In this document: piece after piece, positions 1-44,894 of the stretch | Layout: each line of letters begins with the position of its first letter | Position numbering within the stretch: position 1 is the stretch's first letter | Assembly: GCA_017561025.1 (NCBI GenBank) | Contig: JAFZDU010000122.1 | Span: 1-44,894 of the forward strand | DNA from: Bacteroidales bacterium | GTDB taxonomy: Bacteria > Bacteroidota > Bacteroidia > Bacteroidales > F082 | Length of the DNA stretch: 44,894 nucleotides | Direction of reading: 5' to 3' | The notes under the pieces: generated by a model | Databases searched by the model: none | The model's input: the letters and a program-made list of their open reading frames with translations, nothing else | Told to the model about the DNA's origin: nothing | Made by a program: the position numbers and the translations under genes

Positions 1-141
1 CATGCTTTATGTTTTTTCTTGGAATCTTTTCGCCTTTCTTTAAATCACATAGCTCGCTATGTTCTTTCAAGAAAAACAAAAATCTTCTCAAAGAAAAATT
101 CATAAATCATTTGCAAAGCAATTTATAGAAATCCCCTTAAA
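1..141. repeat. Left copy of 141-bp terminal inverted repeat
   Basis: Bases 1-141 are the reverse complement of 44754-44894, with one mismatch (A at 42). The repeat has an internal short palindrome, ACATAGC-tc-GCTATGT, at about 48-63. It lies 12 bases beyond the stop codon of the GH20 gene. A short reading frame runs through it, but I see no gene. Both copies stop at the same base, and their outer ends would form a GCATGC-centred palindrome if joined. The likeliest explanation is a dispersed genomic repeat at which assembly stopped. Confidence 0.9.
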
Positions 142-153
142 AATGATTAATGT

Positions 154-2121
154 TTATTTGCATTCATTTCTTACTTCAAAATTCTTGATTTTGCTTTTGA
201 AGTCCCCTGTTTTTTCTAATGGGAATACCAATGTCCTGACGTAATACATTTTGCTTTTTCCTTCATTATGGAATTGAGTCTGTTTATCGAGAGTTTCGCT
301 TAATTCTCCATTAATATAAAGGTATGTAGCTTCTTTGTCGCCGCAAATTGTGATATTTAATTTTTCATTAGGATAAAACTTGAAGTTGAATGTGTTGAGA
401 TAACCGTCTCTTGCAAAACCAAGTTTCCCTTGGATAGGGTCGGAGAGGTAGAAGACTGCATCTCTTGATTCGAATAATATCGTTCCTTTCTCTTCTTCTT
501 GATATTCAATGTCGAAAGATACGCTGTATTCGAAACCAATTTCTCTTATTCCTGTTTTCTTTGCAATGTTTTTATTCGGTTTTAGCAAATAGATATTGAT
601 TAAAGATTTTGCTTCTCCACTATAGTGTCCTGCTATGTTTAAGCCAGGAGCGTCGCTGAGATTCTGTCGTTTCTGATTGAATTCTTCGTAAGGCAATTCT
701 GTTTCTATACCTCTCCACATTTTTGTTGCCATCGTCTGCATCGCAGGGAACACTCGATAATGTATGTCTTTGGTGCTTATGCCATTTCCGGCGTGGTCGT
801 TCCATACAGCAAACGAACCGCCTTTTATCTGTGGATGCATTTCTTCAAACTTCTGATTTCCTATCTGTGCCGGTGTCCAATTGTTATAAAGGTATTCGCA
901 GTTGAGATAGTCGTAATAATATCCTGCTGCAGGAACTATATATGTTAGTCCGTCGGGAATGCTGATGAGGTCATATCCTAAGTCCATCATTGTCTTGGGG
1001 TCTGCATATCCGTTGTACCATGCATACATCAACACGTTATCGACTTTAACAGGCGTGACGCCTTGTGCATGAGTCAGCGCGCCCCATACGCATGCTTGTT
1101 TGCCGTACGATTCAGCCAGACGAATGCAGTAGTCGGTGAAATATCTGAACTTCTCGACCACAAGGCTGTCTTTGTTGGAATATTCATCGGTGCCGACATG
1201 AAAACGCTGTCCTCTGAATACAGGCTCATCGCTGCTTAAATATTCCATGAAAAGAGAATCGACGAAATTATATGTCTCATCCTTGAAAAGATCGAGATGG
1301 TCACTGCCATATTCCTCGCTGCCAAGTTCTGGACGGTAATGAACGAATGCCAATGAGTGAGCAGGGACGTCGAATTCAGGAATGATTTCAATACCTAATC
1401 TCTCTGCATGTTTCTGTAATTCAATAAATTCTTCTTTTGTATAATATCCGTCGCGAGAGGCGAGGCCTGGGAAAAAGTCGCTCTCTAACCTAAATCCTGA
1501 AGGCGTTTTATCCCAGTCGTTGTTGAAATATTGCTTGAATCCATTGTCGTTGAGATGAATGTGGAAGGTATTCATCTTATAATATGCCATGAAATCGACA
1601 TATTCATGTAAGAAGCTTATTGGAATGAATTTACGTCCGCAATCGAGCATGAAGCTGCGCATCTCATAATCAGGGTAATCTTTTATGAATCCTTTGGGTA
1701 AAGTAAAATTGTTTTGTTCAGCGATTTGAAGTATTGTGCGTGTAGCCCAAATGGCAGCGCGACGTGAATTGGCTTTGATCTCTATTTTCTCGTTTATACA
1801 GATTTCGTATTCTTCGTCTTTTAAATCATTATTTATGTTGAAAACGATATCCCCTTCTGAAGATTTGTCGTGGCCAGTCCTGAGTTTCATCCCCGACATC
1901 TTTTCAATATCAGATGAGAATTGACAAGCAATCTCTGAAAAAACCTGATAGTCTTTGGTATAAATGATTTTTGTTTTAGAATTGATTTTGAATGTACCTT
2001 CATATCCTTCCCAATGTTTGAGTTCAGGAATCACGAATGGTTTTTCATTTTTATCTATATTGGCAAAAATCGACGTGGAGAAGATAAAACATATAATGCT
2101 GAGGATTGTTAACTTTTTCAT
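154..2121 (-). CDS. Glycoside hydrolase family 20 beta-N-acetylhexosaminidase, exported
   Basis: Likely removes terminal N-acetylhexosamine residues from glycans such as host mucin or N-glycans, or cell-wall fragments, after export. An ATG at 2121 is chosen over a GTG six bases upstream because it gives a clean signal peptide (MKKLTILSIICFIFSTSIFA). Residues about 30-135 look like the GH20b accessory domain. Residues about 148-480 form the TIM-barrel catalytic domain, with FHIHLND and the catalytic Asp-Glu pair in HVGTDE (D312, E313); the family norm is HxGGDE, so a Gly is replaced by Thr. Residues about 490-655 look like a beta-rich, lectin-like C-terminal module. Its promoter element diverges from the Dcu transporter gene. 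No SusCD or PUL genes are adjacent. Family call is firm; exact substrate is unknown. Confidence 0.88.
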   Translation of the reverse strand: MKKLTILSIICFIFSTSIFANIDKNEKPFVIPELKHWEGYEGTFKINSKTKIIYTKDYQVFSEIACQFSSDIEKMSGMKLRTGHDKSSEGDIVFNINNDLKDEEYEICINEKIEIKANSRRAAIWATRTILQIAEQNNFTLPKGFIKDYPDYEMRSFMLDCGRKFIPISFLHEYVDFMAYYKMNTFHIHLNDNGFKQYFNNDWDKTPSGFRLESDFFPGLASRDGYYTKEEFIELQKHAERLGIEIIPEFDVPAHSLAFVHYRPELGSEEYGSDHLDLFKDETYNFVDSLFMEYLSSDEPVFRGQRFHVGTDEYSNKDSLVVEKFRYFTDYCIRLAESYGKQACVWGALTHAQGVTPVKVDNVLMYAWYNGYADPKTMMDLGYDLISIPDGLTYIVPAAGYYYDYLNCEYLYNNWTPAQIGNQKFEEMHPQIKGGSFAVWNDHAGNGISTKDIHYRVFPAMQTMATKMWRGIETELPYEEFNQKRQNLSDAPGLNIAGHYSGEAKSLINIYLLKPNKNIAKKTGIREIGFEYSVSFDIEYQEEEKGTILFESRDAVFYLSDPIQGKLGFARDGYLNTFNFKFYPNEKLNITICGDKEATYLYINGELSETLDKQTQFHNEGKSKMYYVRTLVFPLEKTGDFKSKIKNFEVRNECK

Positions 2122-2152
2122 AAACACTCAAAAAATATAATTTAGTAACATG

Positions 2153-2160
2153 CAAAAGTA
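2153..2160 (-). promoter_or_regulatory. TAnnTTTG promoter element for the GH20 gene
   Basis: The reverse strand reads TACTTTTG here, matching the Bacteroidetes -7 consensus, 32 bases upstream of the ATG at 2121. No convincing -33 TTG was found. Confidence 0.55.
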
Positions 2161-2205
2161 TGAATATTTGTTATGATAAACATCGTTTTAATAAGTAAAT
2201 ATTTT

Positions 2206-2213
2206 TAAATTTG
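2206..2213 (+). promoter_or_regulatory. TAnnTTTG promoter element for the Dcu transporter
   Basis: TAAATTTG matches the Bacteroidetes -7 consensus, about 40 bases upstream of the start at 2253. It is divergent from the GH20 promoter. Confidence 0.55.
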
Positions 2214-2252
2214 CATAGGAAATATTTTTGTTGAAAACTTAAAATTTGCTTT

Positions 2253-3551
2253 ATGTTAATACAGCTTTTATTTGTTCTAGTATGTATAATCGTTGGTGCT
2301 CGCATTGGCGGTATTGGTTTAGGAGTCATGGGTGGACTTGGTGTCGCGTTGTTGACTTTTGTATTTGGTTTAGAGCCTACTGCGCCTCCTATCGATGTCA
2401 TGCTTATGATTGCTGCAGTCATCTCAGCGGCAGGTGCCATGCAGGCTGCTGGCGGTCTCGATTTTCTCGTTAAGATTGCAGAGAAAATACTTAGACGTCA
2501 TCCTCAATATGTTACAATACTAGCTCCATTGGTTACTTACACATTCACTTTCTTGGCAGGAACAGGTCACGTCGCCTATTCAGTCTTGCCAGTCATCGCT
2601 GAAGTGGCTCGTGAGACCAAGATACGTCCAGAACGTCCGCTCGGTATAGCGGTCATCGCGTCGCAGCAGGCTATCACAGCCTCGCCTATATCTGCTGCAA
2701 CAGTGGCGCTTCTCGGACTCCTCGCTGGATTCGATATCACATTATTCGATATTCTTAAGATAACAATACCTGCAACTCTTATCGGTGTGCTCGTAGGTGC
2801 CTTCGCTTCAATGAAAGTAGGCAAGGAACTCGTTGACGATCCAGAATATCAAAGACGACTTAAAAGCGGCGAACTCGACAACTCTCATGTAGAATTGAAT
2901 GATATCAAGAATCTCTTTGGTGCCAAGTTGTCGGTTATTCTTTTTATAGCAGCGACTATTCTTATCGTGTTATTTGGTTCAATCCCATCAATGCGTCCGA
3001 CTTTTGACGGAAGGACAGTTGGAATGCCTTCATTGATAGAGATATTGATGCTCACAACAGCAGCAGTCATTTTATTGGCTACCAAGACATCAGGTGCTAA
3101 GGCTGCACAAGGCAGCGTCTTCTCTGCCGGCATGCAGGCGGTTATCGCTATCTTCGGAGTCGCTTGGATGGGAGATACCTTTATTAATGGTAATATAGCA
3201 CAGCTCACAGGTTCTATAGAAAGTGTTGTTACTGAGATGCCATGGCTCTTCGGTGTCGCACTATTCGTGATGTCAATACTCCTTTATAGTCAAGCTGCCA
3301 CGGTACGCGCTATCATGCCGCTAGGTATAGCACTCGGATTGAACCCTATGCTTCTTATAGCATTGTTCCCAGCTGTCAACGGATATTTCTTCATCCCTAA
3401 TTACCCGACAGTTGTCGCAGCAATCAACTTCGACAGAACAGGAACAACGAAAATTGGAAAATATATCCTCAATCACTCCTTCATGATGCCAGGAATGGTA
3501 GCGACGATAGTTGCGATAGCAATGGGGCTGTTGCTGATACAGATTTTTTGA
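2253..3551 (+). CDS. dcuB: Anaerobic C4-dicarboxylate transporter, DcuA/DcuB family
   Basis: Inner-membrane carrier that typically exchanges or takes up fumarate, aspartate or malate against succinate during anaerobic fumarate respiration. The 432 residues match the usual family length (about 430-445). The protein is almost entirely hydrophobic helices with Gly-rich segments. Recognisable Dcu family stretches are GARIGGIGLGVMGGLG near the N-terminus, FLAGTGHVAYSVLPVIAEVA around residue 100, and IASQQAITASPISAAT around 135. It fits a succinate-producing Bacteroidales metabolism. DcuA and DcuB cannot be separated by eye, so the symbol is provisional. It is monocistronic, followed directly by tandem repeats. 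Confidence 0.9.
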   Translation: MLIQLLFVLVCIIVGARIGGIGLGVMGGLGVALLTFVFGLEPTAPPIDVMLMIAAVISAAGAMQAAGGLDFLVKIAEKILRRHPQYVTILAPLVTYTFTFLAGTGHVAYSVLPVIAEVARETKIRPERPLGIAVIASQQAITASPISAATVALLGLLAGFDITLFDILKITIPATLIGVLVGAFASMKVGKELVDDPEYQRRLKSGELDNSHVELNDIKNLFGAKLSVILFIAATILIVLFGSIPSMRPTFDGRTVGMPSLIEILMLTTAAVILLATKTSGAKAAQGSVFSAGMQAVIAIFGVAWMGDTFINGNIAQLTGSIESVVTEMPWLFGVALFVMSILLYSQAATVRAIMPLGIALGLNPMLLIALFPAVNGYFFIPNYPTVVAAINFDRTGTTKIGKYILNHSFMMPGMVATIVAIAMGLLLIQIF

Positions 3552-3552
3552 T

Positions 3553-3721
3553 TAATTAGGAATTGATTGGTAGGGACGCGATTAATCGCGTCCGTACGAA
3601 TTAGGAATTAGGAATTGATTGGTAGGGATGCGATTAATCGCGTCCGTACGAATTAGGAATTAGGAATTGATTGGTAGGGATGCGATTAATCGCGTCCGTA
3701 CGAATTAGGAATTAGGAATTC
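3553..3721. repeat. Three tandem 52-bp units, each with a palindromic hairpin
   Basis: Copies begin at 3566, 3618 and 3670, an exact 52-base period. Each has a palindrome: GGACGCGATTAATCGCGTCC in copy 1, and GGATGCG... with one change in copies 2 and 3, so the stem keeps a G-U pair. The units are joined by AATTAGGAATTAGGAATT, a motif also found in other intergenic regions of this window. The array starts directly after the dcuB stop. It ends where the S23-type pseudogene remnant begins. Confidence 0.93.
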
Positions 3722-3921
3722 ATTGTTAAACATTTTGGATAAAAATTCTTTCTTTGTGATTGAGCATAAAGCTTCATTGACATTGGCACCAATGCTAGTT
3801 CCTGCTCTTAAAATTTGTTTGGATATAACATATTCTCTTTTATTGTTTGCAAATCTTTATATAGATTGATTATTCTTATTGCAAACAATTTACTCTTGTC
3901 TTTTATGATATTTGATTTCAT
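3722..3921 (-). pseudogene. Remnant of a four-helix-bundle (S23/IVP-type) protein gene
   Basis: Reading the reverse strand from the ATG at 3921 gives MKSNIIKDKSKLFAIRIINL..., typical of the N-terminus of the 23S-rRNA-intervening-sequence/four-helix-bundle family. Near 3840 the frame shifts by one base. In the new frame it continues as KREYVISKQILRAGTSIGAN then VNEAL, the most conserved part of this family. The remnant stops at the 52-bp repeat array, so about half of a normal protein of roughly 120 residues is missing. Frameshift plus truncation make this a dead gene. Recognition is by eye from the family signature. Confidence 0.82.
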
Positions 3922-3955
3922 AGTAAATTGATTTTTGGTTTCTATAATATAATTC

Positions 3956-5185
3956 CTAATTTAAAATCAATCCCAAAATGATAGCAATCGCTACTTTTAT
4001 TCCTTTCGAAACAAAAAACGCTTTTCTTGATTCTGCTAATAGCGGCAGTGCTCCGTGACCGTCTTGTACTATGCAGTTGGCGAGAAATATTCCCAATGGA
4101 AGGTCGCCATTAGCGAATAATATCAAGAAGATTAAATGCGGTCCTGATTGTGGAATGAGGCCGATTAGTATTGCTAACAATAAGACTATGAAAGGTTTTG
4201 AGTCGATGAGGTCTTGGATATTGACGAAGTTGTTTAATATTGTGAGGCATAATATCACTCCGAATGTCCATAGGAATATCTTTGGAAGATGAACCTTGAT
4301 GACGTGCTGCCACATGTGCTCTTCAAGGAAATGTTCTTCTGCTACAATGTTGATTATCAATATAGCAACAAATAACACAATGAGGATTATACGAATCCAG
4401 TCAGCTTCTCCGCCATGATCGTGATTATGATGAGCATGAACCGCTGAACTATGAACTTCTGTTTCATCATGATGATGAGCGTCATGACAATGATGATGAT
4501 CCGAACAATCTTGGTGACTTGTTGTCATGTAGTCTTGTTGACTTTCAAAAGAATGAACAACGCTCTCTTCCGTCTGTCCACCCATTAACAAATTAAGGTG
4601 ATGGGATCCGTCGATGACGCCGCTCAATACTAAAATCAAAACGCCCAAACTCAGAGTGATGAGCAATGCTCTTACGAAACTGATGTTCTTGATGTTTGAC
4701 CTGACGCTATGATGTTTGTGGTGGTGATGCTCGTGGCTGCATGATTCGTTCTCATGAATAGGGAATGACATCTCTTTGTTCTGCAGTCCTATGTATTTGT
4801 TTTTCATAGTAAGCTGAAGAGTCACAGCGACAACGATGGAAATGCCGATGATTATTAGATTGATCAATAATGCTTTTTCAGGGAATAATGAGAACATGAA
4901 AAAAGACTCGTCGCCGGTGGTTGAAATCAAGGCTGCCATCAAGGCTGGGAAGTTGACGACTCTATGTACGTATAAGGAAACGACGGTGTATGTTCCGAGA
5001 CATCCAGGGATGACGCCCATTACTATGGCGAATAAAATCTGTATCCAAGGCGATTTCTGTAATTTCTTGGACCAGATGCCGCCGGTTCTAACATTGATGA
5101 ATTCAATCACCATCATCATGCCTATAACTAATGTGGTGATGATAAGTGTTTGTTGCAGAATGATATATAATGTCTGTAAATTCAT
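3956..5185 (-). CDS. Putative 10-TM heavy-metal exporter (ArsP_2-like), His-rich
   Basis: Integral membrane protein of 409 residues that resembles the putative 10-TM heavy-metal exporter family (Pfam ArsP_2), sometimes annotated as a putative manganese transporter. Hydrophobic helices lie at about 10-30, 48-70, 105-125, 170-190, then in the C-terminal half. Two hydrophilic loops are extremely rich in His: about residues 145-160 (HEHHHHKHH) and 222-256 (DHHHCHDAHHH, HAHHNHDHG). These fit binding of Zn, Ni, Co or Mn. Gly-Pro and Asp-Gly motifs (IGLIPQSGPH, VQDGHGALPLL) in the last third are typical of the family. The stop codon (TAG) lies inside a dispersed AATTAGGAATT repeat. The metal is unknown. 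Confidence 0.75.
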   Translation of the reverse strand: MNLQTLYIILQQTLIITTLVIGMMMVIEFINVRTGGIWSKKLQKSPWIQILFAIVMGVIPGCLGTYTVVSLYVHRVVNFPALMAALISTTGDESFFMFSLFPEKALLINLIIIGISIVVAVTLQLTMKNKYIGLQNKEMSFPIHENESCSHEHHHHKHHSVRSNIKNISFVRALLITLSLGVLILVLSGVIDGSHHLNLLMGGQTEESVVHSFESQQDYMTTSHQDCSDHHHCHDAHHHDETEVHSSAVHAHHNHDHGGEADWIRIILIVLFVAILIINIVAEEHFLEEHMWQHVIKVHLPKIFLWTFGVILCLTILNNFVNIQDLIDSKPFIVLLLAILIGLIPQSGPHLIFLILFANGDLPLGIFLANCIVQDGHGALPLLAESRKAFFVSKGIKVAIAIILGLILN

Positions 5186-5261
5186 AATTTTAAATCGTGT
5201 TTTATTCTACAAAAATGCAACTTTTTTAGCAATTAAAGCTGATAATTTTTCTTAAAAAATA

Positions 5262-5303
5262 ATTAACTCCCAACTCCTAATTCCTAAGTCCTAATTCCTA
5301 ATT
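5262..5303. repeat. Dispersed (TTAGGAA)-type intergenic repeat
   Basis: A run of degenerate heptamers on the reverse-complement strand (CTCCTAATTCCTAAGTCC then TAATTCCTAATT) sits between the two divergent genes. The same family occurs at 3553-3721, 3950-3961 and 39408-39470. I see no clear TAnnTTTG promoter in the rest of 5186-5380. Confidence 0.8.
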
Positions 5304-5380
5304 GATAAGTTAATCTTTCGTTAAAATTAAACAATAGGTGTTGCAAAACGTTTTTCAAGCAAATTGTAAAAAACAACATT

Positions 5381-6688
5381 ATGAAAAAGTTTACATCACT
5401 TAAGAAATTCCTTGTAATGTCCATGTTTATGGGATTGCTCGGAAATCACGCTTACGCACAATTCTCGTTAAGCGGCGAAGTAAGACCTCGTATGGAATAC
5501 CTCCACGGATATTCTACATTGACTGACAAAGACTCTCATCCTGCAGGATTGACATCACAAAGAACAAGAGTCAACTTCAATTATTCTCACGACAGGATAA
5601 AGATGGGAATCTCTATGCAGGACGTTTTCATCTGGGGCAGCCATCCGCAATTGTTCTCAACTTCTAACGATGTAAGTTTCCACCAGGCATGGGGCCAATA
5701 TTTTATCACTCCATCTCTTTCTTTGAAACTTGGTCGTCAAGAACTTGTTTATGATGATGAAAGAATATTTGGCGGCTCTAACTGGGAACAGCAGGGCAGA
5801 AGCCATGATGTCGCACTCTTGCGCTATGACGGCATGATGAGAATCGATATCGGCGCTGCATTCAATCAGGATGAAAAGCATCTCAGCGGAACATATTATA
5901 ATTTGAATAACTACAAAATGATGCAGTTCATTTGGTTGAATACAGATATCGTAGAAGAACTTAACTTAAGCCTTTTGTTCTTGAACAATGGCTATCAGTA
6001 CGACTATAAAGTGAATGAAAACGGCATAGCTCGCGATAAGTCGAAGAATATCTTCAACCAGACAATAGGCGGACGACTTATATATACACCTGGCGACTTG
6101 AGCGTTCATGCATCTGGCTATTACACAATGGGTAAAGATACCAAAGACAGAGATTTGTCGGCTTACTATGTAGGGTTGGGTGTCGACTATCAAATGGCTG
6201 ATGACTGGGATCTTGGCGCAGGATGGGAACATCTTTCTGGTACAGACCAAAAGGATATGATTGAAAATCCTGACGGTTACAAGAACAAGTCGTTCAATCC
6301 CTTTTACGGAACTTCTCATAAGTTTAACGGCTTTATGGATTATTTTAACGCTAGCGGTAATTGGTCTAATTCGGTTGGTCTCAACGACTTGTTCGCATCA
6401 GTACAGTACTCAAGAAGAAATTTTGAAGTCAATCTTACAGGACATGCATTCTTGACAGCTGCCGACGTGGTTAAACATGGTGATATCAATGAAACAATGG
6501 AACCATATCTCGGCACTGAAATCGACTTGACAATGTCGTACAAGCTTTCAAAAACATCTAATGTGGTTTTGGGTTACAGCCAGATGATAGCTTCAGAGAC
6601 TCTTCAAGCTATTAAAGGCGGAAATAAAGATGCCTGCAACAACTGGGCTTATCTCATGTTCACATTCAAGCCGGTTTTCTTAAAATAA
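5381..6688 (+). CDS. Alginate-export-type outer-membrane beta-barrel protein
   Basis: Predicted outer-membrane porin-like barrel of the alginate export family (Pfam Alginate_exp). A signal peptide of about 26 residues ends at AYA-QF. The mature protein starts with FSLSGEVRPRMEYLHGY and RTRVNFNY, the usual first strands of this family, and continues as alternating beta strands rich in Tyr, Asn and Gly. It ends in an aromatic-rich strand (WAYLMFTFKPVFLK), as expected for BAM recognition. In Bacteroidales such proteins are generally annotated without a known substrate, and there are no alginate biosynthesis genes here, so the family name should not be taken as function. It is monocistronic with a terminator 27 bases downstream. 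Confidence 0.78.
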   Translation: MKKFTSLKKFLVMSMFMGLLGNHAYAQFSLSGEVRPRMEYLHGYSTLTDKDSHPAGLTSQRTRVNFNYSHDRIKMGISMQDVFIWGSHPQLFSTSNDVSFHQAWGQYFITPSLSLKLGRQELVYDDERIFGGSNWEQQGRSHDVALLRYDGMMRIDIGAAFNQDEKHLSGTYYNLNNYKMMQFIWLNTDIVEELNLSLLFLNNGYQYDYKVNENGIARDKSKNIFNQTIGGRLIYTPGDLSVHASGYYTMGKDTKDRDLSAYYVGLGVDYQMADDWDLGAGWEHLSGTDQKDMIENPDGYKNKSFNPFYGTSHKFNGFMDYFNASGNWSNSVGLNDLFASVQYSRRNFEVNLTGHAFLTAADVVKHGDINETMEPYLGTEIDLTMSYKLSKTSNVVLGYSQMIASETLQAIKGGNKDACNNWAYLMFTFKPVFLK

Positions 6689-6714
6689 TTTAATAAATTA
6701 CTACTTTTTGCAGG

Positions 6715-6746
6715 AGTAGAGGGACTGTAGTCTCTCTACTTTTTTT
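6715..6746 (+). terminator. Rho-independent terminator after the porin gene
   Basis: The stem AGTAGAGGGAC / GTCTCTCTACT (one mismatch) has a TGTA loop and is followed by seven T. The rimM promoter element starts directly after. Confidence 0.8.
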
Positions 6747-6753
6747 ATCTTTG
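6746..6753 (+). promoter_or_regulatory. TAnnTTTG promoter element for rimM-trmN6
   Basis: TATCTTTG lies just after the T tract of the terminator and 14 bases before the rimM ATG. The transcript leader would be very short. Confidence 0.6.
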
Positions 6754-6767
6754 CAAAAAATATATAT

Positions 6768-7295
6768 ATGACAAAAGATAAATGTTTTTATGTAGGTAAA
6801 ATCGTTAAGACACATGGTCTTAAGGGCGAGGTTACCTTGCGCATAGATAATGAGCAATTTGACGATATAGAAGAATTGAACTACTTCTTGCTCGACCTTA
6901 ATGAACAGCTGATTCCATTTTTCATAGAAGACATAGCCTACCATTCAAACAAGGCTTTCGTTCTTTTCCAGGATTTGAGAACCTTGGAAGCTGCAAGTCA
7001 ACTTGTTGGAAAATCAGCTTATCTTCCTTTAGAACTTCTTCCTGAAAAGACAGGTAATGATTTCTATTCTCATGAGGTGGTTGGATATATGGTTGTAGAT
7101 GAGATTAAAGGCGAGCTCGGCAATGTCAATGAGATTATAGAATATCCTACGCAGTCAATAATTCAAATCCTTAAAGACGGAAAAGAAATCTTGATTCCTA
7201 TTCACGATGACATCATAAAAGAAGTGGATAGAGAAGAGAAGAAGATATGTATTAAGGCTCCTGCAGGCTTGATTGAAATGTATTTAGGTGATTGA
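6768..7295 (+). CDS. rimM: 16S rRNA processing protein RimM
   Basis: Ribosome maturation factor that binds ribosomal protein S19 in the 30S head and aids 16S rRNA processing. The 175 residues match the family. The N-terminal beta-barrel domain carries the signature KIVKTHGLKGEVTLRI (about residues 9-24). The C-terminal PRC-barrel domain includes FYSHEVVGYMVVDE, then ILIPIHDDIIKEVDREEKKI near 145. trmN6 follows 3 bases after the stop, so the two form an operon of RNA-modification and ribosome-maturation genes. Confidence 0.95.
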   Translation: MTKDKCFYVGKIVKTHGLKGEVTLRIDNEQFDDIEELNYFLLDLNEQLIPFFIEDIAYHSNKAFVLFQDLRTLEAASQLVGKSAYLPLELLPEKTGNDFYSHEVVGYMVVDEIKGELGNVNEIIEYPTQSIIQILKDGKEILIPIHDDIIKEVDREEKKICIKAPAGLIEMYLGD

Positions 7296-7298
7296 TTT

Positions 7299-8012
7299 AT
7301 GGATTGTCGTCCTTTTTTCTTTAAAAGATTCGGAATGTTCCACCATCGCTCGACTATGCGAGTCGGAACCGATGCGGTGCTGTTTGCTCAGTGGGTCGAG
7401 CTGAGTTCATCTGATTCTGTCTTGGATGTAGGAACAGGCACAGGTGTCATTCCTCTTATATTGGCACAGAAAGGCGTTGGTTCGGTAGATGCAGTAGAAC
7501 TCGATTCGGATTCTTATGAAGAGGCATCTCTCAACTTTAGGATATCTGTTTATTCCGACAAGCTCAGTGTCGTTCACAATGATGTGAGGGTGTATGCTGA
7601 TAATGCGGAGAAGAAATATGATTTGATAGTTTCAAATCCTCCATATTATGCCAGTGATGTGAAGCCTATTAAAGAGAAAAAAGTGATGGCAAGGCATGTG
7701 TCGACGCTCAGTTTCAAGGATTTGCTTGTGGCAGCGAAGAAGATGATGAAGGAAGACGCTCGTTTTGCATTGGTCTTGCCTTTCTATGAATCCAGGCTGT
7801 TTATCAAAGAAGCTGAGAATGTGGGATTCTATCTTCAAAAGGAGTTTCTTATCTCTCCTATAGAGGGAAAAGATCCTAACAGAGTCAATATGCAATTTGT
7901 ATTGAAAGAGGTTGAGTCTGTTGAAAGACAGTTGTTTACAATAAGAAATAAAGATTATTCGTACACAAAGGAATATAAGGAATTTTTGAAAGACTATTAT
8001 CTTGATTTTTGA
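7299..8012 (+). CDS. trmN6: tRNA1(Val) (adenine(37)-N6)-methyltransferase
   Basis: SAM-dependent Rossmann-fold methyltransferase of the YfiC/TrmN6 group, which methylates N6 of adenine 37 in tRNA-Val. Diagnostic segments are FGMFHHRSTMRVGTDAVLFA at 11-30, the SAM-binding loop VLDVGTGTGVIPL at 41-53, and the catalytic NPPY motif at 113-116, which is shared by N6-adenine methyltransferases. The 237-residue length is normal. It lies 3 bases downstream of rimM and is probably co-transcribed and translationally coupled. A DNA or protein substrate cannot be excluded by motif alone, but the N-terminal signature favours TrmN6. Confidence 0.92.
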   Translation: MDCRPFFFKRFGMFHHRSTMRVGTDAVLFAQWVELSSSDSVLDVGTGTGVIPLILAQKGVGSVDAVELDSDSYEEASLNFRISVYSDKLSVVHNDVRVYADNAEKKYDLIVSNPPYYASDVKPIKEKKVMARHVSTLSFKDLLVAAKKMMKEDARFALVLPFYESRLFIKEAENVGFYLQKEFLISPIEGKDPNRVNMQFVLKEVESVERQLFTIRNKDYSYTKEYKEFLKDYYLDF

Positions 8013-8057
8013 TTGTAGAAGCAAAAATTCTTAAATAATCTCACGATAGTTTTGTCT

Positions 8058-8073
8058 TATTTTTGTAGTTTTG
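8058..8073 (+). promoter_or_regulatory. Two adjoining TAnnTTTG elements for the small lipoprotein
   Basis: TATTTTTG (8058-8065) and TAGTTTTG (8066-8073) both match the -7 consensus. They precede the ATG at 8086 by 20 and 12 bases. Confidence 0.5.
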
Positions 8074-8085
8074 CAAAAGGAATTT

Positions 8086-8421
8086 ATGAATATGAAAAAG
8101 ATATTAGGTTTTACATTTGTATTGATGACATTAGGTTTTATGTCATGTTCTCCATCACCGGTAGGACGATGGATTGAGCCGACAGGCGGTACTGAGGAGC
8201 AGGGCTTCATACTTAACCAGGATGGTTCTGCATCTTCAATAAATATGGGATTCGTTGAATTTACCAAGTGGGAGAAGAATGGTGATAAGCTGATTCTTAC
8301 TGGTAGAAACAAAGGCATGGTGAAAAGAGAATTCGTCGACACCATGAAGATTGAGAAGCTTAGCAAGACAGAATTGACATTGTCGCAAGCTGGCTATTCT
8401 GTTACATATTTGAAAAATTAA
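8086..8421 (+). CDS. Small lipocalin-like lipoprotein
   Basis: Protein of 111 residues with a lipoprotein signal (MNMKKILGFTFVLMTLGFMSC; lipidation Cys in the FMSC lipobox). The body starts with the lipocalin-like PVGRWIEP motif. It continues as short beta strands (GFILNQDGSASSIN, FTKWEKNGDKLILTG, ELTLSQAGYSVTYLK), typical of Bacteroidales lipocalin-like periplasmic proteins. The start is the ATG at 8086; another ATG at 8092 would serve equally well, and an upstream TTG is not needed. The ligand is unknown. A bidirectional terminator separates it from the convergent next gene. Confidence 0.75.
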   Translation: MNMKKILGFTFVLMTLGFMSCSPSPVGRWIEPTGGTEEQGFILNQDGSASSINMGFVEFTKWEKNGDKLILTGRNKGMVKREFVDTMKIEKLSKTELTLSQAGYSVTYLKN

Positions 8422-8442
8422 ACGGGCAGATTATATCATTAG

Positions 8443-8474
8443 AAAAGCCGACTCTTATGGGCCGGCTTTTTCTT
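8443..8474. terminator. Bidirectional terminator between convergent lipoprotein genes
   Basis: Stem AAAAGCCG / CGGCTTTTT around an ACTCTTATGGGC loop. It has A and T tracts on both sides, so it can serve both strands. It ends at the stop codon of the reverse-strand gene. Confidence 0.8.
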
Positions 8475-8927
8475 TTATCTTGACACCTGTTGTGTCTGGC
8501 ACAATTTCAGGCTTTTTTCTTCTGAAGTTTTTCTTATAGCTCTGACGTCATCCCTTTTCTCCACCTCGATGATGTTTATGCTGCTGTTAGTCTTGCTCAA
8601 TTGTTTTACTCTTGTATCGAATCTGGCACAAGCTCTGATAAGTTCGTCGCAGCTTCCGGCATTGTTGACGCTTTCTCTGAATTCATTTACCGCTTCGTCG
8701 AGAGTTGTTTCCTTATTTTTTATGTTCTCTTTGCCGAAATTGTAAATTTGTACGCCGTCAATAATGGTGTCTGGCCTTTTGGTTATTTCAATCTTTTGGG
8801 ATGGTGTATTGGTGACTTTGCAGTCTGATGCTTTTTGTAATGCATTTTTTTGTGAATTCTGGCTGCTTTCGCATGAGAAGCATAAAATTCCAAGACATAA
8901 ACCTAATGTATATACTGTTCTTTTCAT
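8475..8927 (-). CDS. Hypothetical lipoprotein
   Basis: A 150-residue protein I do not recognise. It starts with a lipoprotein signal peptide (MKRTVYTLGLCLGILCFSC; probable lipidation Cys19). A polar Ser/Gln/Asn/Lys-rich linker follows to about residue 55. The rest is mostly helical and charged (about residues 75-145), with a second pair of Cys in SCDELIRACARF and a late Cys. The mature protein is probably tethered to a membrane. Monocistronic, with its own TAnnTTTG element and a shared terminator. No function can be assigned. Confidence 0.7.
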   Translation of the reverse strand: MKRTVYTLGLCLGILCFSCESSQNSQKNALQKASDCKVTNTPSQKIEITKRPDTIIDGVQIYNFGKENIKNKETTLDEAVNEFRESVNNAGSCDELIRACARFDTRVKQLSKTNSSINIIEVEKRDDVRAIRKTSEEKSLKLCQTQQVSR

Positions 8928-8945
8928 TTGTTAACTATTATTTTG

Positions 8946-8953
8946 CAAAAATA
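8946..8953 (-). promoter_or_regulatory. TAnnTTTG element for the hypothetical lipoprotein
   Basis: The reverse strand reads TATTTTTG, 18 bases upstream of the start at 8927. It is divergent from the carbamate kinase promoter. Confidence 0.5.
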
Positions 8954-8976
8954 TGATTTTTATCGAAAAAAATAGT

Positions 8977-8984
8977 TAAATTTG
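8977..8984 (+). promoter_or_regulatory. TAnnTTTG element for carbamate kinase
   Basis: TAAATTTG lies 46 bases upstream of the arcC ATG. Confidence 0.55.
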
Positions 8985-9030
8985 CGTTCTTTTTTTAATT
9001 GGTAAAACAAATTTATAAAACATACTTAAA

Positions 9031-9972
9031 ATGAGTAAATTAGTAGTTGTTGCCCTTGGCGGAAACGCTCTATTGAGAAGCAATCAGAAAGGTACATATC
9101 AAGAACAAATCGCAAACGTAACAGAAACATGTCTGGCATTGACAGATTTCCTCAAGAGAGGTCATCGTTTGATTATAGGTCATGGTAACGGACCGCAAGT
9201 TGGAAATGTTATGTTGCAACATGAAGCTGGTTTGAAAAACTTTGAATTGCCAGCAATGCCAATGGATTTCTGTGTTTCTGAAACACAAGGTTCTATCGGT
9301 TATCTTATTGAATTAGGATTCAAGAAGGTTTTGGCACAAGAAAATATAGACAGAAACGTAGTGACATTGGTTACACAAGTTGTTGTAGACAAGAACGATC
9401 CTATGTTCCAGAATCCTACAAAACCTGTAGGCCCATATTATTCGAAGGAAGAAGCTGACGCTTATGCTGCACAAACAGGTGCTATCTTCCATGAAGACCC
9501 AAGAGGCCGCGGATGGCGTAAGGTGGTTCCATCACCACAACCAGTTAAAATCAACAATATTGAAGTAGTTAAGACTTTGACAGATGCAGGTCATATCGTT
9601 GTCACAGTAGGCGGCGGTGGTATACCAGTAGTTGAAAAAGACGGTTGCGTTGCAGGCGTTGAAGCTGTTATCGACAAGGATCTCGCTTCATCATTGGCAG
9701 CTATCCAAACTAATGCTGATGAATTCTATATCTTGACAGACGTGCCTCAAGCATACATCAACTTCAAGAAGGAAAACCAACAAGCTTTAGGTAGAATAAC
9801 TCTTTCAGAAGCTAAGAAACATCTTGCTGACGGTCAATTCACAGAAGGCAGTATGGCTCCAAAGATGCGTGCTGCTATCAAGTTCGTTGAAGCAACAGGT
9901 AAGGAAGCTGTTATCACAGACGCAACAACATTGTCTGATGAAAACGGCGGTACAAGAATCTATGCCGAATAA
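9031..9972 (+). CDS. arcC: Carbamate kinase
   Basis: Cytosolic kinase that converts carbamoyl phosphate plus ADP to carbamate plus ATP (reversible), usually the last step of the arginine deiminase or allantoin/purine fermentation pathways. The 313 residues match the family. Signatures are VVALGGNALL at 5-14, GHGNGPQVGNVMLQ near 50-63, SETQGSIGYL, GPYYSKEEA, and FTEGSMAPKM near the C-terminus, all typical of ArcC in the amino-acid kinase fold. No arginine deiminase, ornithine carbamoyltransferase or antiporter gene lies nearby, so the carbamoyl-phosphate source is encoded elsewhere. Its GC-richer, well-biased codons suggest good expression. It ends at a strong bidirectional terminator. Confidence 0.95.
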   Translation: MSKLVVVALGGNALLRSNQKGTYQEQIANVTETCLALTDFLKRGHRLIIGHGNGPQVGNVMLQHEAGLKNFELPAMPMDFCVSETQGSIGYLIELGFKKVLAQENIDRNVVTLVTQVVVDKNDPMFQNPTKPVGPYYSKEEADAYAAQTGAIFHEDPRGRGWRKVVPSPQPVKINNIEVVKTLTDAGHIVVTVGGGGIPVVEKDGCVAGVEAVIDKDLASSLAAIQTNADEFYILTDVPQAYINFKKENQQALGRITLSEAKKHLADGQFTEGSMAPKMRAAIKFVEATGKEAVITDATTLSDENGGTRIYAE

Positions 9973-9990
9973 TATTGAAAAGTGTATAAT

Positions 9991-10028
9991 AAAAAAGTTC
10001 ACTTCATCATTGTGAAGTGAACTTTTTT
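9991..10028. terminator. Strong bidirectional terminator between arcC and dnaB
   Basis: Perfect 16-bp stem AAAAAAGTTCACTTCA / TGAAGTGAACTTTTTT with a six-base loop (TCATTG). The A and T tracts serve both converging genes. Confidence 0.92.
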
Positions 10029-10035
10029 ATTTTGT

Positions 10036-11625
10036 TTATGCACCGGCGAAATCATCGTTCATTTTGGATGGGATGACTCTTGTCTGTATCTGGTCGAAGC
10101 CGTTGTTAGGTGCGAAATTGCTGCTAGGCATAAAGTTATTGTTAGGAGTGAAATTGCTGTTCGGTGCAAAATTGGAGTTGGGCGAGAAGCTGTTGTTAGC
10201 TTCGTTGTTGAATTCAACGACGTCTTCGAATTTTGCATATTGTCCGATGAATTTCAATGTCACGTCACCAAGCTTACCGTTACGGTGTTTTGCGATGCTG
10301 ATGATAGACTTTCCTTTTGTTGACTCTCCGTCTTCTTCTGTAAGTCCGTAGTATTCCGGACGATATATGAATAATACCATATCGGCATCTTGTTCGATAG
10401 CGCCAGATTCACGTAAGTCGGAAAGAATAGGCTTTTTGGAGCCAGGACGTGATTCTACGCTACGGCTCAACTGTGAAAGAGCAAGAACTGGTACGTTGAG
10501 TTCTTTGGCGAGACTCTTCAAAGAACGGCTGATTGTACTGATTTCCTGTTCACGAGTTCCGCCTTTCTCGCCTTTTGCTGTCATGAGCTGGAGGTAGTCG
10601 ATGAAAATCATCTGTATGTCGTGCTGCTGTTTCAAGCGACGGCATTTTGCTCTTAGGTCGAAGATTGAGAGCTGTGCTGTATCGTCGATAAAGATCTTGG
10701 CATTGACGAGAGGTGAAACCATTGTATTGAGCTGTTGCCATTCGTATTCTTCGAGATTACCTGTTCTCAGTTTGTCTGCTGTCAAAGAAGTCTCTGTAGA
10801 GATGAGACGTGTAACCAATTGTACTGATGACATTTCCAATGAGAAGAAGGCTATAGGCTTGTCGAAGTCGACGGCGGCGTTGCGAGCCAAGTTCAATGCG
10901 AATGCGGTCTTACCCATACTTGGACGAGCTGCCAAGATGATAAGGTCGGATTTCTGCCAGCCCTGTGTGATTCTGTCAAGTTCTGTGTATCCGGAAGGTA
11001 CGCCGCGGAGGCTGGCTCCGTCGTTACGGGCGTTTTCGATGTCGGCAATAGCCATGCTGACCAAATCTGGCATCTGGTCGTGGCTTCTTTTCAAGTTGTT
11101 TTCACTGATCTGGAACAATTTGTTTTCAGCCTTGTCGAGCAAGTCGAAAATGTCTGTCGTGTCTTCGTAAGCTTCTTTGATAATATCGCTTGAAATTACA
11201 ATGAGTTGACGTTGTATATATTTTTGTAAAATGATACGTGCGTGGTATTCGATATTAGCTGAACTCACAACGCGGTTTGTCAGTTGTGAAATGTAATAAG
11301 GTCCACCTACTATTTCGAGATTGCCTGAGCTTTTCAGCTGGTTGGTTACAGTAAGGATGTCGATAGGCTCAGACTTTCCGAATAAATCCTTGATGGCGGT
11401 GAAGATTTTCTGATGGGCTTCTTTATAAAAGACATCAGGGGTCAACATGTCGATGACAGAGTTGACTGCGTTTTTTTCAAGCATCATGGCGCCGAGAACC
11501 ACCTCTTCCAAATCGACGGCTTGAGGCGGGATACGGCCTTGGTTAGCTAAAATCTCGCTTGGCATGCTGGATGTTCTTGCTCTGTTGAATCCAGCTGTTC
11601 TATAATTTGTGTTATCGTTATTCAT
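10036..11625 (-). CDS. dnaB: Replicative DNA helicase DnaB
   Basis: Hexameric ATP-dependent helicase that unwinds DNA at the replication fork. The N-terminal primase-interacting domain spans about residues 30-135 (PPQAVDLEEVVLGAMMLE). The RecA-like domain spans about 195-465, with Walker A AARPSMGKTAF at 232-242, Walker B IQMIFIDYLQLM, and the conserved LSQLSRSVE and SDLRESGAIEQDADMV blocks. No intein is present. The unusual part is a C-terminal tail of about 50 residues with five to six degenerate hexapeptides of the form SNFxPN (about residues 479-512), then a short end MNDDFAGA. I see no neighbour with a replication role. Confidence 0.96.
   Translation of the reverse strand: MNNDNTNYRTAGFNRARTSSMPSEILANQGRIPPQAVDLEEVVLGAMMLEKNAVNSVIDMLTPDVFYKEAHQKIFTAIKDLFGKSEPIDILTVTNQLKSSGNLEIVGGPYYISQLTNRVVSSANIEYHARIILQKYIQRQLIVISSDIIKEAYEDTTDIFDLLDKAENKLFQISENNLKRSHDQMPDLVSMAIADIENARNDGASLRGVPSGYTELDRITQGWQKSDLIILAARPSMGKTAFALNLARNAAVDFDKPIAFFSLEMSSVQLVTRLISTETSLTADKLRTGNLEEYEWQQLNTMVSPLVNAKIFIDDTAQLSIFDLRAKCRRLKQQHDIQMIFIDYLQLMTAKGEKGGTREQEISTISRSLKSLAKELNVPVLALSQLSRSVESRPGSKKPILSDLRESGAIEQDADMVLFIYRPEYYGLTEEDGESTKGKSIISIAKHRNGKLGDVTLKFIGQYAKFEDVVEFNNEANNSFSPNSNFAPNSNFTPNNNFMPSSNFAPNNGFDQIQTRVIPSKMNDDFAGA
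10090..10191 (-). repeat. 18-bp coding minisatellite in the dnaB tail
   Basis: Degenerate 18-base units encode consecutive hexapeptides SNFAPN, SNFTPN, NNFMPS, SNFAPN and partial copies. The repeats are in frame and predict a disordered, Asn/Pro/Phe-rich tail. Confidence 0.85.
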
Positions 11626-11710
11626 GCTTCAAAATTACAACAAAAATTATTATTGTTGAATACTTGTTGATAATTTTTATTGTTTTTAAAAAATGTTGAA
11701 AATCAGATAT

Positions 11711-13111
11711 TTATTTTATAAGACGTTTGTACATTTTTTGAAGAAACCTGTTCTCGTCCTCCATGTCCTTGCTGGTTAAAATTCTTTCTAACTCATTGTC
11801 GCTTGTAGCATTAAGTATGATTCTGCTATGCTCAAAAATCTTCTCTGATGGAAATAGCTCTTCATATATTGTCTTTAGAGAAAAGTCGTATTTTGTCTTT
11901 TTATTGAAGAAATCGGATTCTTTTAAGACATCTCTGAAATTGATGATTTTGAAACTTACATCTTTTGATTCAACAATGTGATATCTATTCATGAGAGAAT
12001 TGATGTTCTGTGCTGAGAAGTAAATGACTTTCTCAAAGCGTTTAAGCTCTTCTGTCAGGATGTTGAGGCCTTCTTCCATCTTTGAATAATCGTCGAGGCA
12101 GTTCCATTCTATTATCTCATCGTCTTGATTCGATAAGATGGAAAAAGCTATGACGACTTCTTGATATGGCTTGTGGCCTTCTAAAATTGGCACTGCAGGC
12201 CTATAAAACAATAGGTTTAAAAAAGCGATTGATTCGGTTCTCTTTCCGACAAGTTCGTAGAATGTCTTGTAATTAATATAAAAGGTGTCCTGTTCCAATG
12301 CGTCTAATTGGTTCATCTCTAATGACAATGGGTTGAGGAGTCTTTTGAAACTTCTGTTGTCTTGTATTCCGCTATTGTACAATGAGAAAAGTTCTTTGTC
12401 GTCGTATGAGGTGATATGAAGGAAGCTGTCGGTCGGTATTTTCTTCCAACAATGTCCTCTGAATTCGCATGTATAAGGCTTGAAGCATTGAGCTCCAATG
12501 TTTATTCTTGGGGCGTTGCTTAGTTCTACAATGTCTTTAAACTCATTGACTTTCTTGTCAATTGACTCCAGCTGCTCTTCTGCAAAGTCTTTGACTGATT
12601 TGAAAATAAACAGCTGTTTCAAGTCAATCTCGCCTTCCCTTATATAATCGCCGTTGACATACATCAGCTGAATGTCGCTTATAGGTACGTTGCATCCTTT
12701 TAGTACGTAATATTGTAATGATGCATCGTGATAGTAAGTCTCGTTTAATGCCATTGAGCTCTTCACTTCAATTGCACGCCATTTGTCACCATCTCTTACT
12801 AGAATGTCGAGCATGATAAGAGTGTCGTTATAGATGAAGATAGCCTCGTACATCACATTGACATTAGGGTCCTTAAGGTTTAGCATTGTCTTTTCGAACA
12901 TTTTCCCGAATAGGCTAGGGGTTGTCGGCGTCATATTTATCCCACCTGGGAAATATGTTCTGGCTAAAACACCAACGTCTGTGCCTCTTTTAAACTTTGC
13001 TCTTTTTTCGAGGCTGAGTTTGTCGCGCAAATAAGGATGTTTCTTATACATGTAAAGAGCTTTAGGACATTGCTCTCCTTTGATATATGTGGATTTTGAT
13101 AGTATGTGCAT
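11711..13111 (-). CDS. Cas4-like PD-(D/E)XK plus DUF2779-type protein
   Basis: The N-terminal half has the arrangement of Cas4/AddB-type iron-sulfur nucleases: one Cys near the start (C15, GEQCPKALY), an ILV-x-D...E-V-K nuclease core (D102, E115, K117 in IEVKSS, then QYY at 133-135), and a cysteine trio at C209, C215 and C221 that could complete a 4Fe-4S cluster. The C-terminal half resembles DUF2779, where families usually show a YxLDFETF exonuclease-like motif. Here the matching segment is YINYKTF (278-284), so both acidic residues seem lost. It starts 1 base after the MATE gene stop, so the two form an operon. Possible roles are DNA repair or defence; the true substrate is unknown. Confidence 0.7.
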   Translation of the reverse strand: MHILSKSTYIKGEQCPKALYMYKKHPYLRDKLSLEKRAKFKRGTDVGVLARTYFPGGINMTPTTPSLFGKMFEKTMLNLKDPNVNVMYEAIFIYNDTLIMLDILVRDGDKWRAIEVKSSMALNETYYHDASLQYYVLKGCNVPISDIQLMYVNGDYIREGEIDLKQLFIFKSVKDFAEEQLESIDKKVNEFKDIVELSNAPRINIGAQCFKPYTCEFRGHCWKKIPTDSFLHITSYDDKELFSLYNSGIQDNRSFKRLLNPLSLEMNQLDALEQDTFYINYKTFYELVGKRTESIAFLNLLFYRPAVPILEGHKPYQEVVIAFSILSNQDDEIIEWNCLDDYSKMEEGLNILTEELKRFEKVIYFSAQNINSLMNRYHIVESKDVSFKIINFRDVLKESDFFNKKTKYDFSLKTIYEELFPSEKIFEHSRIILNATSDNELERILTSKDMEDENRFLQKMYKRLIK

Positions 13112-13112
13112 A

Positions 13113-14420
13113 TTATTGATTTTTAATTGGCTGTATTATATTGTTTTTTGCCATGACAGACATTGAAACACCTCGTGCGATCATGAAGCATAAGAATGCT
13201 ATCCAAAGGCCGTGATTGCCGAATTTAGGAGTTAGTAGATACCATGCAGGCAAGAAGACGAAAATAGTTGATATTATCATAGTGTTTCTTATGGCTTTGG
13301 AGGCTGTTGCGCCAATATAGATTCCATCCCAAATGAAAGCTGCGAATGTTATGATAGGTATGACAATCATGTATATGTAATAAGGTTTCACTTCCAGAAG
13401 AATATTTGGGTTGTCTGATATTATTCTGACAAATGTTGATGGGAATATTGCGTAAAGTATTGTGAAGGGAACGCTGATGGAAAATCCCCATAATAGCAGA
13501 AGGCGTATTGCTTTTACAAGATTGTTCCTGTCTTTAGAGCCTACGTATTTGCCGACCAAAGCTTCTCCTGCGTATGCAAAGCCATCTGTGAAATATGAGA
13601 AAATATAGAATGATTGTAATAAAATCATATTTACAGCCAAGATGTTGTCACCTAGTTTTGCTGACTGGTTTGTGAAAAATGCAATGCTTATGATAAGTAG
13701 AAAACTGCGTATCATCAAGTCGGTGTTGACTTTGAAGAATCGTTTTATTTTTGAGAAGTCGAATAGGATATTCTTATTGATTTTAATAAAATATGATTTG
13801 TAGTTTTTGATTAACATAACTATAGCTAGTGTGAGTCCTGAATATTGGGCTATTACAGTTCCTAATGCTACGCCTGTGACATTTTTGTTTAGGATTAAGA
13901 CGAAGAATATGCTGAATACGATGTTCATTACATTAATTAATATGGCGATGAACATCGGGATTTTGGTGTTCTGCATTCCAACAAACCATCCGTTGAGGCA
14001 GTATAGCATTATGTTGGCAGGTGCTGCCCATATCCTTATGTAGAAATAACTTATTGCCAGCTGTTTGACTTCCTCGCTTCCGTCGAGCAGTAGGCTGCTC
14101 AATTTGGCAATAGGAATCTGCATTGACAATATGAATATTATAATAGGTATTCCAATGCAGACTGAACGGTATAATGAATATATTGTCTCTGTTTTGTCGC
14201 CGCTGCCCAGAGCTTGTGCTGTAAATCCAGTTGTTCCGGCTCTTAAGAAACTGAAGAAAGAGTAGAGGACGCTGAAAATTGTTCCACCCAACGCTATTGC
14301 ACCAATGTATGATGCTGATTCGAGGTGGCCCATTAATATCATGTCAACCATGCTTAGTAATGGTATGGTTATGTTGCTGATAATGTTGGGTATTGCCAAC
14401 TTTAATATAGATTTGTTCAT
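13113..14420 (-). CDS. MATE family multidrug/metabolite exporter
   Basis: Inner-membrane antiporter of the MATE superfamily, DinF-like, which usually exports cationic drugs or metabolites using a Na+ or H+ gradient. It has 435 residues with about 12 hydrophobic helices in two similar halves. Family stretches include LAIPNIISNITIPLLSMVDM and ILMGHLESASYIGAIALGG at the start and FAYAGEALVGKYVGSKD near 275. It is first in an operon with the Cas4-like/DUF2779 gene. A TAnnTTTG element precedes it in the region shared with the first coiled-coil lipoprotein gene. Confidence 0.9.
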   Translation of the reverse strand: MNKSILKLAIPNIISNITIPLLSMVDMILMGHLESASYIGAIALGGTIFSVLYSFFSFLRAGTTGFTAQALGSGDKTETIYSLYRSVCIGIPIIIFILSMQIPIAKLSSLLLDGSEEVKQLAISYFYIRIWAAPANIMLYCLNGWFVGMQNTKIPMFIAILINVMNIVFSIFFVLILNKNVTGVALGTVIAQYSGLTLAIVMLIKNYKSYFIKINKNILFDFSKIKRFFKVNTDLMIRSFLLIISIAFFTNQSAKLGDNILAVNMILLQSFYIFSYFTDGFAYAGEALVGKYVGSKDRNNLVKAIRLLLLWGFSISVPFTILYAIFPSTFVRIISDNPNILLEVKPYYIYMIVIPIITFAAFIWDGIYIGATASKAIRNTMIISTIFVFLPAWYLLTPKFGNHGLWIAFLCFMIARGVSMSVMAKNNIIQPIKNQ

Positions 14421-14436
14421 ATTATTTTCTTTTTCG

Positions 14437-14444
14437 CAAATTTA
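14437..14444 (-). promoter_or_regulatory. TAnnTTTG element for the MATE-DUF2779 operon
   Basis: The reverse strand reads TAAATTTG, 16 bases upstream of the MATE start at 14420. Confidence 0.55.
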
Positions 14445-14457
14445 ATAAAAAGACTAA

Positions 14458-14543
14458 TTCCACATGTTTGCCTGTGTGTAAATATTCTACATTTTAAAGT
14501 GTGGAAAGTTGTGGAAAAATTCTACGTTTCTACACTTGTGTAA
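14458..14543. promoter_or_regulatory. Cluster of TTCYACA boxes upstream of lipoprotein A
   Basis: Seven-base boxes occur at 14458-14464 (TTCCACA), 14485-14491 (TTCTACA), 14500-14506 and 14510-14516 (TGTGGAA), 14528-14534 (TTCTACA), and a weaker TGTGTAA at 14537-14543. Two of them form an imperfect palindrome, TTCTACA-N8-TGTGGAA (14485-14506). They lie 144-229 bases upstream of the ATG. A similar cluster precedes the paralogous gene at about the same distance. They look like binding sites of a regulator, possibly the adjacent NtrC-type protein (inference). Confidence 0.6.
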
Positions 14544-14566
14544 TTGAAAAAATATTCTTATATTTG
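14536..14566 (+). promoter_or_regulatory. Vegetative promoter of lipoprotein A
   Basis: A TTG at 14536-14538, a 20-base spacer and TATATTTG at 14559-14566 match the Bacteroidetes -33/-7 pattern. The leader would be about 115 bases. The -33 region overlaps the last TTCYACA-like boxes. Confidence 0.55.
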
Positions 14567-14686
14567 CCAACTCTAATATGATTATCAATCGTTTGAAATA
14601 TTTTTATAAATAATCGCGTGATGGTATGAATTTAGATAGTAGAATGATATTGAAAATGAAACACTAATAATTAAAACTTAAAAATA

Positions 14687-15532
14687 ATGAAAAAAACTTT
14701 AACAATTTTATCAGTTGCATTAGTAGCTTTCATGTTAAGCTCATGCGTAGAAAAATCAAAGAAGTATCAACAATTAATGGCTGAAAAAGATGCTGTTGTT
14801 CTCGAAAACAAAAACATTGAAAGAGAATACAACGCAGCTCTCGGCATCATCAGCGACGTTGAAAACAACCTCAGCGCTATCCGTGACGCAGAAGGTATGA
14901 TGTTGATCAAAAACGAAAGCAACACACAAAGAGATCAACTCAATTCAGAGTTAATTCAAATTAAAGAAGCTATGGCAATCAATCGCGCTAAGTTAGATTC
15001 ATTGTCAACAGTTTTAGAAAACTCAAATAAAGACAGATCTTATCTCCGTAACACAATTAAAAAATTACAAGCTCAATTAGCTGAAAAAGAAGCTACAATC
15101 GCTCAAATGCAAGAACAACTTGCACAAAAAGATCAAGAAATTGAAGGCTTGAATACAAAAGTTAACAACTTGAACCAAGATCTTAACGTAGCTAATGCTA
15201 AAAACGATGAACAAAGCCGCATGATCGCTGACCAAATCGTTGAAATGAACAAAGTTTACTACGTTGGCGCTTCTAAAAAAGCTTTGAAAGAAAGCGGTAT
15301 CTTGACATCAAAATATATCTTGAGACAAGAAGTTCCAGCTGAAGCTTTCACATTAGCTGACAAACGCGAAGTTAAACAAATCGCTTTCGAAGGCAAAAAA
15401 GTTAAAGTTCTCTCAGCTCATCCAGTTGAATCATACACAATCGTAAATAATGACAACCAAGTTGTTATAGAAATTACAAATCCAGAATTATTCTGGAGTG
15501 TAACAAAATATTTGGTAGCTATAACCAAATAA
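14687..15532 (+). CDS. Coiled-coil lipoprotein A (tandem paralogue)
   Basis: A 281-residue lipoprotein. The signal ends at the lipidation Cys in LSSC (C20), followed by VEKSKKYQ. Residues about 25-190 are heptad-rich coiled coil (LAEKEATIAQMQEQLAQKDQ and NTKVNNLNQDLNVANAKNDE). A C-terminal globular domain of about 90 residues begins VYYVGASKKALKESGILTSK and ends FWSVTKYLVAITK. It is highly similar to the protein at 15809 along its whole length, so a tandem duplication is clear. A periplasmic coiled coil anchored in the envelope is likely. I know of no assigned function; similar lipoproteins are seen in Bacteroidales. It is followed by its own terminator, so each copy is a separate transcription unit. 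Confidence 0.8.
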   Translation: MKKTLTILSVALVAFMLSSCVEKSKKYQQLMAEKDAVVLENKNIEREYNAALGIISDVENNLSAIRDAEGMMLIKNESNTQRDQLNSELIQIKEAMAINRAKLDSLSTVLENSNKDRSYLRNTIKKLQAQLAEKEATIAQMQEQLAQKDQEIEGLNTKVNNLNQDLNVANAKNDEQSRMIADQIVEMNKVYYVGASKKALKESGILTSKYILRQEVPAEAFTLADKREVKQIAFEGKKVKVLSAHPVESYTIVNNDNQVVIEITNPELFWSVTKYLVAITK

Positions 15533-15563
15533 TTTTTCTGCTCGTTTTCAATATTATGAAATT

Positions 15564-15593
15564 CCCGATGTCGCCAGACATCGGGTTTTCTCT
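15564..15593 (+). terminator. Terminator after lipoprotein A
   Basis: Perfect 9-bp stem CCCGATGTC / GACATCGGG with GCCA loop, followed by TTTTCTCTTT. Confidence 0.92.
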
Positions 15594-15608
15594 TTATAAT
15601 ATCTTAAC

Positions 15609-15671
15609 TTCCACAATATGAACATGTGTCTCCACATCCATATTGTGGATTTTTTCTACATAATTTCCACA
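15609..15671. promoter_or_regulatory. Cluster of TTCYACA boxes upstream of lipoprotein B
   Basis: Boxes lie at 15609-15615 (TTCCACA), 15630-15636 (CTCCACA), 15644-15650 (TGTGGAT), 15654-15660 (TTCTACA) and 15665-15671 (TTCCACA). An 11-bp perfect inverted repeat, TCCACAATATG (15610-15620) / CATATTGTGGA (15639-15649), joins two of them. The cluster is 138-200 bases upstream of the ATG, nearly matching the cluster before lipoprotein A. Confidence 0.62.
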
Positions 15672-15744
15672 TTTTATATGGCATTGTTTTGTTTATATTA
15701 TCTAAATCCTTGATACTTAATTTGTTTAATGCGATGCTGTGTTT

Positions 15745-15760
15745 TGGTATAATATTGGCT
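15745..15760 (+). promoter_or_regulatory. Candidate sigma-54 promoter of lipoprotein B
   Basis: TGGTATAATATTGGCT has the GG-N10-GC core of -24/-12 promoters and matches most of TGGCAC-N5-TTGCW. It is 48 bases upstream of the ATG and about 75-135 bases downstream of the TTCYACA boxes, the layout expected for a sigma-54 enhancer-binding activator. I see no TAnnTTTG element near this gene. Unproven. Confidence 0.5.
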
Positions 15761-15808
15761 CATACATAAATCAGAAAAATAAATTTAATAACGAAATAGA
15801 TTAGTATT

Positions 15809-16657
15809 ATGAAAAGCACAATTAAAGTTTTAGCAGTATTCTTCGCAGTAGGTTTGTTGACAACATCATGCGTTGAGAAATCAAAGAAATACCAGTTGCT
15901 CTTGGCTGAAAAAGAAGCAGCTATAGTAGAAAACCAAAATATTGAAAGAGAGTATAACGGCGCTCTCGGTATTATTTCTGACGTAGAAAACAATCTGCAG
16001 GCTCTCCGTGAAGCAGAAGGCCTGATCCTTATGAACAATGAAAACCTCTCACAAAGAGACAGACTCAACTCTGAACTGATTCAAATTAAAGAAGCAATGG
16101 CTTTGAACAACGCTAAGTTGGACTCATTGTACAATGCATTGGAAAACTCTAACAGAAGCAATAAAGAACTTCGTGCTACAGTAAAGAAACTCAAAACACA
16201 AATAGAAGAAAAAACTAAAGAAATAGAAGCTCTTCAAGTTCAGTTGGTAGAAAGAGACAATCAAATTGCAGGTCTTAACACTAAAGTTGAAAACCTCAAC
16301 GCTGATATTGAAAAGATCAATGCTGACAATGCAACAAAGAGTCAGACCATTGCAAATCACATCAATGAAATGAACACTGTTTATTATCTTGCAGCTCCTA
16401 AGAAAGAATTAAAGACTAACAACATCTTGACTTCAAAATATATCTTGAGAGAAAGCGTTCCAGCAGAATTGTTCACAAAAGCTGACAAACGTGAATTGAA
16501 TGAGATTACAATCGAAGCTAAGAAAGTTGTCATCCTCTCAAGCCACCCAATGGATTCATATACAATCGTAAAACAAGATTCAACAAATACACTTCAAATT
16601 ACTAACCCAGAGCAATTCTGGAGTGTCACTAAGTATTTGGTAATCTCTACCAAATAA
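15809..16657 (+). CDS. Coiled-coil lipoprotein B (tandem paralogue)
   Basis: A 282-residue lipoprotein, colinear with the one at 14687. The lipidation Cys is in LTTSC, again followed by VEKSKKYQ. Shared blocks include IEREYN, ALGIISDVENNL, NSELIQIKEAMA, AKLDSL, ILTSKYILR, ADKRE and FWSVTKYLV. The coiled-coil middle (about 25-190) has diverged most. The conserved ends suggest that the anchoring region and the C-terminal domain carry the function. It lies directly upstream of the sigma-54-type response regulator, with a terminator between. The two copies may be differently regulated: B has a candidate sigma-54 promoter and A a vegetative one. Confidence 0.8.
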   Translation: MKSTIKVLAVFFAVGLLTTSCVEKSKKYQLLLAEKEAAIVENQNIEREYNGALGIISDVENNLQALREAEGLILMNNENLSQRDRLNSELIQIKEAMALNNAKLDSLYNALENSNRSNKELRATVKKLKTQIEEKTKEIEALQVQLVERDNQIAGLNTKVENLNADIEKINADNATKSQTIANHINEMNTVYYLAAPKKELKTNNILTSKYILRESVPAELFTKADKRELNEITIEAKKVVILSSHPMDSYTIVKQDSTNTLQITNPEQFWSVTKYLVISTK

Positions 16658-16678
16658 TTCTGCCCGTTTCATTTTCAC

Positions 16679-16710
16679 AAATCCGGTATCGCTCGATGCC
16701 GGATTTTTTT
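16679..16710 (+). terminator. Terminator after lipoprotein B
   Basis: Stem AAATCCGGTATCG / CGATGCCGGATTT with one T-G pair and a two-base centre, followed by a T tract. Confidence 0.88.
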
Positions 16711-16755
16711 GTTAAAATTACCTTAAAATCATTTCCTTAATAATGAAATATTCTT

Positions 16756-16763
16756 TACTTTTG
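16756..16763 (+). promoter_or_regulatory. TAnnTTTG element for the response regulator
   Basis: TACTTTTG is 28 bases upstream of the ATG at 16792. Confidence 0.55.
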
Positions 16764-16791
16764 CAAGTATCATAAGAAGTTTTCATTGGGT

Positions 16792-18171
16792 ATGAACAAA
16801 CGTATTTTAATAGTCGAAGATGATGTGGCATTTGGAACAATGCTGAATACATGGTTTTCCAAAAACTCATGGGATGCAACCTGGGTTTCAAAAGTAGAAT
16901 TGGCGAAGCAGGAGTTTCAGAATGCCTCCTTTGATTTGGTTCTTAGTGATTTGCGTCTTCCTGACGGTGATGGAATTATTCTTCTCACCTGGATGAGAGA
17001 AAACAAGATAATGTCGCCATTTATCATCATGACTAGTTATTCTGACGTTCAGACTGCTGTGCTAGCAATGAAACTTGGTGCTTTCGATTATTTGCAGAAA
17101 CCGATAAATCCTACCATACTTCAGCAGAAGATTGAACTTGCGATGAGTGCTTCAACTGCTGTAGAAGTGAAAAATGAAACTGTAAAACCAAAAAACAAAC
17201 AGAAGCTGGAACAGAATAAGGTTGTAAAAGGCAGCAGTGCGGTGATGCAGCGTCTTTATTCACATATTGACTTGGTTGCTCCTACAAAGATGTCAGTCCT
17301 GATTCTCGGAGAGAGCGGTACTGGTAAAGAGTATATCGCTCGTATGATTCATGAGAACAGTAATAGAAAGTCAGAACCATTCGTTGCTGTTGACTGTGGC
17401 AGCCTCTCTATGGAACTTGCTCCATCAGAGCTGTTCGGTCACAAGAAAGGGTCTTTTACATCAGCAATTTCAGATAAGACAGGTGTTTTCATTGAAGCTA
17501 ATGGTGGCACTGTATTTTTGGATGAGGTTGGAAATCTTTCCTATGAGGTGCAGAAACAGCTTCTTAGAGCTTTGCAGGAACAGAAAGTACGTCCGGTAGG
17601 CTCTGCTTCTGACATTAAAGTGGATGTGAGAATCATTGCAGCAACCAATGAAGACCTTGAAAAAGCGATAGAGGAGGGCAGATTCCGTCAGGATCTTTAT
17701 CATCGTATCAATGAGTTTTCTGTTAATGTACCACCACTTAGAGAAAGAATGGAAGACATTGAAGAATTCTGTTATCATTTTATAGAGCAGGCTAATGATG
17801 AACTCGGAAAGGATGTCGATACAATTGACACAGAAGCACTAGCTGTCATAAGACAACATAATTGGCTCGGTAACCTGAGAGAACTGCGTAATGTTATCCG
17901 TCGTTCTGTACTGTTTGCAAAAGACAATGTCTTGAGAAAGGATAATCTTCCGGAATTTCCAAAGACAGTGAAAACGCAAAATGTGGCTGTGAATATAGTT
18001 CGGGAAACTCAAGAAGTAAAAGACTTTTCCTTGAATAAATACAACGAGAAAGATCAGATTGTTGCTGCCTTGAATCAGGCTAGAGGCAACAAGACAGTAG
18101 CGGCCAAACTCTTGCAGATTGACAGAAAGACCTTATACAATAAGATGCATTTATATGGAATAGAACTGTGA
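16792..18171 (+). CDS. NtrC-family sigma-54-dependent response regulator
   Basis: Two-component transcription activator of 459 residues. The receiver domain (about 1-120) has the acidic pair ED, phospho-acceptor D53 in LVLSDLRLPDGDG, and K in LQKPI. The AAA+ domain (about 145-380) has Walker A GESGTGKEY, Walker B GGTVFLDEVGNL and arginine-finger regions. The sigma-54-contacting loop reads GSFTSA (residues 220-225) instead of the usual GAFTGA. A Fis-type helix-turn-helix closes the protein (QARGNKTVAAKLLQIDRKTL). The ATG at 16792 is chosen; an upstream TTG adds only two residues. It converges with the hybrid kinase gene, whose stop is two bases away, so the pair is probably cognate. Likely targets are the upstream TTCYACA clusters (inference). 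Confidence 0.93.
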   Translation: MNKRILIVEDDVAFGTMLNTWFSKNSWDATWVSKVELAKQEFQNASFDLVLSDLRLPDGDGIILLTWMRENKIMSPFIIMTSYSDVQTAVLAMKLGAFDYLQKPINPTILQQKIELAMSASTAVEVKNETVKPKNKQKLEQNKVVKGSSAVMQRLYSHIDLVAPTKMSVLILGESGTGKEYIARMIHENSNRKSEPFVAVDCGSLSMELAPSELFGHKKGSFTSAISDKTGVFIEANGGTVFLDEVGNLSYEVQKQLLRALQEQKVRPVGSASDIKVDVRIIAATNEDLEKAIEEGRFRQDLYHRINEFSVNVPPLRERMEDIEEFCYHFIEQANDELGKDVDTIDTEALAVIRQHNWLGNLRELRNVIRRSVLFAKDNVLRKDNLPEFPKTVKTQNVAVNIVRETQEVKDFSLNKYNEKDQIVAALNQARGNKTVAAKLLQIDRKTLYNKMHLYGIEL

Positions 18172-18173
18172 TT

Positions 18174-20624
18174 TTATTCTATATCATATTTCTCGCTTAA
18201 ATATGATATGAAGTCGTCAACTTTGTTCATGAATTCTATGGATTCTTCTTTCCATTCAGGGAATGAGGTGTGGTCTTTTCCTCTTAACTTGTCCATCTTA
18301 TATAGAAACTCAGCTGATTCTTTCTTATTAAGCTGAACAAACATAGGACACATCTTGTGACATAGTTTAACGGCATCATTGAAATTATCGCAGTTGATGA
18401 GTTCGTTGAAAGTCACTAAATTATCTGATGTGGTTTCAACGAAAGTCTTTAAAATGTTTGTGATGGATTCTTCGTCATTTTCAAACATGCTGCATAATTC
18501 AGGGAAATCATTGCTGAACCTAGATGGCTTGTTCTTTTTATCATCAGTCTTGATTTCAGAATTCATCAGATTAGCCAAGTCTTTGATGGAAAAAGGTTTT
18601 CTTATATAACTGTCAAACCCTTTTGCTCTAGCGACATCTTTGTTGTATTCCGAACGTGCTGTCATCAACACGACATATTTGTTTTTATTTATCTCCTTGA
18701 TTTTTTTCAATACGTCTAGGCCGCTGAATGCACCCATCTCTCTGTCGGTTAAAACAATATCGTATCTGTCGATATTATTGCAATATTCTTCAAACTCGAT
18801 AGAGGATTGGCATACATCACATCTTATTCCCAATTTGTTAAGCATTGATTTTATCACTGCCAATAAAGTGTTGTCGTCATCAATGACTAGAATGTTTTCA
18901 ATAGTATTTGATTTTAGTTTTTCAATATCAATAGCTTCTTCTTTTTCTTCATTCAATATAACATATTCAATAGGGATTGTGACCTTAAAATGTGTTCCTT
19001 TATCAAGCTCTGATTTTACTTCTATATTGCCTTTAAGTATTTCTACCAGTCCTTTGACAACGAAAAGTCCGAAACCATTTCCTTCTATAAGACTTTCATT
19101 ATTGTCGATGCGGCTGAACGGCTTGAAAATTTCTTCCAGTTTGTCTTGAGGAATGCCTATGCCTTCATCAGTAATATTGAATATGATTTCATTATGAGTA
19201 TTGCTTACATTAAAGGTGATATTGCCTTTGATGGTATATTTGATAGCATTAGATAGTAGGTTGCTTATTATCTGCTTGATTTTTAGTGCGTCAGTCCTGA
19301 CTTGTGTTTTGTTGTTGAATTTTTTCTCATAAACAAATGACAACTGTTTGCTTACGGCTAGAGGTGTAAACATTGTCACCAAGTCGTCGCATAAAGTCTC
19401 AATGTTGAATTTTGATAAGATTGCTGCTTCTTTGCCTTGGTCCAGGCGTGAGAAATTCAATAAGTTGGTGAGCAGCGACAATATATGTTCTGCAGAATTC
19501 TTCATTGAAGATATTTTACGTCTGTCTTCTGTGTTATCTGAATCTATATGCATAAGCTCAAGGTAACCGAGAATGGAAGATAGGGGAGCCTTCACGTCAT
19601 GAGAGACGGATAGGAGCAGTTTATGTCGGCTCTCCATTATCTCTTCAGTTCTTTTTTTAGCTTCTTCGGTGGCCGTTCTTGCTGCAGCTACTTTTCTGAT
19701 ATCGTAAAATATCAAGAATATGAAAGTCAATATTATTAATAGAGCAGCAGTAGCTATAGATATAGAGATATTTATGTTTTTGTCGATGAGAATTTCACTT
19801 TTCTCAATTTCTTTTATGACAGATGTCAATGTTTGTTTATGCAATATTATCAGCAAATCAGAAATCTCTTTCGTTATTTGCTGATCGGAAAGGATGAGGT
19901 TGTTGTATCTGTTTTCTATAATCTCTATTTGTCTGAGGTATTCCTTTTTACCTCTTTCTGTATATGTCTGCAGTTCGTGCAGTAATTCAGCGGCCTCATT
20001 ATCAGTTTCGTTTATTGTGTCGATAGTTGTTTTTGAAACAACGACAAGACTGTCGAGAGCTTTATCTGGTGAGAAAACGGCACCGAGTCGTTTGATGAAA
20101 CTCTTTTTTTCTGATTTGTATACGATTGTATCTTGTGTGGTTTTGCTTACGGCGGCACTTGTGTTCTTAGGCTGATAACTTTCTATTATGGAATATAATT
20201 CAGTATATGGATTAAATGCTATAAATTGATTGTTTATCTCAGTTATGATATCTTCTTTCTTTTTAAGAAGTGTGGTGATATCGTCTAAAGTCTTACGGTT
20301 GAAGTTGTCGTTGCACAGATTATGTATGGAGTCGTTGATTTTTGATATTTTAGATATGCTTATATTGAAATTATTGAGATGTATGTCTTTGGCTGAAAAT
20401 ATATATAGGTTTGAATATGACTGTGCTTTGTTGATATTCTCGATGAGATTGTTTGTCAAGTCTAAAAGCTGTTCGTTTTTTTCTATGTTTTCTTTTTGGA
20501 AACTGATAGAGTTTTTGAGATTTGCAATATAGTAAATCATTCCGGAACAAAGCATTGAAGCCATGATATATATAATCACAGCATTGAACTTTACTCTGCT
20601 TTCATATTGACGTTTTCTTCTCAT
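18174..20624 (-). CDS. Hybrid sensor histidine kinase with receiver and HPt domains
   Basis: Inner-membrane sensor of 816 residues. TM1 is at about 13-33 and TM2 at about 287-308, enclosing a periplasmic region of about 250 residues that is largely helical. The HisKA domain has H342 in SVSHDVKAPLSS. The ATPase domain shows an N box (QIISNLLSNAIKYT) and G boxes (DEGIGIP, GNGFGLFV). A receiver domain follows with D627 in VLTDREMGAFSG, and then an HPt domain with H756 in KLCHKMCPMF. This is a full phosphorelay (His-Asp-His) that should end on the receiver of the convergent NtrC-type regulator. The stimulus is unknown. Confidence 0.93.
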   Translation of the reverse strand: MRRKRQYESRVKFNAVIIYIMASMLCSGMIYYIANLKNSISFQKENIEKNEQLLDLTNNLIENINKAQSYSNLYIFSAKDIHLNNFNISISKISKINDSIHNLCNDNFNRKTLDDITTLLKKKEDIITEINNQFIAFNPYTELYSIIESYQPKNTSAAVSKTTQDTIVYKSEKKSFIKRLGAVFSPDKALDSLVVVSKTTIDTINETDNEAAELLHELQTYTERGKKEYLRQIEIIENRYNNLILSDQQITKEISDLLIILHKQTLTSVIKEIEKSEILIDKNINISISIATAALLIILTFIFLIFYDIRKVAAARTATEEAKKRTEEIMESRHKLLLSVSHDVKAPLSSILGYLELMHIDSDNTEDRRKISSMKNSAEHILSLLTNLLNFSRLDQGKEAAILSKFNIETLCDDLVTMFTPLAVSKQLSFVYEKKFNNKTQVRTDALKIKQIISNLLSNAIKYTIKGNITFNVSNTHNEIIFNITDEGIGIPQDKLEEIFKPFSRIDNNESLIEGNGFGLFVVKGLVEILKGNIEVKSELDKGTHFKVTIPIEYVILNEEKEEAIDIEKLKSNTIENILVIDDDNTLLAVIKSMLNKLGIRCDVCQSSIEFEEYCNNIDRYDIVLTDREMGAFSGLDVLKKIKEINKNKYVVLMTARSEYNKDVARAKGFDSYIRKPFSIKDLANLMNSEIKTDDKKNKPSRFSNDFPELCSMFENDEESITNILKTFVETTSDNLVTFNELINCDNFNDAVKLCHKMCPMFVQLNKKESAEFLYKMDKLRGKDHTSFPEWKEESIEFMNKVDDFISYLSEKYDIE

Positions 20625-20629
20625 AGATG

Positions 20630-20637
20630 CAAAGATA
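20630..20637 (-). promoter_or_regulatory. TAnnTTTG element for the hybrid kinase
   Basis: The reverse strand reads TATCTTTG, only 5 bases upstream of the annotated ATG at 20624. The transcript would be nearly leaderless, or a later start is used. Confidence 0.45.
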
Positions 20638-20667
20638 AAATTTTTTGAATTATTTCTTGTTAAAAAA

Positions 20668-20696
20668 TTGTATAATAGAAATAAATATTATATTTG
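20668..20696 (+). promoter_or_regulatory. Promoter of the LPP20-like lipoprotein
   Basis: A TTG at 20668-20670, an 18-base spacer and TATATTTG at 20689-20696 precede the ATG at 20743. Confidence 0.55.
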
Positions 20697-20742
20697 CATT
20701 TAATTAACTGATGAAATATTGTGTAATTAAAAAAATAAAATC

Positions 20743-21366
20743 ATGAAAAAAGTATTTAGTATGATGCTTGCAGCATCTTTGTTAGTAGGAATGGCAAGTT
20801 GTGGTTCTTCAAAAAAAATGGCACAGACAACTTATTCAAATGAGACAACAATGACTGGTGACAATGTTGTAACACAAACTATCAAAACATCAGGAGTAGA
20901 GATGGTTGATGAACTTTCTGCTGATGGTACAAGAATAGAAAAAGTTGCATATCGCTGGTATTCAGGTATTGGAATCGCCAATAACAAGCAAGTTGCTATC
21001 ACATTGGCACAACAAGAAGCTACAGCAACAATCTCAAGAACTTTGAATAACATTGTAAAGGATGAAGCAGAAAGAGGTAATGTTGTAAATAATGGTAACG
21101 TTCAACAAGCTCTTACACAACACTGGGAACAAATCAGCATGTCAATTTTAAAAGGCTGCGGCCCATACGGTGATGCAGTTGTTGAATATAATCCAAAAGA
21201 TGGCATGTACACAGTTACAGCTAAAGTTGGAATGAGAGGTGACAGATATGCTAAATTACTTGAAAACTCACAAAATGTCAGCCGTCCACAAAATTTAACT
21301 CAAGAAGAATATCAAGAATTCTTGGATGTTAACAAATCAATCATGGAAGCTGCCAGAAGACCATAA
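20743..21366 (+). CDS. LPP20-like lipoprotein
   Basis: A 207-residue predicted lipoprotein. The signal peptide ends at the lipidation Cys of GMASC (C20), followed by a GSSKKM linker. The body has ARRP-terminated helical and beta segments, with AYRWYSGIGIANNKQVAITL then AQQEATATISRTLNNIVKDE. This pattern of an aromatic start, an Ala-rich helix and a beta meander resembles the LPP20 lipoprotein family, for which the molecular role is not settled. It faces away from the kinase gene and is closed by a bidirectional terminator. A role in the same envelope response as the coiled-coil lipoproteins is only a guess from location. Confidence 0.65.
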   Translation: MKKVFSMMLAASLLVGMASCGSSKKMAQTTYSNETTMTGDNVVTQTIKTSGVEMVDELSADGTRIEKVAYRWYSGIGIANNKQVAITLAQQEATATISRTLNNIVKDEAERGNVVNNGNVQQALTQHWEQISMSILKGCGPYGDAVVEYNPKDGMYTVTAKVGMRGDRYAKLLENSQNVSRPQNLTQEEYQEFLDVNKSIMEAARRP

Positions 21367-21384
21367 TACAAAGAACTATAATTG

Positions 21385-21413
21385 AAAAAGCCGTGAATTT
21401 TCACGGCTTTTTT
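21385..21413. terminator. Bidirectional terminator
   Basis: Stem AAAAGCCGTGA / TCACGGCTTTT with an ATTT loop and T tract. It lies between the LPP20-like gene and the converging efflux operon. Confidence 0.9.
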
Positions 21414-21414
21414 G

Positions 21415-21708
21415 TTATATGGTCTTGTCTATTTTCCAGCTGAAGGCTCTTAGTCCGAGTTCTTCAGTCTTTATGTCGAGTTGGTGGAGGTCATCCATGA
21501 TGTTGTCTACGAATTCGTCTTCAACGAAGGTTAGTATTGCATCATTGAATGTTGGCCATGTGTGAGAGCCCATGTGAGGTTCGCCGCCACGGCTGCCTCT
21601 GCCGTTGATTTCATTCCAGCGAGTGAAGCCTTTGCTGTGGTTCTTTTCTAGCAATTCACTGATTTCTTCGTAATATGCTTGGTTGTAAGCTATGAATATT
21701 CCGGTCAT
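21415..21708 (-). CDS. PG0541-type PII-like transporter-associated protein
   Basis: A small cytosolic protein of 97 residues resembling the PG0541 family of PII-like, transporter-associated proteins found next to RND pumps in Bacteroidales. Visible features are an N-terminal beta strand (MTGIFIAYNQ), a helix (YEEISELLEKNH), a Gly-rich T-loop-like segment (NEINGRGSRGGEPHMGSHTW) and a ferredoxin-like second half (ILTFVEDEFVDNIMDDLHQL). PII-like proteins usually bind a small ligand and control a transporter by contact, so regulation of the RND pump is plausible (inference). It is the last gene of the efflux operon, 91 bases after the RND gene, with a hairpin in that gap. Confidence 0.78.
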   Translation of the reverse strand: MTGIFIAYNQAYYEEISELLEKNHSKGFTRWNEINGRGSRGGEPHMGSHTWPTFNDAILTFVEDEFVDNIMDDLHQLDIKTEELGLRAFSWKIDKTI

Positions 21709-21750
21709 AATTTTACTTTTTAATGATTTGTTTTTTATGCGTCAAATAAT

Positions 21751-21787
21751 GAGACGTGTCAATGTTTATGCCGCATCAACACGTCTC
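21751..21787. promoter_or_regulatory. Hairpin in the gap between RND pump and PII-like gene
   Basis: GAGACGTGT (21751-21759) and ACACGTCTC (21779-21787) form a perfect 9-bp stem. No T tract follows on the reverse strand, so it is more likely an mRNA processing or stability element than a full terminator. Confidence 0.6.
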
Positions 21788-21790
21788 TGA

Positions 21791-21817
21791 AATTATGAAT
21801 TATGCATTATGAATTTT
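21791..21817. repeat. Dispersed (TTATGCATTATGAA)-type repeat
   Basis: The run ATTATGAATTATGCATTATG overlaps the RND stop codon (21800-21802). It supplies the last codons (IHNA-stop) of that protein. The same motif is at 44134-44168. Confidence 0.82.
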
Positions 21818-24800
21818 CTTCATTGCTTTTCTGGCCTGACGTCTTTCTCTTCTTGAGACGAATGATGCATAAAGAGTAGGGATGAGGACAAGAGTAATCA
21901 ATGTTGAGATTGACAGACCCCATGCTACTGTTATACCGAGTCCGTTCCACATTTCAGCTCCTTCGCCTGTACCGATAGCCATAGGAACCATACCGAGAAC
22001 TGTTGTCAATGTTGTCATCAAGATAGGACGCAAACGTTGTCTTGAAGCTGTAACAACTGCTGTGTTGATGTCCATGCCTCTGTCGTGACATAAGATGGCG
22101 TAGTCGATGAGAACGATACCATTCTTAACAACGATACCTACAAGGATCAAGATGCCGATCAATGCCATGACACCCAATGCCATGTTATGCACTGTCAAAC
22201 CGATGAGAACACCGATAATAGCGAATGGAACAGAGAACATGATGACGAATGGGTCGAGCAATGATTCGAACTGTGAAGCCATAACGACATAAACCAAGAT
22301 GATGATAAGGAATAACAAGAGGAATAATCCTTGGAATGACTCTTGTTGGTTTTCGTAGTCACCGCCTATCTTTACCATGAATTCAGCAGGGATTTCTGCT
22401 TTTTCGATATAGTATTGTGCAACCTCAACGCCTTGGCTCAAAGCGTATCCTGAAGATAGTATGCCTGTGATTGTAACAACACGTTCACGGTCTTTACGTT
22501 CGATTTTAGGAGGTGTCATTCCTTCAACCACTTTAGCTACATCTTTTAATTTTATGCCTTGGCCTTGTGAGCCGTACAATACGATGTTTTCAATGTCTTC
22601 TATGCTTTGGCGGAATTCAGGTGCGTAACGAACGCGGATATTATATTCGTCACCGTCCTCACGGAAGAATGTCATGACAGAACCGTTGATACGATTTCTA
22701 ACCATATTAGATGCTGTTGTCACATCGATGCCGTTGAGCTTCAATTTTTCGCGGTCGAAGTCTACATAATATTCAGGAGTATATTCATCGCGGCTGACAA
22801 GTACCTGTGAGAACTCATCTGTGTTGAGAAGGTTGTCTTTAAGAGTATTGGCAATCTTATCTGAGTTGGCGAAGTCGTAACCATAGATTTCGAGCTTAAC
22901 TGTAGCGGCTCCACCCATACCCATGCCTGTTCCTACGTTATACTTCTTGACAATAGGGTTGGCTTTGAGGTCTTCACGTATGTATTCAGCAATCTGTTGT
23001 GTACTTCTGTTACGTTCAGACTTTCTTCCTAAGTCGGCATTCATTGATATGATATGAGTACCATTATTGTTCATTGAAGCGAAAGCATTATCTTCGTCAG
23101 CAACGCCATAGTTGTAGTTGAGCATCTTGATTTCAGGAATTTCAGTCATGTATTTGTCGTACAATTCTTTTGCAAGCTGACCTGTTACATTTTCACCAGT
23201 ACCTACAGGAAGTTCGATGCTGATAGATAGACGGCCTTGGTCCATAGATGGAAGATATTCTGTCTTCATATTTGGAGTAGTCAAGGCAATAGTTGCAACA
23301 AACATAATCAAAGCTATAAACACTACAGACTTACGGTGTGTTACGGCCCAGTTGATGAGACGTCCGTAGCCGTTGCTGAGTGCATCAAGACATTTATTAA
23401 TAGGTGTGAACAATATGGCATGCCATCTATGAGTTCTTGGATTCTGTTTCAACATTTTTGAACACATCATAGGAACGAGTGTAAGAGCTGCTGATGTTGA
23501 AACGATCATGATGATACTTACAATCCATCCTAACTGTTTGAAGAAGATTCCGATGATACCGTCAACCATTGTCAGAGGCAAGAATACTGCGAGCATTGTC
23601 AATGTTGAAGCTATAACGGAGATAGATACTTCTTGTGTAGCGTGAACAGCTGCTTCTTTTGGTTTTGCGCCACGGTCGATATGAGAGGCTATGTTTTCCA
23701 AAACAACGATAGCGTCGTCAACTACCATACCGATAGCGATAGTAAGAGCACTCATGGATATGATGTTCAATGTGTTGCCCGTCGCAAAGAGGTAGATGAC
23801 AGATGCAACCAATGAGATTGGGATTGAAAGAACGATGATAACGGTAGCTCTCCATCTTCCCAAGAAGATGAATACGACAGCCATAACGACCAAGAAGGTA
23901 ATCATGATAGTATCTTTCAGTGAGTTGATAGTATCAATGATGTTTGTTGAACCATCGATGATGATGTTGAGCTGGACGTCTGATGGTAATGTCTTTTGTA
24001 TTTTGTTAAGTTCTTTCTTGATGCCTTTGATAACCTGAACTGTATTAGCGTCAGTTTGTTTTTGGATTGTCAGCATAGCGCCTTGTTTGCCGTTGCTGAA
24101 TACCTTTTGAAGACGTTCTTGTTCTCCGTCGTTTACTGTAGCAACATCTCTAAGGTAGATAGGTGCGTTGTTGTAAGAACCCACTATAACGTCGAGCATT
24201 TCTTCTGCTGACTTGAATTCTTTTTCAACTCTCACTGAGTAAGTGTTTGAGCCTATGTCTATTGTACCAGCAGGTGTGTTGCGGTTTTCGTATGCGAGGG
24301 TAGAAGATATTGATTCTACAGTGATGCCGTATGCTGCGAGTTTGTCAGGATCGACATAAACTTGAATCTCACGTTTTGGTGCACCTGATACAGAGATTGT
24401 ACCTACGCCGTTAACACGTGCCAATGGTGTTGCAACCTTGTCGTCGAGAATCTTGTCGAGTCCGTTCAAGCTTTCTTCTGCAGTAGCAGACATCAACATG
24501 ATAGGCATGTCTTCCATACTGAATTTGAAGATGGTAGGGATACTTACGGCATCAGGGAGTGCCTGTGTGACCATGTCGAGTTTGTCGCGAACGTCGTTGG
24601 TTGCTTCATTGATATCTATTCCGTATTCAAATTCCAAAGAGATAACAGAGATGTTTTCTTTAGATGTTGAAGAAAGGTGCTTGAGGTTACTTACACTGTT
24701 GAGTGTGTTTTCCAAAGGTTTTGTGACGTTGGTCTCGATATCGGCAGCGCTTGCGCCTGAGTAAGATGTCACAACTAAGATAGTATTTTCTCCCATGTCA

Positions 24801-24913
24801 GGGAAGAGATTAGTTGATAATCTCATGAGAGAAAATACGCCCAAGATAGCTACCGTGATGAATATAAGAGCTATCGTTACGGGTTTATTGACGGATGTTC
24901 TGTATAAACTCAT
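21800..24913 (-). CDS. RND efflux transporter, inner-membrane pump subunit
   Basis: AcrB/MexB-like trimeric pump of 1037 residues. It has the usual plan of one TM helix, a large periplasmic domain, six more TM helices, then the repeat of this plan. Signatures include the first helix VNKPVTIALIFITVAILGVF, NLFPDMG, the Asp pair in GMVVDDAIVVLENI (TM4), and GILILVGIVVKNGIVLIDYA in the second half. It drives drug or metabolite export through the TolC channel using the proton gradient. It is third in the operon tolC-hlyD-RND-PII-like, with 8 bases between hlyD and RND. The C-terminal IHNA comes from an intergenic repeat. The substrate is unknown. Confidence 0.95.
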   Translation of the reverse strand: MSLYRTSVNKPVTIALIFITVAILGVFSLMRLSTNLFPDMGENTILVVTSYSGASAADIETNVTKPLENTLNSVSNLKHLSSTSKENISVISLEFEYGIDINEATNDVRDKLDMVTQALPDAVSIPTIFKFSMEDMPIMLMSATAEESLNGLDKILDDKVATPLARVNGVGTISVSGAPKREIQVYVDPDKLAAYGITVESISSTLAYENRNTPAGTIDIGSNTYSVRVEKEFKSAEEMLDVIVGSYNNAPIYLRDVATVNDGEQERLQKVFSNGKQGAMLTIQKQTDANTVQVIKGIKKELNKIQKTLPSDVQLNIIIDGSTNIIDTINSLKDTIMITFLVVMAVVFIFLGRWRATVIIVLSIPISLVASVIYLFATGNTLNIISMSALTIAIGMVVDDAIVVLENIASHIDRGAKPKEAAVHATQEVSISVIASTLTMLAVFLPLTMVDGIIGIFFKQLGWIVSIIMIVSTSAALTLVPMMCSKMLKQNPRTHRWHAILFTPINKCLDALSNGYGRLINWAVTHRKSVVFIALIMFVATIALTTPNMKTEYLPSMDQGRLSISIELPVGTGENVTGQLAKELYDKYMTEIPEIKMLNYNYGVADEDNAFASMNNNGTHIISMNADLGRKSERNRSTQQIAEYIREDLKANPIVKKYNVGTGMGMGGAATVKLEIYGYDFANSDKIANTLKDNLLNTDEFSQVLVSRDEYTPEYYVDFDREKLKLNGIDVTTASNMVRNRINGSVMTFFREDGDEYNIRVRYAPEFRQSIEDIENIVLYGSQGQGIKLKDVAKVVEGMTPPKIERKDRERVVTITGILSSGYALSQGVEVAQYYIEKAEIPAEFMVKIGGDYENQQESFQGLFLLLFLIIILVYVVMASQFESLLDPFVIMFSVPFAIIGVLIGLTVHNMALGVMALIGILILVGIVVKNGIVLIDYAILCHDRGMDINTAVVTASRQRLRPILMTTLTTVLGMVPMAIGTGEGAEMWNGLGITVAWGLSISTLITLVLIPTLYASFVSRRERRQARKAMKKIHNA

Positions 24914-24921
24914 TTCTTAAA

Positions 24922-25968
24922 TTATTTTACGATGTCAACTTTAATGTTGTTTTTAAGTCTTGTTTGTCCTGTTGTTACAACTGTAGCTCCGTCGTCGATG
25001 CCGCTGATGACTTCGTATTTGTCGCCCATTCTAACGCCGAGTTTGACAGGAGTGTAGCTTACAGTATTGTCTTCGTTTAGTACGAAAACGTATTTTTCGT
25101 CAGCTCCTACTTGTTTGAGGACAGCATTGTCAGGAACGACGACGCGATAGTTGGTGCCGTAATTTACTGTGACTCTTGCGAACATGCCAGGACGTAATTT
25201 CTCGTCTTTGTTGTCGATTATGATTTCAACTGGGAATGTGTGTGTGCGTGAGTCGATTGTTGGGTACACTAAATTTACCTTTCCTTTAAATGTTTCGCCT
25301 GGGAATGCGTCTGCAACGATGTCAACTTCCATTCCTTTTTTAACTTTTGAATAGTTATTTTCGCTGATGTTGATTAACATCTTTACAGGTGTGATGTTTT
25401 GTACGACGAAGAGAGGCTGAGCCATAGCGTACATATCACCTTCATCATAGTTACGTGCTGTGATGATACCAGAGATAGGGCTGGTAAGTATTGTGTTTTC
25501 CAATAAGTTAGAATATGTCTTCTTTGAAACTTCGTAAGCGAGAGTCATTGTTTCGAAGTTAGCTTGAGATACAGCTCCTATTTCATATAACTCTTTTGTA
25601 CGGCCGTATTCGATAGAGTCATTCTTCATTTGTAATTTTAACTTTTCCAAACTGATGGCATCCATTGTGGCGAGTTTCTGTCCAGCTTTAACATGGTCGC
25701 CTATCTCAACGAATATTTGGTTGATACGAGATGCTGACTGAGGAGTGATGTTGTTGACAATCTCAGCCTCAACTGTTGTTGGGTATGTGCTTAATTGTGG
25801 AACATTCTCTGCATTAACCTTAGTTACTGTTACTTTTGGTGTTTCATCAATGATAACAACACTTTGTTCGCTTTTCTTTTGTCCGCAAGAAGCCATTACC
25901 AATGCTGATGAAAGGATTAAAATTGAATTGAAACGTCTCATTGTATGTATTCTTTTATTGATTATCAT
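24922..25968 (-). CDS. HlyD/AcrA-type periplasmic adaptor (membrane fusion protein)
   Basis: Lipoprotein adaptor that links the RND pump to the TolC channel. A lipobox ends at SCGQ. If translation begins at the inner ATG at 25941 (MRRFNSILILSSALVMASC), the signal peptide is typical; the longer start at 25968 leaves only 6 bases to the tolC stop and is kept here. The lipoyl half-motifs (VEIGDHVKAGQKLATMDA and LTSPISGIITARNYDEGD) flank a helical hairpin of about residues 100-155. The beta-barrel (PVKMLINISENNYSKVKKGM) and membrane-proximal domains (GMRxG-like, GQTRLKNNIKVDI end) follow. The 348-residue length is normal. Confidence 0.92.
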   Translation of the reverse strand: MIINKRIHTMRRFNSILILSSALVMASCGQKKSEQSVVIIDETPKVTVTKVNAENVPQLSTYPTTVEAEIVNNITPQSASRINQIFVEIGDHVKAGQKLATMDAISLEKLKLQMKNDSIEYGRTKELYEIGAVSQANFETMTLAYEVSKKTYSNLLENTILTSPISGIITARNYDEGDMYAMAQPLFVVQNITPVKMLINISENNYSKVKKGMEVDIVADAFPGETFKGKVNLVYPTIDSRTHTFPVEIIIDNKDEKLRPGMFARVTVNYGTNYRVVVPDNAVLKQVGADEKYVFVLNEDNTVSYTPVKLGVRMGDKYEVISGIDDGATVVTTGQTRLKNNIKVDIVK

Positions 25969-25974
25969 TATGTT

Positions 25975-27291
25975 TTATTTCTTAATATATTCAACGCCCA
26001 TAAGTTCGTCGATAGCTGCTTTGTTTGTTATATATTGGTAGATGGCCTGGCTCATTGTAAGTTGTGCTTGTGTCAAAGCCAACTGTGCGTCGTTGAGTTC
26101 CACTAATGTAGCCTTGCCGACTTCATACATCTTTTCTGAGATGTTGTAGCTCTTTTGTGCCATTTCCAATGTAGCTTCTGCTGCAGTGTATCTCTTGACA
26201 CTTGTGTTCATCTTGTCTCTATAGTTTTCAAGAGCTATATTGAGATTACGTTCTGTGTCTTCAATGTTGAGTCTTAAGATGTCTTGTGTCTTTTGGTATT
26301 GTCTGATGTTGTTGCGTTTTGAGAAGCCATCGAAGATAGGGATATTAAGACTTAGAGCAACTACTGAATAAGGGTTCCAGTTCATGTCGAAATTGTTGCC
26401 CATTGCAATGTAATTGTATGCGAAAGAAGCAGAAAGGGTAGGGATATATTGATATTTGACCATCTTGATGGTGTTGCTTAACATTTCATCTTGAAGTCTT
26501 AATTGCAATAAGCTGGTGTTGTTTTCAAAGCTTACGTTATTGTTGTCGGCCAATGCTGTTGTAAGTTCGTTTGAATAATCTGATAAAGCACCTTTAACAT
26601 CTATTTCTGTGTTGAGGTCGATGCCCATAACAGCTTTGAGTTGCCATATTGCTAATACGACAGCGTTTTCAGCGCTGAACACTTCAGGTTCTGAGTTGTT
26701 TACGTTGACTTTTGCTCTTAAATATTCAAATTCAGATGCCTTGCCTACTTTGTATTTTTTCTCTACATCTTCAAAGTTCTTTTGTGCATTGTCGTATACT
26801 TCCTTATATACGTCATAAGCTTCTTTTGCTAAAAGAACTGCATAGAAAGCTTGCTTTACCTGAGAAACCAATGAGATTCTTGAAGAACGTGCTTGTTCTA
26901 CTGCCAACTCAACGTCTAATGCTGAAAGTTTCAAGCTTTGCCATAACTGTGCGTTGACAAGCGGCATTGCTGCTGACAAACCTGCTGTCACATTGTTGGC
27001 AGTACCAACTTCTATTGACATAGGTGTTCCACCCATTTCCATCACCATGACTTGTCTTTTCAAAGTTCTTTGGTAGTTACCGCTGGCACTGATGTTAGGA
27101 TACAATGCGGAGTAGGCTCCTTTTTGTGCGTATCCTGTCTTTTCGATAGTCATTTCGGCAATTTTAATCGTGTTGCTTTCCGATAACGCAATCTCTATCG
27201 CCTCATCTAATGTTATTTTGCTCTGGGCATTCAATAATACGCCGCTGATACAAAATACGATTGTTAATAATAAATGATTGAATTTAAACAT
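25975..27291 (-). CDS. TolC-family outer-membrane efflux channel
   Basis: Outer-membrane factor of 438 residues. The signal peptide ends near LLNAQ. Two repeats of the outer-membrane efflux protein family follow, each with long amphipathic helices: ITLDEAIEIALSESNTIKIA at 25-44, ARSSRISLVSQVKQAFYAVL around 135-155, and the counterpart repeat after about residue 230, ending with ATLVELNDAQLALTQAQLTM. It exports substrates delivered by the RND-adaptor complex. It is first in the four-gene operon. Upstream, a TTCTTTTG sequence (one base off TAnnTTTG) at about 27344-27351 on the reverse strand may be the promoter. Confidence 0.93.
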   Translation of the reverse strand: MFKFNHLLLTIVFCISGVLLNAQSKITLDEAIEIALSESNTIKIAEMTIEKTGYAQKGAYSALYPNISASGNYQRTLKRQVMVMEMGGTPMSIEVGTANNVTAGLSAAMPLVNAQLWQSLKLSALDVELAVEQARSSRISLVSQVKQAFYAVLLAKEAYDVYKEVYDNAQKNFEDVEKKYKVGKASEFEYLRAKVNVNNSEPEVFSAENAVVLAIWQLKAVMGIDLNTEIDVKGALSDYSNELTTALADNNNVSFENNTSLLQLRLQDEMLSNTIKMVKYQYIPTLSASFAYNYIAMGNNFDMNWNPYSVVALSLNIPIFDGFSKRNNIRQYQKTQDILRLNIEDTERNLNIALENYRDKMNTSVKRYTAAEATLEMAQKSYNISEKMYEVGKATLVELNDAQLALTQAQLTMSQAIYQYITNKAAIDELMGVEYIKK

Positions 27292-27599
27292 TTTATGAAT
27301 TATTTAATATTTGTTTTTAATGAAAAATGTGAGATTATTTCAGTTTGCAAAAGAACGAAATATTATTGAAATAATCGCAATAAAAAAAGCACATTTCAAT
27401 AAAAAATATTAGCTTCTCAATGTAATTTTTTTTAGACTCAATGAACCTCTGGAAATCTCAGTAAAATATGACTTTTTTCTCTACGAGAATAACATTTCAT
27501 AAGGAGGAAATGTTCAAAATTAATTAAGTTTAAAACCTCATGCCGGTACGAAAAAAAATTGTACTTTTACCGACGAAATAAATATGAGGTGATTTATAT
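27292..27599. other. Divergent intergenic region with inverted repeats
   Basis: About 308 bases without a gene. It holds ATTATT-GA-AATAAT near 27361-27376, AACATTTC-N8-GAAATGTT at 27491-27514 with AAGGAG in the loop, and nested stems ACCTCAT (27535-27541) / ATGAGGT (27584-27590) and CGGTA (27544) / TACCG (27568). TACTTTTA at 27562-27569 is a one-mismatch TAnnTTTG. Both the efflux operon and trkH may be controlled from here. No known riboswitch class is recognised. Confidence 0.5.
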
Positions 27600-29123
27600 A
27601 TGAAGGCAAGAATTTTGGGTCTCTTTCTTTTATTTGAAGCTGGTTTTATGTTGCTGGCTTCAGTGGTTGCCTTTATTTATTTCTATAAGTGCGGTGATGG
27701 TGATGTTTTGGCTCTTACAGTCTCTACTATCATCACGGCTATTTCTGGATTTATCATGATTTCTGCAGGTAGAAATGATAAAAGCAAACGGCAGAAGCAG
27801 GATATAGAGAACTTTGAGACCAAAGATTCATTCTTTATAGTCACGGCAACATGGATTTTGTTCGCATTGTTCGGTATGCTGCCATTTCTTTTGAATGGAA
27901 CCGTTAAGACAGTCACTGATGCTTTTTTTGAGGCGATGTCGGGTTTTACTACCACGGGTTCAACTGTATTGGATAATATTGACAGTCAGCCTCATGGGAT
28001 ATTATTCTGGAGAAGTATAATGCAGTGGTTGGGTGGCTTGGGTATCATCGTGTTGTTTCTCGCAATCATGCCTGCCCTGAATCGTTCTTCTAATAAGGTG
28101 ATGATGTTCTCTGCAGAAATGTCGGGTATTGGTGTCAAGAAACTGCATCCTAAAATGATGATGACGGCAAGAAAGCTTCTTGGTATCTATATCATTCTTA
28201 CAGTTTTATGTATATTTGCCTATTTTATGGGACCAATGAATATCTTCGATGCCGTATGCCACGGATTCACGACAATGGCAAGTGGAGGTTTCAGCACGCA
28301 TCAGGCAAGTCTCGGATATTATAACTCACCTTATATAGAATATGTGGCCTCACTCTTCATGTTCGCCTCCGGAATCAACTTCTCATTGTATTATTTCCTT
28401 GTCACAGGTCAGGGAAAACTTTTCCGTGAAAATGAAGAGCTTCGTTGGTATATAGGAGCGGTAGCGCTGATGACAGCATTTATAATATTGTTGTTTTACT
28501 TTGCACCGGAAATACAAACTGTCGACTCTAATGCAGACTCATATCCTCAAGGTTTTGAGAATAAGTTCAGAACAGCTTTGTTCCATGTTACCTCAATAAC
28601 GACATCTACATGTTTCCAGGCTGCCAATTTCGATTACGACCTATGGGGCAGTCTGTTCCTTGTGCCTACTTTTATCATGATGGCTAGCGGTGCCTGTGCA
28701 GGTTCGACAAGCGGTGGCATTAAAATCATACGTCAGGTTGTTACAATCAAATCTATCAACAATATCTTCCGTCATCTGCTTCACCCTAATGCTATGTTTA
28801 CAGTGAAGGTGTCGAACGAAGTCGTTGATGAGGACAAGACTAGAAGAGTCATTAACTTCTTGATTATATTCTTATTGCTTTTCGTAGTAGGTGTACTTTT
28901 CCTCATTGTAAGCGGATGTACATTGCAGGAAAGCATGTTCAACTGCATATCAGCTTTAGGCAACAGCGGTCCAGGAATGGGCAGGACGGGGCCATCATTC
29001 TCATTCTTAGGATTGTCTGATATGGGAAAATGGGTGATGGCTATACTTATGATGCTTGGTCGTCTGGAAATATATACAGTTTTGGTGACATTCCTCCGAT
29101 TGTTCGGCGGCAAGAAATACTAA
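27600..29123 (+). CDS. trkH: TrkH-type potassium uptake channel subunit
   Basis: Inner-membrane K+ uptake protein of the Trk/Ktr/HKT superfamily, 507 residues with about 10 TM helices and four pore loops. Selectivity-filter segments are MSGFTTTGSTVLDN (about residue 115), TTMASGGFSTHQA (about 225), TTSTCFQAANFDYDLW (about 335-350) and ISALGNSGPGMG (about 455). In the third, the usual filter Gly of TTTGF is Cys (C338, TGT at 28611-28613). No trkA or other cytosolic regulator gene is adjacent. A LytS/LytTR pair follows 85 bases downstream. Function as K+ carrier is likely, but ion selectivity may differ. Confidence 0.9.
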   Translation: MKARILGLFLLFEAGFMLLASVVAFIYFYKCGDGDVLALTVSTIITAISGFIMISAGRNDKSKRQKQDIENFETKDSFFIVTATWILFALFGMLPFLLNGTVKTVTDAFFEAMSGFTTTGSTVLDNIDSQPHGILFWRSIMQWLGGLGIIVLFLAIMPALNRSSNKVMMFSAEMSGIGVKKLHPKMMMTARKLLGIYIILTVLCIFAYFMGPMNIFDAVCHGFTTMASGGFSTHQASLGYYNSPYIEYVASLFMFASGINFSLYYFLVTGQGKLFRENEELRWYIGAVALMTAFIILLFYFAPEIQTVDSNADSYPQGFENKFRTALFHVTSITTSTCFQAANFDYDLWGSLFLVPTFIMMASGACAGSTSGGIKIIRQVVTIKSINNIFRHLLHPNAMFTVKVSNEVVDEDKTRRVINFLIIFLLLFVVGVLFLIVSGCTLQESMFNCISALGNSGPGMGRTGPSFSFLGLSDMGKWVMAILMMLGRLEIYTVLVTFLRLFGGKKY

Positions 29124-29183
29124 TATTTATTGAAAATTGTCGCTTATTTGTTGATTTTTTTCTCTTCTCATTGCAAGATGTTT

Positions 29184-29191
29184 TATTTTTG
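29184..29191 (+). promoter_or_regulatory. TAnnTTTG element for the LytS/LytTR pair
   Basis: TATTTTTG lies 17 bases upstream of the kinase ATG. Confidence 0.5.
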
Positions 29192-29208
29192 TGGAAATAT
29201 AATTCTAA

Positions 29209-30288
29209 ATGGATAAAGAGAAGATAATATCTATATTTAAAGGTAATGGTAGACAGATATTAGCATGGTCTGCTGTGTTCCTTTTTTTCTTCTTGTCATT
29301 CTGGGCCAATTGGGTCATATCATTTGCCCATGCTCTTCTTGTAACAGGCTGTCTTTTGTTTACAAGTGAAGTGGAATCTAAATATGTAGTCAAGCTACTT
29401 CAAAAAGGCAACGTATATATATTTTATCTTGTCAATGTACTTGTCGTTATTGTGTTTTCTGTATCAACGACTTATGTAGAGTCATTGATGCTGACCATCA
29501 TGAGCGAGCATATGTCATTGTCGGAGGTTCCTCAACTGGATGGCGTAAAGGCATTCTTCGTGCCATTATTGATAAGGGTTGTTATATACACTGCAACGAT
29601 AGCGATTTCTGTAATTTCAACTCTTCAACACACAGAGAAAGAGAGCCAAAGAATTAAAAATGAACTTAAAAGCGAGAAACTGGACATGGAGCTGCGTTTC
29701 CTTAAATCGCAGATGACGCCTCATTTCTTGTTTAACGCATTGAATAACATATATTCTCTTGTGTATATAAAAGATGAAAATGCACCTAAAAGCATACTTA
29801 AGCTTTCTGATATGCTTCGCTATGTTATGGTTGATTGCCAGGTCGATCTTATCTCTCTGGAAAAAGAAATTAAGTATATTGACGCCTACATAGATTTCCA
29901 TCAGATGAGCATGGAAACAAACTCAAATGTTATCTTCGATAAAAAGATTAAAAATCCTGATTTCAAGATACCTCCTATGATTCTGCAGCCTTTGGTGGAA
30001 AACAGTTTCAAACATAGCAGATTGGTTAATGATCCTAATGGATATGTACATTTTTATCTCATTCAGGAGAAAAACGATTTGATTTTCATAGCTCGTAATT
30101 CTATTAGCGGGATGTCAGCATTAGTGGATACTAGTAATAAGCATCAGGCTGGTATCGGATTAGCTAATGTTAAGAAAAGACTGGAATTGTATTATGAAAA
30201 TAGATATTCTTTCGATGTTAAACAGGAGAATAATTCATACGTGGTAACAATTAAAATAGGAGATGAGTTGGATGAAAAGAAAATATAA
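29209..30288 (+). CDS. LytS-family sensor histidine kinase
   Basis: Membrane sensor of the His_kinase (LytS/YehU) family, 359 residues. It has four predicted TM helices (about 18-34, 39-53, 70-90, 115-137), then a short coiled linker. The dimerisation/phospho-acceptor segment has H172 in SQMTPHFLFNALNNIYSL. The ATPase domain has PPMILQPLVENSFKH as N box and GIGLANVKKRLELYY as G box. There is no large periplasmic domain, so the signal is sensed in or near the membrane. It overlaps the LytTR regulator gene, so the two are a coupled pair. In Firmicutes LytS-type kinases respond to membrane potential or cell-wall state; the signal here is unknown. Confidence 0.93.
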   Translation: MDKEKIISIFKGNGRQILAWSAVFLFFFLSFWANWVISFAHALLVTGCLLFTSEVESKYVVKLLQKGNVYIFYLVNVLVVIVFSVSTTYVESLMLTIMSEHMSLSEVPQLDGVKAFFVPLLIRVVIYTATIAISVISTLQHTEKESQRIKNELKSEKLDMELRFLKSQMTPHFLFNALNNIYSLVYIKDENAPKSILKLSDMLRYVMVDCQVDLISLEKEIKYIDAYIDFHQMSMETNSNVIFDKKIKNPDFKIPPMILQPLVENSFKHSRLVNDPNGYVHFYLIQEKNDLIFIARNSISGMSALVDTSNKHQAGIGLANVKKRLELYYENRYSFDVKQENNSYVVTIKIGDELDEKKI

Positions 30289-30961
30289 TGTGCTTATAGT
30301 TGATGACGAATTTCTCGCAAGAAAGCTTCTGTCGGAATATGTGTCAAAAGTGGATTTCCTGAATTTGGTTGACACATGTCCTGACGCCACTAAAGCAATG
30401 GAAGTGCTCAATAAAGAGAATGTGGATATATTGTTACTTGATATTCAGATGCCTGATATTTCTGGAATAGAAATGTTGAAACTGAATATGATGAACAGCA
30501 GGACCTCAGTCATTCTTACTACAGCATATTCGGAATACGCTGTAGACGCATTCTCATTGGGCGTAGTTGACTATCTTCTGAAGCCTTTTGATTATGCTAG
30601 ATTTTTGCAGGCTATAAATAAGGCTGTAAGTCAGAATGCTGTTTCTGAATCACAGAATGATTACATAATGGTCAAGGCTGATTATAAATTGTATAAAATC
30701 AATTTTGAAGACCTGCTTTATATTGAAGGCCAGCATGAATACGTCACCTTCCACACCAAGACAAAACGTATTACCGCATTATATTCTCTTAGAAATCTGG
30801 AAGAGACTCTTCCTAAAGACAAGTTTATCCGTACTCATAAGTCATTTATCGTCTCAATAAAAAATATTGAAGACATAGATAAGCTTAACGTTAGCGTTTC
30901 CGGCAATAAAATTCCAATCGGAGCAAGCTATCGTGAGCTGCTGATAGAAAGACTTTCGTAG
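30272..30961 (+). CDS. LytTR-domain response regulator
   Basis: Transcription factor of about 229 residues. The receiver domain (1-120) has DD at 11-12, the phospho-acceptor D57 in DILLLDIQMPDISG, T in LTTAYS and K in LLKPF. The LytTR DNA-binding domain (about 128-229) shows DLLYIEGQHEYVTFHT, ALYSLRNLEETLP, FIRTHKSFIVSIKNI and NKIPIGASYRELL. The start at 30272 gives MKRKYNVLIVDDE; an ATG at 30263 is also possible. Both overlap the kinase gene. LytTR proteins bind paired short direct repeats; I could not identify the sites. trkH is the nearest upstream gene and a candidate target (inference). Confidence 0.93.
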   Translation: MKRKYNVLIVDDEFLARKLLSEYVSKVDFLNLVDTCPDATKAMEVLNKENVDILLLDIQMPDISGIEMLKLNMMNSRTSVILTTAYSEYAVDAFSLGVVDYLLKPFDYARFLQAINKAVSQNAVSESQNDYIMVKADYKLYKINFEDLLYIEGQHEYVTFHTKTKRITALYSLRNLEETLPKDKFIRTHKSFIVSIKNIEDIDKLNVSVSGNKIPIGASYRELLIERLS

Positions 30962-30968
30962 TTTTTGC

Positions 30969-31011
30969 AGTGATGAAGTGAGGCGTTTTTTTACTTACTA
31001 ACTTCATCACT
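30969..31011. terminator. Hairpin between convergent LytTR and MscS genes
   Basis: AGTGATGAAGT (30969-30979) and ACTTCATCACT (31001-31011) form a perfect 11-bp stem with a 21-base loop that contains TTTTTTT. The right arm overlaps the stop codon of the reverse-strand gene. Its position suggests transcript-end formation, but the T tract is in the loop, so it is not a classical terminator. Confidence 0.5.
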
Positions 31012-32272
31012 CTAATATTTCCGGCAATGTCGACAAACTATTGCTTGATGGCTTCTGATAAATCTTCAGATCGAACATTGTCACAACGGCGAACACGTGG
31101 TCGAAGATGTCGCTTTGTATATTTTCGTATGATATCCATGCTTTGTTAGAGCTGAAAGCATATATTTGAATAGGAACTCCGTTTTCTGTAGGAGATAACT
31201 GTCTGACCATAAATGTCATTTCTTTGTTGATGTAAGGACAGTTTGCAAGATAAGCGTTGAGATATGCCCTGAAGATACCGATGTTGGTCTGTCTTCTTCC
31301 GTTTACGAGATTGCTGTCGTCTATGTTGTTGGCTTTGTTGTATTCTTCAATTTCCTTTTCTTTGTCGATGATATATTGGCTTACCAATTGGAATTTCTTG
31401 AATCGTTCGAGCATCTCTGGTGTGCAGAATTTGATGGTGTCGACATCGATGACAAATGAGCGAGCAATACGTCTTCCTCCTGAATTCTCCATGCCTCTCC
31501 AGTTTGTGAATGAGTCGGAAATCAATGAGTATGTCGGAATTGTGGTGATGGTCTTGTCCCAGTTTTGAACTTTGACTGTTGTCAGACCAATTTCCAACAC
31601 TTCGCCGTCTGCCTTGCTTTTTTCCATTACAATCCAATCGCCTATACGAAGCATGTCGTTGATTGTTAGTTGTATGCCTCCTACAAAACCTAGGATAGGG
31701 TCTTTAAAGACTAACATCAAGACTGCGGAAAGAGTTCCTAATCCTATCAATATATTGGATAGCTGTTTCTGTGTTAATATTGCAATAATAAATAGTAGGC
31801 AAATTGTATATATAATAGTCTTCAACACTTGTATGAAACCTTTTATTGGCTTGCTTTTCGATATTTCATAAGTGTCGTATATCTCATTTAATGTTGTTAA
31901 TATTGCACTAAATACTCTGCTGTAAACAAATACTTCATAAACTTTTGTGGCGAGGATAATTATTGAAGCTAAAGTAGGGAATGTAGGCAATGTGAAAACA
32001 ACAAAGTGTCTGATAATTTGTGCTGGTACGATGAGACATAATCTTTTGAACACCTTGTTTCTGATCAGTATGTCGTCTCTTTTAGATGGACTTTTTTTTA
32101 TAAAAGTATGAATTATTTTATTTATGAATAGTAATAGAAGAAAATATATGATTATCGCAAAGAATATTAATGTTATAAAGCCTAGAGATTCAGCTAATAT
32201 ATCAGAAATATTATCTGATAATCCTAACTTTTTGAAAAAACCGTCTAATATTGTATTGTATTTCTCGAACAT
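31007..32272 (-). CDS. MscS-family mechanosensitive channel (YbdG-like)
   Basis: Inner-membrane channel of 421 residues, close in length to YbdG-type miniconductance channels. Several TM helices occupy about residues 28-190, followed by the pore-lining helix LIGLGTLSAVLMLVFKDPIL then GFVGGIQLTINDM, the MscS signature. The beta domain has RIGDWIVMEKSKADGEVLEI and IPTYSLISDSFTNWRGM. The remaining C-terminal domain is cytoplasmic. It would release ions under membrane tension in hypo-osmotic shock. It is third in an operon: LTA-synthase-like, DagK-like, MscS (4-base gap to the lipid kinase). Confidence 0.92.
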   Translation of the reverse strand: MFEKYNTILDGFFKKLGLSDNISDILAESLGFITLIFFAIIIYFLLLLFINKIIHTFIKKSPSKRDDILIRNKVFKRLCLIVPAQIIRHFVVFTLPTFPTLASIIILATKVYEVFVYSRVFSAILTTLNEIYDTYEISKSKPIKGFIQVLKTIIYTICLLFIIAILTQKQLSNILIGLGTLSAVLMLVFKDPILGFVGGIQLTINDMLRIGDWIVMEKSKADGEVLEIGLTTVKVQNWDKTITTIPTYSLISDSFTNWRGMENSGGRRIARSFVIDVDTIKFCTPEMLERFKKFQLVSQYIIDKEKEIEEYNKANNIDDSNLVNGRRQTNIGIFRAYLNAYLANCPYINKEMTFMVRQLSPTENGVPIQIYAFSSNKAWISYENIQSDIFDHVFAVVTMFDLKIYQKPSSNSLSTLPEILE

Positions 32273-32276
32273 AATT

Positions 32277-33161
32277 TTATTTGTTTAGTAAAATATTAAG
32301 ACTTAATGGATTTATCTCGACAGTGATGTCTTTGCTCATAGGCAATGCCTCTCCGTCAATATTGACAACATCTTCAATTTCTCTGATTACTCTAATTTTT
32401 TTTGCCTTATAAATATCTATGAAATTACTTTTGTCAATCTGTTTTGTGAGGAAAAATGTTGCTACAATAGGCACCTCGATGAGATTGGGTTTTTTAAAGA
32501 CGCATACGTCAAGCAGTCCGTCTTGAACGCTTGCTTTAGGTGATATCTCAGTGTTATACCCAAATTGGCTTGAGTTGGCGAAAGTTACGAAAAACGGCTT
32601 GCATTGAATTGTTTTCTCATCATCTAAAACTAAAGTGTATTCCTTAGGTATGAAGTTTGGGTATTTTTCGGTAATTAACTTCGCATAGGTCTTCCATCCT
32701 CTGTTTCCGTCTTTTGCAAAATAATCTGCTATCAATGCGTCGAAGCCTATTCCAGCAATGCTTATAAAAGGAATATCGTTTATTGTTGCTGTATCCATCT
32801 TATAAACCTTGCCATTATTAATTACTTCATTGATATGGCGTTCGGCTTTGAAAGGCAATCCGAGATGTCGAGCTAGACCGTTTCCTGAACCTAATGGGAC
32901 AATTACGAGAATTTGTTCTCTGCCAATCAGGCATCTGGCAACTTCATTGATAGTGCCATCGCCGCCAACGGCAGCTATGTATTGGTATCCGTCTTCTATC
33001 GCTTTCATTGTCAGGTCAGAGGCATGATTTGCACGCTCTGTATAAACAATATCGTATTCATATTGTTCTTTGTCAATATAATTATCTACAAGATTTGGAA
33101 AATTATTCTTGTTATGGCGTCCTGAAATAGGATTAACAATAAAAATTATTTTCTTTTTCAT
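32277..33161 (-). CDS. Diacylglycerol/lipid kinase (DagK/YegS family)
   Basis: Soluble lipid kinase of 294 residues. The DAGK catalytic domain (about 1-130) has FIVNPISGRHNKNNF at the start, the nucleotide-binding motif VGGDGTINEVA at about 64-75, and LGSGNGLARHLG near 95. The C-terminal YegS/DagK domain includes FISIAGIGFDALIADYF and GLLDVCVFKKP. It phosphorylates diacylglycerol or a similar lipid with ATP. Its ATG overlaps the stop codon of the LTA-synthase-like gene by one base (TAATG), so translation is coupled. This fits recycling of the diacylglycerol released by phosphoglycerol or phosphoethanolamine transfer. Confidence 0.92.
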   Translation of the reverse strand: MKKKIIFIVNPISGRHNKNNFPNLVDNYIDKEQYEYDIVYTERANHASDLTMKAIEDGYQYIAAVGGDGTINEVARCLIGREQILVIVPLGSGNGLARHLGLPFKAERHINEVINNGKVYKMDTATINDIPFISIAGIGFDALIADYFAKDGNRGWKTYAKLITEKYPNFIPKEYTLVLDDEKTIQCKPFFVTFANSSQFGYNTEISPKASVQDGLLDVCVFKKPNLIEVPIVATFFLTKQIDKSNFIDIYKAKKIRVIREIEDVVNIDGEALPMSKDITVEINPLSLNILLNK

Positions 33162-35080
33162 TATCTGTAATATAATTTGTTGTTTATCATTCTGTTGTTG
33201 TATTGTTGTAATCTTAGTTTAAATAGTCTGTCAAGTTCATTCCATTCTTCGGAACCATGATTGTATATGTTTTTATTTAAATTATTATCGTGCTTTAAGT
33301 CAAAGACTTTCTTTATATCATTGCCATCTGATTGCATGAAATAACGACCGTCTGAAAACTGGTACATATTATTGGTATAACCGATATAAGCCTGATTTGT
33401 TATACTGTCGAAAACATTTCTTCCAAAACTGAAAATGGTGTCGTTGATATTTAATGCAGACAATATGGAAATTCCTATGTCAATATGTTGTGCTATTTCG
33501 TTAATATCTTTGTTTTCAATGAAATCGCTGGCATAAAAAGCTAGTGGTATCTGGTACAGACCTTTGGCGGTCTTGAATCTGTTGAATTTATGTTCTGGGT
33601 TGACGTGGTCTGCTGTTATGACGAAAATGGTATTGTCGAACCATTCTTCCTTTGAAATTGTTTTGAAGTAAGCATTGAACGCATCGTCAACATAACGTAC
33701 GGTTTTTTCAAAAGCAGTTTGTGCAGTACTGTCTGTAATGGTGTAATCATTTGGTAATGAATATGGATGATGCGATGATAAGGTGAAGATTGCAGCTGCA
33801 AATGGCTCTTCGTATTCGCTAAGTTTTTTTGCAGTAAATTGTAAAAACTTATCATCATATATACCCCATGTACCATCGAAGTCGGCATCGTCATTATATT
33901 CGTTTCTTCCGTAATAATAATCGAAGCCGCTTGATTTTGAAGTTGAATTGAAGCTCATGGTGCCGTTGTTGCCGCCATGGAAGAAGGCAGTTTTATATCC
34001 GTATTGTTTTAATGTGCTGGCGAAACCGTCTAGTCTGTTGATGGCGTATCTTGATGAAGGGAAATCTGTTGACATCAATGATGGCAGCCCGCAGAATATT
34101 GAAGGAAGTGCTTCGATAGAACGTCGTCCGTTGGCCATGCCGTCGAAAGTGAGGCTCTCTTTGAACAATGAGTCTAAAAATGGAGTCAGGCTTTCTTCCA
34201 TATCTGTGTTGTAATATTTAATCATCTCTTGTCCGAAACTTTCAAGAATGATTAATACAACATTGCATCCTTTGGCGTCTTTTTTTATGAATCTGTTGCT
34301 GTTGAGATTGTTATGTGTTGGTGTATATAATGAATCTATTTCAGACTCATCGAAAAATGCCATTTTTGTTAATGCTGACGAACTTGAGCTCATGCATATG
34401 CTGAATGGTGTGTTGATGACTAAAGCGGTGTTTTTTGCAGAAGTATAGTTTGTGGCAGTTGACAAACTGATTGGTTTTAGTTGGAATCCACCTCTTATGC
34501 CTAAAACTGATAATGCTAAAATGACAACAAATGAAATGGATTGGTACAAATGCCATAGTCTGTAGTTATTTGTGGCTTTAAGTTTGGTTTTCTTGGTTAA
34601 GATGATGATGCAAAAAAGTAAAATAAAGAAAACCACAAACATAAACCAAAAATCAGCAATGAAGCTTAATATCAGGCTTCCTTGATTTTCGTCGCTCCCT
34701 TTTATGAATGTGAATATCTCAGAACTCATTCTTTTGTCGAGATATCTGAAATAAATTACATCGATGAGATTTAATCCGATTGCTGTGGCATTGCCGATTA
34801 CAAAAAGTACATCAATAATTTTCTTGTAGATTTCCTTGTGTTTTATCTTTAGTGGAATGCTGTATCCGACAATAAAAGGAATGTTAAAAATTACTAACGT
34901 ATAAATGTCGAATCTAAATCCTACAAAATATAGTCTGATAAGTTCGTTTAAACTTAAATCATTGAAATTGTTTGTGTTGAAAATATAAAGAAGCCATCTG
35001 CTACATGATAACAGTAACAGCATGATACATAATCTTATAAGTATCATTTTCCATAATACGACCTCTTTGTTTTTTATCAT
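33161..35080 (-). CDS. LTA-synthase-like sulfatase-fold membrane phosphotransferase
   Basis: Membrane protein of 639 residues in the alkaline-phosphatase superfamily. Four to five TM helices span about residues 8-195. An extracytoplasmic sulfatase-fold domain follows (about 245-575). Metal-site and catalytic segments are VVLIILESFGQEM, GMANGRRSIEALPSIFCG (Ser here is the likely nucleophile in place of Thr of LtaS), FFHGGNNGTMSFN and FVITADHVNPEHKF. Such enzymes move phosphoglycerol or phosphoethanolamine from a phospholipid to a glycan or lipid, leaving diacylglycerol. A lipid kinase gene follows with a one-base overlap. No lipoteichoic acid is expected in this Gram-negative, so the acceptor is unknown. 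Confidence 0.88.
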   Translation of the reverse strand: MIKNKEVVLWKMILIRLCIMLLLLSCSRWLLYIFNTNNFNDLSLNELIRLYFVGFRFDIYTLVIFNIPFIVGYSIPLKIKHKEIYKKIIDVLFVIGNATAIGLNLIDVIYFRYLDKRMSSEIFTFIKGSDENQGSLILSFIADFWFMFVVFFILLFCIIILTKKTKLKATNNYRLWHLYQSISFVVILALSVLGIRGGFQLKPISLSTATNYTSAKNTALVINTPFSICMSSSSSALTKMAFFDESEIDSLYTPTHNNLNSNRFIKKDAKGCNVVLIILESFGQEMIKYYNTDMEESLTPFLDSLFKESLTFDGMANGRRSIEALPSIFCGLPSLMSTDFPSSRYAINRLDGFASTLKQYGYKTAFFHGGNNGTMSFNSTSKSSGFDYYYGRNEYNDDADFDGTWGIYDDKFLQFTAKKLSEYEEPFAAAIFTLSSHHPYSLPNDYTITDSTAQTAFEKTVRYVDDAFNAYFKTISKEEWFDNTIFVITADHVNPEHKFNRFKTAKGLYQIPLAFYASDFIENKDINEIAQHIDIGISILSALNINDTIFSFGRNVFDSITNQAYIGYTNNMYQFSDGRYFMQSDGNDIKKVFDLKHDNNLNKNIYNHGSEEWNELDRLFKLRLQQYNNRMINNKLYYR

Positions 35081-35114
35081 TTTCCCTTTAAAAAATCTGA
35101 TAACATTTTATATG

Positions 35115-35122
35115 CAAAGATA
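35115..35122 (-). promoter_or_regulatory. TAnnTTTG element for the LTA-like/DagK/MscS operon
   Basis: The reverse strand reads TATCTTTG, 34 bases upstream of the start at 35080. It is divergent from the M23 gene promoter. Confidence 0.6.
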
Positions 35123-35166
35123 ATAATTAAGTGCGATATGTGTTAAATACATGACTGAATAATTTT

Positions 35167-35174
35167 TAATTTTG
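35167..35174 (+). promoter_or_regulatory. TAnnTTTG element for the M23 peptidase gene
   Basis: TAATTTTG is 33 bases upstream of the ATG at 35208. Confidence 0.6.
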
Positions 35175-35207
35175 TAAAAAAAATAAATCTATAAAAAGGA
35201 CTTGTTT

Positions 35208-36908
35208 ATGAAGTATAAAATATTGATATTCTTATTGTTATTTGTTAATGTCGTTTTTGCGCAGAATGAAGGTTTTCCTCAATATCCTAATCCGGTAAAG
35301 ATTCCTTTGTCGCTTTCGGCTACTTTTGCTGAATTACGTGCAAATGCCTTTCATGCTGGTGTCGATATCAGGACTCAAGGTGTAGAAGGAAAAGAGGTGT
35401 TTGCTGTAGCTGATGGTTATGTGAGTAGGATAGGAGTGTCTCCTTTTGGGTATGGCAAAGTTATATATGTAACGCATAATGATGGTTTTACATCTATTTA
35501 TGCGCATTTGTCAAAGTTCAATAAAAAAATTACTGATTTTGTCAGAAGCAAACAGTACGAAAGCGAGTCCTTTGTTCAGAATATCATTCTGGAAAAAAAT
35601 GAATTTCCGATAAAAACAGGTGACTATCTTGGACTTACTGGTAATAGCGGAAGCTCTGGAGGTCCTCATCTTCATTATGAGATAAGATATACCAAAACTC
35701 AGGAGCCTGTTAATCCTATGTATTTCGGACTGAAAATAAAAGATACCAGAAAGCCTAACATTAAAGGTCTTGCTATATATCCTCTTGAAAATTCTGCTGT
35801 GTGTGGTGCTGATTCTGCAGTGTATTTGAATGTGCTTTCGGAAAATGGCAGATGTTTTATAGAAAATCCTGTTATTAAAGTCAACGGAGATATAGCATTG
35901 GGAATAAATGTCTATGATCAAGCTGACGGTGCCAACAATAAAAACGGTGCGTATAGCATTGAGTTATTCGCAGATAATGAGTTGGTATTTAGTGTTGTGT
36001 CGGATAAGTATTCTTATGATGAGACACGCTACATCAATAGTCTTATAGATTATTCTTGTTTTATTAACAATAACGAGAGATTCATCAGGACGGAAATAGA
36101 TGAGTTTAACAAGTTGAAGCTTTATGAAACACGAAATGGCGTTGTGACAGTAAATCATGGTGATACTATCAAAATGTCATTTGTGGTTAAAGATTATAAT
36201 AAGAATAAATCCGTGTTGGATTTTGTTTTGGTTGGTGCTGAACGTACTATATCGGAATCAAAACGACAGCTGCCCCGTTCTTATTATAGAATTAATAATG
36301 GTGAGTCGAGGAAGATTAATCTAGGTGGTTTTGAGGCGGATATTCCGGAATTTGCATTTTATCGTGATGTGGCGATACAAGCAGCAAGAATAGACTCAAT
36401 GCAAAATGTATATTCTGATTTTGCCTATCGTCTAGGAACTGATGAGATTCCATTACATAAAAAGATAACTATAAGGCTAAGGGTGAAACAAGAGTTTGAT
36501 AACGATACATTGTTATATATTGCAACAGTCGATAGAAAGGGTAAGTTGTTGTTTGTGGGTAACAAGAAAGTTGGTGAGTTTCTTGAAGCCAATACTAATG
36601 TGTTGGGAGCGTTTTTTATAGCAAAGGATTCGGAGAAGCCTACTGTCAGGCCTTTGAATTTTAAAGCTAATGCTTCAGTTGCAGAGAATTGGTCTTTGAG
36701 AGTGGAGATTGACGATGCAGAAACTGGTATTTCCCAATATGCGATGTATATCAACGACCAATGGGTTCTTGCCGACTACGATGCTAAGAATAAACTGCTG
36801 TTATATCAAATAGACCATCATGTGAAACAAGGACGCAACGTGTTGAAAGTCGTTGTCTCTGATATGGTTGGTAATGAAACAGTCTATTCAGCTGTTATTC
36901 TGCGATAG
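35208..36908 (+). CDS. M23-family metallopeptidase, periplasmic
   Basis: Zinc peptidase of the LytM/lysostaphin fold. An ATG at 35208 is chosen over a TTG six bases earlier. The signal peptide (about 18 residues) ends at VFA-Q. The M23 domain (about 35-170) keeps the metal-site residues H49 and D53 (FHAGVD), H99 (YAHL) and H155 in PHLHYE (153 and 155), so it should be active on peptidoglycan cross-links. Residues about 175-566 form a long beta-rich region typical of Bacteroidetes M23 proteins, of unknown role. It overlaps the convergent beta-helix lipoprotein gene by 14 bases. Confidence 0.93.
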   Translation: MKYKILIFLLLFVNVVFAQNEGFPQYPNPVKIPLSLSATFAELRANAFHAGVDIRTQGVEGKEVFAVADGYVSRIGVSPFGYGKVIYVTHNDGFTSIYAHLSKFNKKITDFVRSKQYESESFVQNIILEKNEFPIKTGDYLGLTGNSGSSGGPHLHYEIRYTKTQEPVNPMYFGLKIKDTRKPNIKGLAIYPLENSAVCGADSAVYLNVLSENGRCFIENPVIKVNGDIALGINVYDQADGANNKNGAYSIELFADNELVFSVVSDKYSYDETRYINSLIDYSCFINNNERFIRTEIDEFNKLKLYETRNGVVTVNHGDTIKMSFVVKDYNKNKSVLDFVLVGAERTISESKRQLPRSYYRINNGESRKINLGGFEADIPEFAFYRDVAIQAARIDSMQNVYSDFAYRLGTDEIPLHKKITIRLRVKQEFDNDTLLYIATVDRKGKLLFVGNKKVGEFLEANTNVLGAFFIAKDSEKPTVRPLNFKANASVAENWSLRVEIDDAETGISQYAMYINDQWVLADYDAKNKLLLYQIDHHVKQGRNVLKVVVSDMVGNETVYSAVILR

Positions 36909-38352
36909 GAACGAATTGGTAAGCGCCGGCATCTGGATTGTCGCCTCTTGACACTCCGTCTAAATCATATTGAAGCATTCCTACAGAATATATAGGATTT
37001 CCTATGCCTATAGCAGGTGATAATGTGTCGAGGTGGAAGTTGTATTCGTTGTTTACAAATTTAGGATCTTGGTTGAATATACATTCGTTGAAATTAGCAA
37101 ATCCTTCTTTGTTTCTTCTTAATGTCTTTAGCAGGCTGTTGTTGAAGATGTATGTGGTGTCAGGACCAGGGCGGAAGTCTGTGCTGAATTCTTCTTCTAG
37201 GTTGCCGTACATAATGCAGTTGTTCATGGCATAGTAGAAGTTGTTCGTGTAATTGATTCCGTCAGATGGGTCCTTGTATATATTGTTGAAAAACAATGAT
37301 GGAGTTGTTCTGGTAGACTTGCTCCAATTGTTTGCTACAGTGCCTTGCTCAAACATATATTCTCCGCCGCCAGTCAATGCTATGGCATACGTGCCGCAGT
37401 TTGAGATGACGAAATTGCTGGCTTTTAAGTGATAAAAATTTGAGTAAATTCCCATTCCGGTATGGTTGTCGATAATGGTGTTGTCGATGTATAGCGGAGC
37501 CATATTGTTTTTCAGGAATGTTTCGGCTTGAATTCCGATAAAACCGTTTTTGATAATTGCGTTGTTTATAGAGTGTCCGTAATTTTCACGAGCTTCCATT
37601 AACCATATTCTATCCCATTGTCCAGGTTCGTCTGTAAATGAAAGTTCGAGTCTATCTCCTTGAAAAACAACAGGGTTTTCAGGAGTTCCTTCCACGCGTA
37701 ACTGTCCTTCGCTATAAGCCCATAGTCCTCCTCCGCTATGGAAATGAACTTGTGTGCCTTCTTCTATGACTAAAGTTCCGTATGAATTGATTAATGCATA
37801 ACCGTAAACTACGTATGGACGTTCTGAAGTCCAATGTACTTCCTGCAGGCTGTCGGCTATGATTTTAAATTTAGGGAAGTTTCCTATTTTTGTATCAGCG
37901 ATAATATATGTGGCGTTTTGTCCGTATGCGGTTAGGCTGACTTCCTGCTTGTTTTTATTTGTTTCAAAAATTAGCTTGTCCTCTACAAAGAATGGTGTGT
38001 TTTGGTCATTAGGGTTGATGGTTACTCTTATGAAGATATATACGCTGTCTTTTGCATAAATCTCTACGTCGGAGAAGTCATATCCGGATACGCCATCGAC
38101 ATTGATGCTGAACTGTGACATATTGCCGTTTTTCAGACGTATGGAGTTAATCTTGAGATTTTCATCATTGTTGTTATATACCATTAGGTGACGTGTTGAT
38201 GAACCTAATGTGGTGAAAACTGTATCAAATGTTATGGTATCAGTAGAAAAAGCCACTTTTAAAGATTCGTCATCACTAAACTCTATTGGTTTTCTGCAGG
38301 AAGCAAAGCCTGCTATTACCACGATAACAAAAATCCAGATATATTTTTGCAT
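36895..38352 (-). CDS. Lipoprotein with right-handed beta-helix repeats
   Basis: A 485-residue surface or periplasmic lipoprotein. The signal ends at the lipidation Cys in GFASC (C19), followed by a RKPIEF linker. Residues about 25-140 look like an Ig-like beta domain (DTVFTTLGSSTRHLMVYNNN). From about 160 to 460 there are beta-helix-like repeats with NNAIIKNGFIGIQAE, IDNTIIDNHTGMGIYS and similar rungs. The end (DNPDAGAYQF) is the ending commonly seen in Bacteroidetes proteins of this type. No catalytic residues stand out. It follows the thioredoxin gene by 36 bases and may be part of the smpB operon. Confidence 0.75.
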   Translation of the reverse strand: MQKYIWIFVIVVIAGFASCRKPIEFSDDESLKVAFSTDTITFDTVFTTLGSSTRHLMVYNNNDENLKINSIRLKNGNMSQFSINVDGVSGYDFSDVEIYAKDSVYIFIRVTINPNDQNTPFFVEDKLIFETNKNKQEVSLTAYGQNATYIIADTKIGNFPKFKIIADSLQEVHWTSERPYVVYGYALINSYGTLVIEEGTQVHFHSGGGLWAYSEGQLRVEGTPENPVVFQGDRLELSFTDEPGQWDRIWLMEARENYGHSINNAIIKNGFIGIQAETFLKNNMAPLYIDNTIIDNHTGMGIYSNFYHLKASNFVISNCGTYAIALTGGGEYMFEQGTVANNWSKSTRTTPSLFFNNIYKDPSDGINYTNNFYYAMNNCIMYGNLEEEFSTDFRPGPDTTYIFNNSLLKTLRRNKEGFANFNECIFNQDPKFVNNEYNFHLDTLSPAIGIGNPIYSVGMLQYDLDGVSRGDNPDAGAYQFVPIAE

Positions 38353-38388
38353 GACAGTTTTTATATATGATTATTACGTAATAAATAA

Positions 38389-38928
38389 TTACTTATTGCT
38401 TTGCTTGGTGAAATCTTCCCAGCGTGTGTCTAAATAAGCATTTGTCGCAATATATCTCAATGCGTTTAATAATTGTTCAGCATTGACATATCCTGGCAAT
38501 ACTGTTATTCCTGCATTTTGTTCGTTCATAAACACGTAAGAAGGATATGACATCTTTCCTTGCAGCAGAGCTGATGCGAGCTGGTGTGTTCCTTTCTTGC
38601 TTCCCAATGGATTTGGGTTGACGAAAGTATATCCCATGAATTCAACGCTTTCAGTTTGCTCTGCATCGAATTTCACGGCATAGAAGTTTTCATTCATATA
38701 TGCAATGACTTCTTTGTCGAGGAATGTTGTCTGATCCATTTTCTTGCACCATCCGCACCATTCGGTGTAAACATCAATGAATATTTTCTTAGGATTTTTT
38801 TGGTTCAACTTGATTGCTTCTTCAAATGTCAACCAATTGATTTTTTCTGATGTCTCAGTTTGGGCATTGATATTAGCGGAAAAGAAGATTGTCAATATTG
38901 CTGTAACAATTAGGCCTATTTTTTTCAT
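38389..38928 (-). CDS. Exported thioredoxin-like protein
   Basis: Periplasmic thioredoxin-fold protein of 179 residues. The signal peptide ends near NINAQ. The redox motif C58-G-W-C61 follows IDVYTEWCGW, and the cis-Pro is in MSYPSYVFM. It resembles DUF255/thioredoxin-family proteins of Bacteroidales. Likely role: disulfide reduction or isomerisation in the envelope. The start lies 1 base after the smpB stop, so it is translated with smpB. This is a housekeeping-gene operon, not evidence of functional linkage. Confidence 0.88.
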   Translation of the reverse strand: MKKIGLIVTAILTIFFSANINAQTETSEKINWLTFEEAIKLNQKNPKKIFIDVYTEWCGWCKKMDQTTFLDKEVIAYMNENFYAVKFDAEQTESVEFMGYTFVNPNPLGSKKGTHQLASALLQGKMSYPSYVFMNEQNAGITVLPGYVNAEQLLNALRYIATNAYLDTRWEDFTKQSNK

Positions 38929-38929
38929 A

Positions 38930-39400
38930 TCAATCGTATTTGTATTTTGCTCTTTCTATTTCTTTCTTGTTGTCTTTGTCTTTAAGGTTTTCACGTTTGT
39001 CGTAGAAGTGTTTGCCTTTAGCTAAGGCTATATTTACTTTAGCCAGTCCTTTGTCGTTGATGAATAACTCGGTTGGCACAATGGTGAAACCTTTTTCATT
39101 TGATTTGGTTTTCAGTTTGTTGAGTTCTCTTCTTGTAAGAAGGAGTTTTCTTTCGCGTTTAGGGTCGTGGTTGTTGTATGTTCCCATGGCATATTCAGCG
39201 ATATGCATTCCAACTACGAATAATTCTCCATTTTTGAATACGCAATAAGAATCGGCGAGACTAGCCTTGCCTTCGCGTATGCTTTTGATTTCAGTGCCAG
39301 TCAGCACTATTCCTGACATATAAGTGTCTATGACAAAATATTCAAAAGACACTCTTTTGTTTTTTATGTGTATTTTATTTTGTGTTTTTTCCTTTGCCAT
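38930..39400 (-). CDS. smpB: SsrA-binding protein SmpB
   Basis: Required for trans-translation: it binds tmRNA and delivers it to stalled ribosomes. The 156-residue length is typical. Characteristic blocks are [20 protein letters not shown] then [36 protein letters not shown], and the C-terminal basic tail [20 protein letters not shown]. It is the first gene of an operon with the thioredoxin-like gene. The region just upstream (39401-39501) is filled with dispersed repeats, so a clear promoter is not seen; a TAATTTTTG, one base off spacing, lies at about 39409-39417 on the reverse strand. ssrA itself is not in the window. Confidence 0.96.
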
Positions 39401-39407
39401 ATTTCAA

Positions 39408-39497
39408 AAATTAGGAATTAGGAGTTAGGAGTTAGGAATTTGTTGTTTCCCGCACCTAAGTCCTAATTCTAAAGTTCTAGAATTCTAAAGTTCTAAA
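39408..39497. repeat. Dispersed intergenic repeats between smpB and the prohibitin gene
   Basis: The first part is ATTAGGAATTAGGAGTTAGG plus one more unit (39411-39441), the TTAGGAA family. The second part (39455-39497) holds CCTAAGTCCTAATTCTAAAG and AGTTCTAGAATTCTAAAGTT-type units. Together they end at the stop codon of the SPFH gene. Confidence 0.85.
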
Positions 39498-39501
39498 GCT
39501 C

Positions 39502-40350
39502 TTATTTCACGTCTCCCAAAATGATTGGCATTCCGTCGCTGCCGCCGATGATGACGACTTTAGAGTTAGGAGATTCAGCGAGTTTCAATGTTGCTTCAAT
39601 ACCTTTTTCGCGGAGGATTTTGTCGTTGATACTTGCGCTTAAGATACTGTTAGCTGTTGCTTTACCTTCTGCTTCTACGCGTTGGCGTTCTGCTTCTTGA
39701 GCAGCCTTTTCAAGTTTGAATTCGTATTCAAGAGCTTCTTGTTCTTGTTTCAACTTGCTTTCAATAGCTGATTTGATGGTTGGAGGCAAGGTGACAGAAC
39801 GAATGAGAACCTGATTTAATTGAACATATTTTTCGTCTAAAAGTTTCTTTGTTTCTTCAAAAATTTCCTCTTGGATTACGTCACGTTTTGTTGAATATAT
39901 CTGTTCTGGTGTGTAGCGGCCAACAACGCTTCTTGCTGCTGAACGCATAGCAGGGATTACTATTCTTGTGAGGTATTCTGTACCTATCTTTGCGTGTAAA
40001 GTTCCTAAGTCCTCCCAACGAGGCTGATACCATGTTGAGAATTCAATCTTTATTTCCAGACCGTTTGATGACAAGGCACTCATCTCTTCTGATGTCTCTT
40101 GTTGACGTGTCTCGTAAACGTACATTGTGTTCCAAGGTGCAATGAAGTGGAAACCTTCTTCGTAGGTCTTCGATGTGTCGACGCCGCCGCCGAATAAACG
40201 GAATAAAACGCCGCCATGACCTGCAGGAATTGTTTTGGTGATGCGGCCCCAGAAAATTATCAATAAGAAAATGATGCCGACTATTACAAAAATAGGAGTG
40301 TACTTCTTCAATTCGTTGTTTTGATTGTTTGATTGCTGTGAATATTGCAT
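39502..40350 (-). CDS. Prohibitin/SPFH-domain membrane protein
   Basis: A 282-residue protein with a short polar N-terminus rich in Gln/Asn, one TM helix (about 18-36), an SPFH/prohibitin domain (about 40-215; TIPAGHGGVLFRLFGGG and FHFIAPW at the start), and a coiled coil (KLKQEQEALEYEFKLEKAAQ then EAERQRVEAEGKATANS). It ends in KVVIIGGSDGMPIILGDVK. Prohibitins form large ring assemblies in the inner membrane and often affect FtsH-type protease activity or membrane microdomains. The gene stands alone, with its own promoter element; no partner protease gene is nearby. Confidence 0.92.
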   Translation of the reverse strand: MQYSQQSNNQNNELKKYTPIFVIVGIIFLLIIFWGRITKTIPAGHGGVLFRLFGGGVDTSKTYEEGFHFIAPWNTMYVYETRQQETSEEMSALSSNGLEIKIEFSTWYQPRWEDLGTLHAKIGTEYLTRIVIPAMRSAARSVVGRYTPEQIYSTKRDVIQEEIFEETKKLLDEKYVQLNQVLIRSVTLPPTIKSAIESKLKQEQEALEYEFKLEKAAQEAERQRVEAEGKATANSILSASINDKILREKGIEATLKLAESPNSKVVIIGGSDGMPIILGDVK

Positions 40351-40375
40351 AGTAATATGATTTTAAATTATGTTA

Positions 40376-40383
40376 CAAAGATA
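40376..40383 (-). promoter_or_regulatory. TAnnTTTG element for the prohibitin gene
   Basis: The reverse strand reads TATCTTTG, 25 bases upstream of the start at 40350. Confidence 0.58.
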
Positions 40384-40465
40384 AGATTTTTTCTTGAATA
40401 AAAGCCTGCATAAAGTGTTATGAATTAAATTTTTCTATAAAACGGAATAATGGAATTACATAAGC

Positions 40466-42559
40466 CTAAAATCTCCATACGACTTGTAGTTTCCCATCTG
40501 AACGCCAGTCGTTTTTTATGGTCTCCAAACCGCTGCCTATTTCATGTCTGTCGTCATAGAATGTGAATCCTATCTTTCCGGAAAGTTGGATCTGCCCCAT
40601 CATACTGACTTTCCCTACAAGATACGTCCTGATGCCTTTGCCAGACAAGCCTCCAACAGCAAAAGCATATAGCACGTCATTTTCGTATGCATATACACTG
40701 CCTTTTTCTGCATTGAACAACTCATACCTGAAGGAAAGATTATATGTCTTTCCAGTTGGATTGTATAAGATATCCTGATATATCAAATATGAGTTGTGTT
40801 TCTCATTTTCTTGGTAATTGAAATGATATTCAACTCTGTTTTTAAGGTTTATGTTATCGCATATCTGATATGATGCATGAAATCTTATCATATTGTTTTT
40901 CTCTGTTATCAAATGTCTTTGGAATAATTTTTCATCAGAAGTGTTCTTCATTTTGTGCTTGTTTCTGAATTCTATAAACAATAATGTGTTTGGGCTTGGT
41001 GTATAGTTGAGTTGTGAGTCGAAATCATATCCGTGACTAGGGGAGTGGCTAGTGTTTTTGAAGAAATTGTTTCTGAAGAAATCTATGCTATGTATAAGCT
41101 CACAATTTGCTGCTATGGATAAAGCGCTGCTGAAATATATGCCTTCTTCGTTTCTATTGTTGCTTCCTGCTGCAAAAGCGTTGCTATAAAGACATTGATA
41201 GTCTTTGGCATAGTTGCGATATAATATTGTGAAATCAATATAACCTGTTGGTTGGAATGTGCTGCCAATCAAATAAGCAAAACCTTTGTTGTTGCTCATA
41301 GCTGCCTCTCCATAAATGACAATGTTTTTTAATATATAATAAAAGTCCAAACCTTGGTTGTATATACTTTTCCCTCTGAAATTGAAAAGATTGTAAATGT
41401 TGTTGTCTGGATTTAATACTGCGCTTAAGTCGGTTTTGTGTATAGTGTAGCCTATTTGAAAATCTGATGTTTTATAACTTAAATTAAGTCCATATAATTG
41501 TTGACGTATGACTTTTCTATCCATGATTTCGTTATAAGTTCGATGAAGTCCGCTTTGTTGTAAACTTGTTATTTCCAAAGGCGTTTCGCTAAGGCTGTCG
41601 TATGTTAGCACATTAGCATCTGTTAGTTTGTTGGAATAGAAAATGCTTAGCTCGAAGTCGTTGTATCTTAATGTGCTTGCAGCTCCTCTTAAATAATATC
41701 CTTCATTAGCTGATTTGCTTGGGCTGATCTTCTTGTTCCTTCTCAATAGACTTTCGCCTCTCGCAACGAACGACATTCCGTTTCCCATTGTCAGACCCTG
41801 ACCAAAGGAGATTTTATAATCTCCAATGGCTAAGGTCTTGCAAAAACCAAAGTTATAAATATTGATATGAAATGAAGTATAGTCGAATCCGGAGTAACAT
41901 TGGCTGCCCAACATACTCCTGATGGAATCATTGATGTTTTTTCTTAACAGATATTCTCCTGGATCTTTTTCCATGACAAAACCTGCTTCAACTTTATCTT
42001 TATATGAAAAATCATATCGTAAATATAGCTTTTGAGGACTGCCTAAATATATTGAATTAGGTTTTTCATAAAGCAGCGAGTCGTTGATTTCCTTGTATCC
42101 TTCTTTTAGGTTAAAGCATTGATTCACTTCAAATAGAACTTTGTTTTTGCCATATTTTAATATATGGCTTAGTGATGCTTTTTCTTTATTGTGTCTATCT
42201 TCAAAGCATATAAGAGGCTTGATGACTTCAATGCTTTTTTCATCCATGCCATCCACTTCATAAAGCTCTTCCACGAATTTAAAATCGCCATAATTCCTTC
42301 GGTAATTCTTTATGTTTTCCAGTTGAAATACGCTTAAGAACTTGAATTCTGCCAGTTGGTCTATATTGTCACTGTTGATGTTGATCGGGTTTTCTATGAT
42401 GTTCCAATATGCTTCTATCATTTCGGAATAATCTGAATATTCTTCACCGTTGTTCTCTGACATTCTTTCAATGTGCTCTATTATCAAGTCGTTGTTTGTC
42501 TGGCAATAAGCATAGTTGAAACTAAAGCTCAATATGAAGATAAGGACACTTTTTCTCAT
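40466..42559 (-). CDS. Helix-hairpin-helix outer-membrane beta-barrel protein
   Basis: A 697-residue exported protein. The signal peptide ends near YAYCQ. Residues about 57-118 form ComEA-type helix-hairpin-helix units (PININSDNIDQLAEFKFLSV, then GDFKFVEELYEVDGMDEKSI). The rest, from about 125, is a long run of beta strands with aromatic girdles typical of an outer-membrane barrel, ending in SDGKLQVVWRF with a terminal Phe. The start overlaps the stop of the PorV-like gene by 4 bases (ATGA), so the pair is tightly coupled. The fold combination suggests a periplasmic HhH plug or handle on an outer-membrane barrel. Nucleic-acid binding is possible but not shown. Confidence 0.82.
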   Translation of the reverse strand: MRKSVLIFILSFSFNYAYCQTNNDLIIEHIERMSENNGEEYSDYSEMIEAYWNIIENPININSDNIDQLAEFKFLSVFQLENIKNYRRNYGDFKFVEELYEVDGMDEKSIEVIKPLICFEDRHNKEKASLSHILKYGKNKVLFEVNQCFNLKEGYKEINDSLLYEKPNSIYLGSPQKLYLRYDFSYKDKVEAGFVMEKDPGEYLLRKNINDSIRSMLGSQCYSGFDYTSFHINIYNFGFCKTLAIGDYKISFGQGLTMGNGMSFVARGESLLRRNKKISPSKSANEGYYLRGAASTLRYNDFELSIFYSNKLTDANVLTYDSLSETPLEITSLQQSGLHRTYNEIMDRKVIRQQLYGLNLSYKTSDFQIGYTIHKTDLSAVLNPDNNIYNLFNFRGKSIYNQGLDFYYILKNIVIYGEAAMSNNKGFAYLIGSTFQPTGYIDFTILYRNYAKDYQCLYSNAFAAGSNNRNEEGIYFSSALSIAANCELIHSIDFFRNNFFKNTSHSPSHGYDFDSQLNYTPSPNTLLFIEFRNKHKMKNTSDEKLFQRHLITEKNNMIRFHASYQICDNINLKNRVEYHFNYQENEKHNSYLIYQDILYNPTGKTYNLSFRYELFNAEKGSVYAYENDVLYAFAVGGLSGKGIRTYLVGKVSMMGQIQLSGKIGFTFYDDRHEIGSGLETIKNDWRSDGKLQVVWRF

Positions 42560-43395
42560 AATGCAGCCTCCTTTTTATCTTTGATTGTAAAAACTATGCT
42601 GCAGTTAAGAGACGAACCAAGGTCTTGGCTCATTTGTGCAGCTATATCGATAGCGCAGAGCTTGTAATTATATCCTATGCCGAATGAGAACAGTTCTGGA
42701 TTAAGTTGGAATCCGCCTCTGACGAAAAAGTCATTATAACATTCATATTCAAGTCCAAATCTGTAAGAGAAATTATCCTTGAAGTTTTCTTCTATTTCGC
42801 TTGTTATCATGAAACCTTCTATAATGAAATAAGAGAATCCTAATCTCATGATTATCGGAATTTTGAAATTGTTGGCAGTATTGATTTTAACATGGATAGG
42901 GTTGAAGAGATAAGCACCGAGACTCAGATTCTCGTTTATTTCATATTGTATTCCTAATTCAAAAGTGGGAGTGGAGAAGTTGTCGTAATCACCGGAGTAT
43001 TTTATATATAAGTAATCGAGCTTTAGTCCTATGTTAAGATGCGGACCGAAATTTCTTGCCAGTGCGATTCCTATTATGTTTTCGTTGTAATGCGCATACC
43101 CGAATTGAGATGCTGATATTCCTATGGCACCAGATTTTAATGGTACTATTACACCTGCGTTTTTGTATCCCAATTCCTTTAATAAGAAGCGGTTTTCGTA
43201 TGCTATTCCGATGCTTAAGTCTTTATATGAAGATATTCCTGCAGGATTGTTATGCAGTGACCATAAATCGTTTAGTGCGACGGAACATTTGCCAAGAGAG
43301 TTTGTTCTCCCACCGCTTGGCTGCAACATATCCCACGCATAAACGTGTGTGAATAAAGATAGGACTAATAAGCCCGTAATGAAAAAACGTTTCAT
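42556..43395 (-). CDS. PorV/PorQ-like outer-membrane beta-barrel protein
   Basis: A 279-residue exported protein. The signal peptide ends near VYAW. The mature start (LQPSGGRTNSLGKCSVALND then LWSLHNNPAGIS) is typical of the PorV/PorQ/FadL-like barrel group of Bacteroidetes, where NNPAG is a hallmark. Alternating beta strands continue to a final segment (SSLNCSIVFTIKD). Members of this group include T9SS partners, but no other T9SS genes lie nearby. The next gene (HhH-barrel) overlaps by 4 bases, so the two probably form one complex. The start is supported by the TAnnTTTG element at 43421. Confidence 0.8.
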   Translation of the reverse strand: MKRFFITGLLVLSLFTHVYAWDMLQPSGGRTNSLGKCSVALNDLWSLHNNPAGISSYKDLSIGIAYENRFLLKELGYKNAGVIVPLKSGAIGISASQFGYAHYNENIIGIALARNFGPHLNIGLKLDYLYIKYSGDYDNFSTPTFELGIQYEINENLSLGAYLFNPIHVKINTANNFKIPIIMRLGFSYFIIEGFMITSEIEENFKDNFSYRFGLEYECYNDFFVRGGFQLNPELFSFGIGYNYKLCAIDIAAQMSQDLGSSLNCSIVFTIKDKKEAAL

Positions 43396-43420
43396 ATAAA
43401 ATCATGGTTTGTTGGTCTCG

Positions 43421-43428
43421 CAAAAGTA
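43421..43428 (-). promoter_or_regulatory. TAnnTTTG element for the PorV-like/HhH-barrel pair
   Basis: The reverse strand reads TACTTTTG, 25 bases upstream of the start at 43395. Confidence 0.58.
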
Positions 43429-43437
43429 GAAAAATAA

Positions 43438-43467
43438 TTGAGCGGTTTGAAATAAAATGTATCTTTG
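43438..43467 (+). promoter_or_regulatory. Promoter of the DUF456 gene
   Basis: A TTG at 43438-43440, a 19-base spacer and TATCTTTG at 43460-43467 match the Bacteroidetes pattern. The leader is about 55 bases. Confidence 0.6.
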
Positions 43468-43530
43468 TAGTAGTTAAAAATTAATGTGTAGTAAGTTAAA
43501 ATTTATTAGGTAGTATTAAAATTTGAAGTT

Positions 43531-44049
43531 ATGGAATATCTAATCTATTTATTAGCAGTGGTTTTCATTATTGTTGGAATCATTGGTGACGTAGTGCCTG
43601 GATTACCTGGTGTACCAATCAGTTATGCAGCTATGATTTTATTGCATTTTTTTACTGATATAACATACTCGAATGAGGCATTAATTATATATGGTATATT
43701 GTGTGCTGTGATAACAATTATCGACTATTTTGTTCCTATTTGGGGAACCAAGAAATTCGGAGGAACCAAGGCTGGAGTGAGAGGAAGCACCATAGGATTG
43801 ATAGTAGGAGTTGTGGTATTGCCTGTTTTAGGAATAGTTATAGGACCATTTGGACTTGTTGGCATTTTGGCTGGTCCATTTGTAGGTGCATATATAGGAG
43901 AGAAGATGTCGGGTGTTGACGACCAACTCGCATGGCGTTCAGCTATAGGATCTTTCGTGGGATTCGTGGCAGGAACATTATTAAAGGTAGTATATTCTTT
44001 AGTCGTTGGTTTTGTGGTGATTAAGGATATTATTACTTCGTTTTTATAA
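43531..44049 (+). CDS. DUF456 family small membrane protein
   Basis: A 172-residue inner-membrane protein of the DUF456 family. It has four to five hydrophobic helices with Gly-zipper-like segments. Recognisable blocks are GIIGDVVPGLPGVPISYAAM at 17-36, YFVPIWGTKKFGGTKAGVRG near 65-84, and GPFGLVGILAGPFVGAYIGE around 108-128. The function is unknown; it is widespread in bacteria. It is monocistronic with its own promoter, and a strong terminator follows. Confidence 0.88.
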   Translation: MEYLIYLLAVVFIIVGIIGDVVPGLPGVPISYAAMILLHFFTDITYSNEALIIYGILCAVITIIDYFVPIWGTKKFGGTKAGVRGSTIGLIVGVVVLPVLGIVIGPFGLVGILAGPFVGAYIGEKMSGVDDQLAWRSAIGSFVGFVAGTLLKVVYSLVVGFVVIKDIITSFL

Positions 44050-44068
44050 AGACTACAAGACAAAAAGT

Positions 44069-44110
44069 AAAAGTCGCGGCAATTTCATTTCATTGACGCG
44101 ACTTTTTTTT
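44069..44110. terminator. Bidirectional terminator after DUF456
   Basis: Perfect 10-bp stem AAAAGTCGCG / CGCGACTTTT with an 18-base loop, then eight T. A poly-A flank lets it serve the converging gene too. Confidence 0.88.
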
Positions 44111-44168
44111 AGAACTTTAGAATTTTTATAAATATGCATTATGAATTATGCATTATGCATTATGAATT
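44111..44168. repeat. Dispersed TATGCATTATGAA-type repeat run
   Basis: AGAACTTTAGAATTTT is followed by ATGCATTATGAATTATGCAT and another copy. It covers the stop codon of the next reverse-strand gene (44153-44155) and provides its last residues, IHNA. The same unit ends the RND gene at 21791-21817. Confidence 0.85.
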
Positions 44169-44749
44169 GTCTCAAGGTTCAAAGTTGTGATACCGTGTTC
44201 TTTACCTACGATATAAACCTTTCCTGGGTCGTTAGATGATTGGCGGAAGTCGCTCATGACTAATTCTTTACCTAAGATAAATTGATGGCATACAAATGTG
44301 TCACCTTCTTTCATTGTAGAATTCTCACAGTGTTCGGCAACGAAATTGTTCTCGCCGAGATAACGGACAACGCATATTCTATTAGGTAACCAGCCGATAC
44401 GGACTTTGTCGCCAATGTTAAGATCTTGAGTTGAAATGACTTCTAGGTTGAATACTTCAGATTCAATTTTGTTTTCTTTCATTAACAAATTGCAGAATGC
44501 ATTCCAATTTTCTCCTATGGCATAACTCGACAAGACATTTAGCGTACGTAAGGAGACTGTGTCGTAACCTCTTGTAGAATAATTCCACACACGTTCCAAT
44601 GTACTTTCAGAAATGTGTTGACGTAACTCCAATTCAATCAATGATGTGAGTTCGACGAAATCAGAGTGTGTATTTAATGTCTTTCCCAATTTATTTTCAA
44701 TGCGTTCGCGTAAGGCGCATATTTGTGGAATGTCGCTTTTTATTGTCAT
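44153..44749 (-). CDS. Bacteroidetes-type putative DNA-binding protein
   Basis: A 198-residue cytosolic protein of a family I have seen in Bacteroidetes as multiple paralogues without a firm function. The N-terminal part looks like a helical DNA-binding domain: ICALRERIENKLGKTLNTHS then HISESTLERVWNYSTRGYDT, with the STLERVW helix followed by SLRTLNVLSSYA. Residues about 108-170 form a beta-rich second domain (NIGDKVRIGWLPNRICVVRY and EGDTFVCHQFILGKELVM). The start is MTIKSDIPQ at 44749. A longer reading frame adds 29 residues encoded by the terminal repeat and is not believed. The repeat ends 4 bases upstream of the ATG. The last residues come from an intergenic repeat. Confidence 0.72.
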   Translation of the reverse strand: MTIKSDIPQICALRERIENKLGKTLNTHSDFVELTSLIELELRQHISESTLERVWNYSTRGYDTVSLRTLNVLSSYAIGENWNAFCNLLMKENKIESEVFNLEVISTQDLNIGDKVRIGWLPNRICVVRYLGENNFVAEHCENSTMKEGDTFVCHQFILGKELVMSDFRQSSNDPGKVYIVGKEHGITTLNLETIHNA

Positions 44750-44753
44750 GATA

Positions 44754-44894
44754 TTTAAGGGGATTTCTATAAATTGCTTTGCAAATGATTTATGAATTTT
44801 TCTTTGAGAAGATTTTTGTTTTTCTTGAAAGAACATAGCGAGCTATGTGATTGAAAGAAAGGCGAAAAGATTCCAAGAAAAAACATAAAGCATG
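44754..44894. repeat. Right copy of 141-bp terminal inverted repeat
   Basis: Reverse complement of 1-141 with one mismatch. It ends 4 bases upstream of the ATG at 44749 and so forms the leader of that gene. The two copies differ in what follows them inward, so this is a repeat inserted in, or shared by, two contexts. Confidence 0.9.

What the first reader, a model, noticed from the sequence alone, without database searches (positions are those of the whole stretch)
14458..15760. Matching TTCYACA box clusters before two paralogous lipoprotein genes
Both genes have five or six TTCYACA/TGTRGAA boxes, 144-229 and 138-200 bases upstream of their ATG. An 11-bp inverted repeat links two boxes in the second. 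A candidate -24/-12 promoter follows in B (15745-15760); a weak TGGTAT counterpart lies at the same distance in A (14622-14637). The next gene is an NtrC-type activator. This could be a small sigma-54 envelope-stress regulon not yet described.
Basis: partly seen in the sequence, partly recalled or inferred. Interest (0 to 1): 0.75.

Follow-up and report, generated by a model that had tools for sequence, protein, structure and literature searches.

The report
Sigma-54 switch for a lipoprotein gene pair

Summary
Both genes (Cbp1-family lipoproteins) have clusters of TCYACA boxes: five within 77 bp before A, five within 63 bp before B (three of B's are full TTCYACA heptamers). Relatives keep the array: 48 upstream regions hold 169 heptamers against 5.9 in shuffles, 46 of 48 hold two or more, and the commonest spacing is exactly 10 bp. 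Downstream lies a -24/-12 element; the strict GG-N10-GC core occurs in 28 of 48 regions (1.1 expected). Copy B has that core. Copy A and its closest orthologues do not, so A's sigma-54 promoter is doubtful. Boxes go with the adjacent NtrC-type regulator: 24 of 24 named loci with it adjacent have two or more boxes; 3 of 56 without it do, and those three genomes carry a regulator homologue on another contig. Cbp1 genes examined outside that lineage, including Bacteroides fragilis, lack the array. So this looks like a lineage-specific, enhancer-type sigma-54 regulon. "Envelope stress" is untested. The mechanism is classical; I found no description of this regulon in the paper listings I saw. All evidence is comparative; nothing shows binding or transcription.

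The parts
14458..14534 (.). Box array A: TTCYACA at 14458, 14485, 14528 (+) and 14500, 14510 (-); proposed enhancer (upstream activating sequence) of copy A
   Evidence: conserved in relatives
14559..14566 (+). TAnnTTTG (TATATTTG), -7 element of the Bacteroidota primary sigma factor; likely second promoter of copy A
   Evidence: position -128; the same element lies at -113 to -137 in 7 of 7 A-type regions; consensus quoted in PMC9723704
14583..14595 (+). IHF-like site WATCARNNNNTTR between boxes and promoter A (consensus recalled; inference)
   Evidence: a corresponding block is conserved in the main clade
14622..14637 (+). Degenerate -24/-12 element of copy A, TGGTATGAATTTAGAT (GG-N10-GA)
   Evidence: A-type orthologues also lack GC
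14687..15532 (+). Copy A, Cbp1-family coiled-coil lipoprotein (281 aa)
   Evidence: NF052320 E 2.5e-65
15564..15585 (+). Terminator-like hairpin followed by T-rich sequence after copy A
   Evidence: read
15609..15671 (.). Box array B: TCYACA cores at 15610, 15631, 15655, 15666 (+) and 15644 (-); includes the 11-bp inverted repeat 15610-15620 / 15639-15649
15703..15715 (-). IHF-like site on the opposite strand between boxes and promoter B (inference)
15745..15760 (+). -24/-12 sigma-54 promoter of copy B, TGGTATAATATTGGCT (GG-N10-GC)
15809..16657 (+). Copy B, Cbp1-family lipoprotein (282 aa; 61% identical to A)
   Evidence: NF052320 E 3e-63
16680..16705 (+). Terminator-like hairpin with T run after copy B
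   Evidence: read
16756..16763 (+). TAnnTTTG (TACTTTTG), likely primary-sigma promoter of the regulator gene
   Evidence: read
16792..18171 (+). NtrC-type response regulator (REC, AAA+ sigma-54 activator with GSFTSA loop, Fis-type HTH); proposed box-binding activator
18174..20624 (-). Hybrid histidine kinase (HisKA, HATPase, REC), convergent with the regulator; proposed partner

Best explanation
The box arrays are enhancers (upstream activating sequences) for the NtrC-type response regulator encoded just downstream. Its dimers, active when phosphorylated (probably through the convergent hybrid kinase), bind TGTRGA/TCYACA half-sites set 10 bp apart on one face of the helix and assemble into an AAA+ ring. 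With help from a bend in the DNA (IHF/HU-like site), the ring contacts sigma-54 RNA polymerase waiting at the -24/-12 element about 45-90 bp further on and drives transcription of the Cbp1-family lipoprotein. In this window copy B carries the good promoter. Copy A carries the boxes but a degenerate -12 and a primary-sigma promoter, so it is probably expressed mainly from the latter and modulated by the boxes. Shown by sequence: array, spacing, conserved promoter element, linkage to the regulator, rpoN present, catalytic motifs intact. Inferred: that this regulator binds these boxes, phosphorylation by this kinase, DNA looping, the signal.
For: Boxes: 169 in 48 upstream regions vs 5.9 in shuffles (largest 13); 46 of 48 regions with two or more (0.35 expected); 57 of 115 spacings of 45 bp or less are exactly 10 bp. 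TCCACA/TGTGGA is the most enriched hexamer in the box zone, 170 seen vs 2.5 expected. After clustering by the downstream protein at 75% identity, 16 of 18 clusters have two or more boxes in every member and 10 of 18 have a strict -24/-12 core in at least one member. Strict core in 28 of 48 regions vs 1.1 expected. In a 21-member alignment the boxes, an IHF-like block and -24/-12 stand out as conserved. Linkage: 24 of 24 named loci with the regulator adjacent have two or more boxes; 3 of 56 without (Fisher p 1.8e-17, not corrected for descent), and the three genomes carry a homologue on another contig at 66, 58 and 51% identity; for one (L179) gene and regulator each stop about 260-290 bp from a contig end, so they may simply be split by the assembly. 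Two Paludibacter-type MAG loci (L177, L178) show regulator 61%, two boxes 10 bp apart and TGGAACAGCACTTGCT; a second Cbp1 gene in the L177 assembly (L236) has neither boxes nor regulator. TTCCACANNNTTCCACA occurs in 23 of 26 genomes of the window's genus and 3 of 74 of other genera of the family, with no reversed-pattern control hits. In G009, copy A has lost both boxes and -24/-12 while copy B keeps both. rpoN present.
Against: No binding or transcript data. 20 of 48 regions lack the strict core, including all 7 A-type regions. A primary-sigma TAnnTTTG element lies near the boxes in 20 of 21 main-clade and 7 of 7 A-type regions, so a sigma-54-independent role is possible. The loop that contacts sigma-54 reads GSFTSA, not GAFTGA, and I found no report of that exact form. 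Related sequences are not independent. Linkage does not prove that this regulator binds the boxes. IHF-like sites were found between box and promoter in only 31 of 53 regions (48 plus five further loci, one of them a repeat) and the pattern is loose. The kinase was found beside the regulator in only 9 of 24 named loci.
Confidence: 0.77

Rival explanations
1. The boxes are sites of the same regulator (or of another factor) acting on the nearby primary-sigma promoters, as repressor or ordinary activator; the -24/-12 look-alikes matter little.
For: TAnnTTTG lies at -195 to -216 in 20 of 21 main-clade regions and at -113 to -137 in 7 of 7 A-type regions. Box pairs also sit beside TAnnTTTG promoters of other genes: the regulator gene itself in G007, G033 and G057 and a gene for a secreted protein in L073-L075, GWxTD-domain by Pfam in L073. 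The boxes are the more constant feature; the strict core is missing in 20 of 48 regions.
Against: -24/-12 is conserved at a fixed place, is strict in 28 of 48, and reappears beside box pairs in front of an unrelated gene in 4 of 4 loci. The linked regulator is a sigma-54-type activator.
Confidence: 0.13
2. The boxes are DnaA boxes (replication or DnaA-controlled promoter).
For: TCCACA is the end of the DnaA box TTATCCACA (recalled); TTTTCCACA, a possible DnaA box, occurs 40 times in the box zones against 0.05 expected, and TACACA 19 times against 4.65.
Against: Canonical TTATCCACA: 0 in 48 box zones. The tolerated change is at the position that DnaA needs as C (TCTACA 31 vs 4.95 expected; requirement recalled). 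Boxes follow the regulator, not Cbp1 or the chromosome generally. No clear GC-skew reversal at the site.
Confidence: 0.04
3. Chance or compositional AT-rich clusters inherited by recent common descent.
For: AT-rich intergenic DNA; related genomes.
Against: Shuffle tests; conserved although downstream proteins fall to about 30% identity; absent before the same gene family in the loci examined outside the regulator lineage.
Confidence: 0.02

Closest known systems
NtrC/AtoC/ZraR-type bacterial enhancer-binding response regulators with sigma-54 promoters
   Same: REC-AAA+-HTH protein, upstream paired half-sites, -24/-12 GG-N10-GC promoter, site for a DNA-bending protein between (architecture recalled; domains)
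   Different: Scores far below the cut-offs of the AtoC, NtrC and ZraR NCBIfam models; box TCYACA in 10-bp arrays; sigma-54 loop GSFTSA; target is a Cbp1-family lipoprotein
Sigma-54 (SM4) regulon of Flavobacterium psychrophilum (PMC9723704; passages and the first part of one section read)
   Same: Bacteroidota sigma-54 promoters in front of chaperone, envelope and lipoprotein genes
   Different: Enhancers and activators were not assigned in what I read; Cbp1-family genes are not named in the table seen
Cbp1 of Bacteroides fragilis (PMC3949742; abstract, one section and a term search seen)
   Same: The window proteins belong to the NCBI family named after it, NF052320; a B. fragilis locus was found with them (L238)
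   Different: 30% identical; the L238 gene has no boxes, no adjacent regulator and no good -24/-12; a term search of the paper found no regulator, promoter or operon
Cbp1 genes of another genus of the same family (g15: L157-L160)
   Same: Cbp1 gene with an NtrC-type regulator beside it and a TGGCAC...TTTGG element
   Different: Regulator only about 35% identical and upstream of the gene; different repeat (TCCTATCAA...TTGATAGGA); GG and GC are 11, not 10, apart or GC is missing; apparently wired independently

Membership tests
Sigma-54-dependent enhancer-binding response regulator (P0003) | REC, sigma-54 AAA+ and Fis-type HTH domains | tested here: met
   Pfam PF00072, PF00158 and PF02954 all over cut-off
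Sigma-54-dependent enhancer-binding response regulator (P0003) | Phosphoacceptor Asp, Walker A and B, arginine-finger region | tested here: met
   The Asp, GxSGTGKE, FLDE and FRxDL(Y/F)xR are present in 22 of 22 regulators aligned
Sigma-54-dependent enhancer-binding response regulator (P0003) | GAFTGA sigma-54 contact loop | tested here: inconclusive
   GSFTSA in 18 of 20 lineage members (GSFTTA in G001, GSFTGA in G261), GAFTGA in the two outgroups; GSFTGA is listed as keeping activity in PMC4641369 (passages); GSFTSA not found there
Sigma-54 promoter (copy B) | GG-N10-GC with TGGYAY at -24 | tested here: met
   15745-15760, 9 of 12 consensus positions
Sigma-54 promoter (copy A) | GG-N10-GC with TGGYAY at -24 | tested here: not met
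   GG-N10-GA, 8 of 12
Sigma-54 regulon | rpoN in the genome | tested here: met
   PF04552 E 6.2e-52 at G000:C113
Sigma-54 regulon | Expression depends on rpoN and the activator | not testable with these tools
   needs experiment
Cbp1 family lipoproteins (NF052320) | Over the curated score cut-off; lipobox Cys | tested here: met
   220.8 and 214.0 bits against 90; C20 invariant in both alignments
Cbp1 family lipoproteins (NF052320) | Collagen binding | not testable with these tools
   reported for B. fragilis Cbp1 (PMC3949742 abstract)
DnaA-box cluster | TTATNCACA 9-mers | tested here: not met
   TTATCCACA 0 and TTATACACA 1 in the box zones of 48 regions; the looser TTTTCCACA 40

The most novel reading that the evidence does not exclude
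The regulator is a dual-mode switch: through the same boxes it acts on primary-sigma (TAnnTTTG) promoters lying beside the arrays and at the same time drives the sigma-54 promoter downstream, and in some genomes it also acts on its own gene and on a Zeta-toxin-like P-loop gene. Cbp1-family lipoproteins have been put under sigma-54 control at least twice independently (the window's genus and genus g15).
Probability: 0.3. Interest if true: 0.6.

Novelty: new member of a known kind. Interest (0 to 1): 0.47.

Why it matters
It gives a regulator, its likely DNA code, its sigma factor and its main target as one testable unit in uncultured herbivore-gut Bacteroidales, a group for which I saw no sigma-54 enhancer work in the listings searched. 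Cbp1 is an outer-membrane glycoprotein that binds collagen in B. fragilis, so knowing what turns this family on in relatives bears on how gut bacteria manage their surface. Loss of boxes and promoter together in one duplicate (G009) and an apparently independent sigma-54-like arrangement in another genus make it a good case for studying how regulons are rewired.

Tried and rejected
DnaA boxes or replication origin: considered first because TCCACA ends the DnaA box; disfavoured (no TTATCCACA, though TTTTCCACA is frequent; boxes follow the regulator).

Sigma-54 scan of the own genome: I wrote the pattern with a 9-bp instead of a 10-bp spacer, so its 28 hits (12 in the reversed control) say nothing and were not used.

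Other loci with TTCCACANNNTTCCACA in the genus (62 hits in 48 of 60 genomes, 0 reversed-control hits): by comparing coordinates, 52 of 62 lie upstream of a Cbp1 gene. The ten others: three between Cbp1 and the regulator (G007, G033, G057); two before a Zeta-toxin-like gene (L071, L077); three before a secreted-protein gene (L073-L075); two inside open reading frames and taken as chance (L072, L076). From one search came two more Zeta-like loci (L253, L254; in L254 an ORF call also covers the pair) and one intergenic pair in G140 before an HlyD-type gene with no -24/-12 found near it (L252), left open.

Palindrome TGTRGAANNNTTCYACA: 19 places in 16 of 60 genomes; the reversed control had 2 places. 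By position seven are known Cbp1 arrays (G005, G009, G017, G026, G046, G048, G052) and one is in this window at 44573-44589 inside an ORF. I fetched the other eleven: ten lie inside an open reading frame; in L244, where no listed ORF covers it, the sequence closely resembles the coding L242/L243. Treated as coding or chance.

Boxes in the Cbp1-regulator gap as general autoregulation: 0 of 24 named loci have a box pair there, one has a single hexamer; only G007, G033 and G057 were seen with a pair.

Regulator homologues in genus g9 (49-50% identical, L066-L069): no Cbp1 and no box cluster in the 1.5 kb upstream.

Cbp1 solved structures: only a weak coiled-coil match, E 0.008.

Full report
What is there. 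The window is contig G000:C3 of a 2.79-Mb, 126-contig, 84%-complete assembly. The nearest named relatives of copy A are MAGs labelled Bacteroidales (L161, 89%, roe deer colon) or Lentimicrobiaceae (L162 88%, L163 83%), so the source is probably an uncultured gut Bacteroidales of that kind. Copy A (14687-15532) and copy B (15809-16657) are 61% identical and both belong to the Cbp1 lipoprotein family (NF052320, 220.8 and 214.0 bits against a cut-off of 90). Next come an NtrC-type response regulator (16792-18171) and, convergent with it, a hybrid histidine kinase (18174-20624). Terminator-like hairpins after A and B (read) suggest three separate transcription units.

The boxes. A has five TTCYACA heptamers in 77 bp. 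B has three, plus two further TCCACA cores, in 63 bp. Two clusters of five hexamers within 90 bp exist in the window; in 200 whole-window shuffles the largest cluster reached five once.

Conservation. Cbp1 orthologues were found in 54 of 60 genomes of the genus; 27 of the 27 genomes that were at least 90% complete and at most 5% contaminated had one. I analysed 48 distinct upstream regions (one truncated duplicate dropped); not all matches were fetched for this set. In them: 169 boxes against a shuffle mean of 5.9 (largest 13); two or more boxes in 46 of 48 (0.35 expected); the two exceptions are copy A of G009 (none) and copy B of G027 (one). Of 115 spacings up to 45 bp, 57 are exactly 10 bp and 92 fall within a base of whole helical turns; in the shuffles the latter fraction was 0.29, but of only 14 spacings. 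A common plan is TGTGGA...TGTGGAA N3 TTCCACA N3 TTCCACA. TCCACA/TGTGGA is also the most enriched hexamer without any prior motif. The regions are related; grouping them by downstream protein at 75% identity leaves 18 clusters, 16 with two or more boxes in every member.

The promoter. In 47 of 48 regions the best-scoring GG-containing 16-mer lies 38 to 72 bp before the ATG; copy A of G009 has none. The strict GG-N10-GC core with at least 9 of 12 consensus positions is present in 28 of 48 regions against 1.09 expected. Sixteen-mers such as TGGCACGATTTTGGCA recur. The gap between the last 10-bp-phased box pair and -24 is mostly 84-89 bp in the main clade, mostly 62-70 in the divergent clade and 45 in the two Paludibacter-type loci; some regions have an extra box nearer the promoter. 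These gaps differ by about two helical turns (my inference). In a 21-sequence alignment the blocks that stand out are the distal TAnnTTTG promoter (0.73), the boxes (0.65-0.84), an ATTGATTAT block that is IHF-like (0.81) and -24/-12 (0.78-0.80), besides the far 5' edge and the leader just before the ATG; the stretch between boxes and IHF-like block is at 0.40-0.53. Against a simple story: 20 of 48 regions lack the strict core. All seven A-type regions do; in the six of them that keep the element it reads GA at -12. So for the window, B's sigma-54 promoter is credible and A's is doubtful.

Who binds the boxes. In 80 named Cbp1 loci (the best 80 of 377 relatives), the 24 with a regulator orthologue (60% or more) close downstream all have two or more boxes; of the other 56, three do (L164, L179, L183). 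The genomes of L179 and L183, and G001, whose contig has the same length and match coordinates as L164's, carry a homologue on another contig (58, 51 and 66%). For L179 the Cbp1 gene ends about 255 bp, and the regulator begins about 290 bp, from a contig end, so they may be neighbours split by the assembly. Fisher's exact p is 1.8e-17, not corrected for shared descent. Some of the 80 are the same genomes as the unnamed ones, and several loci are cut short at contig ends. Outside the lineage: the 30 best-scoring order-wide loci, all from other families (of 70 genomes over the cut-off), have at most one box each, and no regulator within the 1.5 kb or less held on each side. Of 28 Cbp1 genes over the cut-off in other genera of the family I read 26; none has a box, one of them being cut to 8 upstream bases. 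The 10-bp box pair TTCCACANNNTTCCACA occurs in 23 of 26 genomes of the genus and 3 of 74 of other genera of the family; the two of these three that I read lie in coding sequence. All 26 genus members of the draw have the regulator at 63% or better; the best among the other 74 is 50%. Six genus genomes without a Cbp1 match (G002, G003, G008, G014, G028, G055; 58-85% complete) also lack a close regulator orthologue, best 35-42%; this fits a linked pair but these genomes are incomplete. Regulator, kinase, boxes and -24/-12 also occur in two Paludibacter-type MAG loci (L177, L178), while a second Cbp1 gene in the L177 assembly (L236) has no boxes.

The regulator. The phosphoacceptor Asp, GxSGTGKE, FLDE and the arginine-finger stretch are present in 22 of 22 aligned. 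The sigma-54 contact loop is GSFTSA in 18 of 20 lineage members, GSFTTA in G001 and GSFTGA in G261, against canonical GAFTGA in two outgroups without boxes. PMC4641369 (passages seen) lists GSFTGA among natural forms that would keep activity; GSFTSA is not mentioned there. The kinase lies beside the regulator in 9 of 24 named loci, including the window's close relatives, four divergent members and L177/L178, and was not found in the other 15.

Other targets. Box pairs with GG-N10-GC stand before a gene for a Zeta-toxin-like P-loop protein in four genomes (L071, L077, L253, L254; Pfam PF06414, E 5.3e-11, tested in L253). Boxes stand between Cbp1 and the regulator gene, beside a TACCTTTG element, in G007, G033 and G057 and, beside a primary-sigma-type promoter with no -24/-12 seen, before a secreted-protein gene in three genomes (L073-L075; GWxTD domain tested in L073). 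This suggests a small regulon that differs between clades.

Comparison with what is known. The mechanism is the textbook enhancer-binding-protein/sigma-54 one. Sigma-54 promoters in front of chaperone, envelope and lipoprotein genes are known in Flavobacterium psychrophilum (PMC9723704), which makes an envelope role plausible but does not show it here. A survey of sigma-54 regulons across bacteria (PMC12316311, passages seen) covers Bacteroidota and does not contain the word Cbp1. Cbp1 was described as a collagen-binding glycoprotein and putative lipoprotein of B. fragilis (PMC3949742); a term search of that paper found no regulator, promoter or operon, and the B. fragilis locus found here lacks this wiring (L238). 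Paper searches gave, in the listings I saw, no description of this regulon or box.

Noticed in passing
L157-L160 (genus g15: G117, G073, G087, G099): Cbp1-family gene with a different NtrC-type regulator (about 35% identical) directly upstream, repeats TCCTATCAA...TTGATAGGA and TGGCACATCGTTTGG(C/T/G): an apparently independent sigma-54-like wiring of the same gene family.
   Followed up: partly
L071, L077, L253, L254: Box pair plus GG-N10-GC in front of a Zeta-toxin-like P-loop gene that diverges from a small lipoprotein-like gene.
   Followed up: partly
L073, L074, L075 (G005, G039, G051): TTCCACATTTTTCCACA just upstream of a primary-sigma-type promoter of a secreted-protein gene (GWxTD domain in L073), on the same contig as Cbp1 and about 11-20 kb away in all three genomes.
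   Followed up: partly
L252 (G140:C5): Intergenic box pair TGTGGAAGAGTGTGGAA about 107 bp before an HlyD-type gene, no -24/-12 found near it.
   Followed up: no
L011 (G009), copy A: Copy A of the tandem pair has lost both boxes and -24/-12 but keeps TAnnTTTG, while copy B keeps boxes and promoter: split regulation after duplication.
   Followed up: yes
window 16792-18171 and orthologues: Unusual sigma-54 contact loop GSFTSA conserved across most of the lineage, while two homologues without boxes have GAFTGA.
   Followed up: partly
window 44573-44589: TGTAGAATAATTCCACA palindrome inside the 44153-44836 ORF; probably chance.
   Followed up: no
window 30150-30165: TGGTATCGGATTAGCT, a second -24/-12-like match in the window, within the 29209-30288 ORF.
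   Followed up: no
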